From positions 1,488,001 to 1,552,000 of the forward strand of contig NZ_CP126161.1 of assembly GCF_030127105.1 (NCBI RefSeq): a stretch of 64,000 nucleotides of DNA. Reading direction: 5' to 3'. Of this stretch, positions 1-64,000 are shown one piece after another (the first letter of the stretch is position 1; each line of letters opens with the position of its first letter). Source of the stretch: Haloarcula pelagica (lineage in GTDB: Archaea > Halobacteriota > Halobacteria > Halobacteriales > Haloarculaceae). Under the pieces are notes generated by a model that saw only the letters and a program-made list of their open reading frames with translations, was not told the DNA's origin and made no database searches. Both the position numbers and the translations under genes were made by a program.

Positions 1-2203
1 TCGAGACGAGACTGTCGGGCTGGGTCCCGCGGTACTCCGCGAGCAGCGTCTCTGCCGCCCGATCGAGGATCCGCTCGGTCTCCTCCCGGACCGCGTCGGT
101 CGGTTCGGGCCGCGGGACGCTCTCTTCTTTGTGCTCGTCGACATCGATGACGACGCTCTCCATCGACTTGAGGTTCTCCAGGGAGGCTTTCAGCTGGCCG
201 TTGGCGACCAGCGTCAACACCGTCTCGGGGTCCTTGATGAACGCCTGGACCGTCGCAGCGACCTGCGCGTAGTCGTTGAGTCCGTTGTGGATGAGGTACG
301 CGAGGATCGTCCGGCGCTTGAACAGCTCCGTCTCCAGGCGCTGGTCGGACCAGCCCCGGTCGAAGGCGATCTCGTCGAGTTTCGACGACGGACCCAACTC
401 GCGGAACGTGTCGGATTCCGGTTCCCACTGGAACACGTCCTGGACGCTGATCTCGTCGTTCTCGGAGTCGTAGTCGGTGATCTCGGTCAGGGTCTTGTTC
501 CGGCGGACCTTGCGCCCGCGGATGCGGGTCTGGGTCTGGACCGAGACGAGATCCAGCGCCGTAAACAGCGTCTTCGAGACGTTGATCGGGTCGGTCGTGA
601 ACCGTTTTATTACCTCGCCGACCGAGTCGGCGTGGAACGTGGTGTAGGTGGTGTGGCCCGTCGACATCACCTGGAAGAGGGTCCGACCCTCCTCGCCCCG
701 CACCTCGCCCATCACGATGTAGTCGGGGCGCTGGCGCAGTGCGGCCTCCAGCAGTTCGAACTCGCTGATGTCGCCGGTTCCGTCCTGGGTAAAGGAGGGA
801 CGCGTGACACTGGCGACCCAGTTGCGCTGGGGGAGTTCCACCTCGCGGGTGTCCTCGATCGAGACGATCTTGGAGTTCGACGGGATGAACAGCGAGACGG
901 CGTTCAGACTCGTCGTCTTGCCCGAGGCGGTCCCCCCGGCGAACACGAGGCTCTTGTTGTTCTCGATACAGAGCCAGAGGAACGCCATCTCGTCCAGGCT
1001 GAAGGTGTGCCAGTTGATCAGATCGACCGGGGTAAACGGGATGTCCTTGAACTGCCGGATGGTGTAGTTCGTCCCGTGGTCCGAGACTTCCCGCCCCAGC
1101 GTCAACTGGGCGCGCGAGCCGTCCGGCAGCGTCGTATCGACCTGGGGCTGGCGCTTCGAGATCCCCTTGCCCGACCGCTGGGCGAGTTTGACCACGAAGT
1201 CGTCCAGTTCGTCGGTGCCGTGAGAGACGTTCGTGATCAGTTGCTCGTAGTCGGTGTGGTAGACGAACACCGGCGCGTCGTAGCCGTCACAGGAGATGTC
1301 CTCGACGTTGATGTCGTGTTTGATCGGGTCGACGCGCTCGTAGCCGACGAAGTCACGCTTGAGTTCGTACAGCAGCGTCTCGATCTGTGACTCCGAGAGC
1401 GTGCCGGCGTCCTCGGCGATGACGGCCGGTTCCGGGCGCGTCGTCCCGCCGGCGGTGTCGTCCGCGCCGACGGCGTCCTCGCTCCGGGTCAGCGACCGTC
1501 TGAGCCTGGCGATCAGCCCCCCGCTGTCGCTCTCCCGGAGGTTGTACCGGTCGATGAACTGCGAGACCTTCGTCTCGATGACCGCTCGTCGGTCGGCGTC
1601 CATCCCCTCGACGACGATGTCCTCGTCGGAGTACGTGATCGCCGTCCGGAGCTTCCCGGCGAGGTACTCGACGAGGCGTGTTTCGATGTCGTTGAGGTAG
1701 GGGTCGACGACGTAGTACTTCTTCTCGTTTTCCCGCTGTGAGTGGAAGATGACGACGAACGCGTAGGGCTTGTCGACCCAGTAGCGCTCGACCTCGGTGA
1801 AGTGGCGCTTTTTCGCCATCGGGACCGTCTTCTCCAGGTCGTAGCGGTCGACGAGGGTCGGCTCGCCCGCCTCGGTCCGGAAGAACGCGTCCTCGTCGAG
1901 CTCCGGGGTGACGGTGACGCTTCGCTGGTCGACGAGCGCCGCCGCCCGCTCCCCGCGACGGGTCGCCTCGGCGATGACGGCCCCGATATCGGCCGGATCG
2001 AACCCGAGTGTCGCCGCGGGCGCGGCCGTGCCGGACGGCCCGGACCGGTCGAAAAACCCGCCGGCGGTCGATTCCGACTCGGCGTCGCTCGCGTCGCCGT
2101 ACTCGGCCCGGTAGTCGGCCCAGGTGTACTCGCCGACGGTAACGGCGTCCCGGGGACCGTCGAGGTCCTGCTCGGAGGGCGGCGAGGCCGTCCGTTCACT
2201 CAT
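1..2203 (-). CDS. Type IV pilus/secretion ATPase, PilB/TadA-like (3' end outside window)
   Basis: Cytoplasmic hexameric ATPase that would power assembly of type IV pili from the pilins encoded just to the right. About 734 codons are visible and the reading frame is still open at the left edge, so the C-terminus is missing. A Walker A motif GGTASGKTT lies near residue 423, and a Walker B/His-box region reading YIVMGEVRGEE lies near residue 493, as in VirB11/TadA/PilB ATPases. The N-terminal 300 residues are the acidic, poorly conserved part seen in haloarchaeal PilB proteins. The start at 2203 is chosen because GGAGGG sits about 7 bases upstream. A PilC/TadC membrane platform gene would be expected beyond the left edge. 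No frameshift is seen over 2.2 kb. Confidence 0.9.
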   Translation of the reverse strand, partial: MSERTASPPSEQDLDGPRDAVTVGEYTWADYRAEYGDASDAESESTAGGFFDRSGPSGTAAPAATLGFDPADIGAVIAEATRRGERAAALVDQRSVTVTPELDEDAFFRTEAGEPTLVDRYDLEKTVPMAKKRHFTEVERYWVDKPYAFVVIFHSQRENEKKYYVVDPYLNDIETRLVEYLAGKLRTAITYSDEDIVVEGMDADRRAVIETKVSQFIDRYNLRESDSGGLIARLRRSLTRSEDAVGADDTAGGTTRPEPAVIAEDAGTLSESQIETLLYELKRDFVGYERVDPIKHDINVEDISCDGYDAPVFVYHTDYEQLITNVSHGTDELDDFVVKLAQRSGKGISKRQPQVDTTLPDGSRAQLTLGREVSDHGTNYTIRQFKDIPFTPVDLINWHTFSLDEMAFLWLCIENNKSLVFAGGTASGKTTSLNAVSLFIPSNSKIVSIEDTREVELPQRNWVASVTRPSFTQDGTGDISEFELLEAALRQRPDYIVMGEVRGEEGRTLFQVMSTGHTTYTTFHADSVGEVIKRFTTDPINVSKTLFTALDLVSVQTQTRIRGRKVRRNKTLTEITDYDSENDEISVQDVFQWEPESDTFRELGPSSKLDEIAFDRGWSDQRLETELFKRRTILAYLIHNGLNDYAQVAATVQAFIKDPETVLTLVANGQLKASLENLKSMESVVIDVDEHKEESVPRPEPTDAVREETERILDRAAETLLAEYRGTQPDSLVS

Positions 2204-2502
2204 CGGTGTTCCCTCCCAAACAGGACCGGCCGGCGCTCGTCCCCGGGAGGAACGAGCGGTGCCGAAACTGTCCTGCCCGCGGTGGCCGCTTGCTGTGTGC
2301 GTGCTCCACACCACACCGGTCTGCAGTGCCGGTCGCCCCCACGACGACCGGTCACCACTGCCCGTCTGTTCGGTCGCATCGTCTATCTCTCTGTGGAGAT
2401 CCGACCATTGTAACGCACCGCCTGAACCACGCCGAAACCGGGGCGTGCAGACGGAAGACAGTCGCTAACAGGGGGATCGGAACACGGATGTGGGGCGACC
2501 GC

Positions 2503-3129
2503 TCAGGCGATCTTGCGGCTGATGTCGATCGTGACATCGGCCGCCAGGTTGAGTTTGATCGTCTCTTCGAGCGCGCGCCCGCCCCGGAACTTCGGAACGA
2601 GCAACCGGTTCTCCAGGGAGTCGCCCCGGAGCTCCGTCGAGAGGTCGAAGACGATGTCGGCCATGTACTCCGTCGTGTCACGGTTCTCGGGGAGGGTCCG
2701 ACGGTCCAGGCAGTGGAGGACGGCGATGCTTCCGGTCTCGATCATCCGATCGGTCAGGTCGTTGAGGAACGCGCGATACGCCGCCGGTCCGGACTGCCGT
2801 TCGAGCGGCAAGACCGGGTCGACGACGAACGCCGTCCGGTCGTCGACATCGTCGAGCAATCGCCGCAGCGTCGTCAACGGATCGTCGCCGACGCCACGAA
2901 CCTCGACAGTCCGTCGTTCCGTCCCGAGCCCCGCCAACGTCTCCTCGACCGCTTCGACCGAGCGCTCGGTCGTCGCGTAGACGGTCTCCTGGACCGACGC
3001 GACCTCGTAGAGGAACAGTTCGGACTGGCTCGTCGGCGACGCCGAGAGGGCGACGACCCGCCCGGGCGGGATGCCGCCGTTCAGCTTCCGGTCGAGCACG
3101 TCGATTCCAGTTGGCAGACTCCTGGTCAT
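2503..3129 (-). CDS. RecA/KaiC-fold protein with degenerate P-loop, next to pilB
   Basis: A 208-residue protein resembling the RAD55/KaiC-like (HTR-like) proteins often encoded beside haloarchaeal pilus genes. It opens with the typical phrase TGIDVLDRKLNGGIPPGR. At residues 28-38, where an active member has GxxGxGKT, this protein reads SASPTSQSE, so Lys and Thr of Walker A are missing and ATP hydrolysis is unlikely. A later hydrophobic strand ending in Asp (FVVDPVLP) fits a Walker B position. It lies 300 bp upstream of pilB on the same strand. A regulatory or scaffold role in pilus biogenesis is inference from context. Confidence 0.75.
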   Translation of the reverse strand: MTRSLPTGIDVLDRKLNGGIPPGRVVALSASPTSQSELFLYEVASVQETVYATTERSVEAVEETLAGLGTERRTVEVRGVGDDPLTTLRRLLDDVDDRTAFVVDPVLPLERQSGPAAYRAFLNDLTDRMIETGSIAVLHCLDRRTLPENRDTTEYMADIVFDLSTELRGDSLENRLLVPKFRGGRALEETIKLNLAADVTIDISRKIA

Positions 3130-3485
3130 GGTTCGCTGGTGTCGGCGGTCCTGTCACCGGCCGTCGCGACCGCGGACGAGTGAATCACTGTCGCGGCACC
3201 GGTATTGTTACCCCCAGGCTTACCCCAGTCGCGACGGCTCCGGCCCGTGGTCGCCCCGGATCGACCGGTCGGGTAGTGACTCTCTTCCGGTCCGAGACAC
3301 CGTCCGGCCGTCGGAACCGTCCTCACAGTCGCCCCACCGATCGATCACACCGAGTCCGTCGATTCTCGCCACGGGCGGGGGATTCAGGAGACGGATAACA
3401 ATGTCGCTCTCGGGGAGTGTGTTCCACAACACCAGCGGGTCGGGTGGTCGCGGTGGGACACTCGTGGCCGTTGGGATAGTCAACT
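3130..3485. other. Divergent intergenic region of the pilus locus
   Basis: 356 bp between the KaiC-like gene (minus) and the pilin gene (plus), with no convincing coding frame. It must hold both promoters. AT-rich words related to TAACAAT occur at 3203-3210 (minus orientation) and 3395-3402 (plus orientation). Neither is at the usual 25-30 bp from its start codon, so leaders would be 50 or more nucleotides long. Confidence 0.4.
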
Positions 3486-3902
3486 ATGAACGCAACCAAC
3501 CTGTTCACGGACGACGACGCGGTCAGCCCGGTCATCGGCGTCATCCTCATGGTCGCCGTGACCGTCATCCTCGCGACAGTCATCGCGAGCGCCGTCCTCG
3601 GCCTGGGCCAGACCCGCAGCGCCACGATGCCACAGGCCAGCCTCTCGGTGTCCGTCACCGACGGGGACAACGTGACCGTGGCCCACGACGGCGGTGACAG
3701 TATCGCGATCGAACGCGTCTCGGTGACGACGACCGGCAGCGCCTCGACAATCCCCCCCGGGAGCGCGCTCGCGGACAGCGAACTCACGAGCGGTGATCGC
3801 TGGGTCGCCGCTACGGGCGTCTCCGACGGCGAGGTCGTCCGCATCGTCTACGAGTCACCCGACACCGATCAGTCGGCGATACTCGGGACCCTCGAAGCCT
3901 GA
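3486..3902 (+). CDS. Type IV pilin
   Basis: A 138-residue secreted pilin. A short acidic N-terminus (residues 1-11) leads into the archaeal pilin signature AVSPVIGVILMVAVTVILA, followed by a hydrophobic stretch to about residue 40. That is the class III signal processed by the archaeal prepilin peptidase PibD. The remainder is a Ser/Thr-rich beta domain, as in haloarchaeal pilins. The gene starts 15 bp upstream of the next pilin-like gene, so the two are probably cotranscribed and their products are likely assembled by the PilB ATPase at 1-2203. Confidence 0.9.
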   Translation: MNATNLFTDDDAVSPVIGVILMVAVTVILATVIASAVLGLGQTRSATMPQASLSVSVTDGDNVTVAHDGGDSIAIERVSVTTTGSASTIPPGSALADSELTSGDRWVAATGVSDGEVVRIVYESPDTDQSAILGTLEA

Positions 3903-3917
3903 CGATCACTCGTCCCA

Positions 3918-5684
3918 ATGGCACCACCAGACATCGTCGCGATCACCCGGTTCAACGGTCCCGGCCAGCGTGGCGTCTCCGAAGTCGTCGCCGTCGTCTT
4001 GCTGCTCGTGCTGGTAGTGCTGGGCACGACAGTCGTCGTCGCGTTCGGGAGTGGGCCGCTGCAGGACAGCGAGCGGGCGGTCGGGATCGCACAGGCCGAG
4101 CAGTCGCTCACGAGCCTCGACTCGGCCGCCAGCAGCGTCGCCCTGGGTGCGGCGACGGCCCGACGCCTCGACCTCGGACTCACCGGAACCGGCGGCCGCC
4201 TCGGCGCACACGCGGATCGGGGGTCCCTCCGTATCGAACACGTCGACATCATCACCGGGACGACCACCGAGATCGCCAACCGCTCGCTCGGGGCCGTCGT
4301 CTACGAAGACGGTCGGACCGAAGTTGCCTACCAGGGCGGCGGCGTCTGGCGACGTGACGGTGACGGCTCCGTGCCGATCGCCCGCCCGGAGTTTCACTAC
4401 ACCGGGACGACGCTGACGTTACCGATCGTCCAGCTCCGATCGACCGAACACGTCCACAGCGAGGTCACCGTCACCGACGGCGGCCCACCGCTTCGTTCGT
4501 TCCCGAACGCCTCGGCCGGCTTCGAAAACCGGCTCGGTGACGCGAAGGTCGTCGTCACCGTCCGGAGCCGGTACTACGACGCCTGGGGGCAGTACTTCGA
4601 GCGCGAGACCGACGCCCGCGTCCGCTACGACCATCCCGACGAGGCGGTGACAGCGACCTTCCTGGCACTTCCGGAAGTCATCACCCCTCGGAACGGCGTC
4701 ATCGCCACGTCCGGCCCGGGCAAACTGGAACTGGCCGGGACCGGTGCGTACGTCGACAGCTACAACTCGTCGCGAGGGAGGTACGCGGTTTCACGGAGTT
4801 CCGACGGCACCGTCGAAGCAGCCGGAGACGTAAATCTCACCGGGAACGCCGACATCAGTGCCGATGTCCGTTCGGGCGGGTACGTCGGCGTGGAGAGCAG
4901 CGCCGCATCGATCGACGGCAACGTCTCCTGGACGACCGGATACACCAACGGCGGCACCGTGACCGGGTCGACCGAACAGATCAACGGTATCGCGTCGATC
5001 GATCCCATCGACGGGTACGTCTATCAACAGGTCGCGACGATCGAGGCGACCAACGACAACGACGAAACCCCCCTCATCACCAACGACAGGCTCACCGGTT
5101 CCGGGGAACTCGGCCCCGGACGATACTACGTCGACACGCTCGATGTCGACGGCGAGACGCTCGTGGTGAACACCACGGCCGGGAACGTCGTTATCGCCGT
5201 CAAGGACTGGGTCGCTGTTCGGAAGCGGGGATCGTCCGGTGGGAACATCACGGTCAAAGGAAACGGGCGTGTCCGCCTCCTCGTCGAAGGCGACACCGAA
5301 CGGACCGTCTCGCCGACGGGCCTCGGTTCGACCAGTGCGGATGTCTTCGTCGGGAAGTCCTCGCGGGTCCACATCCCCGATCAGGCATCCCGGCGGCTCC
5401 AGATACTCGGCCCGAAAGACACACACACTGTCGTGACTGGCCCCGGCGTGACGTTCGACGGCATCATCTACACGCCCGCCGGTCCGACCGGCAGCGGCAC
5501 CACCTACGCCATGCAGGGTGACATCTACGGTGCGGTTATCACCGGCGACCTGACGCTCGGTCAGTACGGCTCGATCCACTTCGACAAAGCGCTCGAAGGC
5601 GAATCGCTCCCGCTGTCGACCGAGGTCTCGCGACTGGAGTACCTCCACGTCGCGACCCACCGAGTCAACGTGACCGGCCAGTGA
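3918..5684 (+). CDS. Large pilin-like surface protein (DUF7289-like)
   Basis: 588 residues. After about 20 residues comes GVSEVVAVVLLLVLVVLGTT, a pilin-type hydrophobic segment, so the protein probably enters the membrane as a class III signal protein. Residues 60-260 form a beta-rich domain. The C-terminal half is Gly/Ser/Thr-rich with repeated short strands (NGGTVTGS, GSGELGPGRYYVDTLDVDG) that look like a beta-helix or polymer-forming fold, suggesting an exposed adhesive domain. It is much longer than an ordinary pilin, so a minor tip pilin or adhesin is a reasonable guess. The DUF7289 name is from memory. It lies 15 bp after the pilin gene and is probably in the same operon. Confidence 0.7.
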   Translation: MAPPDIVAITRFNGPGQRGVSEVVAVVLLLVLVVLGTTVVVAFGSGPLQDSERAVGIAQAEQSLTSLDSAASSVALGAATARRLDLGLTGTGGRLGAHADRGSLRIEHVDIITGTTTEIANRSLGAVVYEDGRTEVAYQGGGVWRRDGDGSVPIARPEFHYTGTTLTLPIVQLRSTEHVHSEVTVTDGGPPLRSFPNASAGFENRLGDAKVVVTVRSRYYDAWGQYFERETDARVRYDHPDEAVTATFLALPEVITPRNGVIATSGPGKLELAGTGAYVDSYNSSRGRYAVSRSSDGTVEAAGDVNLTGNADISADVRSGGYVGVESSAASIDGNVSWTTGYTNGGTVTGSTEQINGIASIDPIDGYVYQQVATIEATNDNDETPLITNDRLTGSGELGPGRYYVDTLDVDGETLVVNTTAGNVVIAVKDWVAVRKRGSSGGNITVKGNGRVRLLVEGDTERTVSPTGLGSTSADVFVGKSSRVHIPDQASRRLQILGPKDTHTVVTGPGVTFDGIIYTPAGPTGSGTTYAMQGDIYGAVITGDLTLGQYGSIHFDKALEGESLPLSTEVSRLEYLHVATHRVNVTGQ

Positions 5685-5818
5685 TCGGCTTCCGGGCGCC
5701 CCGAGAAACGACCCCCCAGGTTTGCCCGGCGGAAGACGTACTCTCTGGAACTCGTCGCGTGCGATCGGCCTTCAAATCACGGCCGACTGGCTTGCCGTCC
5801 TCACGTTGCTCGGACCAA

Positions 5819-5831
5819 AGAGCCAAGGGCC
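5819..5831 (+). repeat. Distal copy of the tRNA-Cys 3' end (putative att site)
   Basis: AGAGCCAAGGGCC is identical to 7710-7722, which is the 3' end of tRNA-Cys plus flank. Allowing mismatches, the match extends to 17 of 20 bases, into the T arm. The copy is in direct orientation 1,891 bp away on the downstream side of the tRNA, where tRNA-targeting integrases leave one. Confidence 0.6.
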
Positions 5832-5980
5832 CGAATTAAGACAGTGTTTTAAATATGATGAGCGGCCACACAAAGTGAATTGTCTCCAAGTTACCCCAGA
5901 TGACGAGTAAATCAGCGTTTCCGTCTTCGACTGCTACGGGGACGGTGACCCGTCGAGTCGATGAATCCCCCATCCCACGA

Positions 5981-6002
5981 TAGATTATTAGGTCCGTGGA
6001 CC
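5981..6002 (+). promoter_or_regulatory. Promoter and palindromic operator of the toxin-antitoxin pair
   Basis: A TATA-like TAGATTATTA (5981-5990) ends about 28 bp before the chosen ATG at 6018, which fits a nearly leaderless transcript. It is followed at once by the perfect palindrome GGTCCGTGGACC (5991-6002). That is where an autoregulating antitoxin would bind to block the transcription complex. The operator role is inference. Confidence 0.5.
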
Positions 6003-6017
6003 CGATGGTTAGGTACG

Positions 6018-6239
6018 ATGGCCTCCTCCAGTAGTGAGCCCCCGGACGAGCTGGCGACCGCGGTGGGCCGGTACGTTCTCGGCGATATCTCGCTGGGACG
6101 TGCTGCAAAAGCGGCCGGACTGTCCCGGTGGGAGTTCGAAGAAGTGCTGGAGGATGCTGGCTTCACGTCCATCTATGGACCGCGCACTGACGACCAGCTC
6201 CGGCAGGAGATCGACGTTGCACTCGACCTTGACGAATAG
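6018..6239 (+). CDS. UPF0175 family antitoxin
   Basis: A 73-residue protein with the UPF0175 layout: LATAVGRYVLGDISLGRAAKAAGLSRWEFEEVL is a helix-turn-helix-like core, followed by a short acidic tail that would bind the toxin. The ATG at 6018 is chosen over an in-frame start at 5961 because the promoter at 5981-5990 points to it. The stop codon lies directly against the start of the PIN-domain gene, the classic antitoxin-first order. Base composition is lower in G+C than in the pilus genes, consistent with acquisition. Confidence 0.8.
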   Translation: MASSSSEPPDELATAVGRYVLGDISLGRAAKAAGLSRWEFEEVLEDAGFTSIYGPRTDDQLRQEIDVALDLDE

Positions 6240-6746
6240 ATGCCGGGCGGATACCCGCAACCTGTTTTCCTCGACGCAACAGTCATCAGTAATTACGCCA
6301 GTACGAACTCGATCGAATTTCTCGTCGACATACTCGAAGCGCCAGTCGTGGCACCCGCAGTCCGTGACGAGATCGAACAAGGAGCCGATTTCGGCCACGA
6401 GTATCTGACCAGCGCTGTCGAGGCGTTCGACGAAGGACTGCCAGTCAGTGACACGCCACCCGAAACGAGCGGAGTAAAACTTCGTGAACGACTCGATCCA
6501 GGAGAAACGGAAGCACTGCGGGGAGCCGTCGAACACGACGGGACCGTCGCCACTGACGATCTTGCAGCACGCCGTCTTGCGTCCGAACTGGACGTTCCGG
6601 TCACCGGATCAATCGGCCACCTCGTCCTCGGCATCAAACGCGACCACATCGACAGCGAAACTGCAGACGAGTGGCTCGAAACCTGGCGGAACGAGCGCGG
6701 ATACTACGCTCCGGTCCAGAGCGTCACCGAACTACTAGACGAATAG
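6240..6746 (+). CDS. PIN-domain toxin, DUF3368 type
   Basis: A 168-residue PIN-fold protein, probably a ribonuclease toxin paired with the UPF0175 antitoxin. Visible PIN acidic positions are the N-terminal VFLDAT (Asp12), the central LDPGETEAL (Glu near residue 88) and ATDDLAARRLA (Asp pair near residues 104-105), all typical of DUF3368 proteins. It begins immediately after the antitoxin stop codon, so translation is probably coupled. The RNA target cannot be read from the sequence. Confidence 0.8.
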   Translation: MPGGYPQPVFLDATVISNYASTNSIEFLVDILEAPVVAPAVRDEIEQGADFGHEYLTSAVEAFDEGLPVSDTPPETSGVKLRERLDPGETEALRGAVEHDGTVATDDLAARRLASELDVPVTGSIGHLVLGIKRDHIDSETADEWLETWRNERGYYAPVQSVTELLDE

Positions 6747-6779
6747 AACCGGGAACGGACAAGAGCAGGCGACTGTTCC

Positions 6780-7586
6780 ATGGCCATGAATCTCGACAAC
6801 GCGAAAATTCGGGAGATCTGTACTGACGCGGTGTTCGAACGCGGGCTGGACTACCGCGACGAAGGACGCATTCAACGAATCGGACGGTTTGACGACGTGA
6901 TTACAGCCGCAGTTCGAGGGTCGAGTCTGTACGATGTGACTGTCAACTTGGGCGAGGGCTCCATCGATGCGCGGTGTACGTGTCCCTACGAAGGAGCGGG
7001 CGAATGCAAACATGTCGTCGCGGTGCTGCTAGACATCGCCGCCGATCCGCCCCAAGACGAGAGCGAGCGTGTCGACCGAGTGATCGGAGATCTCTCGTCT
7101 GACGACCTACGTGCATTCGTGCGCGATGCACTCGCCGAAAACCCGGACCTGCGTGAGCAGTTCCTCGCACGATTCGGTGACGGGGGCAAGTCGGTCGAAG
7201 CGTACCGTAATGAAATCGAGGGGTTGTTCGACCAGCACACGGCGAACTATCCAGTGGTCACGGACGCAATCGACTTCTCGCACTTCTTCGAGTTGGCCGA
7301 GCAGTACCGTGAGCGTAAGCGCTACCGGGCGGCCGCAACCGTCTACCGTGCACTGTTCGAGGGAATTGACGACAACCACGCCCGCATCGACGCCGCATAC
7401 GACCACTACGCGAAGGCGTTGCGGTCTGCCCTCGATGGGTACGTCGACTGCGTGCTCGCGGCCGACCCAAGCGACGGCGAATTCGAACAATACGCCGGCG
7501 CACTCGAAGCACAGGCGATGTCCGAACCACCGGTCAACGAGGAGCAGTTCAGACGTGCGCTCGACGCGCTTGAAAATCGTCGATGA
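6780..7586 (+). CDS. SWIM zinc-finger protein
   Basis: 268 residues with a SWIM motif, CTCPYEGAGECKH, at about residues 66-79 (CxC then CxH), a zinc-binding module found in DNA-, RNA- or protein-binding factors. The rest is an acidic helical region without a recognised catalytic motif. The start could be 6780 or the second Met at 6786. It lies 33 bp after the PIN toxin on the same strand inside the tRNA-Cys cassette, so it may be a third gene of that module, but no functional link can be shown. Confidence 0.75.
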   Translation: MAMNLDNAKIREICTDAVFERGLDYRDEGRIQRIGRFDDVITAAVRGSSLYDVTVNLGEGSIDARCTCPYEGAGECKHVVAVLLDIAADPPQDESERVDRVIGDLSSDDLRAFVRDALAENPDLREQFLARFGDGGKSVEAYRNEIEGLFDQHTANYPVVTDAIDFSHFFELAEQYRERKRYRAAATVYRALFEGIDDNHARIDAAYDHYAKALRSALDGYVDCVLAADPSDGEFEQYAGALEAQAMSEPPVNEEQFRRALDALENRR

Positions 7587-7652
7587 CGGTACCGTTCTTA
7601 GCCGGGACGAGAGTATTCGGTCGAGACATTTTATCGTATTTCCGATATGCCG

Positions 7653-7691
7653 CTGTCAAAAGAAAGCGGTGCCAAGACATAGCCGTCTTGG
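7653..7691 (-). terminator. Candidate terminator downstream of the rRNA operon
   Basis: On the minus strand an inverted repeat, CCAAGAC with GTCTTGG (7672-7691, 7-bp stem, 6-base loop), is followed by a pyrimidine-rich CTTTCTTTTG run. It lies 20 bp past the 3' end of tRNA-Cys, the last gene of the operon. Confidence 0.45.
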
Positions 7692-7709
7692 GCTTTAGGG
7701 AAACGTGTG

Positions 7710-7722
7710 AGAGCCAAGGGCC
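7710..7722 (+). repeat. Proximal att-like repeat at the tRNA-Cys 3' end
   Basis: AGAGCCAAGGGCC covers the last acceptor-stem bases and the discriminator of tRNA-Cys. An identical 13-mer lies at 5819-5831. The two copies bracket the toxin-antitoxin/SWIM cassette. Confidence 0.6.
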
Positions 7723-7787
7723 GGATTTGAACCGGCGATGGGCGGCTCTGCAGGCCGCTGCGTTAGGCCAGACTCTGCCACCTTGGC
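7712..7787 (-). tRNA. tRNA-Cys (GCA)
   Basis: A 76-nt cloverleaf. The 7-bp acceptor stem GCCAAGG/CCTTGGC is followed by U73, the discriminator expected for tRNA-Cys. The anticodon stem GCGGC/GCCGC encloses loop CTGCAGA with anticodon GCA, and the T arm is GCCGG-TTCAAAT-CCGGC. CCA is not encoded. It is the distal gene of the rRNA operon, the usual haloarchaeal position. Confidence 0.97.
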
Positions 7788-7914
7788 GCAACCCGTACTA
7801 CTGGAGTCCGCCGCTTAAGGCTAGCGGATTCGCTCAGTATGGTGCGACCGGCGAGGTCGCGGGCGCGCTGCGCGTCGAGGATCGGGGGAGTGTTGCCACT
7901 CCTGAACGACGAAA

Positions 7915-7950
7915 AGCCCCTCGAAGAGCGGTGACGCTCTTCGAAGGGCT
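7915..7950 (-). other. Hairpin between 5S rRNA and tRNA-Cys
   Basis: An inverted repeat of 15 bp with one mismatch (7915-7929 with 7936-7950) and a 6-base loop, in the spacer between 5S rRNA and tRNA-Cys. A processing element or pause site in the rRNA precursor is likely. There is no T-run directly after it. Confidence 0.6.
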
Positions 7951-7965
7951 GAATGAAGGTATGAA

Positions 7966-8088
7966 TGGTGGCGGCGAACCGCGTTTCCCAGAGGCTCGCG
8001 CACTCCAGTACTCCCCGGAACGCTGGCGGGCTTATCTTCCGTGTTCGGGATGGGTACGGGAGGCAACCCCGCCGCTATGGCCGCCTAA
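7966..8088 (-). rRNA. rrf: 5S rRNA
   Basis: About 122 nt. The ends GGCGGCC and GGTTCGCCGCC pair, and the conserved CCCATCCCGAACACGGAAGATAA... core of archaeal 5S rRNA is present. Ends were placed by eye against known haloarchaeal 5S, with an error of a few bases. It lies between 23S rRNA and tRNA-Cys. Confidence 0.93.
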
Positions 8089-8143
8089 CGCCGAGTCACG
8101 GAGTCGAACCGTGAAATTACCTGTCTCGGTCGGTCTGATTTTC

Positions 8144-8180
8144 GTACGTGCGATCCAGTTTGCGCCTGGACTCGTTCAGT
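8144..8180 (-). other. 3' half of the 23S rRNA processing stem
   Basis: 8144-8157 and 8167-8180 are exact reverse complements of 11184-11197 and 11161-11174. The two 14-bp helices are separated by unpaired bases on both sides, which resembles the bulge-helix-bulge substrate cut by the archaeal splicing endonuclease (EndA, encoded at 21284-22285). Confidence 0.8.
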
Positions 8181-8223
8181 CTACCAACGATTGTTGGTGA
8201 CTTCTGAGTCACAGTGCGTATGA

Positions 8224-11138
<2,915 letters not shown>

Positions 11139-11160
11139 TCGTTGTGACTCGTTAGTTAGA

Positions 11161-11197
11161 ACTGAACGAGTCCAGTGGACGCCTGGATCGCACGTAC
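11161..11197 (-). other. 5' half of the 23S rRNA processing stem
   Basis: Two 14-base blocks (11161-11174 and 11184-11197) pair with 8167-8180 and 8144-8157, enclosing the whole 23S rRNA in one long stem with a central internal loop of bulge-helix-bulge type. Confidence 0.8.
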
Positions 11198-11310
11198 ACA
11201 CGGTTTCATACTCGCCCCCAAGGTGGAGATGGTAGGCGAATCGACCCTTCCCAATCGCGGTTTGACCCGGATTGGTGCATCAGTCGTCGTACCAGATTCG
11301 AGCGCCGTCC

Positions 11311-11336
11311 CACACTTAAGGGGCACGGTTCGAACC
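11311..11336 (-). promoter_or_regulatory. Spacer promoter between tRNA-Ala and 23S rRNA
   Basis: On the minus strand a TTCGAA element is followed 9 bp later by TTAAGTGTG. The box is identical in its core to TTAAGTGTGACA and TTAAGTGTAACA of the upstream rRNA promoters (13385-13407, 13303-13324). It would start transcription just before the 23S gene. Internal promoters of this kind are known from haloarchaeal rRNA operons. Confidence 0.6.
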
Positions 11337-11348
11337 CGGCACGTCGTA

Positions 11349-11420
11349 TGGACCCACTGGGATTTGAACCCAGGGCGTCCGCCTTGCAAAGGCGGTGCTC
11401 TGCCGCTGAGCTATGGGCCC
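11349..11420 (-). tRNA. tRNA-Ala (TGC)
   Basis: 72 nt in the 16S-23S spacer. Acceptor stem GGGCCCA/TGGGTCC with one G-U pair and discriminator A73. The anticodon stem CCGCC/GGCGG encloses loop TTTGCAA (anticodon TGC), and the T arm is CTGGG-TTCAAAT-CCCAG. This is the standard tRNA in archaeal rRNA spacers. Confidence 0.97.
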
Positions 11421-11436
11421 GACAGGTGCTGCAGTC

Positions 11437-11453
11437 GTTAGCCCTGATAGTTC
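11437..11453 (-). other. 3' half of the 16S rRNA processing stem
   Basis: The 17 bases 11437-11453 are the exact reverse complement of 13104-13120. Partial pairing continues inward (11459-11485 with about 13071-13096) around an internal bulge, giving the bulge-helix-bulge stem that frames 16S rRNA. Confidence 0.75.
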
Positions 11454-11528
11454 TTAGGTGCTCGGTCGCCGACGACCTCGAACAACCCGTGAAAGGTGGG
11501 CTGGGGCAAAGCCCCAGTCCCGGTCAGT

Positions 11529-13002
<1,474 letters not shown>

Positions 13003-13103
13003 GTATCCCGGCACGAGGCCGGGGGGTTAGGCGGGATCACACCCATAAAGGGTGTGGTCGCTATCGAAGGGTGTTCGAGGACACTCGACGACCGAGTGTC
13101 ACC

Positions 13104-13120
13104 GAACTATCAGGGCTAAC
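13104..13120 (-). other. 5' half of the 16S rRNA processing stem
   Basis: An exact reverse complement of 11437-11453. Together they bracket the 16S gene for excision from the primary transcript. Confidence 0.75.
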
Positions 13121-13302
13121 ATCAGATCCCATCTTGACGGCGGACCGCAGGGGTGGAATCCTCATTTACTCCGGACCTGTATGTTCGCTCGAAGCCTTCA
13201 TAAAGGCTTCGAGTTTGTTCGGCGAACCGCATCGCCTCGGCCCGGGTCGGTCGGAACCTGTCGCGTCCGACCGAGCGTCGTGTGCATCCATTCCGAACAC
13301 CC

Positions 13303-13324
13303 TGTTACACTTAAGGGCATCGGA
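13303..13324 (-). promoter_or_regulatory. rRNA promoter (proximal copy)
   Basis: The minus strand reads ATCCGATGCCC then TTAAGTGTAAC. The TTAAGTGTRACA box and the TYCGA element 5 bp before it repeat in the copy 82 bp upstream, so this is one of at least two tandem operon promoters. Confidence 0.65.
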
Positions 13325-13384
13325 TGGAGGCTGGGGGCGTCGGGGCAGTGCCCCGCGCCGCCTTCGTATTTCTTCCGAGGACGG

Positions 13385-13407
13385 TGTCACACTTAACCCC
13401 GTCGAAC
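13385..13407 (-). promoter_or_regulatory. rRNA promoter (distal copy)
   Basis: The minus strand reads GTTCGACGGGG then TTAAGTGTGACA. TTCGACGG followed by a TATA-like box is the pattern known from haloarchaeal rRNA promoters. Confidence 0.65.
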
Positions 13408-13539
13408 TACACCCGCTACGTCATGCGATTCCATGGGCCGCTGTATCGAGACACGCGCACGGAGAGACGGATTGCGAGGGGGAAACCTACGAGGACGGTA
13501 AGCGACGGGACAGGCCGGAAAAAGCCGGTCGTCCTGGCG

Positions 13540-13848
13540 TCAGATATCGTCGAGGTGATCGACGCCCTGCTTGGAGACGTTACCCTTCGTGATGTTACCG
13601 GGCATCCAATCGGGCTTGTCGTCCGGAGCCTCCTCCCGCCACGCCCAGGCCTCGTAGATGTGGACCTTGTGCGTTCCTTTCTCCCGTAGTCGAATCTCCT
13701 GGCGGTCGGCCGACGCCTCGCTGTCGGCCGGGTCGAGCCGACGGGCAGCCTTCAGTGCAGCCTGTCGGGGTGTTCCGCCTGAGAAGACGCTCGATTCGTC
13801 ACCGTCCTCGCGCAGCGCGAAGTTGCGCTTGTCACTGTCACGTGCCAT
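13540..13848 (-). CDS. Non-histone chromosomal protein MC1
   Basis: A 102-residue DNA-bending chromatin protein. The MC1 fold is recognisable throughout: RNFALRE, GTPRQAALKAARRL, IRLREKGTHKVHIYEAW and PDWMPGNI. It binds and kinks duplex DNA and is abundant in haloarchaea. The start at 13848 matches the family's MARDSDKRNF N-terminus, in preference to a TTG 21 bases upstream. The TATA box at 13887-13896 would give a leader of about 20 nt. It is unusually acidic at the N-terminus, as expected in a high-salt cytoplasm. Confidence 0.95.
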   Translation of the reverse strand: MARDSDKRNFALREDGDESSVFSGGTPRQAALKAARRLDPADSEASADRQEIRLREKGTHKVHIYEAWAWREEAPDDKPDWMPGNITKGNVSKQGVDHLDDI

Positions 13849-13886
13849 GATTTCGCCACTCCATGTCAATTCAGCACATGGCAGAA

Positions 13887-13896
13887 CATAAATATA
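13887..13896 (-). promoter_or_regulatory. TATA box of the MC1 gene
   Basis: TATATTTATG on the minus strand, about 40 bp before the MC1 start. A second AT-rich box (TATATAAAA, minus orientation) lies at about 13928-13936. Confidence 0.55.
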
Positions 13897-14020
13897 CCCC
13901 CGTATTCCGCCTCCCTACCGCGGTGGTTTTATATACTGGTCCGTGGCGGGACCGTCCAGTCCGGCGAAATCGTCGCGCTACGGCGGCCGATCGGCGACGT
14001 GGCGGCGGCCGCACGGTAGA

Positions 14021-14046
14021 CTTAAGTGCATCCTGCGGTGATGCAC
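14021..14046 (+). promoter_or_regulatory. Promoter with inverted repeat before the AbrB-like gene
   Basis: CTTAAG (14021-14026) is a likely box A. It runs directly into an inverted repeat, GTGCATC at 14026-14032 with GATGCAC at 14040-14046, ending 16 bp before the ATG at 14063. The repeat could be an operator for the AbrB-like product or a leader hairpin. Confidence 0.4.
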
Positions 14047-14062
14047 GGAATAGGATAGCGCG

Positions 14063-14260
14063 ATGGTGCGAAAGAAGAAGCTCAGTCCGAGTGGCGCCAA
14101 AGACGAAGACGGCGAATACCACAACGTTCACATCAACATCCACGAGGACGAACTCGCAGTCGCCGGAATGGAGATCGGCGACGAAGTGTTCGTACGCGTG
14201 CGCGACAACAAGATCATCATTCAGAAGGCAGACCCCGAAGACGTTGAACACGATTTCTGA
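14063..14260 (+). CDS. Small AbrB/SpoVT-like protein
   Basis: A 65-residue protein. NVHINIHEDELAVAGMEIGDEVFVRVRDNKIIIQK has the strand-turn-strand pattern of swapped-hairpin AbrB DNA-binding domains (residue spacing ELAVAGMEIGDEV, then IIIQK). It is followed 48 bp later by pyrD on the same strand. DNA-binding autoregulation through the inverted repeat at 14026-14046 is possible but not shown. Confidence 0.6.
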   Translation: MVRKKKLSPSGAKDEDGEYHNVHINIHEDELAVAGMEIGDEVFVRVRDNKIIIQKADPEDVEHDF

Positions 14261-14308
14261 CACACCGTCGCGGATCGATCGTTCCGAGACGGTAGTAACA
14301 CACCCCCA

Positions 14309-15361
14309 ATGAGACTGTACGATATCGCCAAACCGGCGTTGTTCTCGCTCCCGGCAGAGACGGCCAACACGGGCGTCCACCGACTGCTGGAGGCTGTCGA
14401 CGGCACGCCGCTCACGAAGCTGCTGGCACGCTACTACACCGTGACCGACCCGCGGCTCCGGGTCAAGGCGTTCGGTGAGACCTTCGACAACCCGGTCGGT
14501 GTCGCTGCGGGGTTCGACAAGAACGCCACGGTGCCTGCTGTGCTTGCCGCGCTTGGCTTTGGCTTCGCCGAGGTCGGCGGGGTCACGGCCGAGCCACAGA
14601 CCGGGAACGCCCGCCCCAGGATGTTCCGCCTCCGGGAAGACGAGGGGATCATCAACCGGATGGGGCTGAACAACGACGGTGCCGACGTGATCGGCGAGCG
14701 GCTGGCCCGGACCGACGCGCCGTTTCCGGTCGGCGTCAACATCGCCAAGAGCGAACACGTCGGAACAACGGAGGCCCCGGCCGACTACCGCTACACGTAC
14801 GAGCGGGTCGCCGACGGCGGCGACTTCTTCGTCGTCAACGTCTCCTGTCCCAACTCCGAGGGCTTCGAGGAGCTCCAGAACCGCGACGCGATGGCGGCGA
14901 TCCTCGGCGAACTCCAGGACGCCGGCGCCGGTCCCCTGCTCGTGAAGCTCTCGCCGGACCTCCCGGAGCCGGCCGTCGAGGACGCACTCGATCTGGTCAC
15001 CGAACTGGGGCTTGACGGTGTCGTCGCGACCAACACCACGACCGACCGGCCGGCGAGCCTCCGATCGCCCAACGCGAGCGAGCAGGGCGGGCTCTCTGGC
15101 AAGCCCATCGAGGGCGAGTCGACCCGGATGGTCCGGTTCGTCGCCGAGCGCGTCGATGTCCCCGTGATCGGCGTCGGCGGTGTCTCGACGGCCGAAGGAG
15201 CCTACCGGAAGATCCGCGCCGGCGCCTCGCTCGTGCAGTTGTACACCGGCCTCGTCTACCGTGGCCCGTCCGTCGCGCGCGAGATCAACGAGGGACTGCT
15301 GGAACTGCTCGACGAGGACGGATTCGACAGCGTCGAGGACGCGGTCGGGGCAGACCTGTAA
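14309..15361 (+). CDS. pyrD: Dihydroorotate dehydrogenase, class 2-like
   Basis: 350 residues, catalysing oxidation of dihydroorotate to orotate in pyrimidine synthesis. Class 2 length and N-terminus (membrane-associated helices before the FMN barrel) are present. Signatures: NPVGVAAGFDKNAT (about residues 61-74), EVGGVTAEPQTGN, and the C-terminal GVGGVSTAEGAYRKIRAGASLVQLYTGLVY. The active-site loop reads NVSCPNSEGF, so the catalytic position carries Cys, where quinone-dependent class 2 enzymes normally have Ser. PyrC is encoded at 37190-38488. Confidence 0.93.
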   Translation: MRLYDIAKPALFSLPAETANTGVHRLLEAVDGTPLTKLLARYYTVTDPRLRVKAFGETFDNPVGVAAGFDKNATVPAVLAALGFGFAEVGGVTAEPQTGNARPRMFRLREDEGIINRMGLNNDGADVIGERLARTDAPFPVGVNIAKSEHVGTTEAPADYRYTYERVADGGDFFVVNVSCPNSEGFEELQNRDAMAAILGELQDAGAGPLLVKLSPDLPEPAVEDALDLVTELGLDGVVATNTTTDRPASLRSPNASEQGGLSGKPIEGESTRMVRFVAERVDVPVIGVGGVSTAEGAYRKIRAGASLVQLYTGLVYRGPSVAREINEGLLELLDEDGFDSVEDAVGADL

Positions 15362-15400
15362 CGCCGAACAGTAAAACACGAGGCGGGTGTCCCCTGTGGC

Positions 15401-15871
15401 ATGGACACAGAAACTCGCACCCTCTACATCGCGTCGTGGACGGACAGATTTCTCGCCTGGCTCGTCGATGTCATCGTCGTGGGCGCCGCTATCGCCGTCA
15501 TAGGTGAACTCGCCAGTGTCGTCTCGCTGTTGACCGGGAGCCTCGCCGCGTCGCCCGTCGCGGGACTGAACGGCATCGCGCTGTTCCTCTACTGGACGGC
15601 GCTCGAGGGATCGGGGGGCCAGTCGGCCGGCAAACTCGTCATGGACATCGCCGTCACGGACGAACGCGGTGACGAGATCGACTACGGGACGGCCGCGGTC
15701 GAGAGTTTCGGGAAGGCGTTCCTGTTACCGATCGACTGTCTCGTCGGCTGGCTCGCCTTCGAGAAGGAGGGGCTCCGGCTGTTCAACAAACTGTCCTCGA
15801 CCGTCGTCGTCGAGGTCGACGAGACCGACCACCCAGGCGACGTAGCGTACGTCTATCCCGGCGAGGAATGA
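15401..15871 (+). CDS. RDD family membrane protein
   Basis: 156 residues with three hydrophobic segments (about 20-40, 43-70 and 100-120) and an RDD-type start, ASWTDRFLAWLVDVIVVG. The second conserved helix region is SAGKLVMDIAVTDERG. RDD proteins sit in the cytoplasmic membrane; their transport role is poorly defined. It starts 40 bp after pyrD. Confidence 0.8.
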   Translation: MDTETRTLYIASWTDRFLAWLVDVIVVGAAIAVIGELASVVSLLTGSLAASPVAGLNGIALFLYWTALEGSGGQSAGKLVMDIAVTDERGDEIDYGTAAVESFGKAFLLPIDCLVGWLAFEKEGLRLFNKLSSTVVVEVDETDHPGDVAYVYPGEE

Positions 15872-15899
15872 GAGGGCGCTGGTCGGGCCGCTCGCGGGC

Positions 15900-17687
15900 T
15901 TACTCCAGTGCGTCCAGTCGGAACTCGAAGGCTGCCACCGGCAGTTCCAGGTCGTGTTCGACGAGCACTTTCGGGTGGAGTTCGCCGATCACGCCGGCGG
16001 CCTCACCGTCGAGAACGACCTCGGCGGCCCGACCGGCGATGAACGACGGGTGGCTGGTCGGCGGCGTCGAAAGCTCGGCGTCGAACGAGTCGGCCAGCGC
16101 CTGCAGACGGGCCTTCGCGTCCTCGTAGGAGGCGTCCGTGCGCGCGAGGACGCCAGCGACCGTGTGGCGTTCGGCGGCGCCCGTGTTCACGTCGTCGTCG
16201 ACGTGGGCGGCCAGCCCGATCTCCGCGAGGTCCTGGGGGTAGCGCCGGTGGGTATTGTTCTCTAGGACCATCATGAGCGACGGCAGCGCCCACGTCCGGA
16301 GGATGGTGTAGTCCTCGCTGTAGGGCTCCTGGATCGTGACCGGGTCGGCAGCGCCGAGACAGTCGTCGTCCGGGGCGACGTGCTGCTCGCGGTTATCACC
16401 GCTCGCATTTTCGGCTGCCCCCTCCGGGGCCAGCCCCATCCGCTCGAAGTTCTCTTCCTCGTTGGTCATGTGGAAGTTCAGCAGGTCCTCGAAGCCCAGG
16501 CCGACGAGCGCGTCCCGGGCAGCGTCTTCCAGCCGGGAGCGGTCGTGGCGGCCGCCGACCGTCGACACGTCGGGATACGTGGGTTCGAGGCTGTTGAAGC
16601 CAAGCGCCCGCCCGATGTCGTCGATCAGGTCCAGCGGGTGAAGCACGTCGACGCGGTAGGGTGGAATCTCGACCTCGTAAGCCAGTTCGCCGTCGTCGCG
16701 GGTCTCTTGGGCGTCCAGGCCAGCCCGCTCGGCGTAGTCGATCACCTCGCGCTCTTCTAAGGAGACACCGAGGATGCTCTCGATGCGGGCGTGCGTGACC
16801 GTCTTCGTCCGGGTATCGAAGTCCGGTCGCTCCAGCGTGTGGCCGGCGTACTCGCCGGGAGCGTCCGCGCCGTACTCGACGGCGACGCGCTCGACGGTCC
16901 CGCCGCGGGCCTCCAGCGCGTAACAGACGATGTTCAGCATGTGGTCGATCGTCCACTGGTCGGTCCCAGTCATCTCGATGAACAGGTCCCGGGAGTTCTC
17001 GCTGACCTCGGTCCGGCGGCCGTTGATGACCGGCGGGAACGAGAACAGCCCGATGGAGTCGTAGATCGCGGGCACGCGGTCGAAGTCGGCCACCAGATCG
17101 CCGTATGTCTGGCCCGTCTCGTGGTCCGCGATGACCTCGTTGGGCGTCATCTCCTGGTCGGCATCGAGCGGGACGAACGTCGCCTCGTCGGGGTCGACGC
17201 TCGTGTAGGTGATAGACTTGCCCGTGCCCTCGGTGGCGGCCGCGCCTTTGAGCATCGTCAGGTCGTGGACGCCGATGGCGCCTTTCGCGCGCTTGCGCCC
17301 CATCGTCGCGTGGAGCTTCTCCTGGACCTGGATCAGCGACTCCAGGGCGTCCTCGCCCATGTCCAGGCCGCGGACGACGGCGCCGGTGACGTAGGGCCGT
17401 CCTGCGGGCTGGTCCTCGACCTCGATCGTCCACTCGGCGCTGTTGGTCGAGGGGACGTAGACGCCGCGGTCGTCGCCGTAGTGGTACCGCAACGAGCGGG
17501 CGACGCCCTCGACCGAGAGGCGGTCGAGACGGTCGGGGGCGAACTCCAGTTGGAACTCCTCGTCCTCGGTCAGGCCCTCGAACTCCAGGCCCAGGTCGAA
17601 CAGGTCCGAGCGCAGTTCGTCGTCGTCTTTCTCCTCGTGGCCGGTCAGGTGTCGCAGTTCGTCGGGGTCGACATCGACGACGGGCAT
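15900..17687 (-). CDS. pheT: Phenylalanyl-tRNA synthetase beta subunit
   Basis: 595 residues, the archaeal-length beta chain of the alpha2-beta2 synthetase that charges tRNA-Phe. The B3/B4 region (TGTDQWTIDHMLNIV), the B5 domain (IESILGVSLEEREV, YRVDVLHPLDLIDDIGRALG) and the C-terminal catalytic-like domain (ENNTHRRYPQDLAEIG) are in the expected order. The start ATG overlaps the stop of pheS by one base, so the subunits are translated in a coupled way. Confidence 0.97.
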   Translation of the reverse strand: MPVVDVDPDELRHLTGHEEKDDDELRSDLFDLGLEFEGLTEDEEFQLEFAPDRLDRLSVEGVARSLRYHYGDDRGVYVPSTNSAEWTIEVEDQPAGRPYVTGAVVRGLDMGEDALESLIQVQEKLHATMGRKRAKGAIGVHDLTMLKGAAATEGTGKSITYTSVDPDEATFVPLDADQEMTPNEVIADHETGQTYGDLVADFDRVPAIYDSIGLFSFPPVINGRRTEVSENSRDLFIEMTGTDQWTIDHMLNIVCYALEARGGTVERVAVEYGADAPGEYAGHTLERPDFDTRTKTVTHARIESILGVSLEEREVIDYAERAGLDAQETRDDGELAYEVEIPPYRVDVLHPLDLIDDIGRALGFNSLEPTYPDVSTVGGRHDRSRLEDAARDALVGLGFEDLLNFHMTNEEENFERMGLAPEGAAENASGDNREQHVAPDDDCLGAADPVTIQEPYSEDYTILRTWALPSLMMVLENNTHRRYPQDLAEIGLAAHVDDDVNTGAAERHTVAGVLARTDASYEDAKARLQALADSFDAELSTPPTSHPSFIAGRAAEVVLDGEAAGVIGELHPKVLVEHDLELPVAAFEFRLDALE

Positions 17688-19198
17688 CAGTGCATCACCT
17701 CCGTCTCGCGGAGCAGTTCGAGATCACACAGCGTCCCGTGAACGTCCCGGATGTCTTCGAAGCCGTAGATGAGCATCAGTAGTCGTTCCAGCGAGAGTCC
17801 CCACGCCATCACGTCGCAGTCGACGCCCAGCGGTTCGAGCACCTCGTCCCGGAAGATCCCGGAGTTGCCGACCTCGACGATCTCGCCGGTCTCGGGGTGG
17901 GTCCCGAACAGTTCGAAGCTCGGTTCGGTGTAGGGGTTGTAGTGGGGTTTGAACTCCAGGTCGGTGATGCCGAACTGCTCGTAGAACTCCGTGAACGTCC
18001 CCATCAGGTCCCGCACGGAGAGGTCCTCGGCCATGACCCACCCCTCGATCTGGAAGAACTCGAGCAGGTGGGTCGGGTCGAGCGTGTCGTTCCGGTACAC
18101 CTTCTCGACGCTGAAGTACCGCTCGGGCGGCTCCAGTTCCCCGACCTCGTGGCCCGAGAGATAGCGCATCGACAGCGAGGTGGTGTGGCCCCGCAGATCC
18201 AGTCCGCGGGCAACGTCTTCCTCCCAGGGAGAGTGGTACCCCTCGCCGTCGGGGCCGACACCTTCCTTGTGGGCCGAACGGACCCGCTCGACCAGGTCTT
18301 CGGGCAGTTCGTGGATCTCGTCGGGCCGTTCCAGCGCGAACTGGTCCCAGTGGGTCCGGGCGGGGTGGTCCTGGGGCATGAACAGGCAGTCGTTGATCCA
18401 GAACTGCGCGTCGACGTGCGGGCCTTCCATCTCCTGAAAGCCCATGCCGACCAGCGTGTCTTTCACGCGGTTTGCGGTCTGGCGGAGGATGTGTTCCTTG
18501 CCGTGGGGAACGTCGTCGGCGTCGGCCGCGACGTTGTACTCGGTGAACTCCACCTCCTCCCACTCGCCGCTCGTGAGCAGTTCGGGGGTGAGCTGGTCGA
18601 CCGTCTCGGCGACCTCGACGCCCTCCATCAGGGCGGTGACGCCGTCGTCGGTCAACCGAACCGAGCGGATCGTCTCCTCGGTGACCGTCACGAGACCGCG
18701 CCGTTCCAGTTGATCCAGCGCGTCGTCGTCGGCGTCGGCGACGCGACCGTCGGCGACGGCCTCCAGCGCGTACATCTCGGGGTCCTTGCCCGGCGAGACA
18801 TCGGCGTCGGCGGTGATCTCGCCGCTATCGATCTGGCCGTACCCCTTGCGGGCGTAGTTCGACAGTGCGATGTCGACGGCGCCGCCCTCCAGCCCCGAGG
18901 CGCCGATGACCTGTCCCATCTGGACGGGCCCCTCGTCGGCGCCGGCGTCGATCGCGGCCGCGTAGAGGTCCTGTTCGGGCAGGCTCTCGCGGACGTAGCG
19001 GTCGCCCTCCTCGGTCAGTTCGTAGTGGGCGACGGTCTCCTCGCTCACGGCGACCAGGCCGTCGGCCTCCAGTTCGAACGCGGCGCGTGTGGCCGCCTGC
19101 GGTTGCAGGTCGGCCGCCTCGGCCACGTCGTCGATTCGTCGGTCCTCCTGTGCGTCGGCGGCCTGCAGGACGGCCACCTGTGCCTGTGGTCGTTTCAT
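17687..19198 (-). CDS. pheS: Phenylalanyl-tRNA synthetase alpha subunit
   Basis: 503 residues, carrying the class II active site. The first 220 residues are winged-helix DNA/tRNA-binding repeats typical of archaeal PheS. The catalytic domain follows: motif 2 in FSVEKVYRNDTLDPTHLLEFFQIEG (Arg of YRND), and motif 3 in VMAWGLSLERLLMLIYG. It lies upstream of and overlaps pheT. Confidence 0.97.
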   Translation of the reverse strand: MKRPQAQVAVLQAADAQEDRRIDDVAEAADLQPQAATRAAFELEADGLVAVSEETVAHYELTEEGDRYVRESLPEQDLYAAAIDAGADEGPVQMGQVIGASGLEGGAVDIALSNYARKGYGQIDSGEITADADVSPGKDPEMYALEAVADGRVADADDDALDQLERRGLVTVTEETIRSVRLTDDGVTALMEGVEVAETVDQLTPELLTSGEWEEVEFTEYNVAADADDVPHGKEHILRQTANRVKDTLVGMGFQEMEGPHVDAQFWINDCLFMPQDHPARTHWDQFALERPDEIHELPEDLVERVRSAHKEGVGPDGEGYHSPWEEDVARGLDLRGHTTSLSMRYLSGHEVGELEPPERYFSVEKVYRNDTLDPTHLLEFFQIEGWVMAEDLSVRDLMGTFTEFYEQFGITDLEFKPHYNPYTEPSFELFGTHPETGEIVEVGNSGIFRDEVLEPLGVDCDVMAWGLSLERLLMLIYGFEDIRDVHGTLCDLELLRETEVMH

Positions 19199-19426
19199 AC
19201 GGGTGTCTCGGTCTTGTGGGGATAACCGCGGGTCGCTCAGTTAACGGTTCTCACTTCACGCGAGGCGCGCGTTCCTCGGGTGGTTTCGTCCGGGCGTGCG
19301 ATCAAGCAGCCCCGAACTCCGCCACCCGTCAGGCGGCGAAGAAGAAGCCGAACCCCGGACGGCGAGGTGGCTGGCGAACGGCGCCGGCGCGGTGGGATTC
19401 GGGTGCCATATGGGAGCGATTGTGAC

Positions 19427-19443
19427 GGGCAAAGAAAAGGGTT
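19427..19443 (-). terminator. T-rich terminator after trpS
   Basis: The minus strand reads AACCCTTTTCTTTGCCC about 23 bp past the trpS stop. Oligo-T runs are the main archaeal termination signal. Confidence 0.5.
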
Positions 19444-19465
19444 GTGACCCCATCCAGCGCCGCTC

Positions 19466-21079
19466 TCAGGCGCGCTTGCGGTCCGAGTCGAACTCGATGT
19501 CGAGTTCGTCGAGTCGGGCTTCCCACTCCGCGCGTTTCTCCTGGTGGTCTTCGAGGAACTGTTCCATCAGTTCGGCAGCCTGTTCCTTACAGCCGCCACA
19601 GAGCCGTTCGCCGCCGACACACTCCTCGTAGACCTCCTCGGCGAACTCGTCGTCCTCGCCGGCCAGCAGATAGGCGTACAGCTCGTACACCGGACATTCG
19701 TCGGCCTTCCCGCCCTTCTCGCGCTGTTCCTCGGCGGTCGAACGGCCACCCGTCGTCGCCGATTTGACCTTGTCGTAGCCGTCCTCCGGGTCGTCCAGCA
19801 GGGAGATGTGGGAGGCCGGGATCGAGGAGGACATCTTCCCGCCGGTCAGGCCGGTCATGAAGCGGTGGTAGATCGACGACGGCGCGACGAAGCCGTAGCC
19901 GCCGTTGTCGAGTTCGACCTCGCGGGCCAGTTCCTCGGCGGCGGTCCGGTCCAGGTCGAAGGCGTCGATGTGCTCGTCGTAGACCCGTTTCTCGCCGGAG
20001 ACGGCCTCGATCAGGGCCTCGAAGGCCTCGTCGGTCGCGTTGCGGTCGTAGATCCGGGTCCGCGGGCGCAGCGGTTCCTTCCCGGCGTTGTCCAATTTCT
20101 CGACGGCCGACTCGCGGGCCTCGGCCGGCGCGGGTTCGGTCTCGCGGAGCCAGTCGGCGGCCTCGACGCACCTGGGTCGGTCCGAGTCCTCGGCGTACTC
20201 CGCGCGGGCGTCGTAGGCCTGCCGGAGCAGGGGGCGCTCGGCGGGTCGGGCCTCGAAACTCGCGAACGCCTCCGTGACGCCGAAGTAGCGCATCCGCGCG
20301 GCCAGGTCCCGCGCCAGACGCATGTGGGGGTCCTGGTCCGGGCCGACGGGGATGACCGTCGGTTTCGGTTCCTCCAGTTGCGGGTAGAGGATGTCGGCCA
20401 TCTGGGTGACGACCGACTGCATGTAGGAGATGTTCGTCTCGCCGTCGAAGTCGTAGATGGCCTGGAGTTCGGAGGCGTTGGCCTCGGCGCCGAGTTCGAA
20501 CGCCAGGTCCTGCAACTGGCGGTTCTCGGACTGACGGTACAGTTCACCTTCCTCCGGGTCGAATCCCAGCGCGAGCAAGGAGAGGACGTAGCTGCGGGCG
20601 TGTTCGTCGATCTCCTCCCAGGTCAGCCCGCGGGCGGCGTGAGCTTCGAGGTCGGCGATGAGGCCGTAGGCGTCCCCGCCCTGCTGTTGGTGCCAGATGA
20701 TCTCGTCGAACACCATCTTGTGGCCGATGTGGGGGTCGCCGGTCGGCATGAAGCCCGAGAGGGCCGCGAACGGCTCGCCCTCGCGCATGGCGTCGGCGAC
20801 CGGGCGGTAGTCCCGGTGGCCGAAGATGACGCCACGACGCATCAGGTAGTGGGGGTTCGGGACCGCCGGCAACACCTCGTCGAACTCCTCGATCCCGAAC
20901 TGCTCGAACAGTTTGCGGTAGTCCGCGATGGTCGAGGAGCCCCAGGGATCGAGGCGCACGTCGTCGGCGCCGGCGGCGTCGGTGCCTCCGTCGGCACGAA
21001 GCCTCTCGTTCGAGTCGGGTCCCGCTGTCGGGGGCTGTTCGTCGGTCGGTTCGTCGCCGGTGTGTGAATCTCGCCTCAT
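19466..21079 (-). CDS. trpS: Tryptophanyl-tRNA synthetase
   Basis: 537 residues, class I synthetase that charges tRNA-Trp. The HIGH-type motif is GDPHIGHKM (about residue 116) and the KMSKS-type motif is GGKMSSSIP. About 100 acidic residues are inserted between the two halves of the Rossmann domain (around residues 285-385), as in other haloarchaeal TrpS proteins. The C-terminus has a Cys pair (ERLCGGC) in the anticodon-binding region. The tRNA splicing endonuclease gene lies 204 bp upstream. The first 35 residues are low complexity, so the true start may be later. Confidence 0.95.
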   Translation of the reverse strand: MRRDSHTGDEPTDEQPPTAGPDSNERLRADGGTDAAGADDVRLDPWGSSTIADYRKLFEQFGIEEFDEVLPAVPNPHYLMRRGVIFGHRDYRPVADAMREGEPFAALSGFMPTGDPHIGHKMVFDEIIWHQQQGGDAYGLIADLEAHAARGLTWEEIDEHARSYVLSLLALGFDPEEGELYRQSENRQLQDLAFELGAEANASELQAIYDFDGETNISYMQSVVTQMADILYPQLEEPKPTVIPVGPDQDPHMRLARDLAARMRYFGVTEAFASFEARPAERPLLRQAYDARAEYAEDSDRPRCVEAADWLRETEPAPAEARESAVEKLDNAGKEPLRPRTRIYDRNATDEAFEALIEAVSGEKRVYDEHIDAFDLDRTAAEELAREVELDNGGYGFVAPSSIYHRFMTGLTGGKMSSSIPASHISLLDDPEDGYDKVKSATTGGRSTAEEQREKGGKADECPVYELYAYLLAGEDDEFAEEVYEECVGGERLCGGCKEQAAELMEQFLEDHQEKRAEWEARLDELDIEFDSDRKRA

Positions 21080-21283
21080 GTGTCGTGTGTCGGGTCAGTG
21101 TGCGCTCGAAACCGCGGCCGAGAAAGCGGAGGGAGCATCGCCGGCCTCGCCGGCGGGTTACGCCCACCGGACGGGGACCGCGAGACTGTCCACTTCCCGG
21201 TGACGCCAGCGCCAGCCGTCGACGGAAGTGGACACCATACCGGTGTCATGCGCGAACACGGTCTTATGCCTTCCGGGTCCACG

Positions 21284-22285
21284 TCAGGGCGTCAGCCGCG
21301 CGACCGATAACCACTCGACCTCGTCGCCGACCAGCGCGAACACCATCCGCTTGCGCACGCCGTGGGCCAGCCGAACGTCCAGCGCCAGGTCGCGGGGTTC
21401 GAACCGGTGGTCCGCGGGCAACACCCGAACGAGTAGTTCGGAGTGGCCCAGGTCGTCGACGGAGTCGACATCGGCGTAGGTGCGGAAGTCGGCGCCGAAC
21501 TTGAACCCGGTCTTGGGGACGACGCCGGCGTCCCGGAGAGTCGAGTACACCGTCAGCCGCCGGTCGAACCGCTCGCCCTCGACCTCGCGCCCGCGTTCGA
21601 CGACGGCGTCCGCGCCGCCGTCGACGGAGAGTGTCCCTTCGTGAGCGAGATACGCCGCCTCGACCAGCGAGAGTTGGACCGCGCCGTCGTCGTCGAGGCG
21701 CTGGCCGTAGAAGGCCCGTTCGTACAGCGCCGACGGGGGCTCCCAGCACAGCACCCGCTCGGCCAGCAGGTCGCCCGCGACGGCCGGGACGGCGGCCGCA
21801 CTCGTCCCGCCGACATCCTGGCTGTCGGTCTCCAGATACGTGATCTCGCTCTCCTCGTCGACGACAGCCAGCACGCAGTCGCCCAGGTCGGTCGCGGGGA
21901 CGGTGTCGCGCTCGCCGACGACCCGGACGCGGTACTCGACGGCGTCGTCCCAGGGACCCTTCCCGCGGGGGTAGACGACGAAGTCGATCCCCTCGGGGTC
22001 GTCGACCCAGCCCTCGCGTGCGGGCGTGAGGTAGAATCCACGGTCCCGCAGGTCCTTGTAGACGAAGAAGGCGACTTCCGACACCGCGGCGGAGGCCAGC
22101 AGCGACCGGACATCCATCCCGTCGACGCTGTCGATGTCGCCCCGGTACAACAGGTGAGCCGCCTCGACCGGCGCGAGCGCGAGATCGCCGCCGTTCTCGA
22201 CGCGGCCGTAGCCGCTGGCGTCGTAGAACCGCTCGCGGGCGCGCTGGCCGGCCCGGACGAGGCCGTCCGATAGCGTCAGCTCCAT
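21284..22285 (-). CDS. endA: tRNA splicing endonuclease (two-repeat homodimer type)
   Basis: 333 residues in two tandem endonuclease repeats, the fused type found in haloarchaea. It cuts bulge-helix-bulge motifs in intron-containing tRNAs and also in rRNA precursors. The catalytic triad is visible in the second repeat: Tyr in GADFRTY, His in GHSELLV and Lys in RKRMVFAL. The first repeat keeps the fold (AFFVYKDLRDRGFYLTPA) but is structural. The start at 22285 (MELTL) replaces a longer frame with no support. It neighbours trpS. Confidence 0.94.
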   Translation of the reverse strand: MELTLSDGLVRAGQRARERFYDASGYGRVENGGDLALAPVEAAHLLYRGDIDSVDGMDVRSLLASAAVSEVAFFVYKDLRDRGFYLTPAREGWVDDPEGIDFVVYPRGKGPWDDAVEYRVRVVGERDTVPATDLGDCVLAVVDEESEITYLETDSQDVGGTSAAAVPAVAGDLLAERVLCWEPPSALYERAFYGQRLDDDGAVQLSLVEAAYLAHEGTLSVDGGADAVVERGREVEGERFDRRLTVYSTLRDAGVVPKTGFKFGADFRTYADVDSVDDLGHSELLVRVLPADHRFEPRDLALDVRLAHGVRKRMVFALVGDEVEWLSVARLTP

Positions 22286-22337
22286 ACCCGGAGTGACGGC
22301 CGCCGTGGCAAAGCCCCTGCGGCTTCGCCCGCTGTGC

Positions 22338-23063
22338 TCACCCGCCCCCCGCCCGACACGTGCTATCGAGACAGCGCACTCCGCCGGCCGTCTCGAACAC
22401 CGGGAGCCCGCAGTCACAGGTGTCGACGATCAGGCCACTGGGGACCGAGAAGCCGGTGTCACAGTCCGGGTAGTCCTCACAGCCCGCGAGCAGGCCGCCC
22501 CGCCGGAGGATGCGAAGGTCGCTCCCGCAGTCCGGACAGTCCCACCGGCGGTCGAAGGCCTCGGTCACCCGGTCGTCGATGGACTCGCAGTTCCGGTCGA
22601 GACACACCTCGAAGGCGTCGCCGCGTTCGACACGGATCGTCGGCAGCCCGCAGTCGCTACAGCGGCCGTCGGTGACCGCGGCGTCGCTGGGGACCCCGTG
22701 GCTGCGCGAACACGCGGTGCAGGCGACAGTTCCACGGGTCCTGACGAGCGTGCCGGCACAGTCCGGACAGTCCGCGACCGGGACGCCGGCGTCCGAGGCC
22801 GGGAACCGGGCGCTGCCGTGTTCCTCGTGGGCGACCACACGGAGGAGTTCGTCGCCGTCCCGGGCGGTGACCGTACCGTCCTCGACGGCGACGCTCTCGG
22901 CCCTGGTGAGCCAGGCGACCGGCTGGTACCCCCCGGCGTCGTGGACGAGGACGGTGTTGTCGGGTTTGACCACCACCAGCACGTCGCCACGCTGTTCGCG
23001 CTCGCGCGAGCCCTCGAAGACGGTCGTACACTGGCCGGCCATCACACGCGTTCCGTCGTGCAT
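22338..23063 (-). CDS. Multi-zinc-ribbon protein (DUF91/topoisomerase-finger type)
   Basis: 241 residues. The N-terminal 100 residues (AGQCTTVFEGSREREQRGDVLVVVKPDNTVLVHD) resemble the NucS/DUF91 N-terminal domain. The rest holds five Cys-pair units (CPDCAGTLV, CSDCGLP, CPDCGSDL, GCEDYPDC, CDCGLP), like topoisomerase I C4 fingers that bind single-stranded DNA. No nuclease catalytic domain is visible, so binding rather than cleavage is more likely. The start at 23063 is chosen from the family-like MHDGTRVMAGQC. Confidence 0.75.
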   Translation of the reverse strand: MHDGTRVMAGQCTTVFEGSREREQRGDVLVVVKPDNTVLVHDAGGYQPVAWLTRAESVAVEDGTVTARDGDELLRVVAHEEHGSARFPASDAGVPVADCPDCAGTLVRTRGTVACTACSRSHGVPSDAAVTDGRCSDCGLPTIRVERGDAFEVCLDRNCESIDDRVTEAFDRRWDCPDCGSDLRILRRGGLLAGCEDYPDCDTGFSVPSGLIVDTCDCGLPVFETAGGVRCLDSTCRAGGG

Positions 23064-23144
23064 GGCCCGGCCTGGTCCCGTCCCGGTACCTAAACCCTCG
23101 GCCGAGCCACAACAGAGAAACCCCCGGGGTGCGGACCAGAGACA

Positions 23145-23798
23145 ATGACAGTCACACCGCCCGCGGTCTGTTTCGACATGGACGGCGTGCTCGTCCAGTC
23201 CGAAGACCACTGGGTCAGCATCGAGCGCGACCACATCCTCCCGACGGCAGCGCCGGACGACGACATCCCGGTCTCGGACATCACCGGCCGCAACTTCAGG
23301 GAAGTGTACCCCGATCTCGCGGCGGAGTACGACGTTGTGATCTCCCGCGAGGAGTTCGAAGGGCTGTTCGAGGAGGCCGGTGAGCGGATCTACGGCGAAC
23401 ACGCGACGCTCCTGCCCGGCGCACACGATCTCCTGTCCGAACTGCGCGAGGCCGGCGTCGCGCTTGCGCTGACGACCTCGGCACCCCGGGACTGGATCGA
23501 GTTGATCGACGAGCGGTTCGACCTGCTCGGGCAGTTCGACACCTCGGTCAGCGCCGAAGAGATCGACGGGCCGGGAAAGCCCGAGCCGGACATCTACGAG
23601 CGGGGGGCGACCGAGCTGGGGGTCGATCCGAGCGAGAGCTGGGCGGTCGAGGACTCGACCGCGGGCGCGCGGGCGGCCGTCGGCGCCGGGATGACCACGG
23701 TCGGGTTCCGCGGGGACGGCGACGAGACGGACCTCTCGATGGTCGATCACGTGGCCGGCGACGCGGCCGAGCTGCGTGCGGTGCTCCTGGGGGAGTAG
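23145..23798 (+). CDS. HAD family phosphatase
   Basis: 217 residues with the HAD superfamily motifs: I, CFDMDGVLVQSE (nucleophile Asp within residues 11-20); II, TTSAPRD; III, Lys in GPGKPEPDIY; IV, WAVEDSTAGARAAVGAGM. A helical cap sits between I and II. This matches phosphoglycolate phosphatase/beta-phosphoglucomutase-like hydrolases, but the substrate cannot be assigned. Confidence 0.85.
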   Translation: MTVTPPAVCFDMDGVLVQSEDHWVSIERDHILPTAAPDDDIPVSDITGRNFREVYPDLAAEYDVVISREEFEGLFEEAGERIYGEHATLLPGAHDLLSELREAGVALALTTSAPRDWIELIDERFDLLGQFDTSVSAEEIDGPGKPEPDIYERGATELGVDPSESWAVEDSTAGARAAVGAGMTTVGFRGDGDETDLSMVDHVAGDAAELRAVLLGE

Positions 23799-23880
23799 AA
23801 CAGGGAGCGTGTGTCGGGGGCGGACACACGCGGATCGAAACGGCGTCGGTGAGCGGTGGGTTGGTTGGGGAGCGGCAGGC

Positions 23881-24120
23881 TCAGGCGGTGTCGCCGTAGC
23901 GCCGGCCAAGGAGGAGGCCAACCACGTTGGCGAGCACGACACCTGCGAGGAGGACCGAATGTCCGTCGACCTGGCCCAACAGCAGTGGGGGGTAGGCCAG
24001 GGGTGCGAGCACGCCCGTCCAGAACGCCAGAAAGCGGACCGGACGGACGGTCATGGATCTGATGGCACTGGTGTCGGGGGCGCGGTCTGCTGGGGAGCCG
24101 TGGGGGGACACGCTGGACAT
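23881..24120 (-). CDS. Small two-helix membrane protein
   Basis: 79 residues with two hydrophobic segments (FLAFWTGVLAPLAYPPLLLG and VLLAGVVLANVVGLLLG). The start at 24120 is chosen because GAGGAGG lies 7 bases upstream. Function unknown; small membrane proteins of this kind are common in haloarchaea. Confidence 0.6.
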   Translation of the reverse strand: MSSVSPHGSPADRAPDTSAIRSMTVRPVRFLAFWTGVLAPLAYPPLLLGQVDGHSVLLAGVVLANVVGLLLGRRYGDTA

Positions 24121-24156
24121 CGGATTCCTCCTCACTCAGCCCATCCGTCCACACCC

Positions 24157-24166
24157 CAATATAAGC
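24157..24166 (-). promoter_or_regulatory. TATA box of the small membrane protein gene
   Basis: The minus strand reads CTTATATTGG about 40 bp before the start at 24120, leaving room for a short leader with the Shine-Dalgarno. Confidence 0.5.
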
Positions 24167-24326
24167 GGTCGACGCTTCTCGCCAGTTCGAGTGAGTGTAC
24201 GCTCACCACCGTTGTTTCATCCCGTTTCAACGCGAGGCGAGTACCGGCCAAGACAGCCACAGACGTTTTCAGATGTTTTATCCGGCTCGCTGTCGCCGTC
24301 GTCTCCGAACGGGAGCCGAGGACAGG

Positions 24327-26725
24327 TTACCGGACGGTGACGGTCCGGTTGTCGGTGATCGGCGCGAGCGGGAGGTCGGGGAAGGCGACCTCGACGGTGA
24401 AGCGCAGTTCGTCCGCGTCGGCGCCGAAGACGGCGACGGGCAGCGTCGCCTCGCCGAGGTAGGAGGGTTTGGCCGTCATCTCGCGGCCGTTGACCGTCAC
24501 ACGCAGGGCCGCGCGTGCGTCGCCGCCGTCGTTGGCGACGGTGACCTCCCGCATCGCCCGGTCGCCGGCGGCGATCTCTTCGGGGAAGGCCCCCACTCGA
24601 CCGTGACGGCGGGCAACTCGCGGGCGTTGGCGACGACCTGCTCGGCGACGCCGGCCGAGACACCCGCCGCCGCCACGCCGTCGACGCCCGCCTCGACCAC
24701 GTCTGCGGGTGTCCGCAACCCCTCGGCAGCCAGTGAACGGGCGCGACCCTGCCCGACGCCGTCGATGGCGGTCAGGCCGACCGCGTCCCCGCTGATGCCG
24801 TTCTCGACGCGGGCCTCGACCCGGCAGGCGAGGTTCGCGAACCGACCGGGGGCGAGCGCGTCCAGGAACGCCCGCAGCGCCGCCAGCAGGCGCAGCGCGT
24901 TCTGGCGGATCACCCAGGCGTCGCTCTTCAGTTCCGAGGGGGTCGTCCCGGTCATCCCCGACCGGAGGATCGCGAGGACCTTCCGCTGGCCGGCGGCGAG
25001 GTCCTCGGCAGTCGAGCCAAGCACCGCGTTGACGGCGTCTTCCTCGTCCGAGCGGGCGCTGACGCTGTCGAACTCCGTTGACCCGGCGACCGCCCGGAGC
25101 ACGTCGTCGGCGTCGATCGGGTCCCCGCCGGAGCCGGCCTGTGCCTCGCAGCGCTCGGCCAGATCGGCGAAGCGCCGCGCGGTCGAGAGCCGGAGGTAGA
25201 ACTTCGAGGCCAACTGTCCCAGCCGGGTCGGTTCGACCGAGAGACCGTCCTGCTCGACGAAGCCGTCCGCCACGAGGTCCGAGAGCGTGGTGCTGACCCG
25301 CTCGCGGAGGTCGCTGCCGGCGGCGTACTCGTCGGGCGCGGACTGGGCGCGGGCGTAGTAAAAGGTCGTCGAGAGCCAGTCCATCACGTCGTCGACATCC
25401 CGGATCGTTCCCAGCGCGATCTCGGCGTTGAGGTGGGCGTCCAGTTCCGCCGCCAGTCGTGACTCGATCTCCTTGCCGTCCCGGAGCAGGCGCCGGTACT
25501 TGTCGGCGTCCGAGCGATCACAGACGACCCAGGCGTACCCGCGGTCGTCGTAGCCCGGCCGGCCCGCCCGGCCGAGCATCTGGAGGATGTCGAGCGGGCT
25601 CATGTCGACCTCGCCCTCCAGGGGGTCGTGGAGCTTGGTGTCCCGGATGACGACACAGCGGGCCGGGAGGTTCACGCCCCAGGCAAGCGTCGAAGTCGAG
25701 AACAGCAGCTGGATCTTCCCCTGCTTGAACCACTCCTCGACGCGGTTCTTGTCCTCGCGGGCCAGCCCGGCGTGGTGGAAGCCGACGCCGTCGAGCACCG
25801 ACTGGCGCAGGGTGTCGTTCGAGAGGTCGGCGGCGTCGTTGTGGAAGTCGTAGTCCCCCCGTGCACCCATCGGGATGTCCCGCTCGGTGAGTTCGTCGCG
25901 GGCCTTCTTTGCGGCCTGGACGGTGTCCTGGCGCGAGGAGACGAACACGAGCGCCTGGCCCTCCTCGCGGATGTGTGGCTCGGCCAGGTCGAGCGCCCGG
26001 TAGAGCCGCCGGTACTTGTCGGCGAAGGCGTTCTCGCCGTGGGTGTAGGTCTTCACGTCGGCGTTCAGCGGCACCGGCCGGTAGTCGTCGCCGAAGGCGA
26101 AGGTCGTCGCCTCGCCCGCGTCGAGCCAGTCGGCCACGTCGTCGATGTTCGACATCGTCGCCGACAGCGCGACCACGCGGGGGCTACAGAGCCGCCGGAG
26201 CCGCGAGACGGTCACCTCCAGGACGGCGCCGCGGCGGTCCGAGTCCAGCAGGTGGACCTCGTCGATGACACAGCAGTCCACGTCGGTGATGAACTGGTAG
26301 CGCCGGGAGTCGTGTTTCCGGGTCGCCGAGTCGGCCTTCTCGGGGGTCATCACCAGCACGTCGGCCCGCTCGGCCCGGCGGGGATTGAGGTCCCGCTCGC
26401 CGGTGACGACGTACACCGAGTACCCCAGGTCCTCGAACCGTTCCCACTCGCTCTCTTTCTCGTTGGTGAGCGCGCGCAGCGGGGCCAGGAAGAGAGCGGT
26501 CCCGCCCGCGGCGAGGGTCCGACAGATCGCGATCTCGGCGAGCGCGGTCTTGCCGCTGGCGGTGGGCGCGCTGACGACCACGTTGTCGTCGTGGTTCAGC
26601 AGGGCCGGCAGCGCCGCCGACTGCATCTCGTTGAACCGCTCGAAGGGGAAGGCGTCGGCGAACTCCGGCAACACCTCCGCGACCGCGACCGTCGGCTCAC
26701 TGTCGGCTCGGCGTGACACGTCCAC
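24327..26725 (-). CDS. Hel308-like superfamily 2 DNA helicase, frameshifted near the C-terminus
   Basis: About 800 residues if one frameshift is repaired. Helicase motifs are in order: SAPTASGKTA (I), RALTNEK (Ia), DEVH (II, within CCVIDEVHLLD), SATMS (III), and QMLGRAGRPGYD (VI). A helix-hairpin-helix segment near the end (TAIDGVGQGRARSLAAEGL) matches Hel308-type ratchet/HhH regions. At 24590-24594 a G5 run in the coding strand moves translation out of frame. The original frame stops at 24497, but the +1 frame continues to 24327 with an Ig-like tail (GAFPEEIAAGDRAMREVTV). Adding one G restores a single protein. The GTG at 26725 is preferred as start because an AT box lies about 30 bp upstream. 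Confidence 0.85.
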
Positions 26726-26775
26726 AGGGCGGGACCGCGACGGCAAAGGCGTTTCTATGGCCGCCGGCAAGGCCT

Positions 26776-27880
26776 ATGTCCCGGCCGGCCGAGACGCCGA
26801 ACGTGGACGCCGTCGCCGCGCTGCTGCCCGTCCTGACCGCGCTGCTGGCCCCGCTCGTGGTCCGCTTCCGGGACCCCGCCGACCCGGGCGACGAGGGAAC
26901 CACGGGAGCGACAGCCCTGCGTCGACAGCGCCGCGCAGCCGCGGCGCTGGGCTGGGGAAGCGGGGCCGCCGTCGCGCTGTGGCTGGACGTGCCGGCGGGC
27001 ATCGAGGCGGGACTCGTCGGGCCGGTCCCGTGGCTCGGTCGGCCGGCCGTGGCGGTCGCCGGGACGGCACTGGCGCTCGTCGTCCCCCTGGTGCCGGCGC
27101 TCGTGGGGGCGCGGCTGGCGACGCTGTCGGTCCAGCGACGCGTCGGCCGCCTCCCGCTCACCTACCGGGCCGCGCTGCGGTTCGAACTGGAGCGTGGCGT
27201 CGCCGGCTTCGGCTGGCCCTCTCGGCCGTCGCGCTCGTGGCGTTGCTCCCCGGCGGCTGGGTCCGCGTCGGGACGGCCGTCGTCGCCGGCGGCCTCGCGA
27301 CCGTCGCCACGCCGGCCTGGCTGGCGTTCTCGCTCCGGACGCGACGACCGACCGAGACAGAACGCGGGGCCGTCGCGCCGGCGCTCCCCGAGGGCATCGG
27401 CCTGTTGATCGTCGACGACTGGAGCCACGTCGGCACCGCGGTGGCGGCCGGCGTCGCGCCCGGTCCGCGGTACGTCTTCGTCACGGCGGCGCTGTTCGAC
27501 AGGCTCGACGCGGCACAACTCCGGGGCGTCGTCGCCCACGAGGTCGGCCACCACCGCCACCACCACGTCACGCTGCGGTACGGCCTGCTCGCGGGGGCAG
27601 TTACCCCGCTACTGGCCGTCGCGGAGTTCGCGCCCGGACTGGTCGGCCCGGCGCTCGCGCTCGCCGTTCCCTACGGCCTGGTCGCGCTTGCCGTCCTCCG
27701 GCGGACAGAGTGGACGGCGGACGCCGACGCGGTCGCCCGGGGTTCGGTCCGGGACTGGCCGACGCGCTCGAAACGCTGGCCCGGCGGGGCGTCGTCACGA
27801 CCCACGCGGGCCGACTCGCCGGTGTGCTGGCCGTCCACCCGCCACTGGATCGCCGGATCGAGCGCGCTCGCCGGGAGTGA
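26776..27880 (+). pseudogene. M48 family metalloprotease, broken by two frameshifts
   Basis: A membrane protease of the HtpX/Ste24 type spread over three frames: 26776 to about 27215 (helices, VQRRVGRLPLTYRAALRFELERGVAGFG), about 27216 to 27735 (LALSAVALVALLPGGWVRVG, zinc motif AHEVGHHRHHH, then TEWTADADAVARG with the ExxAD third ligand), and about 27736-27880 (GFGPGLADALETLARRGVVTTHAGRLAGVL). Each junction is repaired by adding one base in a G-rich spot. All key catalytic residues survive, so the breaks may be sequence errors rather than decay. Its start lies 50 bp from the divergent helicase gene. Confidence 0.75.
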
Positions 27881-27921
27881 CCGGCCACGCGCTTTTGTGG
27901 CTGGCCCTGTGTGCCTCCACC

Positions 27922-28275
27922 GTGGACAGAGACTGGGACCCGGAGACGATCTTCGACGTGCTGGGCAGCGAGGCGGTCCGGCGCGTGCTGGCGGCGGCGA
28001 ACCTCGAACCGGTGTCCGTCCAGCAGTTGGCCGACGGACTTGACGCCTCCGAGCCGACGATCTACCGGCGGGTCGATGTGTGTCAGGAGTACGACCTCCT
28101 GACCGAGGCCACCCGCGTCGACGAGGACGGGAACCACTACAAGGTCTACGAGACCAACCTCGAACGGGTCTGTCTGGAACTGGACGGCGCCGGCTTCGCG
28201 GTGAACCTCGAACTGCGCCGGGAGTTCGTCGACCGGGAGGCCGACGCCTGGGACGAGCGCAACGAGCGGTCCTGA
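27922..28275 (+). CDS. ArsR-like winged-helix regulator
   Basis: 117 residues. LGSEAVRRVLAAANLEPVSVQQLADGLDASEPTIYRRVDVCQEYDLLTEAT is a typical winged helix-turn-helix that switches on subunit choice (one of many ArsR-like regulators in haloarchaea). The GTG start at 27922 is chosen because the family begins just before WDPETIFDVLG. The effector and targets are not evident. Confidence 0.8.
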   Translation: MDRDWDPETIFDVLGSEAVRRVLAAANLEPVSVQQLADGLDASEPTIYRRVDVCQEYDLLTEATRVDEDGNHYKVYETNLERVCLELDGAGFAVNLELRREFVDREADAWDERNERS

Positions 28276-28471
28276 ATGTTCCCCCGACGAGTGCCGACGC
28301 CCTCTCGTGGTTCTGAGCCGTCTCCGCGCGCGGCTTCACGGGCTGAAACGGCCGACAGGGCTCTCGGGCCGTCGCGTTCGGCGCCGGTTACGGGCAGATT
28401 TCGCGTGGGCGAGCGGGAGCAAACTACGGACGGCGAGATCGGCAGTTTCGTGGGCTGAAGCGTCGGCTGTA

Positions 28472-28479
28472 CTTATAAC
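28472..28479 (+). promoter_or_regulatory. TATA box of the small zinc-ribbon gene
   Basis: CTTATAAC lies 30 bp or so before ATG 28510, placing transcription start about 8-12 nt upstream of the start codon. Confidence 0.55.
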
Positions 28480-28509
28480 AGCGGTCCTCGGCAACGTGTG
28501 GGTGCAACG

Positions 28510-28683
28510 ATGTCCGTACTCGAGTCAGTCAAGGAGACGGTCGGTCTCACAGGGGAACAGCCACAGTACGAGTGCGACGACTGCGGCCACCGCTTCCGGT
28601 CCGACGCCGAGGCGGACTCGTACTGGTTCCAGTGTCCGGAGTGTGGCGCCGACTCGGCCACGAGTGTAACGACAGACGACTGA
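28510..28683 (+). CDS. Small zinc-ribbon protein
   Basis: 57 residues with one C4 zinc site (CDDCGHRF and CPECGA, 18 residues between pairs) and an acidic C-terminus. The family is widespread in haloarchaea and of unknown function. ATG 28510 is used; a GTG 12 bases upstream is the alternative. Confidence 0.7.
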   Translation: MSVLESVKETVGLTGEQPQYECDDCGHRFRSDAEADSYWFQCPECGADSATSVTTDD

Positions 28684-28713
28684 TCGGCCCCGACCGGGGC
28701 GCGCACCACGTTT

Positions 28714-29592
28714 TCAGGCGTTCACGTCTTCGAGGTGGCGGCTGGCGACCACCTTGCCCTTGGGCGTGAGCGTCGGCCCGTCGTCGCCGTCCTGGACGAG
28801 CCCGTCGCTGTCCAGGTCTTGCAGCACCATCGACACCTGCGAGGAGTCCTTCCCGAGGATGCTGGCGAGGGGCATCCCGCCCATGTCGCCCGTCGAGTAC
28901 ATCGCGACCAGCACCTCCTTCTTGTCTCTGGTGAGTTCGACCTTCTGGAGTTCCTCCATGAGTTCGGAGTACTCCCGGCGGAGGTATCGCCCGAGGATCG
29001 ACATCTTCCGGGCCGAGGGGATCGCCGCGAGCGTGGTGATCGCCTGCCCGTCCTGCATGTGCCGGACGACCAGTACCGGCCGCGAGGAGCCGTTGATCTC
29101 GCGGCTGGTCCGGTCGAAGTCCGTCACCGTCTCCAGATCGACGGCGAAGGTCTCCCCGTCCCGACGGAACTCGACAGTGCCGGGGGTCAAGAACAGCCGC
29201 GCCGAACGGAACGGCTCGTCGGAGACGCGCCCGCCGACCCGGGCCCGTTCTTTGACCGTCGTCTCGGTGCCGTTGACGATCGCCTTGAACAGGACGGTGC
29301 CGAACTTCTCGATCTTGTCGTTGTCGGCCTCGATCGCGGCGACGAGTCGCTTGCCGTTGCGCTCGAACGCGACGGTCACCGTCGAGTCGAAGAAGTTCCC
29401 CAGGTCCGGTGGCACCTGGCCGATCGCGATGTCGAAGATCGAGTCCAGCGAGATCGTCAGCTTGTCGTTCTCGCTGGCCGCCAGGACGAGGCGCTTCTGC
29501 GAGAGGACCACCCGCCCCCGGATCGGGTCGCCCCGGCTGGCGACCTCGGAGTTGAATTTGGCGACGAAGTCCGCGATCACTGATTCCGACAT
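28714..29592 (-). CDS. cheF: Archaeal taxis protein CheF
   Basis: 292 residues beginning MSESVIADFV. CheF links the chemotaxis phosphorelay (CheY, CheC, CheD) to the archaellum motor. The N-terminal 180 residues are the CheF/DUF439-like domain (GRVVLSQKRLVLAAS, SIFDIAIGQVPPDLGNFF) and the C-terminus is a winged helix (YSTGDMGGMPLASILGKDSSQVSMVLQDLDSDGLV). It ends in DVNA, as do known haloarchaeal CheF proteins. No che or arl genes are nearby, so it may be a paralogue outside the main cluster. Confidence 0.85.
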   Translation of the reverse strand: MSESVIADFVAKFNSEVASRGDPIRGRVVLSQKRLVLAASENDKLTISLDSIFDIAIGQVPPDLGNFFDSTVTVAFERNGKRLVAAIEADNDKIEKFGTVLFKAIVNGTETTVKERARVGGRVSDEPFRSARLFLTPGTVEFRRDGETFAVDLETVTDFDRTSREINGSSRPVLVVRHMQDGQAITTLAAIPSARKMSILGRYLRREYSELMEELQKVELTRDKKEVLVAMYSTGDMGGMPLASILGKDSSQVSMVLQDLDSDGLVQDGDDGPTLTPKGKVVASRHLEDVNA

Positions 29593-29685
29593 GTCAGTCG
29601 ATGTCGGAAGTAACGACCGGACGGATATTGAGCGTTACGCGCGAGTATCATTCTGGAGAATCGGGAGACACTCCACAGGTCGGGT

Positions 29686-30114
29686 TCAGCCGTCGAGATC
29701 GCTGGCGATGTCCGACAGCGAGTCGTCCGGGCCGCCGGTGACGGTGTAGACGGTGCGTCGCCCGGGCGTCCGCAGGCCGTACTCCTCGCCGGCAGTCACC
29801 ACGTCGAAGTGGGCGCTGCCGCCGTAGGAGACGGTCCCGTCGGCGATCCACTCGGCGAGGCGGTTCGTGCCGTCGCCCTCGCGGGCGACCCGGCGGTTGT
29901 CACCGGCCCGCGTGACGACGAGGTCCCCCTCGAAGGTCGTCTCGACCAGGGCGTAGTACCGGTCGCCGTCGAGCGCGAGTCCGACTACGTCTCCCTCGCG
30001 GAGGTCGACCGCGTCCGGCAGCGGGACGCGGGGCCGGTCGGTCCGGCCGATCGACTCGACGGAGACGCGGTGTGTCTCGACGGCGTCGTGATCGCTGGGG
30101 ATCCGATCGGACAC
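29686..30114 (-). CDS. Conserved haloarchaeal protein (DUF7112-like)
   Basis: 142 residues starting at GTG 30114, only 3 nt after the stop of rps6e, so the two genes are cotranscribed. Mixed alpha/beta, with SHORT beta-rich segments (LREGDVVGLALDGDRYYALVET) that suggest a barrel-like domain. No catalytic motif is seen. The family name is from memory. Confidence 0.6.
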   Translation of the reverse strand: MSDRIPSDHDAVETHRVSVESIGRTDRPRVPLPDAVDLREGDVVGLALDGDRYYALVETTFEGDLVVTRAGDNRRVAREGDGTNRLAEWIADGTVSYGGSAHFDVVTAGEEYGLRTPGRRTVYTVTGGPDDSLSDIASDLDG

Positions 30115-30117
30115 TCG

Positions 30118-30501
30118 TTACTCGTCGCCCAGCAGCGCGTCGACATCCTCGCTGCCGCGGGCGACGATCTGTGCGTTGATCTGTCGGGTCTCGTCGCTGA
30201 CCTCGCGGCCGCGGACGGTGATGCGCTTGCGCTCGCCCTCGGTGGTCGGCTCGAAGCCGACGCCGCCGTCCGAGAGGATGGTCTTGGTCGCGGCACCTCG
30301 AACGTCCGAGCGCATCGGTCGCCCGGCCGTGTCCGAGCCGCCGGTCAGTTCCAGCGAGTAGCCGTCGAGGCCGACGGCGGCGCCGTCGACTTCTTCGCCG
30401 AGTTCGCGGCCGATGAACCGGTTCGCGTCCTGTCCGTCCACGTCGATCTGGTACGTGTGGCCGCTCTCTGGGTCGGAGACGGCGACAGTGAATTCAGCCA
30501 T
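30118..30501 (-). CDS. rps6e: 30S ribosomal protein S6e
   Basis: 127 residues matching archaeal S6e: [39 protein letters not shown], then [37 protein letters not shown] and the basic-acidic [24 protein letters not shown] component of the small ribosomal subunit. It is first gene of a two-gene unit with the DUF7112-like gene. Confidence 0.96.
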
Positions 30502-30590
30502 ACCGGAGTCAAATCAATCGCGCTTCAAAAGCGCATCGAAGCGTCGTCCGGGCCTGTGAGAGGGCGACACACCGACGGCCCAGCCAATAA

Positions 30591-30604
30591 CCTAACTCGT
30601 TAGG
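30591..30604. promoter_or_regulatory. Perfect palindrome between rps6e and the coiled-coil gene
   Basis: CCTAACTCGTTAGG is a perfect 14-bp dyad with a 2-base centre in the divergent promoter region, 40 bp before the plus-strand start and 90 bp before rps6e. A regulator-binding site is possible. Confidence 0.35.
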
Positions 30605-30644
30605 TGGTGAAGCGAGGCGCGTGAGGCGCATTCGTATATGTACG

Positions 30645-30926
30645 ATGACGACGACTCGCGCCGGCGGCCCCGACGACGAACGAAGCGACTTCGAGAACAG
30701 CATGGCGACACTCAGCGGATCGATGGACTCCTGGAGCCGCGAACTGTCGAGCCTCAACCGGGCAGTACAGGACTTAGAGGAGTCGACGCGCCGGCTCGGC
30801 GAGAATCAAAAGCGCGTCGCGGACGAGCTCTACCGCGCGGCCGACGAGCTCTCGGGAGCCAGCGACGACGGACCGTCGGCCTCGGACAGTCGGATCAGCA
30901 CCGACAGCGTCGTCGCCGACGACTAG
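30645..30926 (+). CDS. Small acidic coiled-coil protein
   Basis: 93 residues with a helical central part (DSWSRELSSLNRAVQDLEESTRRLGENQKRVADELYRAADEL) in a heptad-like pattern, and a Ser/Asp-rich tail. Probably cytoplasmic. No recognised family. The ATG at 30645 is the second possible start. Confidence 0.55.
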   Translation: MTTTRAGGPDDERSDFENSMATLSGSMDSWSRELSSLNRAVQDLEESTRRLGENQKRVADELYRAADELSGASDDGPSASDSRISTDSVVADD

Positions 30927-31351
30927 TCCCCCTTCTCGACATCGACGACCGTACTCACGCGGGCGTTCTCTTTCAGCAGGAGGCCAGCGCCGCCGACCGA
31001 CAGCGGTACCCGGGGGAGCGACCCGACCTGCAACGTGGGGTGGCTCCCGCCGCGTTCGACGATCTCAGTCCGAGGCTGGAGCGTAGCCGTCACGCCGTCG
31101 ACCAGGGACTCGTTGTACTCGATCAGGTACTGTCCTTCCCGGAGTTGCCACCACTCGTAGTCGTCGTCGGGGTTTCGCTTGTGGCGGTCGTGCGGCGTCA
31201 GGCCGGCGGGCTCCAGTTCGCCGCCGCCGAAGTCGACACGACCCGGCTCGATCACGTCGTACACCTCGGTGACGGTCAGGTCGAGTCCCGGGCTGTCGGT
31301 CTGAGTCGGTTCGTGGACGAGGTCGGTCACGGCGTCGGCGTACTCGGGCAT
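30923..31351 (-). CDS. dUTPase/dCTP deaminase-like protein
   Basis: 142 residues with the trimeric dUTPase/Dcd fold: GLDLTVTEVYDVIEPGRVDFGGGELEPAGL, YLIEYNESLVDGVTATLQPRTEIVERG, and VPLSVGGAGLLLKENARVSTVVDVEKGD. It probably acts in pyrimidine nucleotide hygiene. The usual dUTPase motif IAQ and the Gly-rich C-terminal arm are weak, so the exact reaction is not certain. It overlaps the end of the coiled-coil gene tail-to-tail by 4 bp. Confidence 0.75.
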   Translation of the reverse strand: MPEYADAVTDLVHEPTQTDSPGLDLTVTEVYDVIEPGRVDFGGGELEPAGLTPHDRHKRNPDDDYEWWQLREGQYLIEYNESLVDGVTATLQPRTEIVERGGSHPTLQVGSLPRVPLSVGGAGLLLKENARVSTVVDVEKGD

Positions 31352-31392
31352 GGTCGGTGTCTCGGACGGCCGGCTGAAAACTGTGTGGCCGA

Positions 31393-31698
31393 TCAGCCGA
31401 TGTCGATCCGCCGGCCGTCCCGCTCGCGGTCCGCGATCGGAAGCCGGACTTCGAGCACGCCGTCGGCGAGCGTCGCCGTGATCTCGTCGTCCCGGACCGG
31501 TCGCGGGAGCCCCAGCGAGCGGTGGAACACCTTCGTGCGCTCCCCCGGCTCCCGGTGGATCGCCTCGACGTGGAGACGGCGGTCGCGCCACCGGAGCTCG
31601 ACATCCTCGCGGTCGAACCCGGGCAGGTCGACGAGCACGACGAACGCCTCGTCCTCGCGGTACAGTTCGACCCCTTTCTGTGGGTGGTGTGTCACCAT
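31393..31698 (-). CDS. Hsp20 family small heat-shock protein
   Basis: 101 residues, essentially an alpha-crystallin domain: FVVLVDLPGFDREDVELRWRDRRLHVEA, then the loop and DDEITATLADGVLEVRLPI, the conserved A-x-x-x-n-GVL motif of small heat-shock proteins. Short N- and C-terminal arms. An ATP-independent holdase. The start at 31698 replaces a longer frame. Confidence 0.85.
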   Translation of the reverse strand: MVTHHPQKGVELYREDEAFVVLVDLPGFDREDVELRWRDRRLHVEAIHREPGERTKVFHRSLGLPRPVRDDEITATLADGVLEVRLPIADRERDGRRIDIG

Positions 31699-31790
31699 AC
31701 GTGATGGTTCGATAACCGGTAGCAAAAAGCTAGAGGGGATCGGCGACCGGGAGCGGGGGGCTTTTGTCCCGCGGACGACTCCGGACCCCC

Positions 31791-32222
31791 ATGAGCAAAC
31801 GGACCGAGTTTCTCGCCGGCGAGCGGCCCGAGGACGTACTCTTCTTTCTCCACGAGGACGCGGTGTCGAACCCCGGCGCGCTGGCGGAGTACGCCGAGCG
31901 CGTCGAGGACGGCCACGTCCTCGTGTTGCCCGGTGACGACGGCCGCAGCGCGTTCAAGTCCGCGACCGGCATCGATCCGATGGGACTGGCACAGGCGGCG
32001 ATGGGCACCGAGGGCGACATCCACGACGACCTGACCGGCGCGACCTGTCCGGTCGCCGACGAGGAACCCGAACAGAACCACACGACGAAGTTCGTCTTCG
32101 CGTTCGCCGAGGAACAGAACGAGGAGGTCGGCGGCCTCTACGCCGAGGGCGATGTCGTCCACGCCTACGCGGTGTGTGCCTGTGGCGAGCGCTACAGCGA
32201 CAAGTGGGTCGTCGACGGATAG
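31791..32222 (+). CDS. Conserved haloarchaeal protein (DUF5807-like)
   Basis: 143 residues, starting MSKRTEFLAGERPEDVLFFLHEDAVSN. Conserved segments are VLVLPGDDGRSAFKSATGIDPMGLAQAAMG and a C-terminal part with two Cys (ACGERYSDKW). No catalytic signature. Function unknown; the family number is from memory. Confidence 0.65.
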   Translation: MSKRTEFLAGERPEDVLFFLHEDAVSNPGALAEYAERVEDGHVLVLPGDDGRSAFKSATGIDPMGLAQAAMGTEGDIHDDLTGATCPVADEEPEQNHTTKFVFAFAEEQNEEVGGLYAEGDVVHAYAVCACGERYSDKWVVDG

Positions 32223-32660
32223 TCAGAGCCGAAGCGGTTCGAGCAGCCGCGCGAGCAGCGCCCGGACGAACCCTGTGAGGAGGCCCCCGTCGTGGTCGGT
32301 CGCGGTGCCGACCTCGGCCCGGGAGACGCCGTGGCGGAGATGCTGGACGCCGTCGAGCAGGAGCCATCCCCCCAGGAGCGCCCCGACGAGCGGCAGCCAG
32401 AGCGGCGTCGTCAGCGTGACCGCGTAGGCAGTCGCCGCTAGGACGAACAGGCCCAACAGTGCGTTGTCGGCGTAGTCGCCGACGATCGCCTCGGTCACGT
32501 CGGTCAGCAGTTTGAGTCCCAGGAAGCCGAGTCCGGCGGCGGCAGCGAATCGGATCGACTCGCCGAGGACCGCGAGCGTCACGGCGACGAGGGCGGCCCG
32601 AGCGAGTTCGGCGGTCGCGGTCGAACGGTCGGGAAGCCACGGGGGGAGGGCGCCGGCCAT
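32223..32660 (-). CDS. Membrane protein of unknown function
   Basis: 145 residues with three hydrophobic segments (ARAALVAVTLAVLGESIRFA, NALLGLFVLAATAYAVTLTT, WLPLVGALLGGWLLLDGV). It starts at ATG 32660, and ends against the preceding plus-strand gene. No family recognised. Confidence 0.6.
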   Translation of the reverse strand: MAGALPPWLPDRSTATAELARAALVAVTLAVLGESIRFAAAAGLGFLGLKLLTDVTEAIVGDYADNALLGLFVLAATAYAVTLTTPLWLPLVGALLGGWLLLDGVQHLRHGVSRAEVGTATDHDGGLLTGFVRALLARLLEPLRL

Positions 32661-32732
32661 GGAACTGCCCGGGTGTACCGCCGCCGGACGTATCAGCGTT
32701 GTCGACCGGGGACGGCCCACCACTGGCGGTAA

Positions 32733-33824
32733 CTACCGGTCGGTATCGATGCCTTCGTCGTCCTCCTCAGGTAGCCGCTTGAACGCGTCCACGATCGCCT
32801 GTTTCGCCACCGCCCCGTGGGTCGTCCAGTGGTGGGCGTAGTCCATCATGTCGTCGTAGATGTCGGGCTTGCAGCCGGCGGCCTTGGGGTGGCCGCCGCC
32901 GTTGACCTGGGCGGCGACCTCGTGGGCGCGCTCGAAGGTCTCGGTCCCGCGGATCGAGGCGGAGCCGGCGGGTTTGACGACGACGGCGGCGTCGGCGCCC
33001 TGCTCGCGCAGCGCCTCGGCGACCTCGTTCTGCGAACAGCGGCCGTAGGTGACGCCGACGGTCCACTCGCCGACCTCGCGGAGTTCGGCGCGGTCGACGG
33101 CCTTCTCGATGAGCGCCTCCTTCTCGATGCGTTTCTCGGCGAGGAACTCCTGGACCTCCGGCGAGAGGTCGGCGCCGTGGGCCTGGATGGCCTCGATGTA
33201 CTCCTCGGGGTCCGACCAGTACGAGAAGTCGGCCAGGTCGTCGCTGCGCTCGTCCTCGCGGATCCAGAGATCGTGGTCGCGGGTGACCGCCGCCAGGTCC
33301 GCCCAGCGCTCGCCGAAGTCGTGGTCGAGTTCCGCCAGGGCCACGTCGGCGGTACAGACCTCCTCGCTGTCCCCGACGGTCCGCTCGACGCCCGCGTCGT
33401 CGACCAGCGCGCCCAGGTCGTCGTCCCACTGGTGGTGGTCGAACCAGACGACCCGCTCGGCGCGGGCGGTCAGGTCCGCGATAGCCGCCAGGTCGTCCTC
33501 GCTGTCGGGACAGAGGTCACAGACGTAGACGGTCGCGTCGGGGTCGGCGTACTCGGCGGTCCAGGCCAGTGCCTCGTCGAGTTCGTGCGGGCCTGCGGGG
33601 AGCAGTGCGCCCTCGCCGTGGGCCTCACGGATCAGAGCGGTACAGGCGAGTCCGTCGGCGTCGGGGTCGGCGACGACGACGACCCCGGCGCCGGCGAGCG
33701 TCTCCGCGGCCTCGGCCTCGGCCTGTTCCTCCTCGAACGAGTCGGGAACGAAGAACCCCTCACCGGGGAGGACAGACTTGCGGGCTACGGAGAGGCGGTC
33801 GTCGTCGATGAGCCAATCGTCCAT
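32733..33824 (-). CDS. DHH family phosphoesterase
   Basis: 363 residues. Motifs of the DHH superfamily: VVVADPDADGLACTALI (about residues 49-65), DLCPDSED, VWFDHHQWDDD (the DHH motif), and C-terminal DHHA1 with NGGGHPKAAG. Related archaeal proteins are RecJ-like exonucleases or nanoRNases, so single-strand nucleic acid or cyclic dinucleotide cleavage is likely. The substrate is not certain. Manganese-dependent by family. Confidence 0.85.
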   Translation of the reverse strand: MDDWLIDDDRLSVARKSVLPGEGFFVPDSFEEEQAEAEAAETLAGAGVVVVADPDADGLACTALIREAHGEGALLPAGPHELDEALAWTAEYADPDATVYVCDLCPDSEDDLAAIADLTARAERVVWFDHHQWDDDLGALVDDAGVERTVGDSEEVCTADVALAELDHDFGERWADLAAVTRDHDLWIREDERSDDLADFSYWSDPEEYIEAIQAHGADLSPEVQEFLAEKRIEKEALIEKAVDRAELREVGEWTVGVTYGRCSQNEVAEALREQGADAAVVVKPAGSASIRGTETFERAHEVAAQVNGGGHPKAAGCKPDIYDDMMDYAHHWTTHGAVAKQAIVDAFKRLPEEDDEGIDTDR

Positions 33825-33872
33825 GGGCGTCCATGCGGCCCCCCGCCAATGAACCCCGCGGTCCGGCCGCGG

Positions 33873-34337
33873 TCACACTTCGGTCCGGTCCGGGTTGGCG
33901 TCGCCCTCCAGTTGCCGGACCGTCAGGACCGGCATCTCAGCCCGGCGGACGATGGCCTCGGCGACACTCCCCAGGAGAAAGCCGTGTTCGCCGTGCCGGC
34001 CGCGGGTCCCGGTGGCGATGACATCGGCGTCGTGTTCGGTCGCGTACTGGCAGATCTCGGTCGCCGGGTCCCCCTGCCGGACCGCAGTGACCAGTTCCTC
34101 GTCGCTCTCGGCGGCCGCGGCTTCGCGGATGAACGCCAGCGCGCGCCCGCCGGTCGTCGCCAGCGCCCGTTCCAAGGCGTCTCGGACCTCCTCGGGGGTG
34201 GCCTCGACCTCGGACTCGTCGACGACGTACAGGCCGTGGACGGTGGCGTCGAAGCGCGCAGCCAGGTCCAGTGCGGCCTCGACGGCCCGCTCGGCACTGC
34301 CCGATCCGTCCGTCGCGACGACCACCGTGTCGAACAT
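33873..34337 (-). CDS. Universal stress protein (UspA family)
   Basis: 154 residues. VVVATDGSGSAERAVEAALDLAARFDATVHGLYVVDE is the N-terminal USP pattern, and ATGTRGRHGEHGFLLGSVAEAIVRRAEMPVLTV carries the intact GxxGx9GS ATP-binding motif. It is one of three USP genes within 2 kb, divergent from the next one. Start at ATG 34337. Confidence 0.9.
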   Translation of the reverse strand: MFDTVVVATDGSGSAERAVEAALDLAARFDATVHGLYVVDESEVEATPEEVRDALERALATTGGRALAFIREAAAAESDEELVTAVRQGDPATEICQYATEHDADVIATGTRGRHGEHGFLLGSVAEAIVRRAEMPVLTVRQLEGDANPDRTEV

Positions 34338-34419
34338 ACCCCGTCGTACCGCGGGCACGACCAAAAATCCGCCCCTTCCTCGGTGGCTTTTTGGCTCCAC
34401 CGGTCCACAGGAGAGCGTG

Positions 34420-34857
34420 ATGGACATCGATCTCGTGCTCGTCCCGGTCGACGGCAGCGACCGGTCCGAGCGAGCGGCCGAGTACGCCGTCGCCGTCGCC
34501 GAGCGGTACGACGCCGACCTCCACCTCCTGTTCGTCCTCGACGAGCGACTGCGCCGGGACATCGACACCGAGCGTGTCGACCCCGACGCCGTCGCCAGCG
34601 AACACCGCGAGTTCACCGACGAGATCCGCCGGTCGTTCGACGAGCACCACCCCGGCGGCTCGCTCGAAACCTCGACCGCGACCGCCTTCTCACAGACCAG
34701 GCTCATGCAGACACCGGGGAGTGTCGTCCTCGATGTCTCGGAGGACATCGGCGCGGATTTCATCGTCGTCCCGCGCGAGCACGGCGAACAGGAGGCGGTC
34801 GGCCGCGCGGCCCTGTACGTCATCGAGTACGCCAGCCAGCCGGTCCTCTCCGTCTAG
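34420..34857 (+). CDS. Universal stress protein with degenerate ATP motif
   Basis: 145 residues. The N-terminus (DLVLVPVDGSDRSERAAEYAVAVAERYDADLHLLFV) is a normal USP, but the region that should read GxxGx9GS is VPREHGEQEAVGRAALYVIEYA, lacking the final Gly-Ser. ATP binding is probably lost. It is divergent from the USP gene at 33873-34337 with an 82-bp gap. Confidence 0.85.
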   Translation: MDIDLVLVPVDGSDRSERAAEYAVAVAERYDADLHLLFVLDERLRRDIDTERVDPDAVASEHREFTDEIRRSFDEHHPGGSLETSTATAFSQTRLMQTPGSVVLDVSEDIGADFIVVPREHGEQEAVGRAALYVIEYASQPVLSV

Positions 34858-35378
34858 AGCAGCCGAATCGCCATCTCGATCTCGAAGCTCTCGGCGTTTT
34901 GGGTCTCGAACCCCATCTTCCGGTAGAGCGCGATGGCGGGGTCGTTCCAGCGCTCGACGGTGAGCCACACGTGCTCGATCCCCTCTGTCTGTCCCTGGCC
35001 AAGCAGCGTCTCTAAGAGGACCGTCCCGATACCGCTGCCCTGGAACGCCTGGAGGACGAAGATCGCGAGTTCGTAATCGCCCTCGTTGTCGGGGACGAGC
35101 GTCGCGTGGCCGGCGGCGACGCCGTCGTTGAGCGCGACGACGTTGACACACTCCTCGTCGAGGATCGTATCGAGCCACCGCTCGATGGCGTGTTCCTTGA
35201 TCGGGGGGATGCCCTGAGCGCGGTCCGCCGGGTCGAAGTCGAGGTACATCTCGACCAGTTGCTCGCGGTCGCCCTCGTCGGCGGCGCGGAGGTCGATCTC
35301 GCGGTCCTCACGGTCCGTGACCGTCCGTGGCGGTGCGGGGAACTCGCCGGCCGGCTCGTCGGGATACTCGGTCGTCAT
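34854..35378 (-). CDS. GNAT family N-acetyltransferase
   Basis: 174 residues of the RimI type: REIDLRAADEGDREQLVEMYLDF, then VLQAFQGSGIGTVLLETLL (the acetyl-CoA P-loop Q/RxxGxG/A), and ALYRKMGFETQN. Substrate unknown. The start overlaps the stop of the USP gene at 35375-35746 by 4 bp (ATGA), so the two form an operon. Confidence 0.85.
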   Translation of the reverse strand: MTTEYPDEPAGEFPAPPRTVTDREDREIDLRAADEGDREQLVEMYLDFDPADRAQGIPPIKEHAIERWLDTILDEECVNVVALNDGVAAGHATLVPDNEGDYELAIFVLQAFQGSGIGTVLLETLLGQGQTEGIEHVWLTVERWNDPAIALYRKMGFETQNAESFEIEMAIRLL

Positions 35379-35746
35379 CGAACCAGCGTGACCGGGGTCT
35401 GGGCGTTCAACAGGACGAACTCGACGATCGAGCCCAGCTGGATCTTCCCTTGCGTCGAGCGCTCGCCGCCCCCGAGGACGATCCGGTCGAAGTCCTCGCT
35501 CTCGGCGGTCCCGACGAGCCAACTGCCGGGCGAGTCGCCCTCGACGTGGCGGATCTCCGCTTCGAACCCCGCCTCGGCGAGCGTCTCCTCGACCCGCTGT
35601 TCGATCGCAGCGGCGTCCGTGTCGACCTCCTCGTTGTCGAAGATAGCGATCGTCAGGTCGTCGCCGGTCTCGTTCGCTCGCTGGACCGTCTCGTCGAGCG
35701 CGTGGTACGACAGCTGGCTGCCGCCGACGCCGAGCAGTACTTTCAT
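35375..35746 (-). CDS. Universal stress protein
   Basis: 123 residues, short for the family. VLLGVGGSQLSYHALDETVQRA at the start and RIVLGGGERSTQGKIQLGSIVEFVLLNAQTPVTLV at the end contain an ATP-binding GxxG...GS pattern. Cotranscribed with the acetyltransferase downstream. Confidence 0.8.
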   Translation of the reverse strand: MKVLLGVGGSQLSYHALDETVQRANETGDDLTIAIFDNEEVDTDAAAIEQRVEETLAEAGFEAEIRHVEGDSPGSWLVGTAESEDFDRIVLGGGERSTQGKIQLGSIVEFVLLNAQTPVTLVR

Positions 35747-35827
35747 ATCCACACATCGCCGCCGCCGCCCAAAAAGCCACCTGACACGGGCGACACGCTT
35801 TTTCGCCCCGGCCACGCAGAGTCGTCT

Positions 35828-36457
35828 ATGACAGAGGGCGAACCGCCGGACGGAGCCGAGCCGGAACCGGCAGACGACACGGAGGTGGCGACGGACGCCG
35901 ACAGCGAGGTATCGGACCCCGAGGTCCCACCCGACGTACGGAAGTACGACCGGTTCAAGAAGATCGAGGGCGGTACCTACGACCGGGCCAACGACTTCCT
36001 CCGGGACCGGACCTACGTCACCGCCCGCGAGTGGGCCATCGCCCGCCTGTGTGCGGACTTCCGGACCGAGACGGGCGTCGAGATGACCAAGATCGGCGAG
36101 AACCTCCCCGAACTCGTCCCGTTCATGACCGACACCTACACGCCACAGGCGGTCAACCAGGCGCGGGCGGCCTTCGAGGAGAAAGTCCGGAAGTCGGGTG
36201 CGACGTTCCTCTACGGCGCGATGTCGGACTTCTTCACCGCCGAGGAGCTCGACGACGTGATGTACGAGGCCACCGAAGTGGCGAAGTTCCTGCTGGAGGT
36301 CGAGGGCGTCGACCTGGCCGTCGAGGAGGAACTCGAAGCCGAAGACCGCATCTCCGAGGTGATGCGGGAGGTCCAGGAACACTCGGCGGCGCTGCGCCAC
36401 GACGAGGTGTGCTGTCCCGAGTGTGGAACGGAGTTCGAACCGGGAACGGAGCAGTGA
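35828..36457 (+). CDS. Conserved haloarchaeal protein (DUF5806-like)
   Basis: 209 residues: an acidic 35-residue N-terminus, then an all-helical domain (RKYDRFKKIEGGTYDRANDFLRDRTYVTAREWAIARLCADF, MTKIGENLPELVPFMTDTYTPQAVNQARAAFEEKV) and a C-terminal Cys pair (CCPECGTEF). A function is not known. The family number is from memory. Confidence 0.65.
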   Translation: MTEGEPPDGAEPEPADDTEVATDADSEVSDPEVPPDVRKYDRFKKIEGGTYDRANDFLRDRTYVTAREWAIARLCADFRTETGVEMTKIGENLPELVPFMTDTYTPQAVNQARAAFEEKVRKSGATFLYGAMSDFFTAEELDDVMYEATEVAKFLLEVEGVDLAVEEELEAEDRISEVMREVQEHSAALRHDEVCCPECGTEFEPGTEQ

Positions 36458-36518
36458 GGGGTCCGTTCGGTGGTCCCCAGGGGCGAGACTAATGAGGGGG
36501 CCTACCGAGTAGTGCAGT

Positions 36519-36944
36519 ATGAACCGTCCGGCAGCGTCGAACGACCCCGACGACACCGACAGGGCGGCGGCCCGACGGCGGGTTCTCAAGACCGACGGGC
36601 TGGCCGGCCTGGGCGTCCTCGTCGTCGGACTCTTGGAAGGCGGCGGGCAGTTGCTCGGCCCGTTCCCGATGACGATTGCCGGACTCTTTCTCGTGGGGAC
36701 GGTCCTGTCGCTGTACGCCGTCGAACACGACTCGGTCCCCGGAATCTACCCCGAAGTCGTCGCGCTGGCGGCACTGCTCGGACTGGGCGTCTTCGGCGCC
36801 AGCCTCGTCGTGGTCGTCCCGCGCAGCGTCGCGCTGGTCGCCGCCGCGGCGCTCGTCGGGTTCGGGACCGGCATCGTCTGTTACAGGGCCGTCTTCGGGC
36901 TCGTCTGGTCGGTTCCGGTGACGCGGTTAGAGCGGGCGGGGTAG
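36519..36944 (+). CDS. Membrane protein of unknown function
   Basis: 141 residues with four hydrophobic segments after a hydrophilic N-terminus of about 25 residues (LAGLGVLVVGLLEGGGQLLG, MTIAGLFLVGTVLSLYAV, VVALAALLGLGVFGASLVVVV, VALVAAAALVGFGTGIVCY). No recognised domain. It runs tail-to-tail against the zinc-ribbon gene. Confidence 0.6.
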   Translation: MNRPAASNDPDDTDRAAARRRVLKTDGLAGLGVLVVGLLEGGGQLLGPFPMTIAGLFLVGTVLSLYAVEHDSVPGIYPEVVALAALLGLGVFGASLVVVVPRSVALVAAAALVGFGTGIVCYRAVFGLVWSVPVTRLERAG

Positions 36945-37124
36945 TCAGCGAACGCCCAGTACTTTCCCACAGCCCTTGCAGCGCCAGACATCGTGGAGCC
37001 CGGTGCCGATCGTGATGCGCGGCGGCCCGTCGTCGCTGTCGTCGAGTTCGAACTCGCTGGCCTCCTCGTGGTCGAGGTCGTCCGTGTGCGCGAACTCCCT
37101 GTCGCAGTTCTCACAGCGTGGCAT
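36945..37124 (-). CDS. Small zinc-ribbon protein
   Basis: 59 residues with two Cys pairs (CENCDREF near the start, WRCKGCGKVLG near the end) separated by an acidic loop. Start ATG 37124. Unknown function. Confidence 0.7.
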   Translation of the reverse strand: MPRCENCDREFAHTDDLDHEEASEFELDDSDDGPPRITIGTGLHDVWRCKGCGKVLGVR

Positions 37125-37189
37125 ACAGCGGGTACGAACTGCGCCGATATGAAGTTTCACTAACCTTTCGTACACCCCGCTCGGGCGGC

Positions 37190-38488
37190 CTATAGCAGTT
37201 CGCCGTCGGCGTCCCGGACGTTCTGGCCGTCGTGGGCACCAAACGGGTCGGCGGCGTCGGCGTCGTAGACGACCGTCCCGCGGACCATCGTCCACTCGGG
37301 GAAGATCCCCTCGAACCCCTCGAAGGGCGTCCAGCCACAGTCCGTCTGGAGGGCCTCGCCACCGATCTCGGTCGTCTCGGTGGTGTCGACGAGCACGAGG
37401 TCGGCGTCCCGGCCGGGTTCGATCGCGCCCTTCTGTGGCACGTCGAAGACCGCCGCGGGGGTGGCCGCGGTCAGGTCACGGACTCGCTCGTAGGACAGCG
37501 GCGTGTCCGGATCGCGCGCCTCCGCCAGCAGGAGCGGGAGCATCGTCTCGACGCCGGGGACGCCAGACGGGGCGTCCCAGATGCTCGCGTCCTTCTCGGC
37601 GCGGGTGTGGGGCGCGTGGTCCGTCGCGATCATGTCGACGGTCCCGTCGGCGACCCGCTCGTACACCTTCCGGCGGCGCGACTCCCGGCGCAGCGGCGGG
37701 TTCATCCGGCCGAGCGTGCCGAGTTCGTCCAGGTCTTTCCGGGACAACAGGAGGTGATGGGGCGTCACCTCGGTGGTCATCCCGGCCTCGCTGGCGATGT
37801 CGATGCCCTCCGGGGTCGACGTGTGGGCGATGTGGATTCGGGCGTCCCGGTCGCGTGCGATGGCACAGGCCCGCTCGACGGCGGCGGCCTCGGCCTCGGC
37901 GGTCCGGTAGGCGCTCCAGGCGTCGGCGTCGTCGCGGGCCCGGGCGTCCTCGTTGAACTTCGTGGCGTCCTCGGCGTGGACGGTGACGGGCACGCCGGCC
38001 TCGGTGGCGGCGTCGACGGCCTCGGCGAACAGGTCCGTATCGATCCCCATGTCGCCCGTCGAGTCCGCGAGGAACACCTCGCCAAGGGCGAACAGGCGCC
38101 GGGCGAGCAGCGAGTCGGGGTCCCAGTCGGCGGTGACGCCGCCGTTGATCCCCCAGTCGATCAGCGAGTCGGCGGCGAACTCCGCTTTCTGGTCGAAGGC
38201 GGCCCCGTCGACCGTCGGCGGGTCGGTGTTTGGCTGGTCGACCACCGTGGTGACCCCGCCGGCCGCCGCGGCCCGGGAGCCTGTCTCCCAGGTCTCCTTG
38301 TGCGGGTAGCCCGGCTGCCGGAAGTGGACGTGTACGTCGATCGCGCCCGGGAAGAGGCGCTTCCCCGCAGCGTCGAGGACGCGGTCGTCGCCCGGTTCGA
38401 GGTCGCGGCCGACCGCGGCGATCGAGTCGCCGCTGACCCGGACATCGCGCTGGCTGCCGTCGGGGAGCGTGGCTGAACGGATGAGCAT
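37190..38488 (-). CDS. pyrC: Dihydroorotase
   Basis: 432 residues of the class I amidohydrolase type. DVHVHFRQPGYPHKETWETG (metal-binding HxH, substrate Arg), VTVHAEDAT, RIHIAHTSTPEG and MIATDHAPH give the metal ligands and catalytic Asp. It closes carbamoyl-aspartate to dihydroorotate, two steps before UMP precursor orotate, which PyrD (14309-15361) makes. The start matches MLIRSATLPDGSQRDVRV. Confidence 0.95.
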   Translation of the reverse strand: MLIRSATLPDGSQRDVRVSGDSIAAVGRDLEPGDDRVLDAAGKRLFPGAIDVHVHFRQPGYPHKETWETGSRAAAAGGVTTVVDQPNTDPPTVDGAAFDQKAEFAADSLIDWGINGGVTADWDPDSLLARRLFALGEVFLADSTGDMGIDTDLFAEAVDAATEAGVPVTVHAEDATKFNEDARARDDADAWSAYRTAEAEAAAVERACAIARDRDARIHIAHTSTPEGIDIASEAGMTTEVTPHHLLLSRKDLDELGTLGRMNPPLRRESRRRKVYERVADGTVDMIATDHAPHTRAEKDASIWDAPSGVPGVETMLPLLLAEARDPDTPLSYERVRDLTAATPAAVFDVPQKGAIEPGRDADLVLVDTTETTEIGGEALQTDCGWTPFEGFEGIFPEWTMVRGTVVYDADAADPFGAHDGQNVRDADGELL

Positions 38489-38579
38489 ACGCCCCTCTCG
38501 GCCGGGTACGCCCGTAAGTCTCCCGTTCCAGGCGGCCCCGAGCCGTGGGAGCTATACCGCCCGGGTCGGACAGTCGGCT

Positions 38580-39760
38580 GTGACCGCGAGACAGGGACGG
38601 ATTCCGTGGGAGTCGTCGGTGCTACAGCTCGCGCTCGCGAGCACGCTCACCGCCGTCCTCGGCGTCACGCTCGTCAGTCCGCTCCTGCCGGCCATCGGCC
38701 GGGAGTTCGCCGTCACCGACGGGCGTGCGAGCCTGGTCATCACCGTCTACACGCTGCCCGGCGTCGTCCTCGCGCCGGTCGCCGGGGCGCTGGCCGACCG
38801 GTACGGCCGCCGGCCGATCCTCGTCGGGAGCCTGCTCGTCACCGCCGGCTGTGGCGTCGCCGTCGTCTCGGCGGACCGGCTGGGTGCCGTCCTGGTGCTC
38901 CGGGCGATCCAGGGGGTCGGCGCCAGCGGCGTCCTCAGCGTCGCGGTGACCCTGCTCGGCGACGCCTTCGAGGGGCCACAGCGCAACGCGGCGCTGGGGG
39001 TCAACGCCGCCGCCATCTCCGTCGGCGCGGCGGTGTACCCCCTGGTCGGTGGCGTCCTCGGCGAGAGCGCCTGGCGGCGCCCGTTCTGGCTGTACGCCGC
39101 CGGCGTGCCCGTGGCGCTGCTGGCCTGGTGGCACCTCGCCGAGCCGCCGTCGACGGGCGAGCGCGAGGGCGGACTGGCCTACCTCCGGAACGCGCTCGGG
39201 TCGCTCCCCGAGAACGTGGCGGTCCTCTTTGGCGCCTCCTTCGCGGGCTACGCCCTGTTGTTCGGCGGGTTGTTGACGGCGGTGCCGTTCCGCCTGACCG
39301 GCGCGTTCGGCCTGCCGGCGGCCCGGATCGGCGCGGTGCTGAGCGCCGGCGCCGTCGCGACGGCGGTCGTCGCCGCCGCCAACGGCCGGCTCGTCCAGTT
39401 CGCCGCGCCACAGCGTCTCGTCGTCATCGGCTTCGCCTGTTACGGTGTCGGGCTTGTCGGGACCGCGCTGGCCCCGACGCCGCTTACCGTCGCTCTCGCC
39501 GGACTGGTCGTCGGCGCCGGCCAGGGCCTCACGCTCCCGTCGATCGACGGGCTGATCGGGAGTCTGGCGCCGGCCCGCTACCGCGCCGGCGTCTTCGGCG
39601 TCCGGACGAGCGTCATCTCGCTGGGCGCGACGGTCGGGCCGGCGGTGTTCGCCGTCGCGGGGGTCGCGCCGGCTACGAGCAGACGCTGCTCGCCGGCGGC
39701 CTGGTCGCGCTCGGCTGTGCGGCGGTCGGGATCGGGCTCGGCGTCCGCCCGGACCGGTGA
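38580..39760 (+). pseudogene. MFS transporter with a late frameshift
   Basis: Twelve-helix major facilitator. Starts at GTG 38580; the motif between helices 2 and 3 reads GALADRYGRRPILVG, the classic MFS GxxxDRxGRR. The frame is intact to about 39658, where a G5 run (39659-39663) shifts it; the correct end (AGYEQTLLAGGLVALGCAAVGIGLGVRPDR) continues in another frame to 39760. The unrepaired frame reads through the convergent gene. Adding one G repairs the protein to about 393 residues. A drug or metabolite exporter of the DHA1 type is likely. Confidence 0.75.
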
Positions 39761-40333
39761 TCACTCGAAGCCGACAGCGGCGCGGTCGGTGACCTCGCCG
39801 AACAGCCAGTCGGCGTGTTCGAGGGCGTACTCCCGGTGGTCCTGCTCGATGAAGCCGACTGCGTCCTCGACGAGCACCGGCCGGAAGTCCCGCAGGCCGG
39901 CGCTGGAAGCTGTATGTAGCACGCAGACGTTCGCCAGCGTCCCGCAGATCACCAGGTCGTCGATCCCGTGGGCGTCGAGCCACCCCTCCAGTTGGGTCTC
40001 GTAGAAGGCGTCGTAGGTGTGTTTCTCGACGACCAGCTCCGCGGCCTCGGGATCGAGTGCTTCGACGAGGTCAGCCTCCCAGGAGCCTTCGACGACGTGT
40101 TCGCCCCAGCGCTCGAACTCGTCGTAGTAGTGGGCGTCAGCGAACTGCTCGGGCGGGTGGACATCACGGGTCAGGACCACGGCGGCGCCGGCCGCGCCCG
40201 CCCGGTCGATCAGGTCGGTCACGGGCTCGATCGCGGCCTCGCTGTCGGGGGCGTAGAGGCTCCCCTCGGGGTGACAGAAGCCGTTCTGCATGTCGACCAC
40301 GATCAGGGCCGTGTCGGCTGGATCGAACTGCAT
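39761..40333 (-). CDS. Isochorismatase-family hydrolase, probably nicotinamidase
   Basis: 190 residues. The Asp-Lys-Cys triad is visible: VVDMQNGFCHPEGSL (Asp), VEKHTYDAFYETQLEGWL (Lys), and CGTLANVCVLHTA (Cys). Conserved metal-binding residues of nicotinamidase (DVHPPEQFADAH) fit the DxHxxxH metal site. It would turn nicotinamide into nicotinate; the enzyme using nicotinate is encoded at 45160-46314. Its stop abuts the MFS gene. Confidence 0.82.
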   Translation of the reverse strand: MQFDPADTALIVVDMQNGFCHPEGSLYAPDSEAAIEPVTDLIDRAGAAGAAVVLTRDVHPPEQFADAHYYDEFERWGEHVVEGSWEADLVEALDPEAAELVVEKHTYDAFYETQLEGWLDAHGIDDLVICGTLANVCVLHTASSAGLRDFRPVLVEDAVGFIEQDHREYALEHADWLFGEVTDRAAVGFE

Positions 40334-40418
40334 ACGCGACGGTAGGGGCGCCTCCCTCCCAACAGTTGTGGTCGTGGTAGCGTGTCACTTTTCACCGCCC
40401 TCCCCCTTAGACGGGTAG

Positions 40419-41906
40419 ATGCGACGCCTCGCCGTCCTCGCCCTCTGTGTGGTACTGGCCCTCACTGGCTGTCAGGCGCCCGGTTCGACCGGTGGCCACG
40501 ATAGTCTGGACGCGAGTGCGAGCACCGGCGGGGACGCCGCGGCCACCCCGGCGACCGACACCGAGTCGACGGCACAGCCGGTGGTCGCCGGCGACGCGCC
40601 ACCGGACCCACAGACCGACCGGCTGGGCTGGGAGAACGGCTACTGGCACAACGAGTCGCTGCCGGTGACCACCGAGGACGGCCTCAACGAGAGCGAGCGC
40701 GCGGCCGTCGTCGCCCGATCGATGGCCCGCGTCGAGGTCGTCCGGCGCCTGGAGTTCGACACCACCGTCCCGGTCGGCCTCGTCTCGCGGGCCGAGTACC
40801 GCAACCGCAGCGGCGGCGGGTCGCCTGGCCCGGCACTCCGGCGGTTCGACAACGCGAAGTTCGAGGCGCTGCTGTTGGTCGGCGAGGACCGTGGGTCGAT
40901 CGCCGTCCAGGACAGCACGCTCGGCGAGAGCGTCCTCGGGTTCTACAGCGGCGGCCGCGACGAGATCGTCCTCGTGACCGACTCCGAGACGCCGACGATC
41001 GACGAACTGACGCTGGCCCACGAACTCGTCCACGCGCTGCAAGACCAGCAGTTCGGGCTGGCCAGCGACGCGCGGACCCGCGACGGGGTCCAGGGGCGAA
41101 ACGGCCTGATCGAGGGCGACGCGACGGCCGTCGAACAGGCCTACGACGCCCGCTGTGGCGAGCAGTGGGACTGTCTGGCCGGCGGCGGTGGCGGCGGTGG
41201 CGGCGGCGGGGACCGCCACTTCGGCATCAACTTCATGCTGTATTTCCCCTACAGCGACGGTCCCGGCCTCGTGAACGACCTGCGCGACCGTGGCGGGTGG
41301 GCCGCGGTCGACGACGCCTACGACGACCGCCCCGACGGCGCCCGCGAAGTGATCGCCCCGAGCGAGTACCCCGACTGGGAGCGCGAACCGGTCGACCTCG
41401 CGGACCGGACCACCGGGGACTGGGACCGGGTCCGTCCCTCCACCGACCGGGACCGTCCGGACTACGCCGTCGTCGGTCCCTCGGCCATCGCCGCGTCGCT
41501 GGCCTACACCCTGACCGACGACTACAACGAGTCGAGCGCCGTCGCCCCACAGGACGTGATCAACTTCGAGGACGACGGCTCGGTCGACTCGTCGGACCCG
41601 TACAACTACGACCTGCCGGCCACCGACGGGTGGGCCGGCGGTCGGATGCACGTCTACAGCGACGGGACGGAGACGGCCTACGTCTGGAAGACGGTCTGGG
41701 ACACCGACCGGGACGCCCGTGAGTTCGCCACCGCCTGGGAGGGCGCCCTGGCCCACTGGGGCGGGACCGAGCGGGCCGAGGGGACCTGGGTCCTCGCCGC
41801 GGACAGCCCCTTCGCCGACGCCGTCGCGGTCCGGGTCGACGGCCGGACCGTGACCGTCGTGAACGCGCCGACCGCGGCCGAACTCGACGAGGTCCACGAT
41901 GCGTAG
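40419..41906 (+). CDS. Hvo_1808-family lipoprotein with HExxH motif (copy 1)
   Basis: 495 residues, a surface lipoprotein. The signal ends in a lipobox LALTGC (Cys20), then a Thr/Ala-rich linker. LAHELVHALQDQQFGL (about residues 199-214) contains HExxH, and IEGDATAVEQAY 30 residues later offers a third zinc ligand (Glu), as in gluzincin proteases. A run of ten Gly follows after CGEQWDCLAGG. The C-terminal half (PYSDGPGLVNDLRDRGGWAAVDDAYDD) is shared with bacterial proteins of unknown function. It overlaps copy 2 by 8 bp. Confidence 0.8.
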   Translation: MRRLAVLALCVVLALTGCQAPGSTGGHDSLDASASTGGDAAATPATDTESTAQPVVAGDAPPDPQTDRLGWENGYWHNESLPVTTEDGLNESERAAVVARSMARVEVVRRLEFDTTVPVGLVSRAEYRNRSGGGSPGPALRRFDNAKFEALLLVGEDRGSIAVQDSTLGESVLGFYSGGRDEIVLVTDSETPTIDELTLAHELVHALQDQQFGLASDARTRDGVQGRNGLIEGDATAVEQAYDARCGEQWDCLAGGGGGGGGGGDRHFGINFMLYFPYSDGPGLVNDLRDRGGWAAVDDAYDDRPDGAREVIAPSEYPDWEREPVDLADRTTGDWDRVRPSTDRDRPDYAVVGPSAIAASLAYTLTDDYNESSAVAPQDVINFEDDGSVDSSDPYNYDLPATDGWAGGRMHVYSDGTETAYVWKTVWDTDRDAREFATAWEGALAHWGGTERAEGTWVLAADSPFADAVAVRVDGRTVTVVNAPTAAELDEVHDA

Positions 41907-43248
41907 GGAGCTGCTCGTGGCGCTGGCGCTCGTGCTGGCGGGCTGTAGCGCGCCGACACTCCCCGGACCGATCGGCGGGCCGTCCCACCCCGAGACGCCG
42001 ACCGGCCAGGACGCGATCGGCTGGGAGGACGGCTACTGGTACGACGATCCGGTGTCGGTGACGACCGACGACGGCCTCAACGAGAGCGAACTGGAGGCGG
42101 TCACCGCCAGGACGATGGCCCGGGTCGAGCGGATTCGCGGGCTAGAGTTCGAGGAGCCGGTGCCGGTCGAAGTGATCTCCCGGGCCGAGTACCGGAACCG
42201 CAGCAGCGGCAACGGCAGCAGTGCCGGCCCGCCCCGGGACCCCTGGAACGACCAGGTCTGGGAGTCGCTGTTGCTCATCGGCGAGGACAGCGGGAGCAGC
42301 GAGGCCATCGACGACACGCTCTCGACGGCGGTACAGGGCTTCTACTCGCCCAGCCGGGACCAAATCGTCGTCGTCAGCCCGAGCGAGACGCCCGCGGTCG
42401 ACCGGCGGACCCTGGCCCACGAACTCGTCCACGCGCTGCAAGACCAGCAGTTCGGGCTGAACGGGTCGGCCGAGACCCAGGACACCCAACTGGCCCGGGA
42501 CGGCATCGTCGAGGGCGACGCCAACTACGTCGAAGCGCTGTACGAGCGCCGCTGTGGCGACGGCTGGAACTGTATGGACCGCCCCGAGCGCGAGGGGTCC
42601 AGTGGCGGCGGTGGCAGCAGTATCAACGAGGGGCTGTTCACCGTCATCATCCAGCCCTACGCCACAGGGCCGCGCTTCGTCGACGCGCGCCGGGAGGCGG
42701 GCGGCTGGGAGGCGGTGAACGCGGTCTACTCGGAGTACCCCGACAGCTCCGAGCAGGTGCTCCACCCCGAGGCCTACCCCGACGAGGACCCGGTGAACGT
42801 CACCGTCCGTGACCGCTCGAACGGCGAGTGGCAGCGGTTCGACCACGACCCGGTGGCCGATACCGTCGGCGAGGCCTCGATCTTCGCGACGATGTATCAC
42901 AACAACCAGACCGACGCCGACCGCTACAGCTACGACAGCGCCCCCTCGGTCGGCTGGGGCGGTGACACCGTCGTCCCGTACCACGACGGCGACGGTGACG
43001 GGGACGGCGGCTACGTCTGGCGCAGCAGTTGGGACACGGAGGAGGACGCCCGCGAGTTCGCCCGGGCCTACCGGGCCGCACTGGTCGAGGAACACGGCGC
43101 GACCCAGCCCCGGGCGAACGTCTACGTCGTCCCCGAGTCCAGCCCCTTCGCCGACGCGTTCCACGTCGTCCGCCGGGGCGACACCGTCCGGATCGTCAAC
43201 GGCCCGACCGTCGAGGACCTGGGCGAGATCCACGCGCCGGCCGGGTGA
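41899..43248 (+). CDS. Hvo_1808-family lipoprotein with HExxH motif (copy 2)
   Basis: 449 residues, a tandem paralogue of the preceding gene. Lipobox ALVLAGC (Cys17) and a shorter linker, with the same opening GWEDGYWYDDPVSVTTDDGLNESELEAV. LAHELVHALQDQQFGLNGSAETQ and IVEGDANYVEALY repeat the zinc-site pattern exactly. The start codon lies inside the end of copy 1 (ATGCGTAG), so the two are translationally coupled. Sequence divergence between copies is substantial outside the motif, indicating an old duplication. Confidence 0.8.
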   Translation: MRRELLVALALVLAGCSAPTLPGPIGGPSHPETPTGQDAIGWEDGYWYDDPVSVTTDDGLNESELEAVTARTMARVERIRGLEFEEPVPVEVISRAEYRNRSSGNGSSAGPPRDPWNDQVWESLLLIGEDSGSSEAIDDTLSTAVQGFYSPSRDQIVVVSPSETPAVDRRTLAHELVHALQDQQFGLNGSAETQDTQLARDGIVEGDANYVEALYERRCGDGWNCMDRPEREGSSGGGGSSINEGLFTVIIQPYATGPRFVDARREAGGWEAVNAVYSEYPDSSEQVLHPEAYPDEDPVNVTVRDRSNGEWQRFDHDPVADTVGEASIFATMYHNNQTDADRYSYDSAPSVGWGGDTVVPYHDGDGDGDGGYVWRSSWDTEEDAREFARAYRAALVEEHGATQPRANVYVVPESSPFADAFHVVRRGDTVRIVNGPTVEDLGEIHAPAG

Positions 43249-43270
43249 ACGGCCAAACTGTATGGGAGTG

Positions 43271-43280
43271 CGGTTTTTAT
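43271..43280 (+). promoter_or_regulatory. TATA box of the histidine kinase gene
   Basis: CGGTTTTTAT lies about 20 bp before GTG 43300 and the 15-codon ORF at 43304, so transcription would start close to both. Confidence 0.45.
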
Positions 43281-43347
43281 CGGCTCGCCTCGAAGCGGAG
43301 TGTATGCATCTCCCCGGAGCGAGTACCATGGGTCGGGAGCTGAGGGC

Positions 43348-44847
43348 GTGAAAACAGGAACACGTCGGCTCGGCACCAGCGGGATCGTCGGGGCGAGCGG
43401 CCTCGCCGTCGCGTCGCTGGGCGCGAGTGACATCTACGTCGACGCGGTCCGGCAGGGCGACCCGCTGTGGACCACGCTGGTCGAGAACTCGCTGTCGCTG
43501 TCGATCAGCCTGGCGCTGTGCTGGAGTGCCGTCTGGCTGTGGCGGGCCGCAACCGACCTCCAGGTCCGGCAGATGGGGCGGTGGTTCGGGGTCGCGGCCG
43601 CCGCGACGCTCGTCGTGTTGGCGGTCGTCGTCGGGACGCAGTCGCTGCAGTCACAGTTCAAGCCGTTTCTGGTCGTGGTCGCCGCGGGCGGGCTGACGCT
43701 ACTTGCGGGGCTGGGACTCGGTCGGTACGACGCCGAGCGGATCGACCAGCGTCGCGCGGTCGAGCGCCAGCGCGACAAGTTCGCGGCGCTGTTCGAGAAC
43801 GTCCCGAACCCGGTGATCGCCGTCCGCTTCGAGGACGAGGAGCCCCGCCTGGAGATGGCGAACCCGGCGTTCGAGGAAGTGTTCGGGTTCACCGAGGCGG
43901 AACTGGCCGGCCGGGACCTCCGGGCGGCGCTGCGGCCGCCGGACGAGGAGCCAGAACGGGTCGACGGCACCGAACAGTCGGTCGCGCCACAGACCAGCGA
44001 CAGCGACCTCGACTGGACAGAGATGGAGGTCACGCTCGACACCGACTACGGCCAGCGGGAGTTCGTCCGGGTGACCGCGCCGGCTGCCGACGACAACCCC
44101 GAAGAGGAGTACGCCTACTACGTCGACGTGACCGACCGGAACCAGCGCCGGGAGCGGCTCCAGGTCCTCTCCCGGACGCTCCGTCACGACATCCGCAACC
44201 GGATGGATGTCGCCTACGGCACCGCAGAGGTGCTCGAAGCGGACCTCGACGGCGACCGGGAGTCGCTCGCCAAGCGGATACAGACGGCCATCAGCGACCT
44301 CCAGCGGATCAGCGAGCAGACCCGCGAGGTCGAACGGGTCGTCTCGGGCGAGTACGACTCCTACACCGAGACGCTGTCGACCATGGTCGCCGAGCAGGTC
44401 GAGGCGCTCCGCGACGACCACCCCGACGTGTCGGTGACCGTCGACCTGGGCGCGGTCCCGCCGGTCAGGGTCAACGACGCGGTTCCGGTCGCCATCGGGA
44501 ACGTGCTTGAGAACGCCGTCGTCCACAACGACGACCCCGACCCGACCGTCGAGATCACCGCCGGGACCACCGACGACGGCGAGTACGTCACGCTGCGGAT
44601 CGCCGACGACGGCCCCGGAATCCCACAGCGTGAGGCCGAGCTCCTCCAGGACGAACGCGACCGCTCACAGCTCGAACACACGAGCGGACTGGGGCTGTGG
44701 GAGGTCAGCTGGATCCTCCGGAACCTCGGTGGCTCGCTCGACTTCGCCGAGAACGAGCCACGCGGCACCGTCGTGACCCTCACCCTGCCCCGAGCCGACC
44801 GATCGACGGGCGACGAGTCCGGGGAAGGCGTCTCAATAGACACATGA
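43348..44847 (+). CDS. Membrane sensor histidine kinase with PAS domain
   Basis: 499 residues from GTG 43348 (or 515 from GTG 43300). Four hydrophobic segments in the first 120 residues, a PAS domain (FAALFENVPNPVIAVRFEDEEPRLEMANPAFEEVFGF), then a HisKA H-box (LSRTLRHDIRNRMDV, with the phospho-acceptor His) and a HATPase domain (NVLENAVVHN, DDGPGIP, SGLGLWEVSWI). No response regulator is adjacent. The signal is not evident from the sequence. The GTG at 43348 overlaps the stop of the 15-codon ORF that begins at 43304. Confidence 0.85.
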   Translation: MKTGTRRLGTSGIVGASGLAVASLGASDIYVDAVRQGDPLWTTLVENSLSLSISLALCWSAVWLWRAATDLQVRQMGRWFGVAAAATLVVLAVVVGTQSLQSQFKPFLVVVAAGGLTLLAGLGLGRYDAERIDQRRAVERQRDKFAALFENVPNPVIAVRFEDEEPRLEMANPAFEEVFGFTEAELAGRDLRAALRPPDEEPERVDGTEQSVAPQTSDSDLDWTEMEVTLDTDYGQREFVRVTAPAADDNPEEEYAYYVDVTDRNQRRERLQVLSRTLRHDIRNRMDVAYGTAEVLEADLDGDRESLAKRIQTAISDLQRISEQTREVERVVSGEYDSYTETLSTMVAEQVEALRDDHPDVSVTVDLGAVPPVRVNDAVPVAIGNVLENAVVHNDDPDPTVEITAGTTDDGEYVTLRIADDGPGIPQREAELLQDERDRSQLEHTSGLGLWEVSWILRNLGGSLDFAENEPRGTVVTLTLPRADRSTGDESGEGVSIDT

Positions 44848-44880
44848 TGTCAGCAGACCAGTCAGTAGCCCACATACACA

Positions 44881-44890
44881 CGTTCTTATA
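44881..44890 (+). promoter_or_regulatory. TATA box of the C2H2 gene
   Basis: CGTTCTTATA lies about 27 bp before ATG 44915, consistent with a leaderless transcript. Confidence 0.5.
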
Positions 44891-44914
44891 GACTCGGTGT
44901 CACGTCACGCGTAG

Positions 44915-45103
44915 ATGTCCGCACTGTCCGACCCCACGGCCGCCGACCGTCCCGACGCGACAACGACGTGTCCCCTGTGTGATCGCGGCGAATACGGAGA
45001 ACAGGACCTCTACGTCCACCTGCAGGTGAACCACCGGAAGAGCACACTCAGCGAGGCGCTCGTCGACGCCCTCGACGTGGCCCCGACGGCCGCCGAGCGA
45101 TAG
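44915..45103 (+). CDS. Small C2H2-type zinc-finger protein
   Basis: 62 residues with CPLCDRGEYGEQDLYVHLQVNH, a C-x2-C-x12-H-x4-H zinc finger. An acidic, Ala-rich tail. Such single-finger proteins are frequent in haloarchaea; a role in nucleic-acid or protein binding is possible. Leaderless start. Confidence 0.65.
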   Translation: MSALSDPTAADRPDATTTCPLCDRGEYGEQDLYVHLQVNHRKSTLSEALVDALDVAPTAAER

Positions 45104-45159
45104 CGGGCTCTCCGGGCCCGACCGTGGTTCTTTTTCCGGAGTCCGTCCGAAGGCGGGGT

Positions 45160-46314
45160 ATGACGGACGATTTCGACATCGTCTCTCCCGAGGCGATCCA
45201 CTCGGGACGGGCGACGGACGCGTACTTCGACCGGACGATGGAGGCCCTCGAACACGCGGGCAGAAACCCCGACGTGGTCGCGGAGGTGACCGCCAGCCAG
45301 TTCGCGACGGGGCGCTGGGACCTGCTCGCCGGGGTTCCCGACGCCGCCAGGCTGCTGGCCGATCGGGCGGTCGATGTCGACGCGCTCCCGGAGGGACAGC
45401 TGTTCGACGGCGGTCCGGTCATGCGCATCGAGGGATCCTACCGGGAGTTCTGCCGGCTGGAGACCGCCCTGCTGGGTTTCCTCTCGCACCCGACCGGCGT
45501 CGCCACCCGGGCGCTGGCGGCCAGACACGCCGCGCCCGACTCGACGGTGCTGTCTTTCGGATCTCGGCACGTCCACCCGTCGCTGGGGGCGATGGTCGAG
45601 CGGTCGGCGCTGCTGGGCGGGCTCGACGGGTTCTCCAACGTCGCGGCCGGCGACGTGCTCGGTCGGGCGGCCGGCGGGACGATGCCCCACGCGCTACTCA
45701 TCTGTTTCGGCCGTGGGAACCAGGAAGCCGCCTGGCAGGCCTTCGACGAGGCCGTCCCCGAGGAGACGCCCCGCATCGCCCTGACCGACACCTACAGCGA
45801 CGAGGTCGACGAGGCGCTGCGGGCGGCCGAGGCCGTCGAGGAGTTAGACGGGGTACGCCTGGATACGACCGGCTCCCGGCGCGGGGACTTCCGACACATC
45901 GTCAGGGAGGTCCGCTGGACGCTCGACGCCTACGGCCACGAAGATGTCGACATCTTCGTCTCCGGTGGGCTCGGTCCCGCGGAACTGCGGGACCTGCGTG
46001 ACGTGGCCGACGGCTTCGGCGTCGGCAGCTACGTCTCGAACGCCGAGCCGCTGGACTTCGCGCTGGACATCGTCGAGGTCGACGGCGACCCGGCGGCAAA
46101 GCGCGGGAAGCTCACCGGGACGAAGAGCGTCTACCGCACCCCCGACGGCGGCCACCACGTCGGGCTGGCCGACCGGGACGCCCCCGCGGACGCCGAGTCG
46201 CTCATGGAGCCGCTCGTTCGGGACGGCGACCTCGTCCGGGAGTTCGATCTCGACGCCGCCATCGAGCGAGCGCGCGAGGACGCCGCCCTCGTGGGGTTCG
46301 AGCCACCGGAGTGA
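45160..46314 (+). CDS. Nicotinate phosphoribosyltransferase
   Basis: 384 residues. It turns nicotinate and PRPP into nicotinate mononucleotide for NAD salvage. Conserved features include FATGRWDLLAGVPDAARLLADRAVDVDALPEGQLFDGGPVMRIEG, LETALLGFLSHPTGVATRALAARHAAPD, SFGSRHVHPSLGAMVERSALLGGLDGFSN and ALTDTYSDEVDEALRAAEAV. Start at ATG 45160. A nicotinamidase-like gene lies 5 kb to the left. Confidence 0.85.
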   Translation: MTDDFDIVSPEAIHSGRATDAYFDRTMEALEHAGRNPDVVAEVTASQFATGRWDLLAGVPDAARLLADRAVDVDALPEGQLFDGGPVMRIEGSYREFCRLETALLGFLSHPTGVATRALAARHAAPDSTVLSFGSRHVHPSLGAMVERSALLGGLDGFSNVAAGDVLGRAAGGTMPHALLICFGRGNQEAAWQAFDEAVPEETPRIALTDTYSDEVDEALRAAEAVEELDGVRLDTTGSRRGDFRHIVREVRWTLDAYGHEDVDIFVSGGLGPAELRDLRDVADGFGVGSYVSNAEPLDFALDIVEVDGDPAAKRGKLTGTKSVYRTPDGGHHVGLADRDAPADAESLMEPLVRDGDLVREFDLDAAIERAREDAALVGFEPPE

Positions 46315-46373
46315 CGGGGCCGGCGACGACCGCCCAACACAGGGGTTTTGCCAGCCAGGGCCGAACGGAGGGT

Positions 46374-46658
46374 ATGGTAGACCGCATCCTGAAGGTCAAC
46401 GCGTACACGACCTTCGACCTGCTCGACGGTACCGTCGAGGGCCACGGCTTCGACGAGGACGCGCTCGCGGTGTTGAACGTCACGGCACCGCGGAAAGACC
46501 CCGACCACGTCGAACTCCAGTTGGAGATGGACAACACCGACCTCGACGCGGTCGAGCCCCACGCCGACAAAGTGACCCTCTCGGCCGCACAGGCCCGTGA
46601 ACTGGCCGGGGAACTGGAGCGATACGCCGGCAAGGTCGAGGACGCACAGGCGGAGTGA
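46374..46658 (+). CDS. Conserved haloarchaeal protein (DUF6360-like)
   Basis: 94 residues beginning MVDRILKVNAYTTFDLLDGTVEGHGFDEDALAVLNVTA. Compact alpha/beta, with a helical C-terminus. Function unknown. The upstream sequence GGAGGG spaced 3 nt from the ATG is close for a Shine-Dalgarno. The family number is from memory. Confidence 0.6.
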   Translation: MVDRILKVNAYTTFDLLDGTVEGHGFDEDALAVLNVTAPRKDPDHVELQLEMDNTDLDAVEPHADKVTLSAAQARELAGELERYAGKVEDAQAE

Positions 46659-46700
46659 ACGGTCGACAGTTCTTTGGTGTGACCACACATACCACGGCGC

Positions 46701-47000
46701 ATGTCGACCGACACACCCGGCAACCCCGCCGCGCGCGAACTGGGCTATTGCCCGTGTTGTGGGTACAAGACGCTCCCCGAGGGCCAGCCCGGCTCGTACG
46801 AGGTCTGTCCGGTCTGTCACTGGCTCGACGATCCGTTGCAGTTCAGCGATGAGGAGTACGTCAGCGACACCAACCACGTCTCGCTGTCGACCGCCCGCGA
46901 GAACTTCCGCGAACACGGGGCGTGTACGCCCGAGGCCGTCGCGGACTGCGAAGCGCCCGACGGACAGCCCAGAGACCCCAACTGGCCGTACGACGGCTGA
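46701..47000 (+). CDS. CPCC-type cysteine-rich protein
   Basis: 99 residues with YCPCCGYKTLPEGQPGSYEVCPVCHW, the CPCC zinc-binding domain. The C-terminal part (VSLSTARENFREHGAC) is typical of the family. Function unknown. Confidence 0.8.
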   Translation: MSTDTPGNPAARELGYCPCCGYKTLPEGQPGSYEVCPVCHWLDDPLQFSDEEYVSDTNHVSLSTARENFREHGACTPEAVADCEAPDGQPRDPNWPYDG

Positions 47001-47012
47001 CACCGCAGCGTA

Positions 47013-47867
47013 TCAGCCGGCCAGCGAGATATCGAGGTACAACATCACGATCACGCCGACCATCAGCCCGAGCGTCGCCACCCGCTCGTGGCCGCTCGTG
47101 TGGGTCTCGGGGATGATCTCGTCGGAGATGACAAACAGCATCGCGCCGGCGGCAAACCCCATCGCGTAGGGGAGAAGCGGTTCGACGAAACTGACGGCGA
47201 CGGCACCAAGCACCGCCAGCGGAATCTCGACGACGCCCGCTCGAACGCCGGCAAAGACCGCGTAGGCCCGCCGGTCGAGGCCGGCGTTGATCGCCGCGAC
47301 CGACACCGCCAGCCCCTCGGGGATGTTCTGGATACCGATGGCGAGCATCAGCGAGAGGGCGCTGCCGAGTCTGGCCGGATCGCCGCCGGCGGCGCCGAAG
47401 CCGACGCCGACCGCCAACCCTTCGGGCATGTTGTGGAGCGTGATCGCGAGGACGAACAGGACGACGCCGGCCAGGCGCTCGTCGACGACCGGGACCGACT
47501 CGCTCGGTTCGGCGGCGTCGGTCCGACGACTCCCGGTCAGGAGGTAGTGGGCGTGCGGGACGAGGCGATCGCCCTGGTCGAGAAATAGCGCGCCCAGGCC
47601 GACACCGATCAGCGTCGGGACCGGGTTCCCCGCGGAGTACTCCTCGATGCCCGGGATGATGAGACTCGTAAACGCCGCAGCGAGCATCACGCCGGCGGCA
47701 CCGCCAAGCGCCGTATCCATCGCCTGCTGGGAGGGGTTGCGCCAGACCAACACCAGCGACGCGCCCAGAAGGTTCAACGTGGCGATGACCACGCCGCCGA
47801 CGAGTCCCGCCAGGAGCGGGTCTGTGCCGACGATATCGGCGAACCACTCGACGAACCCGGACTGCAT
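47013..47867 (-). CDS. ZIP family metal transporter
   Basis: 284 residues with eight predicted helices. Helix 4 carries ITLHNMPEGLAVGVGFGAAGG and helix 5 IGIQNIPEGLAVSVAAINAGL, the two HNxPEG-type metal-binding motifs of ZIP proteins. The first helix starts LLAGLVGGVVIATLNLLGASLVL, and a His-containing loop (LVPHAHYLL) precedes helix 4. It imports divalent cations such as zinc; metal preference is not evident. Confidence 0.9.
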   Translation of the reverse strand: MQSGFVEWFADIVGTDPLLAGLVGGVVIATLNLLGASLVLVWRNPSQQAMDTALGGAAGVMLAAAFTSLIIPGIEEYSAGNPVPTLIGVGLGALFLDQGDRLVPHAHYLLTGSRRTDAAEPSESVPVVDERLAGVVLFVLAITLHNMPEGLAVGVGFGAAGGDPARLGSALSLMLAIGIQNIPEGLAVSVAAINAGLDRRAYAVFAGVRAGVVEIPLAVLGAVAVSFVEPLLPYAMGFAAGAMLFVISDEIIPETHTSGHERVATLGLMVGVIVMLYLDISLAG

Positions 47868-47955
47868 GTGTCCCTGGATGTGTTCCCACGGGGTTTGTAG
47901 CTACCGACGGTCGGTCTCGGAAGGCTTTTTTTCGCCGTCGGCGGAGAGTGGCGTG

Positions 47956-49272
47956 ATGGACCGTGGCATACGCAGTACCGCCCTGATCGTCGTCGGCCTC
48001 GTCCTCGTCCTCGGGACGGTCGCGGTCGGCGCCGCGACCGCCCCCGACACGAACGTCGGCGACGGCTCACAGCAGCAGACACTCGTCGGTTCCCAGGGAG
48101 GCGACACCGGCTGGCACGCCGACGGGAGCGTCTACCTGCTCACCGGCAGCGAGATCACCTGGCGAATCGACGACGCCGACAGCTACTTCGACGTGACACG
48201 ACTGCCGGACGGCCGGGTGATGGCTGGGTTCATGCACTCCGGGTACGAGGAGGGGTGTGCGCCCTACGACCCGCCCTGTACGAAGACCGGCTACCGGATC
48301 ATCGACCCCGACGCGGAGGGCGGCCCCGCAACCGTCGAGGAGTTCGCCTTCCCCGTCCGCTACGCCACGAACAGCGAGACCCACGATGTCGAGCGGCTCG
48401 ATTCGGGCGAGTATCTCCTCTCGGACATGGAACACGAGCGGATCTTCACCGTCCGGGACGGGGCGATCACCTGGCAGTGGAACGCCTCGGAGTTCTACGA
48501 CGCGCCCCCGGACGTGACCAGGCGTGACTGGCTCCACATCAACGATGTCGACGCGGTCAACGAGACACACTACCTCGTCTCCGTGCGCAACGCGAACCAG
48601 TTGGTCCTCGTCGAGCGCGGCGAAGGCGTCGTCGAGGTCGTCAACGAGGACGACGGCGGCAGCGACGACAGCTGTATGGTCAGAGACTCCCAGCTCAAAG
48701 ACTTCGACGGCGACGGCGACATCCGCTGTGGCGACCCCGCGGTGTTGAACCACCAGCACAACCCCCAGTGGCTCGGTCCCGACGCCGTCCTCGTCGCGGA
48801 CTCGGACAACGACCGCGTGGTCGAACTCCACAAGGTCGACGGCGAGTGGGAGCCCGCCTGGACGCTCTCGCGGGCCGGCGGCGTCCCGCTGCACTGGCCC
48901 CGTGACGCCGACCGCCTGGAGAACGGCAACACGCTCGTGACCGACACGCTGAACAAGCGCATCTTCGAGGTGACGCCCAACGGGACGGTCGTCTGGAGCC
49001 GTCAGACCCCCGACGACACGCCAATCGCTTACGAGGCCGAGCGGCTCCCCGAGGGCGAGCGCGTGGGCGCACAGCGCTACACCGCAGACGGCGACATCGA
49101 GGAGGCGGGCGGTGGCGGCGTGCCCGGGCTGTCGCTGCTGCTCGTGAGCCTGCAGTCGGTCGCCCCCTGGACGCCGTTCTGGTTCGGGGAGCTCCACCTC
49201 GGGCTGACACTGGTCGGTGTCGTCGCCGTCGTGGCCGGCGGCGCCGACCGGCTCCGAGGGTTGCGCCGGTAG
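47956..49272 (+). CDS. Membrane-anchored beta-propeller protein (arylsulfotransferase-like)
   Basis: 438 residues. An N-terminal hydrophobic segment (STALIVVGLVLVLGTVAVGA) is followed by a 6-blade-like repeat region (HDVERLDSGEYLLSDMEHERIFTV, DWLHINDVDAVNETHYLVSVRNANQLVLVE, HQHNPQWLGPDAVLVADSDNDRVVEL) resembling arylsulfotransferase ASST proteins, and a C-terminal helix (FGELHLGLTLVGVVAVVAGGADRL). The propeller would be outside the cell. Catalytic His residues for sulfotransfer are candidates, but activity is not certain. Confidence 0.7.
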   Translation: MDRGIRSTALIVVGLVLVLGTVAVGAATAPDTNVGDGSQQQTLVGSQGGDTGWHADGSVYLLTGSEITWRIDDADSYFDVTRLPDGRVMAGFMHSGYEEGCAPYDPPCTKTGYRIIDPDAEGGPATVEEFAFPVRYATNSETHDVERLDSGEYLLSDMEHERIFTVRDGAITWQWNASEFYDAPPDVTRRDWLHINDVDAVNETHYLVSVRNANQLVLVERGEGVVEVVNEDDGGSDDSCMVRDSQLKDFDGDGDIRCGDPAVLNHQHNPQWLGPDAVLVADSDNDRVVELHKVDGEWEPAWTLSRAGGVPLHWPRDADRLENGNTLVTDTLNKRIFEVTPNGTVVWSRQTPDDTPIAYEAERLPEGERVGAQRYTADGDIEEAGGGGVPGLSLLLVSLQSVAPWTPFWFGELHLGLTLVGVVAVVAGGADRLRGLRR

Positions 49273-49325
49273 CCCACGACGGCCCCAGAATCAGTGTGAT
49301 CCGGACGGCGATCGGGCGCCGGTTT

Positions 49326-49586
49326 TCACGGCCCCGCGGGCCCGATCTCGTCGCGAACGACGAGATAGAGGGCCCAGACGACGACGCCGCCGAAGAACCC
49401 ACCGAGGAACGCCCCGAAGAACGAGCCACTCGCCCACGCGAGCGCGTGGCTGCTGTTTCGATCGTTCGCGTCCCGGTAGATCAACGCGGAGACGATCAAC
49501 GGGACGACCAGTAGTATCCCGAAGATCAACAGGAGGATGACGATTTCGGCACCGCCTGGAACGCCTAGCTGGAGGGAGGGCAGCAT
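49326..49586 (-). CDS. Small two-helix membrane protein
   Basis: 86 residues, with two hydrophobic segments (EIVILLLIFGILLVVPLIVSALIY, GSFFGAFLGGFFGGVVVWALYLVV), separated by a hydrophilic loop DANDRNSSHA. Gly/Phe-rich second helix. Unknown function. Confidence 0.6.
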   Translation of the reverse strand: MLPSLQLGVPGGAEIVILLLIFGILLVVPLIVSALIYRDANDRNSSHALAWASGSFFGAFLGGFFGGVVVWALYLVVRDEIGPAGP

Positions 49587-49705
49587 ATCAGTATCTCGTC
49601 ACAACGGGAACAAAAACGTTCCTATCACCCAGAGGCGACGCGAGCGAGCCGGTCGGTCCGACCGCCCGGACGCGGGTTTTTGTCGACCGGCAGTGAGGTT
49701 GGGAC

Positions 49706-50575
49706 GTGCGCTGGCAACTCACCCCACCGGACTGGTCCGCCGTCGAACCGTACAGTCAACTGGTGTCGGACGTGGCGACGTTCGTCGCCGTCACGGTCGC
49801 GGTCACGCTGCTCGCGCGGCTGGTCGTCGTTCCGCTGGTCGTCCGGATCGTCCGGAGCCGAAACCGTAACAACCCGACGCTCGTCAGTGCGACGGAGACG
49901 TACCTCCAGGTCGCCGCCGTCGGCATTGCGGTGTTTCTCGGGCTCGTCGCCGCCGGGCAGGCGGGGTTCCTGTTGACCACCGACTCGGCGATCCTGGTCG
50001 CGGCCCTGACGTTCACGCTGGGCGTGGCCGGCCAGGAGGTCTTTGGCTCGCTGATCAGCGGGCTCTTCCTGGTCGCCGATCCCGACTTCAACGTCGGCGA
50101 CTGGATCGGCTGGCCCGGTGGCGAGGGTCACGTCGAGGCGGTCGACTTCCGCGTGACACGGATCAGGACGCCCAACAACGAGACGGTCACCGTCCCGAAC
50201 ACGGAACTGACGACAAACGCCCTGACCCGGCCGTTCGGCCGCGACAGCTACCGGGTCACGGAGGAGGCCGTCGTCGCCTACGACGAGGACACGGAGCAGG
50301 CGTTGCTCGAACTCCAGCAGGCGGCGACGAACCACGATCGAGTCATCGCGGACCCTCCGCCGACGACCCGGATCGTCGAACTCGGGCCGGACAACGTCAG
50401 GATCCGCGCCGAGTTCTGGATCGACGACCCCGCACGCGGCGATGTCGCCGACGTTGAGTCGGACTTCCGACGGCGCGTGAAACGGCGGTTCGACGAGGAG
50501 TCGATCACCCTGGGTCCGCCGGCCGGCCGGGAGCTGTCGGGCTCCGTGGCGGTCACCCGCGAGATCGAGGGGTGA
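49706..50575 (+). CDS. MscS family mechanosensitive ion channel
   Basis: 289 residues starting at GTG 49706. Three hydrophobic helices, the pore-lining TM3 (ILVAALTFTLGVAGQEVFGSLISGLFLV), and the beta domain DPDFNVGDWIGWPGGEGHVEAVDFRVTRIRTPNNETVTVPNTEL typical of MscS. It would release osmolytes on hypo-osmotic shock. Its stop abuts the convergent site-2 protease gene. Confidence 0.92.
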   Translation: MRWQLTPPDWSAVEPYSQLVSDVATFVAVTVAVTLLARLVVVPLVVRIVRSRNRNNPTLVSATETYLQVAAVGIAVFLGLVAAGQAGFLLTTDSAILVAALTFTLGVAGQEVFGSLISGLFLVADPDFNVGDWIGWPGGEGHVEAVDFRVTRIRTPNNETVTVPNTELTTNALTRPFGRDSYRVTEEAVVAYDEDTEQALLELQQAATNHDRVIADPPPTTRIVELGPDNVRIRAEFWIDDPARGDVADVESDFRRRVKRRFDEESITLGPPAGRELSGSVAVTREIEG

Positions 50576-50576
50576 C

Positions 50577-51713
50577 TCAGAACGGCCCGGACTCGCCGAC
50601 GAGCCGGCGCATCTCCATGGCCGAACTGAAGTCCTCCCGGGAGACGACGCGGGTTCCGGAGGGGCCGTCGACGAGCGCGGCACTGGCGCCGCCGGTGTCT
50701 AAGGCCACGAGCGCGTCGAACGCTTCCATCGTCTCCTCGAACCGCGGGAGGTCGGTTTCCATCAGGTCCGCGACGGTGTCGGCCTGCCGTTCGGCCTGCG
50801 AGAGCGCACGGAAGTCACGGACGGTGACGACACCGACGACTTCGCCACCGTCGGTGACGGTGAACTCGGTCGTGCGGTCGGCGAACATCCGGTCGACGAG
50901 TTCCTCGACGCGGGCGTCGGCCTCGATGGTCGCCGTCGCCGGCCGGGCCACGTCGCCGACAGTGAGCCCCGCCAGCAGGTCCGCCAGCGCGACCGTGCGG
51001 GACTCGCCGGTCGCGGCCCCGTAGATGAACAGCGCGAGCAGGAGCAAGAGCGGCGAGAAGGAGAGCACGCCCACGACGGCGAAGAGGACGGCGAAGCCGG
51101 TACCGATGCGGGCGGCGATCCGGGTCGCCGAGGCGTAGGGCCGGTTGCGAGCGAGCAAGGCCCGTAGGACGCGCCCGCCGTCCATCGGGAACGCCGGGAG
51201 CATGTTGAACACCGCCAGGACGACGTTCGTGACCGCCAGCCAGCCGACGACGAAGAGCGTCACAGTGGCGCTGGCCGGCAGGGCCAGCAGGGCGCCGTAG
51301 CAGGCCAGGCCGACGAGGATGCTCGTGATCGGGCCGGCGACGGCGATCCAGAACTCGCGGTTCCACTCCCGGGGCATGGTCTTGAAACTGGCCAGGCCAC
51401 CGAGGATCCACAGTGTGATCGATTCGGTCTCCAGGCCGTACCGCATCGCGGCGTAGGAGTGGCCCAGTTCGTGGAGGGCGACGCTGGCGAACAGCCCCAC
51501 CGCGGCCGCTGCGCCGATGAGCCACGGCGTCGAACCGGCCTGCAACCGGGCCAGATCCAGTTGTGTCCCGGAGAGCCCGGAGACGATCGCCGCATACACC
51601 TCGATCTGTGCGGTGCTTGAGATGAGCCAGGCCAGCACCGGCAGGAAGATCAGCAACGAGATGTTGACCTTGATCGGGATACCCCAGATCGTCGTGACGC
51701 GGAAGTTCCACAT
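50577..51713 (-). CDS. Site-2 protease family (M50) metalloprotease with CBS pair
   Basis: 378 residues. ALHELGHSYAAMRYGL (HExxH) and FNMLPAFPMDGGRVLRALLA (the NxxPxxPxDGG) are the two zinc-binding motifs of intramembrane site-2 proteases. The C-terminal third has a CBS domain pair (TATIEADARVEELVDRMF..., TVADLMETDLPRFEETM). Regulated intramembrane proteolysis is the family role; the substrate is unknown. Confidence 0.92.
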   Translation of the reverse strand: MWNFRVTTIWGIPIKVNISLLIFLPVLAWLISSTAQIEVYAAIVSGLSGTQLDLARLQAGSTPWLIGAAAAVGLFASVALHELGHSYAAMRYGLETESITLWILGGLASFKTMPREWNREFWIAVAGPITSILVGLACYGALLALPASATVTLFVVGWLAVTNVVLAVFNMLPAFPMDGGRVLRALLARNRPYASATRIAARIGTGFAVLFAVVGVLSFSPLLLLLALFIYGAATGESRTVALADLLAGLTVGDVARPATATIEADARVEELVDRMFADRTTEFTVTDGGEVVGVVTVRDFRALSQAERQADTVADLMETDLPRFEETMEAFDALVALDTGGASAALVDGPSGTRVVSREDFSSAMEMRRLVGESGPF

Positions 51714-51751
51714 GGACGCCAAGAGGGCGCCAGTGGTGTAATTATTTGTCC

Positions 51752-52105
51752 TTACACACCGGGGACGCCGACGACCTCGACGCCCAGCGAGAGCGTCCGG
51801 AGCAGGGCCAGCGCGAGCAACGAGGTCACCCACGCCACGAACGCGACGGCGCCCGCTTTCAGCCACCCGGCGTCGTACTGGACGTTGATGACGCCGACGT
51901 AGACGAGCAGGCCAACGACCGGACCCAAAAGCGGGAGCCAGCCGACGAACAGCGAGACGACCGCCCACGCGAACCAGGCGACAGCGGCGGTTATCAGCGC
52001 CTTACTGTAGCTGCTCGATCCGACGATCAGGGACGCGCCGACGTGGATCGCCAGCCCGCCGACGAGCAGGCCGACCACGAACGAGAGGGTGAGTCCGAGG
52101 ACCAT
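51752..52105 (-). CDS. Membrane protein of unknown function
   Basis: 117 residues with four hydrophobic segments (LTLSFVVGLLVGGLAIHVGA, ALITAAVAWFAWAVVSLFVGWLP, VVGLLVYVGVINVQYDAGWL, AVAFVAWVTSLLALALLRTL). The start at 52105 is chosen from the predicted first helix. No recognised domain. Confidence 0.6.
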   Translation of the reverse strand: MVLGLTLSFVVGLLVGGLAIHVGASLIVGSSSYSKALITAAVAWFAWAVVSLFVGWLPLLGPVVGLLVYVGVINVQYDAGWLKAGAVAFVAWVTSLLALALLRTLSLGVEVVGVPGV

Positions 52106-52187
52106 ACCGGAGGTAGGCCCCGCCGGTATAGGAACGTTCGGGCCGGGTGCAACACTTTTGTCGACCGAGTGTAACGTACCGTACGTC

Positions 52188-52694
52188 ATGGACCGAGCCC
52201 GGTTCCTCCCGGTCGGACTCGCCGCCGCGGGTCTGCTGACAGTCCTCGTCGGGATCCACACGGAGTTACTGCACGCCAGACCGATGTACGAGTTCACGAT
52301 CGACACGAGATGGGGACGGTCCCCTGGGCAGCCCCGCTTGCTCCACTCGCTCAACCACGAGGAGCGACTGCTCGCACGGCTGTCCGGCGTCGGGCTGGTC
52401 GGGGCGGCGCTGGCGACGCGGTGGCGCCAGGCGGCCGCGATCCCGGCGCTGATCGGTGGGATCGTCCTGTTCTATCCGATCCGTGCGGTCCTTCACCACC
52501 TCGGCGACCCCGCAAGCGGCATCTACACGGGCGTCCTCCCGATCGGTGACCCGGCCGGGCGGATCGTCTTCGGCGCCGAGCCGTACCTGCTCGTTCTGGG
52601 CGGGCTGTTGCTGGTCGCCGCGGGCGTCGCGGGCTGGCGGCTGTCCCCGGCAGTGAGGGAGAGCGGCGAGACCGACGGCACGGTCGCGAACTGA
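52188..52694 (+). CDS. Membrane protein of unknown function
   Basis: 168 residues with four or five hydrophobic segments (FLPVGLAAAGLLTVLVGIH, LSGVGLVGAALATRW, AAIPALIGGIVLFYPIRAVL, YLLVLGGLLLVAAGVAGWRL). Leaderless-like start, close to a TATA region at about 52150. The next gene is thiE, 45 bp downstream, but no link is evident. Confidence 0.6.
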   Translation: MDRARFLPVGLAAAGLLTVLVGIHTELLHARPMYEFTIDTRWGRSPGQPRLLHSLNHEERLLARLSGVGLVGAALATRWRQAAAIPALIGGIVLFYPIRAVLHHLGDPASGIYTGVLPIGDPAGRIVFGAEPYLLVLGGLLLVAAGVAGWRLSPAVRESGETDGTVAN

Positions 52695-52739
52695 GCCGCG
52701 AACGCAAGACTCAGCAGGCGGCGGCTTCGACACTCTGTC

Positions 52740-53384
52740 ATGGTCGACTGGGGCGTGTATCTGGTGACACAGGCGTCACTGTCCGCGGGCCGAACGACGA
52801 CAGCGATCGTCGAGGAAGCCATCGCGGGCGGTGTGGGCGTCGTCCAACTGCGCGAGAAGGACCGTTCGGCCCGCGAGCGCTACGAACTGGGGCGACGGCT
52901 CCGGACGCTGACCCGCGAGGCCGGCGTCACCTTCGTCGTCAACGACAGGGTCGACATCGCCCAGGCGGTCGACGCAGACGGCGTCCACCTGGGCGACTCG
53001 GACCTGCCGGTGCCGGTCGCCCGCGGACTGCTGGGCGAGGACGCCGTCGTCGGCCGGTCGGTCTCGTTCGTCGAGGACGCTCGCGAGGCCGAGCGGGCCG
53101 GCGCGGACTACCTGGGCGTGGGGGCGGTGTACGCCACCGGCTCGAAGGACGACATCGAAGACGACGAGTACGCCATCGGCACCGACCGCCTCGCCGAGAT
53201 CGCCACGGCCGTCGACATCCCGGTGGTCGGTATCGGCGGGATCACCGCCGACAACGCCGCCGACGTGGCCGCGGCGGGGGCCGACGGCGTGGCCGTCATC
53301 ACCGCCATCACGGGCGCCGAGGACCCACAGACGGCGACGCGGGAACTGGGAGCGGCCGTCGAACGGGGTCACGAGCGTCGGTAA
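52740..53384 (+). CDS. thiE: Thiamine phosphate synthase
   Basis: 214 residues, a TIM-barrel enzyme that joins HMP pyrophosphate and thiazole phosphate. LVTQASLSAGR, GVVQLREKDRSARER, FVVNDRVDIAQAVDADGVHLGDSDLPV, GRSVSFVEDAREAERAGADYLGVGAVYATGSKDD, and VVGIGGITADNAADVAAAGADGVAVITAI are the substrate loops and phosphate-binding GGI. No thiamine riboswitch is visible upstream. Confidence 0.93.
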   Translation: MVDWGVYLVTQASLSAGRTTTAIVEEAIAGGVGVVQLREKDRSARERYELGRRLRTLTREAGVTFVVNDRVDIAQAVDADGVHLGDSDLPVPVARGLLGEDAVVGRSVSFVEDAREAERAGADYLGVGAVYATGSKDDIEDDEYAIGTDRLAEIATAVDIPVVGIGGITADNAADVAAAGADGVAVITAITGAEDPQTATRELGAAVERGHERR

Positions 53385-53444
53385 CGCCGACTAGCCTGAT
53401 CGGAAGGGGACAGCTATATTTCCCGCCGTCTGTCATCGAGAAAT

Positions 53445-53951
53445 ATGCCCCTCGATAGACGGAGCGTCCTCGGGCTCGCCGGCGTGGCGGCCGCGAGTGC
53501 CGTCGCGGGCTGTAACGTCGTCGGTTCGGACGGGGCACCGTCGGCCGGCGGCTCCACGGAAACCGAGAACGGGCAGGACACCCCCGCGTCGGCGGCAACC
53601 GAGCGCTTCACCGTCCGCCTGCAGGGCCCCGAGACGGAGCAGGTGCTGTTTACCGGCGCGGCTATCGAGTCGGTCGGTCCCGTCGAACTCCGGCGGAACG
53701 CGCCGGGCTTCACCGTCACGCTCGCCGACACGGCCCGTCGGGACGTAGCCGAGACGTTCCGGTCGGCCGGCGTCACCGAGTCGCCGGGCGAGTTCGAACT
53801 GGTCCACGCCGAGGCAGACCGGCGCTACGACATCGCACCGGAACTGGCGACCGACATCGCGAACGGCGAGTGGGACGGCCGACTCAGGCTGACCTACGCG
53901 ACCGAGACGCGGGCCGAGCAAGCGCGACAGCGACTCGTCGGCGATGCGTGA
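53445..53951 (+). CDS. Tat-exported haloarchaeal lipoprotein
   Basis: 168 residues. LDRRSVLGLAGVAAASAVAGC combines a twin-Arg motif with a lipobox ending in Cys23. The rest is a small alpha/beta domain of two similar halves (LQGPETEQVLFTGAAIESVGPVELRRNAPGF). The name of the domain is not recognised. A TATA box (CTATATTT, near 53415) fits a leaderless start at 53445. Confidence 0.75.
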   Translation: MPLDRRSVLGLAGVAAASAVAGCNVVGSDGAPSAGGSTETENGQDTPASAATERFTVRLQGPETEQVLFTGAAIESVGPVELRRNAPGFTVTLADTARRDVAETFRSAGVTESPGEFELVHAEADRRYDIAPELATDIANGEWDGRLRLTYATETRAEQARQRLVGDA

Positions 53952-53960
53952 GCGTCGTCG

Positions 53961-54206
53961 TCAGGCCAGTCGCTCGCGCAGGTCGTCTTCCCGGACGACG
54001 TAGGTGAACGCGGGCGACCCGTCGACGAGGACGTGGGGGACTTTCTCGCCGTATTCGTCCTGTAGCTCGGGGTCCTCGTCAACATCGACCAGTTCCAGAT
54101 CGACCGCCGTCTCCGTCTCCGCGGCCACGCGTTCGATCGTGTCGATGGCTTCCTCACAGAGATCGCAGTTCTCGCGCGTGTAGACCGTGATCGCGGTGGC
54201 ACTCAT
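53961..54206 (-). CDS. Glutaredoxin/thioredoxin-like protein
   Basis: 81 residues with a thioredoxin fold: AITVYTRENCDLCEEAIDTIERV (CxxC, Cys-Asp-Leu-Cys, near residue 14), ending in KVPHVLVDGSPAFTYVV with the cis-Pro (VPH). A small redox carrier. Start at ATG 54206. Tail-to-tail with the lipoprotein gene. Confidence 0.85.
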   Translation of the reverse strand: MSATAITVYTRENCDLCEEAIDTIERVAAETETAVDLELVDVDEDPELQDEYGEKVPHVLVDGSPAFTYVVREDDLRERLA

Positions 54207-54279
54207 GGGCGACCGTAGGGGCTCGACGGGAAAAGGCAGTGGCGATGCCCTTCTGTAGGTCGAGCCACTAGCGGGGGTG

Positions 54280-55218
54280 ATGGGAGACTGGTCAGTCGCG
54301 GAGATGCCGTCGCTCGACGGGGATACCGTCGTGGTGACAGGCGCCAACAGTGGACTCGGCTTCGAGGGAACCAAAGCGTTCGCCCGCAAGGGCGCGACGG
54401 TCGTGATGGCCTGCCGGAGCGTCGACCGGGGCGAGGACGCCGCCGCGGAGATCCGGCGGTCGATCGCCGACGCCGACCTCGATGTCCGGCAGTGTGATCT
54501 GGCGTCGCTGTCCAGCGTCGCGGGGTTCACGGAGGGCGTCCGGGACGAGTACGGCGGCGTCGACATCCTCTGTAACAACGCCGGCGTGATGGCGATTCCC
54601 CGCCAGGAGACCGAGGACGGCTTCGAGACGCAACTGGGGGTGAACCACCTCGGACACTTCGCCCTGACCGCCCGCCTCTGGCCGGCGCTACGGGCCAGCG
54701 ACGGCGAGGCGCGGGTCGTCACCCAGTCCAGCGGCGCTCACGAGATGGGCGAGATGGACTTCTCGGATCTCATGTCCGAGCGTTCCTACGGGAGGTGGGC
54801 GGCCTACGGCCGGAGCAAACTGGCGAACCTCCTGTTCGCCTACGAACTCCAGGACCGGATCGACGACAACGGCGTCGACGATGTCCGCAGCGTGGCCTGC
54901 CATCCGGGGTACGCGGACACGAACCTCCAGTTCCGGGGGCCACAGGAGATGGGGTCGAACGTCCGACTGGCCGGGATGAAAGTCGCCAACGCACTGCTGG
55001 GGCAGTCCGCCAAGCAGGGTGCGTTGCCGATGCTGTACGCCGCGACGGCCGACGGGATCATCGGCGGCGAGTACGTCGGTCCAGACGGCCTGCTGGGGAT
55101 GCGCGGTGCCCCGGAGTTCCAGCAGTCAAACGAGGCCTCCCGGGACGAGGACGACGCCGCGGAGCTGTGGAGCGTCTCCGAGGAGCTGACCGGCGTCGAG
55201 TTCGACGTGAGCGCGTAG
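54280..55218 (+). CDS. Short-chain dehydrogenase/reductase
   Basis: 312 residues. TGANSGLG (about residues 20-27) binds NAD(P), CNNAGVM is the structural NNAG, and the catalytic YxxxK is YGRSKLAN. The family is close to retinol-dehydrogenase-like SDRs with a longer C-terminus. Substrate unknown. ATG 54280 is used, as a GTG three bases earlier gives no benefit. Confidence 0.88.
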   Translation: MGDWSVAEMPSLDGDTVVVTGANSGLGFEGTKAFARKGATVVMACRSVDRGEDAAAEIRRSIADADLDVRQCDLASLSSVAGFTEGVRDEYGGVDILCNNAGVMAIPRQETEDGFETQLGVNHLGHFALTARLWPALRASDGEARVVTQSSGAHEMGEMDFSDLMSERSYGRWAAYGRSKLANLLFAYELQDRIDDNGVDDVRSVACHPGYADTNLQFRGPQEMGSNVRLAGMKVANALLGQSAKQGALPMLYAATADGIIGGEYVGPDGLLGMRGAPEFQQSNEASRDEDDAAELWSVSEELTGVEFDVSA

Positions 55219-55261
55219 CCCCACGTTTTTACACCGCCCGTCGAGTACGGCCGCCCAGCCC

Positions 55262-56371
55262 ATGCAAACAGCCACGGCCGCCCACTCCATGCCGACAGTC
55301 GAGATCGCCGCCAGACTACTGGCCGGGATCGCACTCATCCTCGCGAACGGCTTCTTCGTCGCCATCGAGTTCGCGCTGACCCGTGCCCGCCAGTTCACCG
55401 AGGACGAGTTCGTCGACGGCAGTGCGGCTCTGGAACGTGCCTGGGAGATGACCAACGATCTGGAGATCTACCTGACGAGCTGTCAGGTGGGGATCACCGC
55501 CTCCTCGATCGCGGTCGGGATCGTCGCCGAGCCCGCGCTGGCGGCCATCTTCGCGCCGCTGTTCGAGGGCTCCCGGCTGGCCGGCGTCGGGCTCGGCGCG
55601 GCCATCGCCTTCGTCATCATCAACCTCGTCCACCTGACCCACGGCGAGCAGACCCCGACCTACCTGGGCGTCGAGCGCTCGCGGTTCGTCTGCCGGCACG
55701 GCGCGGCCCCGCTGTACTGGTTCGCGAAGCTCATCTCGCCGCTGATCTCCGTCGGCGACACCGTCGCCAAGTGGACGCTGGGACTGTTCGGCGTCGAGAT
55801 GTCCGGCGCCTGGCTCGAAACCGAAGTCGAGAGCTTCGAGTCCCGCGCGGAGTTGCGGACCGAACTCAGTTCCATCCTCGAACGCGGCGACCTCCCCGAG
55901 GAACGGCGCGAAGAGATCCTGGCGGCGTTTCAGGTCGGCGACCAGCAGATCCGTGACGTGATGGTCCCCCGCGAGGAGATCGTCGCGCTGTCGACGGCCG
56001 ACGACGACGAGACGAACGCCCGGAAACTGGCCGAGACGCCCCACACGCGATTCCCGCTGATCGGCGAGGACTTCGAGGAGTTCCTGGGGATCGTCTACGT
56101 CCCCGCGCTGGTCCGAAAGCGCGAGGACCTGGCCGAGGACACCGGCCTCCTCGACGGCGTCGACCTCGAAGCGGTCGCGTCGCCACCGATGACGATGGCC
56201 GCCGACACGACCGTCAGCGACGCCATCGACCGGTTCCAGGCCGAGCGACAGGAACTGGCTCTGGTCATGGAGGGCGGCGAGGTCGTCGGCGTCGTCACCG
56301 TCACCGACACCTTAGAGGAACTCGTCGGCGACATCCAGGACCCCGAGGACGAACGGGCCGGCGTGGAGTAG
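55262..56371 (+). CDS. CNNM/HlyC-CorC family membrane protein (short form)
   Basis: 369 residues. The DUF21 membrane part has ANGFFVAIEFALTRARQFTEDEF (conserved in CNNM proteins) and three hydrophobic helices to about residue 170. A CBS domain pair follows (IRDVMVPREEIVALS, LIGEDFEEFLGIVYVPALVRK, VSDAIDRFQAERQELALVMEGGEVVGVVTVTDTL). The C-terminal CorC domain of longer members is lacking, so the protein ends after the second CBS. Role in magnesium/divalent cation handling is by family. The start may instead be Met10. Confidence 0.85.
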   Translation: MQTATAAHSMPTVEIAARLLAGIALILANGFFVAIEFALTRARQFTEDEFVDGSAALERAWEMTNDLEIYLTSCQVGITASSIAVGIVAEPALAAIFAPLFEGSRLAGVGLGAAIAFVIINLVHLTHGEQTPTYLGVERSRFVCRHGAAPLYWFAKLISPLISVGDTVAKWTLGLFGVEMSGAWLETEVESFESRAELRTELSSILERGDLPEERREEILAAFQVGDQQIRDVMVPREEIVALSTADDDETNARKLAETPHTRFPLIGEDFEEFLGIVYVPALVRKREDLAEDTGLLDGVDLEAVASPPMTMAADTTVSDAIDRFQAERQELALVMEGGEVVGVVTVTDTLEELVGDIQDPEDERAGVE

Positions 56372-56401
56372 CCGACGACCGGGTGACAGCGCCTAGGCGG
56401 C

Positions 56402-57637
56402 TCAGTCCCCGCCCCGGACCAGCACGTCGACGCTGCCGGTCAGCCGCTCGGCGATGCCCTCGAAGTGGGAACTGGCCCAGACGGCCACGAGGACGGCCCC
56501 GACCGTGTTGAACACGAGGTCGTTGACGATGTCGGTCGTGCCGTACTGGGCCAGCACCGCATCGCCGCCGACCAGCGTCGCGAGCCCGCTGCTTGCGAAC
56601 TCCAGGATCTCCCAGCCGACGCCGACCGCCAGCACGAACAGGACGACGAAGACGGCCCGGAACCCCGGGGTGAACGTCACCGCGTGGGTGTGGCCCTCCA
56701 CGCTCCGGGCCAGGGCGTAGCCGACGCCGGCGACGATGCTGGCCGACAGCGTGTGGGCCAGGCTGTCGTACCACCCCACCGCCTCGTAGAGGCCGAACGC
56801 GCCGACGGCGTGTAGCGTCGCCGCCAGCGTGATCCACAGGACGAGGCCGGTGTCCATCGCGTAGTCGTACTCCCGGCGGAACAGCGCGGGCAGGAAGGTG
56901 ATCGCCAGCGGCCCGGCGCTGTTGACCACGAGTGTCGTCTCGCCCCGGAGTACGGCGACCGCGGCGATGGCGGCAAGTAGCAGTTGGAGCGCCCGGACGG
57001 CCACCGTGTGGTGGCGCGACTCGCCGGGGAGGTCCCGGCCGGTGTCGTCGGTGTCGACGCCCCCGCCGACGGCGTCCCGGAGCCGGTCGATCCGGTCCGA
57101 GACGTGGAAGTAGCCGTCGAGGACGAGCCCCGCGCCGACGCCGACCGCGGTGGCGACGACCAGATCCCACATCAGTTCGGTCTTGCCGGCGACGAAGGCG
57201 GTCCCGGCGAGCGTGTCGGCGGCCCACGCCCCGACCGCCCACACGCCGGCGGCGGCCATCGTCGTGACGACGACGAAGACGGCTCCGAACCGCGGGGTCA
57301 TCGAGAGCGAGGTGAACGCGTCCAGCACGACGGCGACGAGCAAGGCGAGCGCGGCCGCGGCGACGAACGGCGTCGCCTGTGGGAGCGCGCCGGCCGCCCG
57401 GACGGCCACCGGAAGGGCGGCGACGGCGAGCAGTTCGGCCGGGATCGTGATAGCTGGGTCCCTCGTCGCCGCCGGGACGACGACGGCGACGGCGACCAGC
57501 AGGGCCGTAAACACCGCCCAGTCCGGTTCACCCGACGCCAGGAACTGTCCGACCGCGGCGACCAGGCCGAGCGTGACGGCCCACGCCGCGACCGCGTCGT
57601 ACCCGTGGGGCACCAGCAGCGACCGGAGTGATGACAT
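56402..57637 (-). CDS. Polytopic membrane protein, YjdF/DUF2238-like C-terminus
   Basis: 411 residues with about ten hydrophobic segments. The last third (GWYDSLAHTLSASIVAGVGYALARS, VGVGWEILEFASSGLA, TDIVNDLVFNTVGAVLVAVW) matches the DUF2238/YjdF pattern with Asp, His and Glu residues buried in the membrane. No transport motif seen. Unknown function. Confidence 0.7.
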   Translation of the reverse strand: MSSLRSLLVPHGYDAVAAWAVTLGLVAAVGQFLASGEPDWAVFTALLVAVAVVVPAATRDPAITIPAELLAVAALPVAVRAAGALPQATPFVAAAALALLVAVVLDAFTSLSMTPRFGAVFVVVTTMAAAGVWAVGAWAADTLAGTAFVAGKTELMWDLVVATAVGVGAGLVLDGYFHVSDRIDRLRDAVGGGVDTDDTGRDLPGESRHHTVAVRALQLLLAAIAAVAVLRGETTLVVNSAGPLAITFLPALFRREYDYAMDTGLVLWITLAATLHAVGAFGLYEAVGWYDSLAHTLSASIVAGVGYALARSVEGHTHAVTFTPGFRAVFVVLFVLAVGVGWEILEFASSGLATLVGGDAVLAQYGTTDIVNDLVFNTVGAVLVAVWASSHFEGIAERLTGSVDVLVRGGD

Positions 57638-57741
57638 CGTCGGCGGTAGCTCCCGGACGACAAAAAACGGTGCCGTCCGCGCTCGGGCGGGACCACCCCT
57701 GTCGGTCGGCGCGGGCGAGCCGTGTCGAGCGACGGCGGCGG

Positions 57742-58044
57742 CTATCGCGGGGGCGTGTAGACGTTCAGCGTCTCCAGGGGCTCGTCGCCGTCGTTCTCGA
57801 TACCGTGGCGCTCGCCCGCCTCAATCCGCAGCAGGTCACCCGGTTCGATGCGCTGGTCCGTGCCGTCGACCGTGACGACGCCGGTCCCCGAGACGACGAA
57901 CAGCCACTGGTCGCTGTCGGTGTGGTAGTTCTCCGGCCCGCCGACGGCCCGTCCGGGGTCGACGGTCATCTCGGCGACCTGTGCCTCGTCGGTCTCCATG
58001 ACGACCTCGAAGTAGCGATCGAAGTCGAGGTGTGTCCGGTCCAT
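57742..58044 (-). CDS. Cupin-domain protein
   Basis: 100 residues forming a single small cupin barrel: NYHTDSDQWLFVVSGTGVVTVDGTDQRIEPGDLLRIEAGERHGIEN, with metal-ligand His residues (NYHTDSDQ and ERH). Substrate unknown; such cupins bind small acids or act as sensors. Start at ATG 58044, convergent with the upstream neighbour. Confidence 0.8.
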   Translation of the reverse strand: MDRTHLDFDRYFEVVMETDEAQVAEMTVDPGRAVGGPENYHTDSDQWLFVVSGTGVVTVDGTDQRIEPGDLLRIEAGERHGIENDGDEPLETLNVYTPPR

Positions 58045-58123
58045 GCCGGCGGTTGGCCGGGGTCCGACGAAGGGGTTTCGCCCGAACGGAACGTTCACCG
58101 GGGAGCGCCACCGACCGTCGGCC

Positions 58124-58654
58124 ATGGACCTGACGGAGTACGTCCGGTCGGCGCTTGCCGACTACGCCGACACGCAGGGACTGGACCCCGCCTGGCTCGA
58201 TGAGGTGGGCCAGAGCTACCGCGAGCAGGGGTATCTCACCCGCCAGCAGTTGTACGACATCGCCTACGCGAGTTCGACCCGCAGCGCCTACCACGTCGAG
58301 AAAAACCCCGAAGACCGCTGTCGGGAGGTGACCGAGAACGTCGTCGCGGTCGCCGGGGACTTCTCGAAGCTCCAACTCCTCTCCGGGCTCGCCGGGTTCA
58401 AAGCACCGACGGCCTCGGCGGTGGTGACCGCGCTGGACCCCGAGTGCCACGCCGTCGTCGACACCCGCGTGTGGGCCTCGCTGGACCGCCTGGACTATCT
58501 CGACGGGCGCAAGGAGAGCTTCGACGCCGCGGATTACGTGACGATGATCGAGCCGATCCGTGAGATCGCCGCCGAAACGGGGTTCCGGGTGGACGAGGTT
58601 GGCTACGCCCTCTTTGCGGCCGATGTCGAAGCCCGCGACGGGACGCTGCACTGA
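58124..58654 (+). CDS. Conserved protein, possibly DNA glycosylase-like helical
   Basis: 176 residues, mostly helical. LLSGLAGFKAPTASAVVTALDPECHAVVDTRVWASLDRLDYLDG resembles the helix-hairpin-helix and catalytic-Asp region of HhH-GPD glycosylase folds (GxxGxxxA, then VDTRV), but no Lys/Asp active site can be confirmed. Function unknown. Confidence 0.5.
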   Translation: MDLTEYVRSALADYADTQGLDPAWLDEVGQSYREQGYLTRQQLYDIAYASSTRSAYHVEKNPEDRCREVTENVVAVAGDFSKLQLLSGLAGFKAPTASAVVTALDPECHAVVDTRVWASLDRLDYLDGRKESFDAADYVTMIEPIREIAAETGFRVDEVGYALFAADVEARDGTLH

Positions 58655-58690
58655 CCCGTCACACCGGTGGCCGACGCCCGTCTGACGAGA

Positions 58691-58697
58691 GTATAAA
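58691..58697 (+). promoter_or_regulatory. TATA box of the ribbon-helix-helix gene
   Basis: GTATAAA lies 28-34 bp before ATG 58725, consistent with leaderless transcription. Confidence 0.55.
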
Positions 58698-58724
58698 CGG
58701 GTCGGGCTCGTCCCATCGAACCCG

Positions 58725-58880
58725 ATGAGCGAGGCGCACCTCGACCTGGAAGCGGTCGAACTCGAACTCGACGAGGAGTTGCTGGACGCGATCGACGAGA
58801 AGGCGTTCAAAGACCACCGCGAGAACCGCGACGCGGCGGTCCGTGACCTGCTCGACGAGTGGCTCAAAGAGCGGGACTAG
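58725..58880 (+). CDS. Small ribbon-helix-helix-like protein
   Basis: 51 residues. LDLEAVELELDEELLDAIDEKAFKDHRENRDAAVRDLLDEWLKERD has the strand plus two-helix pattern of MetJ/CopG regulators. The DNA-contacting strand is acidic (VELELDEELL), which is typical in haloarchaea. Leaderless start behind GTATAAA at 58691-58697. It may regulate neighbours, but no target is evident. Confidence 0.6.
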   Translation: MSEAHLDLEAVELELDEELLDAIDEKAFKDHRENRDAAVRDLLDEWLKERD

Positions 58881-59020
58881 AGGGAAACCGTGTCGCCGAG
58901 GGACGGCGCGCTCGCGTCGTACCCGTCCGCGCGCAGTTCCGTCGCGAAGTCCTCACAGCGGTCGCCGTAGTTGACGATCACCGGGGTGTCCCGGTAGGTA
59001 TCGAGAACGGACCGAGAGCC
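58877..59020 (-). pseudogene. C-terminal fragment of a beta-CASP ribonuclease
   Basis: About 43 codons (VLDTYRDTPVIVNYGDRCEDF, then ATELRADGYDASAPSLGDTVSL) match the end of the larger remnant at 60119-60473. Upstream of about 59020 the match stops abruptly. The piece is too short to act alone and its stop overlaps the end of the ribbon-helix-helix gene by 4 bp. Confidence 0.65.
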
Positions 59021-59046
59021 CGTCGCGAACTCGGGATGGGGACGGA

Positions 59047-59922
59047 CTACCCCTCGGGGCGGGGCGCTGTCCCGAAGAACCGTCGCTGGCGGATGAGGAG
59101 CGCGACCACGGCAAGCGTCGGGATGCCGATAGCCAGTCCGAGTAGCCCTTCGCCGCTGATCAAAATCACCTGTCCAGCGATGAACCCCTCGACGTTCGTA
59201 TAGACGTTCCCGAGCACGAACGGGTTGAGGAGGTTCCACGTCAGGTGGAGTACCACCGGTGGGAGGACACTCCCCTCCGAGAGGTAATAGGCGTACGAGA
59301 ACGGGAACGCGGCGACGGCCAGCACCGCCCCCATCTGGATGACCGCGGTCGTCACCGGGTCGCCGAGACCGGTCGCCCGTGCGCCGAAGTACAGCGCCGG
59401 GAAGTGATACAGCGCCCAGACGATACCCACGATGACGGTGGCCACGATCGGGCCGACTCGCTCGGTGAGTGCCGGCAGGAGATACCCCCGCCGGCCCAGT
59501 TCCTCCCCGTAGCTAAGGATCCCCGCGAAGAGCAAGAACACCGGGAAGAGGACCACTGGCCCGACGTAGCTGAATTCGCCGCCACCCGGGTTGTACGTCC
59601 CGAGCCCCGTCGAGAGCGCAACAACGGCAGCGAGCGCGATGAAGGCGACTGGAAAGCCGACCGCGAACGCCACCGACCTGGCGGTCGCCCCGCGGAGCGA
59701 CCCGACGACCGTTCGCCGGACGGAGTAGCCCTGGATCTGCCGGAGAACGATGGCCAGCAGTGCGGGCGCAAGCATGATCGGGATCGTCGTCACGCTCGAC
59801 ACCGTCTCGACGATCGTCGCGGCAGCGACCCCGCCACTCACGGCGAGGGTCACGAGGACGAAGGCGGCGAGATGTGCGACCGGCACGTCGCAGTCGGCGC
59901 CCGACGCCACTTCAGTGGGCAT
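59047..59922 (-). CDS. CPBP family intramembrane metalloprotease
   Basis: 291 residues and eight hydrophobic segments. The conserved motifs are GEELGRRGYLLPAL (the EExxxR of motif 1), ALYHFPALYFG (FxxxH-like, motif 2) and VVLHLTWNLLNP (HxxxN/B, motif 3). This is the Abi/CAAX-protease-like family of Rce1-type glutamic proteases. ATG 59922 is chosen over GTG 59958. The gene is flanked by two remnants of the same beta-CASP ribonuclease. Confidence 0.85.
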   Translation of the reverse strand: MPTEVASGADCDVPVAHLAAFVLVTLAVSGGVAAATIVETVSSVTTIPIMLAPALLAIVLRQIQGYSVRRTVVGSLRGATARSVAFAVGFPVAFIALAAVVALSTGLGTYNPGGGEFSYVGPVVLFPVFLLFAGILSYGEELGRRGYLLPALTERVGPIVATVIVGIVWALYHFPALYFGARATGLGDPVTTAVIQMGAVLAVAAFPFSYAYYLSEGSVLPPVVLHLTWNLLNPFVLGNVYTNVEGFIAGQVILISGEGLLGLAIGIPTLAVVALLIRQRRFFGTAPRPEG

Positions 59923-60027
59923 TGTCCCGTCCAGGGTTCGTCTGCCGTTCAGTGCCACGGGAGGCGCGGCGATGGCGGGCGTTGTGGATCATCGTCGTCC
60001 CCACTCATGTCATTTGAGTGTCCCGTA

Positions 60028-60038
60028 CTGTATAAAAC
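60028..60038 (-). promoter_or_regulatory. TATA box of the CPBP gene
   Basis: The minus strand reads GGTTTTATACA. It would begin a transcript about 80 nt before ATG 59922 (45 nt before GTG 59958). Confidence 0.45.
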
Positions 60039-60075
60039 CACACGCCCGATGGACTCGGTGTCGATACTGCACGGG

Positions 60076-60101
60076 ACGGGCCAGGGTCGGGGTACTGGCC
60101 C
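60076..60101 (-). terminator. Hairpin after the ribonuclease remnant
   Basis: CGGGCCAG and CTGGCCCG form a perfect 8-bp stem (10-base loop) downstream of the remnant's stop on the minus strand. No T-run follows, so its role as a terminator is uncertain. Confidence 0.35.
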
Positions 60102-60118
60102 GTGACGGGTTTCCTGTT

Positions 60119-60473
60119 TCAACAGGGAATCACGGCACCGAGGTCGGGCGCCTGCGCATCGTAGCCGTCCGCCCGGAGTTCCTCGGCGAAGGCCCCACAG
60201 CGGTCGTCGTGGTTGACGATCACTGGGGTGTCCCGGTAGGACGACAGGAACGACAGGAGCCCTTCACGGTCGGCGTGGGCCGAGAAGTCGTACTGCTCGA
60301 CCTGGGCGCTGACGGGCATCACACGGCCGTCCAGTTCGGTGCTACCGGTCTCCAGTAGCGAGCGGCCGGGCGTCCCCTCGACCTGGTAGCCGGTCATGGC
60401 GACCTTGTTGGTCGGGTGGTGGCGGATCGCCGGGACGTAGGTCATCGCGCGGCCGCCCGAGAGGGATTACTCA
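60119..60473 (-). pseudogene. Truncated beta-CASP/MBL-fold ribonuclease (C-terminal remnant)
   Basis: About 108 codons survive in frame (MTYVPAIRHHPTNKVAMTGYQVEGTPGRSLLETG, RVMPVSAQVEQYDFSAHADREGLLSFLSSYRDTPVIVNHDDRC). This is the C-terminal part of the archaeal CPSF/RNase J-type exonuclease family with its conserved SAHAD motif. The homologous words SLSGGRA lie just upstream of the Met, but a TAA stop precedes them, and the whole N-terminal metallo-beta-lactamase domain is missing. The break lies at about 60473, where the gene-free segment begins. Confidence 0.75.
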
Positions 60474-60540
60474 CAGTAGACACCACTAGCAGAAAGGCGT
60501 ATTTTCGACCTCTCGGTAGTGTCCCCTGTTTCGGCTAGTT

Positions 60541-60572
60541 TTCACACCTGTCGAATTCAGCCGCAAGAAGGG
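60541..60572 (+). repeat. Left inverted repeat of a candidate MITE
   Basis: TTCACAC, 13 variable bases, then CCGCAAGAAGGG. The partner at 60948-60979 has the same blocks and the same spacing in opposite orientation. Confidence 0.5.
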
Positions 60573-60947
60573 TTGTATAGCGAATATTCGAAAAGTGTGT
60601 GTAGAGACCGTCGCCGTCCCCTGCGGGGGCCATCGAAGAGGGGATTCGCCCATAGACAGGTACGTTGGACCTCCAGTGTGCTGATTCGCTGGCTGCATAC
60701 CGAGACATCGACACCATCTCTCTTTGTCACATCGTGGCCCCACACTCTCACACACGCTCGCCGTCTTGCGGTTTTCGCGTTGGCTATCTATTCCTCTGCA
60801 GATTTCCCATCTCACACCCAGATGTGCCTCCGTGAATCAGCCATATCCGCGCACCAGACGCGCTCTCTGTGCAATCTCTCGAATCTGCGATTCAGCACTC
60901 TACGTCGAAACAGTCCGTTCACACACGCTACGCAATACCCACTAACC

Positions 60948-60979
60948 CCCTTCTTGCGGGCTCTAGGGGCGTGTGTGAA
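60948..60979 (-). repeat. Right inverted repeat of a candidate MITE
   Basis: The reverse complement reads TTCACAC, 13 variable bases, then CCGCAAGAAGGG. No target-site duplication is evident outside the pair. Confidence 0.5.
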
Positions 60980-61135
60980 GATTCAAGACTAGACAGAGCG
61001 CTCTCAATGATGGGGCCAGTCCCAGTTGGCTGAGTGTGTGCTAAAATGAGCAATATCACGAGCGTTGATTCTTGGAGCAACGGGCACTCATACGGATGCA
61101 CTCGTACCCGGTGAGCGCCGTTATCCGACCAGCGT

Positions 61136-62128
61136 GTGTCAGTACCCCATATGTCACTCACCACGGACGAAACCACAATCGGGGGAATAACATCCACGAC
61201 AGTTCCCACCTGCCAGCCCGAGGCGACGCCGTCTGCGGTCCGTGCACAGCTGCGTGGGAAGGCGTGGGACAGCACGGCGACGATCTACGTCTGTGAGACT
61301 GTGGGCGAAGCACGGACACTCGTTGGCTATCTCGATACCACCGACTTGCTGCAGTCGATGAACGCGACGTCTGTTGGGGCTGTGATGGAACCAGCCAGTG
61401 CAGTATTGCATCCCACTGCTGACCGGGAAGAAGCCGTTTTGATGGCTATTGAGACAGACCGAACGGAACTCCCAGTTGTCGAGGGTGATGGATAATTCGT
61501 CGGGGCCGTCACCGCCCAGTCCATCATCGACACCATGCATCAGGAACATCTCGAAGACGTGCTGCACAAAGCAGGGGTTCGCCACACTGGCGAGCCCATC
61601 GGCGACATCGCTTCGGAGCGTGTTCGTGATGCAGTCGTCAGTCGGATTCCGTGGTTACTGTTTGGCCTGGTGGCCGGGTTGTGCCTCAGTGTGGTTTCGA
61701 GTCAGTTCGAAGCAACGATGCGTGAGACGATTGCACTCGCGTTTTTCCTGCCCGTCATTGCCTACATTGCTGATTCCGTGGGGACACAATCAGAAGCGAT
61801 TGCGATCAGGGCGTTTGCGCTGCGTGAGGTTGAGTATGGGATCTATCTCAGACGGGAGTTGGGAGTGGGTGTTGTGGTCGGGGGCGTGTTGGGTATCCTT
61901 GGTGGGATTGGAGCCGTCGGTATTGGTGGGTCAGTCTCGATAGGTCTGGTCGTCGGGTTGTCGTTGTTCGTCTCGAGTACAGTCGCGACAGCACTGGCAT
62001 CGCTCATCCCGATTGGGTTCATCGTCGTGGGTGTTGATCCTGCCCTTGGGAGTGGCCCACTTGCGACTGCGCTTCAGGACGGGTTGAGTCTGCTTATTTA
62101 TTTTCTGTTTGCCGTAGTACTGTTGTGA
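61136..62128 (+). pseudogene. MgtE-type divalent cation transporter interrupted by an in-frame stop
   Basis: If read through, 330 residues. The first part (to 61495) carries a CBS domain pair (GKAWDSTATIYVCETVGEARTLVGYLDTTDLLQSM, VGAVMEPASAVLHPTADREEAVLMAIETDRTELPVVEG). TAA at 61493-61495 then interrupts the sentence VVEGDG-FVGAVTAQSII in the middle of the second CBS. The remaining frame (61496-62128) encodes the MgtE membrane domain with helices (WLLFGLVAGLCLSVVSSQFEA, FFLPVIAYIADSVGTQSEAIAIRAF) and the conserved GTQSxxIxxRAF. The two parts are in the same frame, so a single base change explains the break. It may be a pseudogene or a sequence error. Confidence 0.75.
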
Positions 62129-62672
62129 GCAGGACGGGTGGGCGTAGAGTGGGTCTTCGTAAGTATGGAGTGTCGAGGTAGTGGTTCTTGCAGGCGGTTA
62201 GAGTTCTTGAAAGCCCCCGACCGCTCCAGTCGAGGGCCTCGCTGCGCGCTTCACTCACTACGTTCGTTCCAGTGCTTACGTCGGCCGTCTTCCCGGAGCG
62301 GCCGGCCCCTTTCATTCCCACCCACGGTGGTTGTGCGAGCTCTCAGGCGTGGTTTGAACGGGACACGCCAGGCCCGCCCCGCTCGCCTCTTCTGGCCGGT
62401 GTACCGGGGACCTCCGTTCCAGTCGGTCCCCGCATCGCTCACCTCTTCGGTGCCAGCGGGTTAGTCGGATGGCTCGTTTCACTCGCCACCAGACTAACTC
62501 CCCTGGCCGCTCGCACCGGCCACTCGGCGCGCGTCGCTGGTTGTTCTGGACTACGGGTGCGCCGCTCGCGCCCTATGGGCGCTCACGAAGGCGCGAGCGG
62601 CGCACAGTTGTGACGTCTCTGTTAGAAGTTGTGTGATGAAAAACCGCGAGTGGAGTCGCGGTTGTCGGCGCG
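62129..62672. other. Hairpin-rich intergenic segment before the OB-fold gene
   Basis: About 540 bp without a supported gene. Perfect inverted repeats occur at 62346-62369 (6 bp), 62406-62431 (7 bp), 62460-62498 (7 bp), 62557-62605 (16 bp) and 62642-62663 (8 bp). The last two lie directly before the start of the OB-fold gene. A 24-codon frame at 62636-62710 is Arg-rich and overlaps that start. Confidence 0.5.
62557..62605. other. Strong stem-loop upstream of the OB-fold gene
   Basis: 62557-62572 and 62590-62605 form a perfect 16-bp stem with a 17-base loop, GC-rich throughout. It could be a terminator for leftward transcripts, an RNA structure in the leader, or a recombination site. Confidence 0.65.
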
Positions 62673-63581
62673 GTGAGCGCCTTCGGAGTAGGAACTCCAA
62701 TATCCGGTAAGAACGTACACAGTGGTAAGTTTTCGGAAGAACAGGGCGCTAAAACAGTCGATCTCGATGTGCAAGCGGACGTGGTCGAGACGGAATTCGA
62801 GGCAGACGTCGTCACAGACACGTTCGAGGGACGACCCTCGGTCAGACAAGAAATCCAGGCGAAGGTGGATACGAATCACCCGGATGCACAAACCACGGGA
62901 CTCACACTCGAAGCAGAGGAACGCCTGGCGGCAAGAGAGGCAGAAATTAGGCGGACTCACCAGCGATACGATAGAGGGCAGGAGTCGGATCGAGAAGCAA
63001 GAACTCGAAGGGTGGCACAACGCGGGAGTGCCGAACGGCGAGACGCATTTGCGAAGCGAGCAGGAAGCGTGAATCCGTGGGCAGACCCGGACAGGGAGGA
63101 CCCAAGAGCACAATTAGAACGGGCGCAGTTGGGCGAGGTGAATCGTGAAGCGGCACGGGTAGCAGGCGAGCTACCGGGGTGGTCACGGGCGGCAATCAGT
63201 CGGTTGGTGGCACAGCGGGTGGTCGAGGGCGTTGATATGATGGAAGCGGTACTGACGATCTTCGAGGTGCTCAGCAAAGCACCCGGACAGGTGATTCCAA
63301 TTGGGGTGGTTGGTGAGGTGGATCGTTCAGCGGTGGACATAGAGGGTGAAGTAGTCACGCTGTGGGAGCCATCACACAGTGCAATAGCTCAAGTGGGCTT
63401 GCTGGAGGACGAGACGGGCACGGTCAAGTTCACAGTGTGGCGAAAATCCAGCCAACCGAAAGTTCGAGAAGGCGAGTGTGTGCGGATACGAAGCGTGGCA
63501 AAAAGCTGGTATCAGGGACAGGTGTCAGTTGCACTCACTGGCCGGTCACAACTGACCGTGCTTGAAGACTCGGACGAATAG
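62673..63581 (+). CDS. OB-fold (RPA-like) DNA-binding protein
   Basis: 302 residues. A long, charged helical N-terminus (ERLAAREAEIRRTHQRYDRGQESDREARTRR) is followed by a helical middle (PGWSRAAISRLVAQRVVEGVDMMEAVLTIFEVL) and a C-terminal OB fold (VDIEGEVVTLWEPSHSAIAQVGLLEDETGTVKFTVWRKSSQPKVREGECVRIRSV) typical of RPA-like single-strand DNA-binding proteins of haloarchaeal accessory DNA. GTG 62673 is the only plausible start before the next Met. Base composition is lower in G+C than chromosomal housekeeping genes. Confidence 0.75.
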   Translation: MSAFGVGTPISGKNVHSGKFSEEQGAKTVDLDVQADVVETEFEADVVTDTFEGRPSVRQEIQAKVDTNHPDAQTTGLTLEAEERLAAREAEIRRTHQRYDRGQESDREARTRRVAQRGSAERRDAFAKRAGSVNPWADPDREDPRAQLERAQLGEVNREAARVAGELPGWSRAAISRLVAQRVVEGVDMMEAVLTIFEVLSKAPGQVIPIGVVGEVDRSAVDIEGEVVTLWEPSHSAIAQVGLLEDETGTVKFTVWRKSSQPKVREGECVRIRSVAKSWYQGQVSVALTGRSQLTVLEDSDE

Positions 63582-63628
63582 GCCAAAGGGCGGCTTTCTT
63601 TTTTCGAGTATGTGCAGAGTAGAGCCTT

Positions 63629-64000
63629 TCAGAGCGTATCGAAGGAGTCAATCACGTCACTAGTGGTGAATACAGGAACAAGATCCTGGTCTTCAAAGTC
63701 TCTGTCATCACTCCAGATGCTGGCCTCAGTCCCGAGTGCACAGGCTAGGTAGAGCACATCATCCGGGTCGGTTTCGCCCAGTTTATCCTCTGCTTCGCCG
63801 ATATGCTGATAGAAAGCACTGGCTGGAACCGTCTCAATATACGAAAACAGCAGCTCGATAAACTGCTGTACTCGGTCTCTTTCCATCCCAGGCTTTTCCA
63901 CGATGAGGTCTTCGTAAGACCTGATTTCGTCGTGGACCACCTCCGGAGTCACCAATGTTGGCTCCAGCGTGACGATCAGTTCCCGTGTTTTCGAGTCCGA
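63629..64000 (-). CDS. PIN-domain protein (5' end outside window)
   Basis: About 123 codons are visible; the frame is open at the right edge. The visible part has TREL, LVTPEVVHDEIRSYEDLIVE, ETDPDDVLYLACALGTEASIWSDDRDFEDQ, the PIN pattern with acidic positions (DPDD, WSDDRDF). The N-terminal Asp lies beyond the edge. A VapC-like ribonuclease is likely. No antitoxin gene is visible within the window. Confidence 0.8.
   Translation of the reverse strand, partial: SDSKTRELIVTLEPTLVTPEVVHDEIRSYEDLIVEKPGMERDRVQQFIELLFSYIETVPASAFYQHIGEAEDKLGETDPDDVLYLACALGTEASIWSDDRDFEDQDLVPVFTTSDVIDSFDTL

Follow-up and report, generated by a model that had tools for sequence, protein, structure and literature searches.

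The window, a stretch of 64,000 nucleotides from the genome of Haloarcula pelagica (G000), carries at positions 60541–60979 a segment of 439 bp with mirrored ends beside a broken ribonuclease gene, and the question raised by this locus is what kind of element it is and what it does. A preliminary description had proposed a possible MITE, with an origin-like pair of binding sites as the alternative. The matching inverted ends that it reported were found exactly as described. On the left, TTCACAC (60541–60547) is followed after 13 bases by CCGCAAGAAGGG (60561–60572), and the right end is the inverse with identical spacing, namely CCCTTCTTGCGG (60948–60959), 13 bases and GTGTGAA (60973–60979). 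Absent from that description was a third, central site, since CCGCAAGA occurs on the minus strand at 60764–60771; measured from the start of this box, the right box is 188 bp away and the left box 203 bp. The 12-mer CCGCAAGAAGGG occurs twice in the whole genome (4,458,205 bases), both times within the segment, so that an IS element with the same termini, which had been suggested as a partner, finds no counterpart with these ends there. Allowing up to 3 mismatches in the bipartite motif added two further places, with 3 mismatches each, and the whole segment is present as a single copy.

A mechanical ORF of 157 aa runs across the segment. Its homologue in another genome, G017, has stops in all six frames, and the mismatches between the two copies show no codon-position bias (2/2/2 and 27/34/26); the segment is therefore not coding, in agreement with the gene-free middle reported earlier. 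An Rfam search of positions 60000–61500 revealed no family at gathering score. The non-coding segment is referred to below as a three-site locus, and its features and surroundings are given in Table 1.

Table 1. Features of the three-site locus and of the adjoining island edge in the window
Feature	Coordinates	Strand	Remarks
Older, shorter displaced end of the same ribonuclease gene (~45 codons)	58886..59020	-	Contiguous with flank of uninterrupted G006
Displaced 3' end (RMMBL domain, last 108 codons) of beta-CASP ribonuclease gene	60119..60463	-	Island junction ~60463
Outer flank, junction to left arm, common to the window and G017	60464..60540	.	Sequence comparison
Left arm with inner GTGTGTG box	60541..60602	+	Faces ribonuclease remnant; arm model R1 match 60540-60606
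Central site AAACCGCAAGACGGCGAGCGTGTGTGAGAGTGTG	60741..60774	-	0/200 shuffles reached its score
Right arm, motif inverted, inner TTCACAC box at 60918	60918..60979	-	Faces island
First island gene, CBS-MgtE transporter, split in two reading frames	61136..62128	+	ORF list and profile match

The homologue in G017 was the closest one, with 78.6% identity (345/439 columns), 93 substitutions and a single one-base gap. In the left arm region (60541–60617), 71 of 77 bases are the same, and the similarity drops to 37% immediately right of 60979. From 60507 onward the shared outer flank also matches G197, with 74% identity over 65 bases up to 60571. BLAST analysis of the genus revealed a homologue of the segment in 2 of 32 genomes, and three further weak matches (L012–L014) among 146 genomes of the family were judged to be due to chance. 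Among 21 genome-contig stretches matched, 20 had one arm only and both arms were present in L018 alone. BLASTN comparison of the segment against plasmids and phages gave no match, nor did tblastn of its two overlapping ORFs against plasmids. Two motif patterns gave no match in viral contigs, and one viral match (L108) falls inside a phage coding region. Arm-profile scanning of 15 viral-contig stretches with one arm pattern returned 0 pairs (best L149, E 3e-4). Relatives of the ribonuclease end and of the ATPase discussed below were absent from the viral contigs, and relatives of the ATPase from the phage records.

The search was extended to 392 genomes of the order Halobacteriales using a pattern of CCGCAAGA facing itself at 358–388 bases. 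It matched 13 places in 12 genomes, and 10 of the 13 had a TTCACA-like box at the right spacing; one arm of G276 had this box one base off the expected spacing, and three places (G014, G189, G281) were dropped for lack of the box. A reversed control pattern matched more genomes than the true pattern, so the count by itself proves nothing. An arm model was built from 24 arms of 12 copies, which are included in the family counts, and at E ≤0.01 per genome it gave 144 arm matches in 51 of the 392 genomes, with ~4 chance matches expected and weak matches lost to the strict filters. Eighty-two of these arms formed 41 inverted pairs of 372–494 bp in 25 genomes, with up to 6 paired copies per genome (G249), and 62 arms were unpaired. 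Arm pairs at the same distance in any other orientation numbered 0 in the 392 genomes. When nine unpaired-arm loci were fetched, a partner arm could be detected at lower stringency in four, with spans of 434–441 bp (E 2e-5 to 0.02). The segment is a member of a widespread family of haloarchaeal non-coding DNA loci composed of two inverted arms and a central site. Among the papers listed on integrative elements of haloarchaea, on oriT, on integration into ribonuclease genes, on conserved intergenic repeats and on the motif itself, mostly free of subscription and judged by title and abstract opening, none describes this locus.

The arm consensus is TTTCACA-N14-CCGCAAGA, with the two boxes of an arm lying about two DNA turns apart, centre to centre, by arithmetic. 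In several copies a TGTGAA-like box, counted by eye, follows the arm 17 or 27 bases further on. The central site, with the consensus AAACCGCAAGACGG..ACCGATTGTGAAGATTCG, was significant in 39 of the 41 paired loci (at most 2 of 200 shuffles reached its score), the consensus having been derived from some of the same loci. Distances from centre to arm cluster at about 155, 169, 178, 190 and 202 on one side and about 168, 180, 190, 202 and 213 on the other, with outliers such as 186 and 233–234; the spacings thus mostly differ by about whole DNA turns. For 27 modules, with relatives collapsed, Rayleigh R at 10.5 bp was 0.67 and 0.69, a value reached by 0 of 20,000 jittered sets; much of this concentration is due to two large clusters, and R peaks at 10.8–11 bp. 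Over 12 copies the boxes of the two arms agree at 7–8 of 8 positions (in 10 of the 12 their presence was a condition of the search pattern), and the 14-base spacers agree at 3–11 of 14, with 3 of 14 in the window copy. As the boxes agree while the spacers diverge, the arms would be protein sites rather than one stem. The interiors are mostly unrelated between copies, even within one genome. Such a layout appears to fit the demands of a multi-protein DNA complex and does not look like a transposon.

The surroundings of the locus were examined by comparing the ribonuclease gene among genomes. A full ribonuclease copy is located in G000 at C1:1633278, 85 kb from the remnant, and the GC content between the two is mostly below the outside level. 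In G006, ~85% identical to G000 in aligned segments, one uninterrupted ribonuclease gene continues directly into what in the window is the sequence to the left of the remnants. Likewise, G005, which is 90% identical to G017 in the compared flank, is uninterrupted where G017 has a 6-kb insert carrying the homologous segment at its edge. Because G006 and G005 are uninterrupted at the site, the comparison establishes at the level of sequence that the window includes the edge of an 85-kb island inserted in the beta-CASP ribonuclease gene, the remnant being the displaced gene end. In a third case, G197 of another family, the order is older remnant, remnant, segment, 39-kb island and full ribonuclease. 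The locus begins ~77 bp inside the island edge, and across the three ribonuclease islands ~70–80 bp separate the outer arm from the junction. To this extent the earlier proposal that the segment may have caused or followed the ribonuclease break finds support: an inserted island has its edge at the break, and the locus lies next to that edge. That description had also named the absence of other copies and of variation in presence as evidence against its proposal; copies were found in other genomes, and G006 and G005 represent empty sites. An empty site was also sought for the G364 and G358 copies of the locus, and none was found.

The last part of the full ribonuclease of G000 has low GC and is nearer to G017 than to G006 in most 50-base bins, and that of G017 departs from G005; it looks as if this part had been imported along with the island. 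The remnant start is the same in G000 and G017 (~60463) and different in G197 and in the older remnants. Judged by eye, the imported tract of the full gene starts upstream of the remnant start, by ~175 bp in G017 and by more in G000, and G017 lacks ~175 bp of the ribonuclease gene between its two junctions. A model with one fixed crossover was tried for the integration; given this upstream start of the imported tract, a single crossover does not fully fit, be it site-specific or homologous. The full ribonuclease of G017 (L088:6701-7935) is split in two reading frames. The two remnants of the window are separated by 1.1 kb (within 58886–60118) containing a CAAX-type protease gene. This interval probably represents an earlier insertion at the same hotspot, and G197 has a similar double remnant. 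Within the island, positions 62673–63581 encode an OB-fold (RPA-like) protein similar, by eye, to a protein of the G364 island (L134:609-1610), possibly a recurrent gene of these elements.

Analysis of the neighbouring genes, covering up to 8–10 kb on each side of the locus and less at contig ends, revealed a VirD4/TraD-like coupling ATPase gene (~1170–1300 codons), or part of one, adjoining 14 of the 41 paired loci in 12 genomes. The 3' end of this gene is directed toward the locus in 13 of the 14, at 67–1848 bp, and the 5' end in one, at 661 bp. Among ORFs of at least 100 codons within 8 kb, the ATPase formed the largest recurring cluster (13 loci, 12 genomes), followed by TnpB-type proteins (9 loci), ABC transporters (7, by eye), Orc1/Cdc6-like proteins (5) and regulator-like proteins (5). 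Two of the nine further unpaired-arm loci, each of them with a partner arm, also had the ATPase, again with the 3' end on the locus side. No such gene was present in the stretches covered around the other 27 paired loci (L133, L130 and L243 among them), which could be remnants, could be used in trans or could serve another function. The ATPase stop codon precedes the start of the locus by 132–133 bp in three Haladaptatus megaplasmids. Among the best 40 of 182 plasmid records considered, the six best listed (ATPase identity at least 42%) included three with the full locus, all Haladaptatus, one with a single arm and two with none.

Five ATPase proteins were scanned whole. TrwB_AAD_bind was above the Pfam cut-off in all five and TraG-D_C in two, and the weaker matches to SXT TraD and CD1115 VirD4-like were, like all NCBIfam matches, far below the curated cut-offs. 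The C-terminal third, which includes the proposed DNA-binding part, is conserved and, in the alignment by eye, contains cysteine pairs, a winged-helix-like stretch and a possible nuclease-like core; Pfam and PDB profile searches of this C-terminal part gave no confident match. In the islands of G000 and G197, the ATPase is located near the far end beside the full ribonuclease, with its 3' end pointing back to the locus. The G000 frame (C1:1627874-1631783) is truncated near the C-terminus, with a tail fragment ~0.9 kb further on, and ~79 kb separate it from the locus.

Based on this linkage, the locus may be a cis-acting site of the VirD4/TraD-like ATPase, probably a transfer-start site (oriT/clt-like), a reading to which we would give an even chance. 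The three sites, bound by the ATPase or a partner protein along the same face of the helix, would fold into one complex, and translocation of the element would start from that complex, by analogy with TraB and clt of Streptomyces plasmids. What a transfer locus should have, a linked ATPase gene and a repeated motif of fixed geometry, was found, the first at 14 of 41 loci with 27 lacking it. The presence of the locus on megaplasmids as well as chromosomes, often just downstream of the ATPase gene, also speaks for this reading. Against it stand the 27 loci without the ATPase, the three of the six best listed plasmid records with a single arm or none, the NCBIfam matches of the ATPase far below the cut-offs, the absence of a confident profile match for its C-terminal part, the truncated and distant ATPase of G000, and the island-edge position, which suits an attachment site. 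A further step, that the C-terminus of the ATPase recognises the phased three-site locus just after the gene encoding it, with the ATPase then pumping out the element from that point as a self-contained archaeal transfer system, is put forward tentatively and seems to us more doubtful than the site assignment.

Several other explanations were weighed against a transfer site. It is unlikely that the locus is a replication origin or initiator-binding site of an integrative plasmid, at which an Orc1/Cdc6-type or other initiator would bind the inverted sites and the interior would unwind. Inverted paired sites around an interior of 46–58% GC (12 copies) would suit an origin, as would the Orc1/Cdc6-like genes near 5 of the 41 loci, one of them at 0.87 kb, and the precedent of Haloarcula hispanica oriC1, which in the accessible part of the source has inverted origin recognition boxes and needs a co-located cdc6 (PMC3936714). 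However, the coupling ATPase and not Orc1 is the most frequent neighbour, and the five Orc1-like genes lie at 0.9–6.3 kb (four within 5 kb) in mixed orientation. ORF clustering within 8 kb, covering the Orc/Cdc6 genes that the preliminary description had wished to see looked for, placed none near the other 36 loci. No gene within 8 kb of the Haladaptatus loci is annotated for replication in the tables listed, which are incomplete and include an unnamed ATP-binding protein in L183, and a skew profile of 400 kb of G000 in 10-kb bins has no extremum at the segment. What survives of the origin-like pair is its binding sites, given the rigid bipartite motif and near-fixed spacing; the origin itself is unproven, with Orc1/Cdc6-like genes at 5 loci against the ATPase at 14. 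We consider it quite unlikely that the locus is an attachment site, in which an attP arm region bound by a recombinase and host factors would explain the position beside the junction. The distance of ~70–80 bp from outer arm to junction in the three ribonuclease islands points in that direction, as does the remnant start shared by G000 and G017, whose respective relatives G006 and G005 have empty sites. Yet no PF00589 recombinase match was found within 1350–1750 kb of G000 and no recombinase in neighbour clusters of at least 4 loci, for which example sequences were read; the same locus also occurs inside circular megaplasmids, remnant starts vary along the ribonuclease gene between cases, and part of that gene is missing between the G017 junctions.

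A phased multi-site array on megaplasmids could also be a partition site (centromere) of plasmids or integrated elements, bound by a segregation protein, with the ATPase moving DNA inside the cell. This is very unlikely, as no ParA/SegA-type gene was seen by eye in neighbour clusters of at least 4 loci and the ATPase resembles VirD4/TraD coupling proteins. A structured non-coding RNA closed by the inverted arms is highly improbable, although consensus folding of G000 and G017 beats column-shuffled alignments (z -4.6 on the plus and -2.9 on the minus strand), two-sided changes occur in 4 of 98 (plus) and 6 of 107 (minus) pairs with none broken, and one single-base gap accompanies 93 substitutions over 439 bp. 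Arm spacers agree at 10–11 of 14 positions in 5 of 12 copies, where pairing is possible, but at 3–9 of 14 in the other seven, the window copy included; moreover, most copies have unrelated interiors, the distances group by turns of the helix and Rfam gave no gathering-score match. The MITE of the preliminary description, or another transposon with terminal inverted repeats, has become hardly credible. The inverted ends and the six paired copies in G249 would be expected of it, whereas the segment is single copy in G000, and copies sharing a genome have at most arms and centre in common or are a few old paralogues (67–82%) whose similarity runs past at least one arm. The sole near-identical pair in one genome (99.96%) belongs to a duplicated stretch of 5.4 kb or more, and the neighbouring gene has a constant orientation in 13 of 14 loci. 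This duplication in G249 (L233, L237; C1:21045 and 2942380) places the locus near both ends of the same contig.

To our knowledge, no defined DNA-transfer start site is known for haloarchaeal mobile elements. Should the self-contained transfer system exist, ATPase and locus together would correspond in archaea to TraB-clt, and haloarchaeal mobile DNA would have a site at which transfer starts. With ~440 bp, a recognisable motif and one ATPase family, it is clonable and directly testable. Integrated islands of at least three genomes have the locus at their edge, and the motif would allow unannotated mobile elements to be found by sequence alone.

The locus can be set beside several known systems. 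The oriT is the cis site of bacterial conjugative and mobilizable elements, and the haloarchaeal locus would likewise be a cis site in mobile elements, beside a coupling-protein-like gene. The locus-linked ATPase is distinct from, though related at ~32% identity to, the ATPase of haloarchaeal operons comprising VirB4, this second ATPase and a primase, in two of four of which VirB4 is annotated; unlike there, no VirB4 is annotated beside the locus-linked ATPase type in 6 plasmid regions. Haloarchaeal integrated mobile elements carrying fsx1, XerC/XerD, HerA, VirB4 and TraG/TraD/VirD4 genes (PMC9259645) share with the present ones integration in haloarchaea and coupling-type ATPases, and the part of that article available describes no such cis locus. 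As in haloarchaeal oriC/ORB regions, inverted putative protein-binding boxes flank a non-coding stretch; in the part of the oriC1 report available (PMC3936714), the boxes of Haloarcula hispanica depend on a co-located cdc6 gene, whereas here an Orc1-like gene is close to only 5 of the 41 loci. TraB of Streptomyces conjugative plasmids, according to the portion of the source available (PMC5365140), is an FtsK-type dsDNA translocase that reads 8-bp clt repeats via a C-terminal HTH. The haloarchaeal locus resembles TraB-clt as so described in linking a DNA-pumping ATPase to a cis locus of repeated short boxes, and differs from it in having three phased bipartite sites over ~370–490 bp and, as the putative recogniser, an archaeal ATPase that is VirD4/TraD-like by profile.
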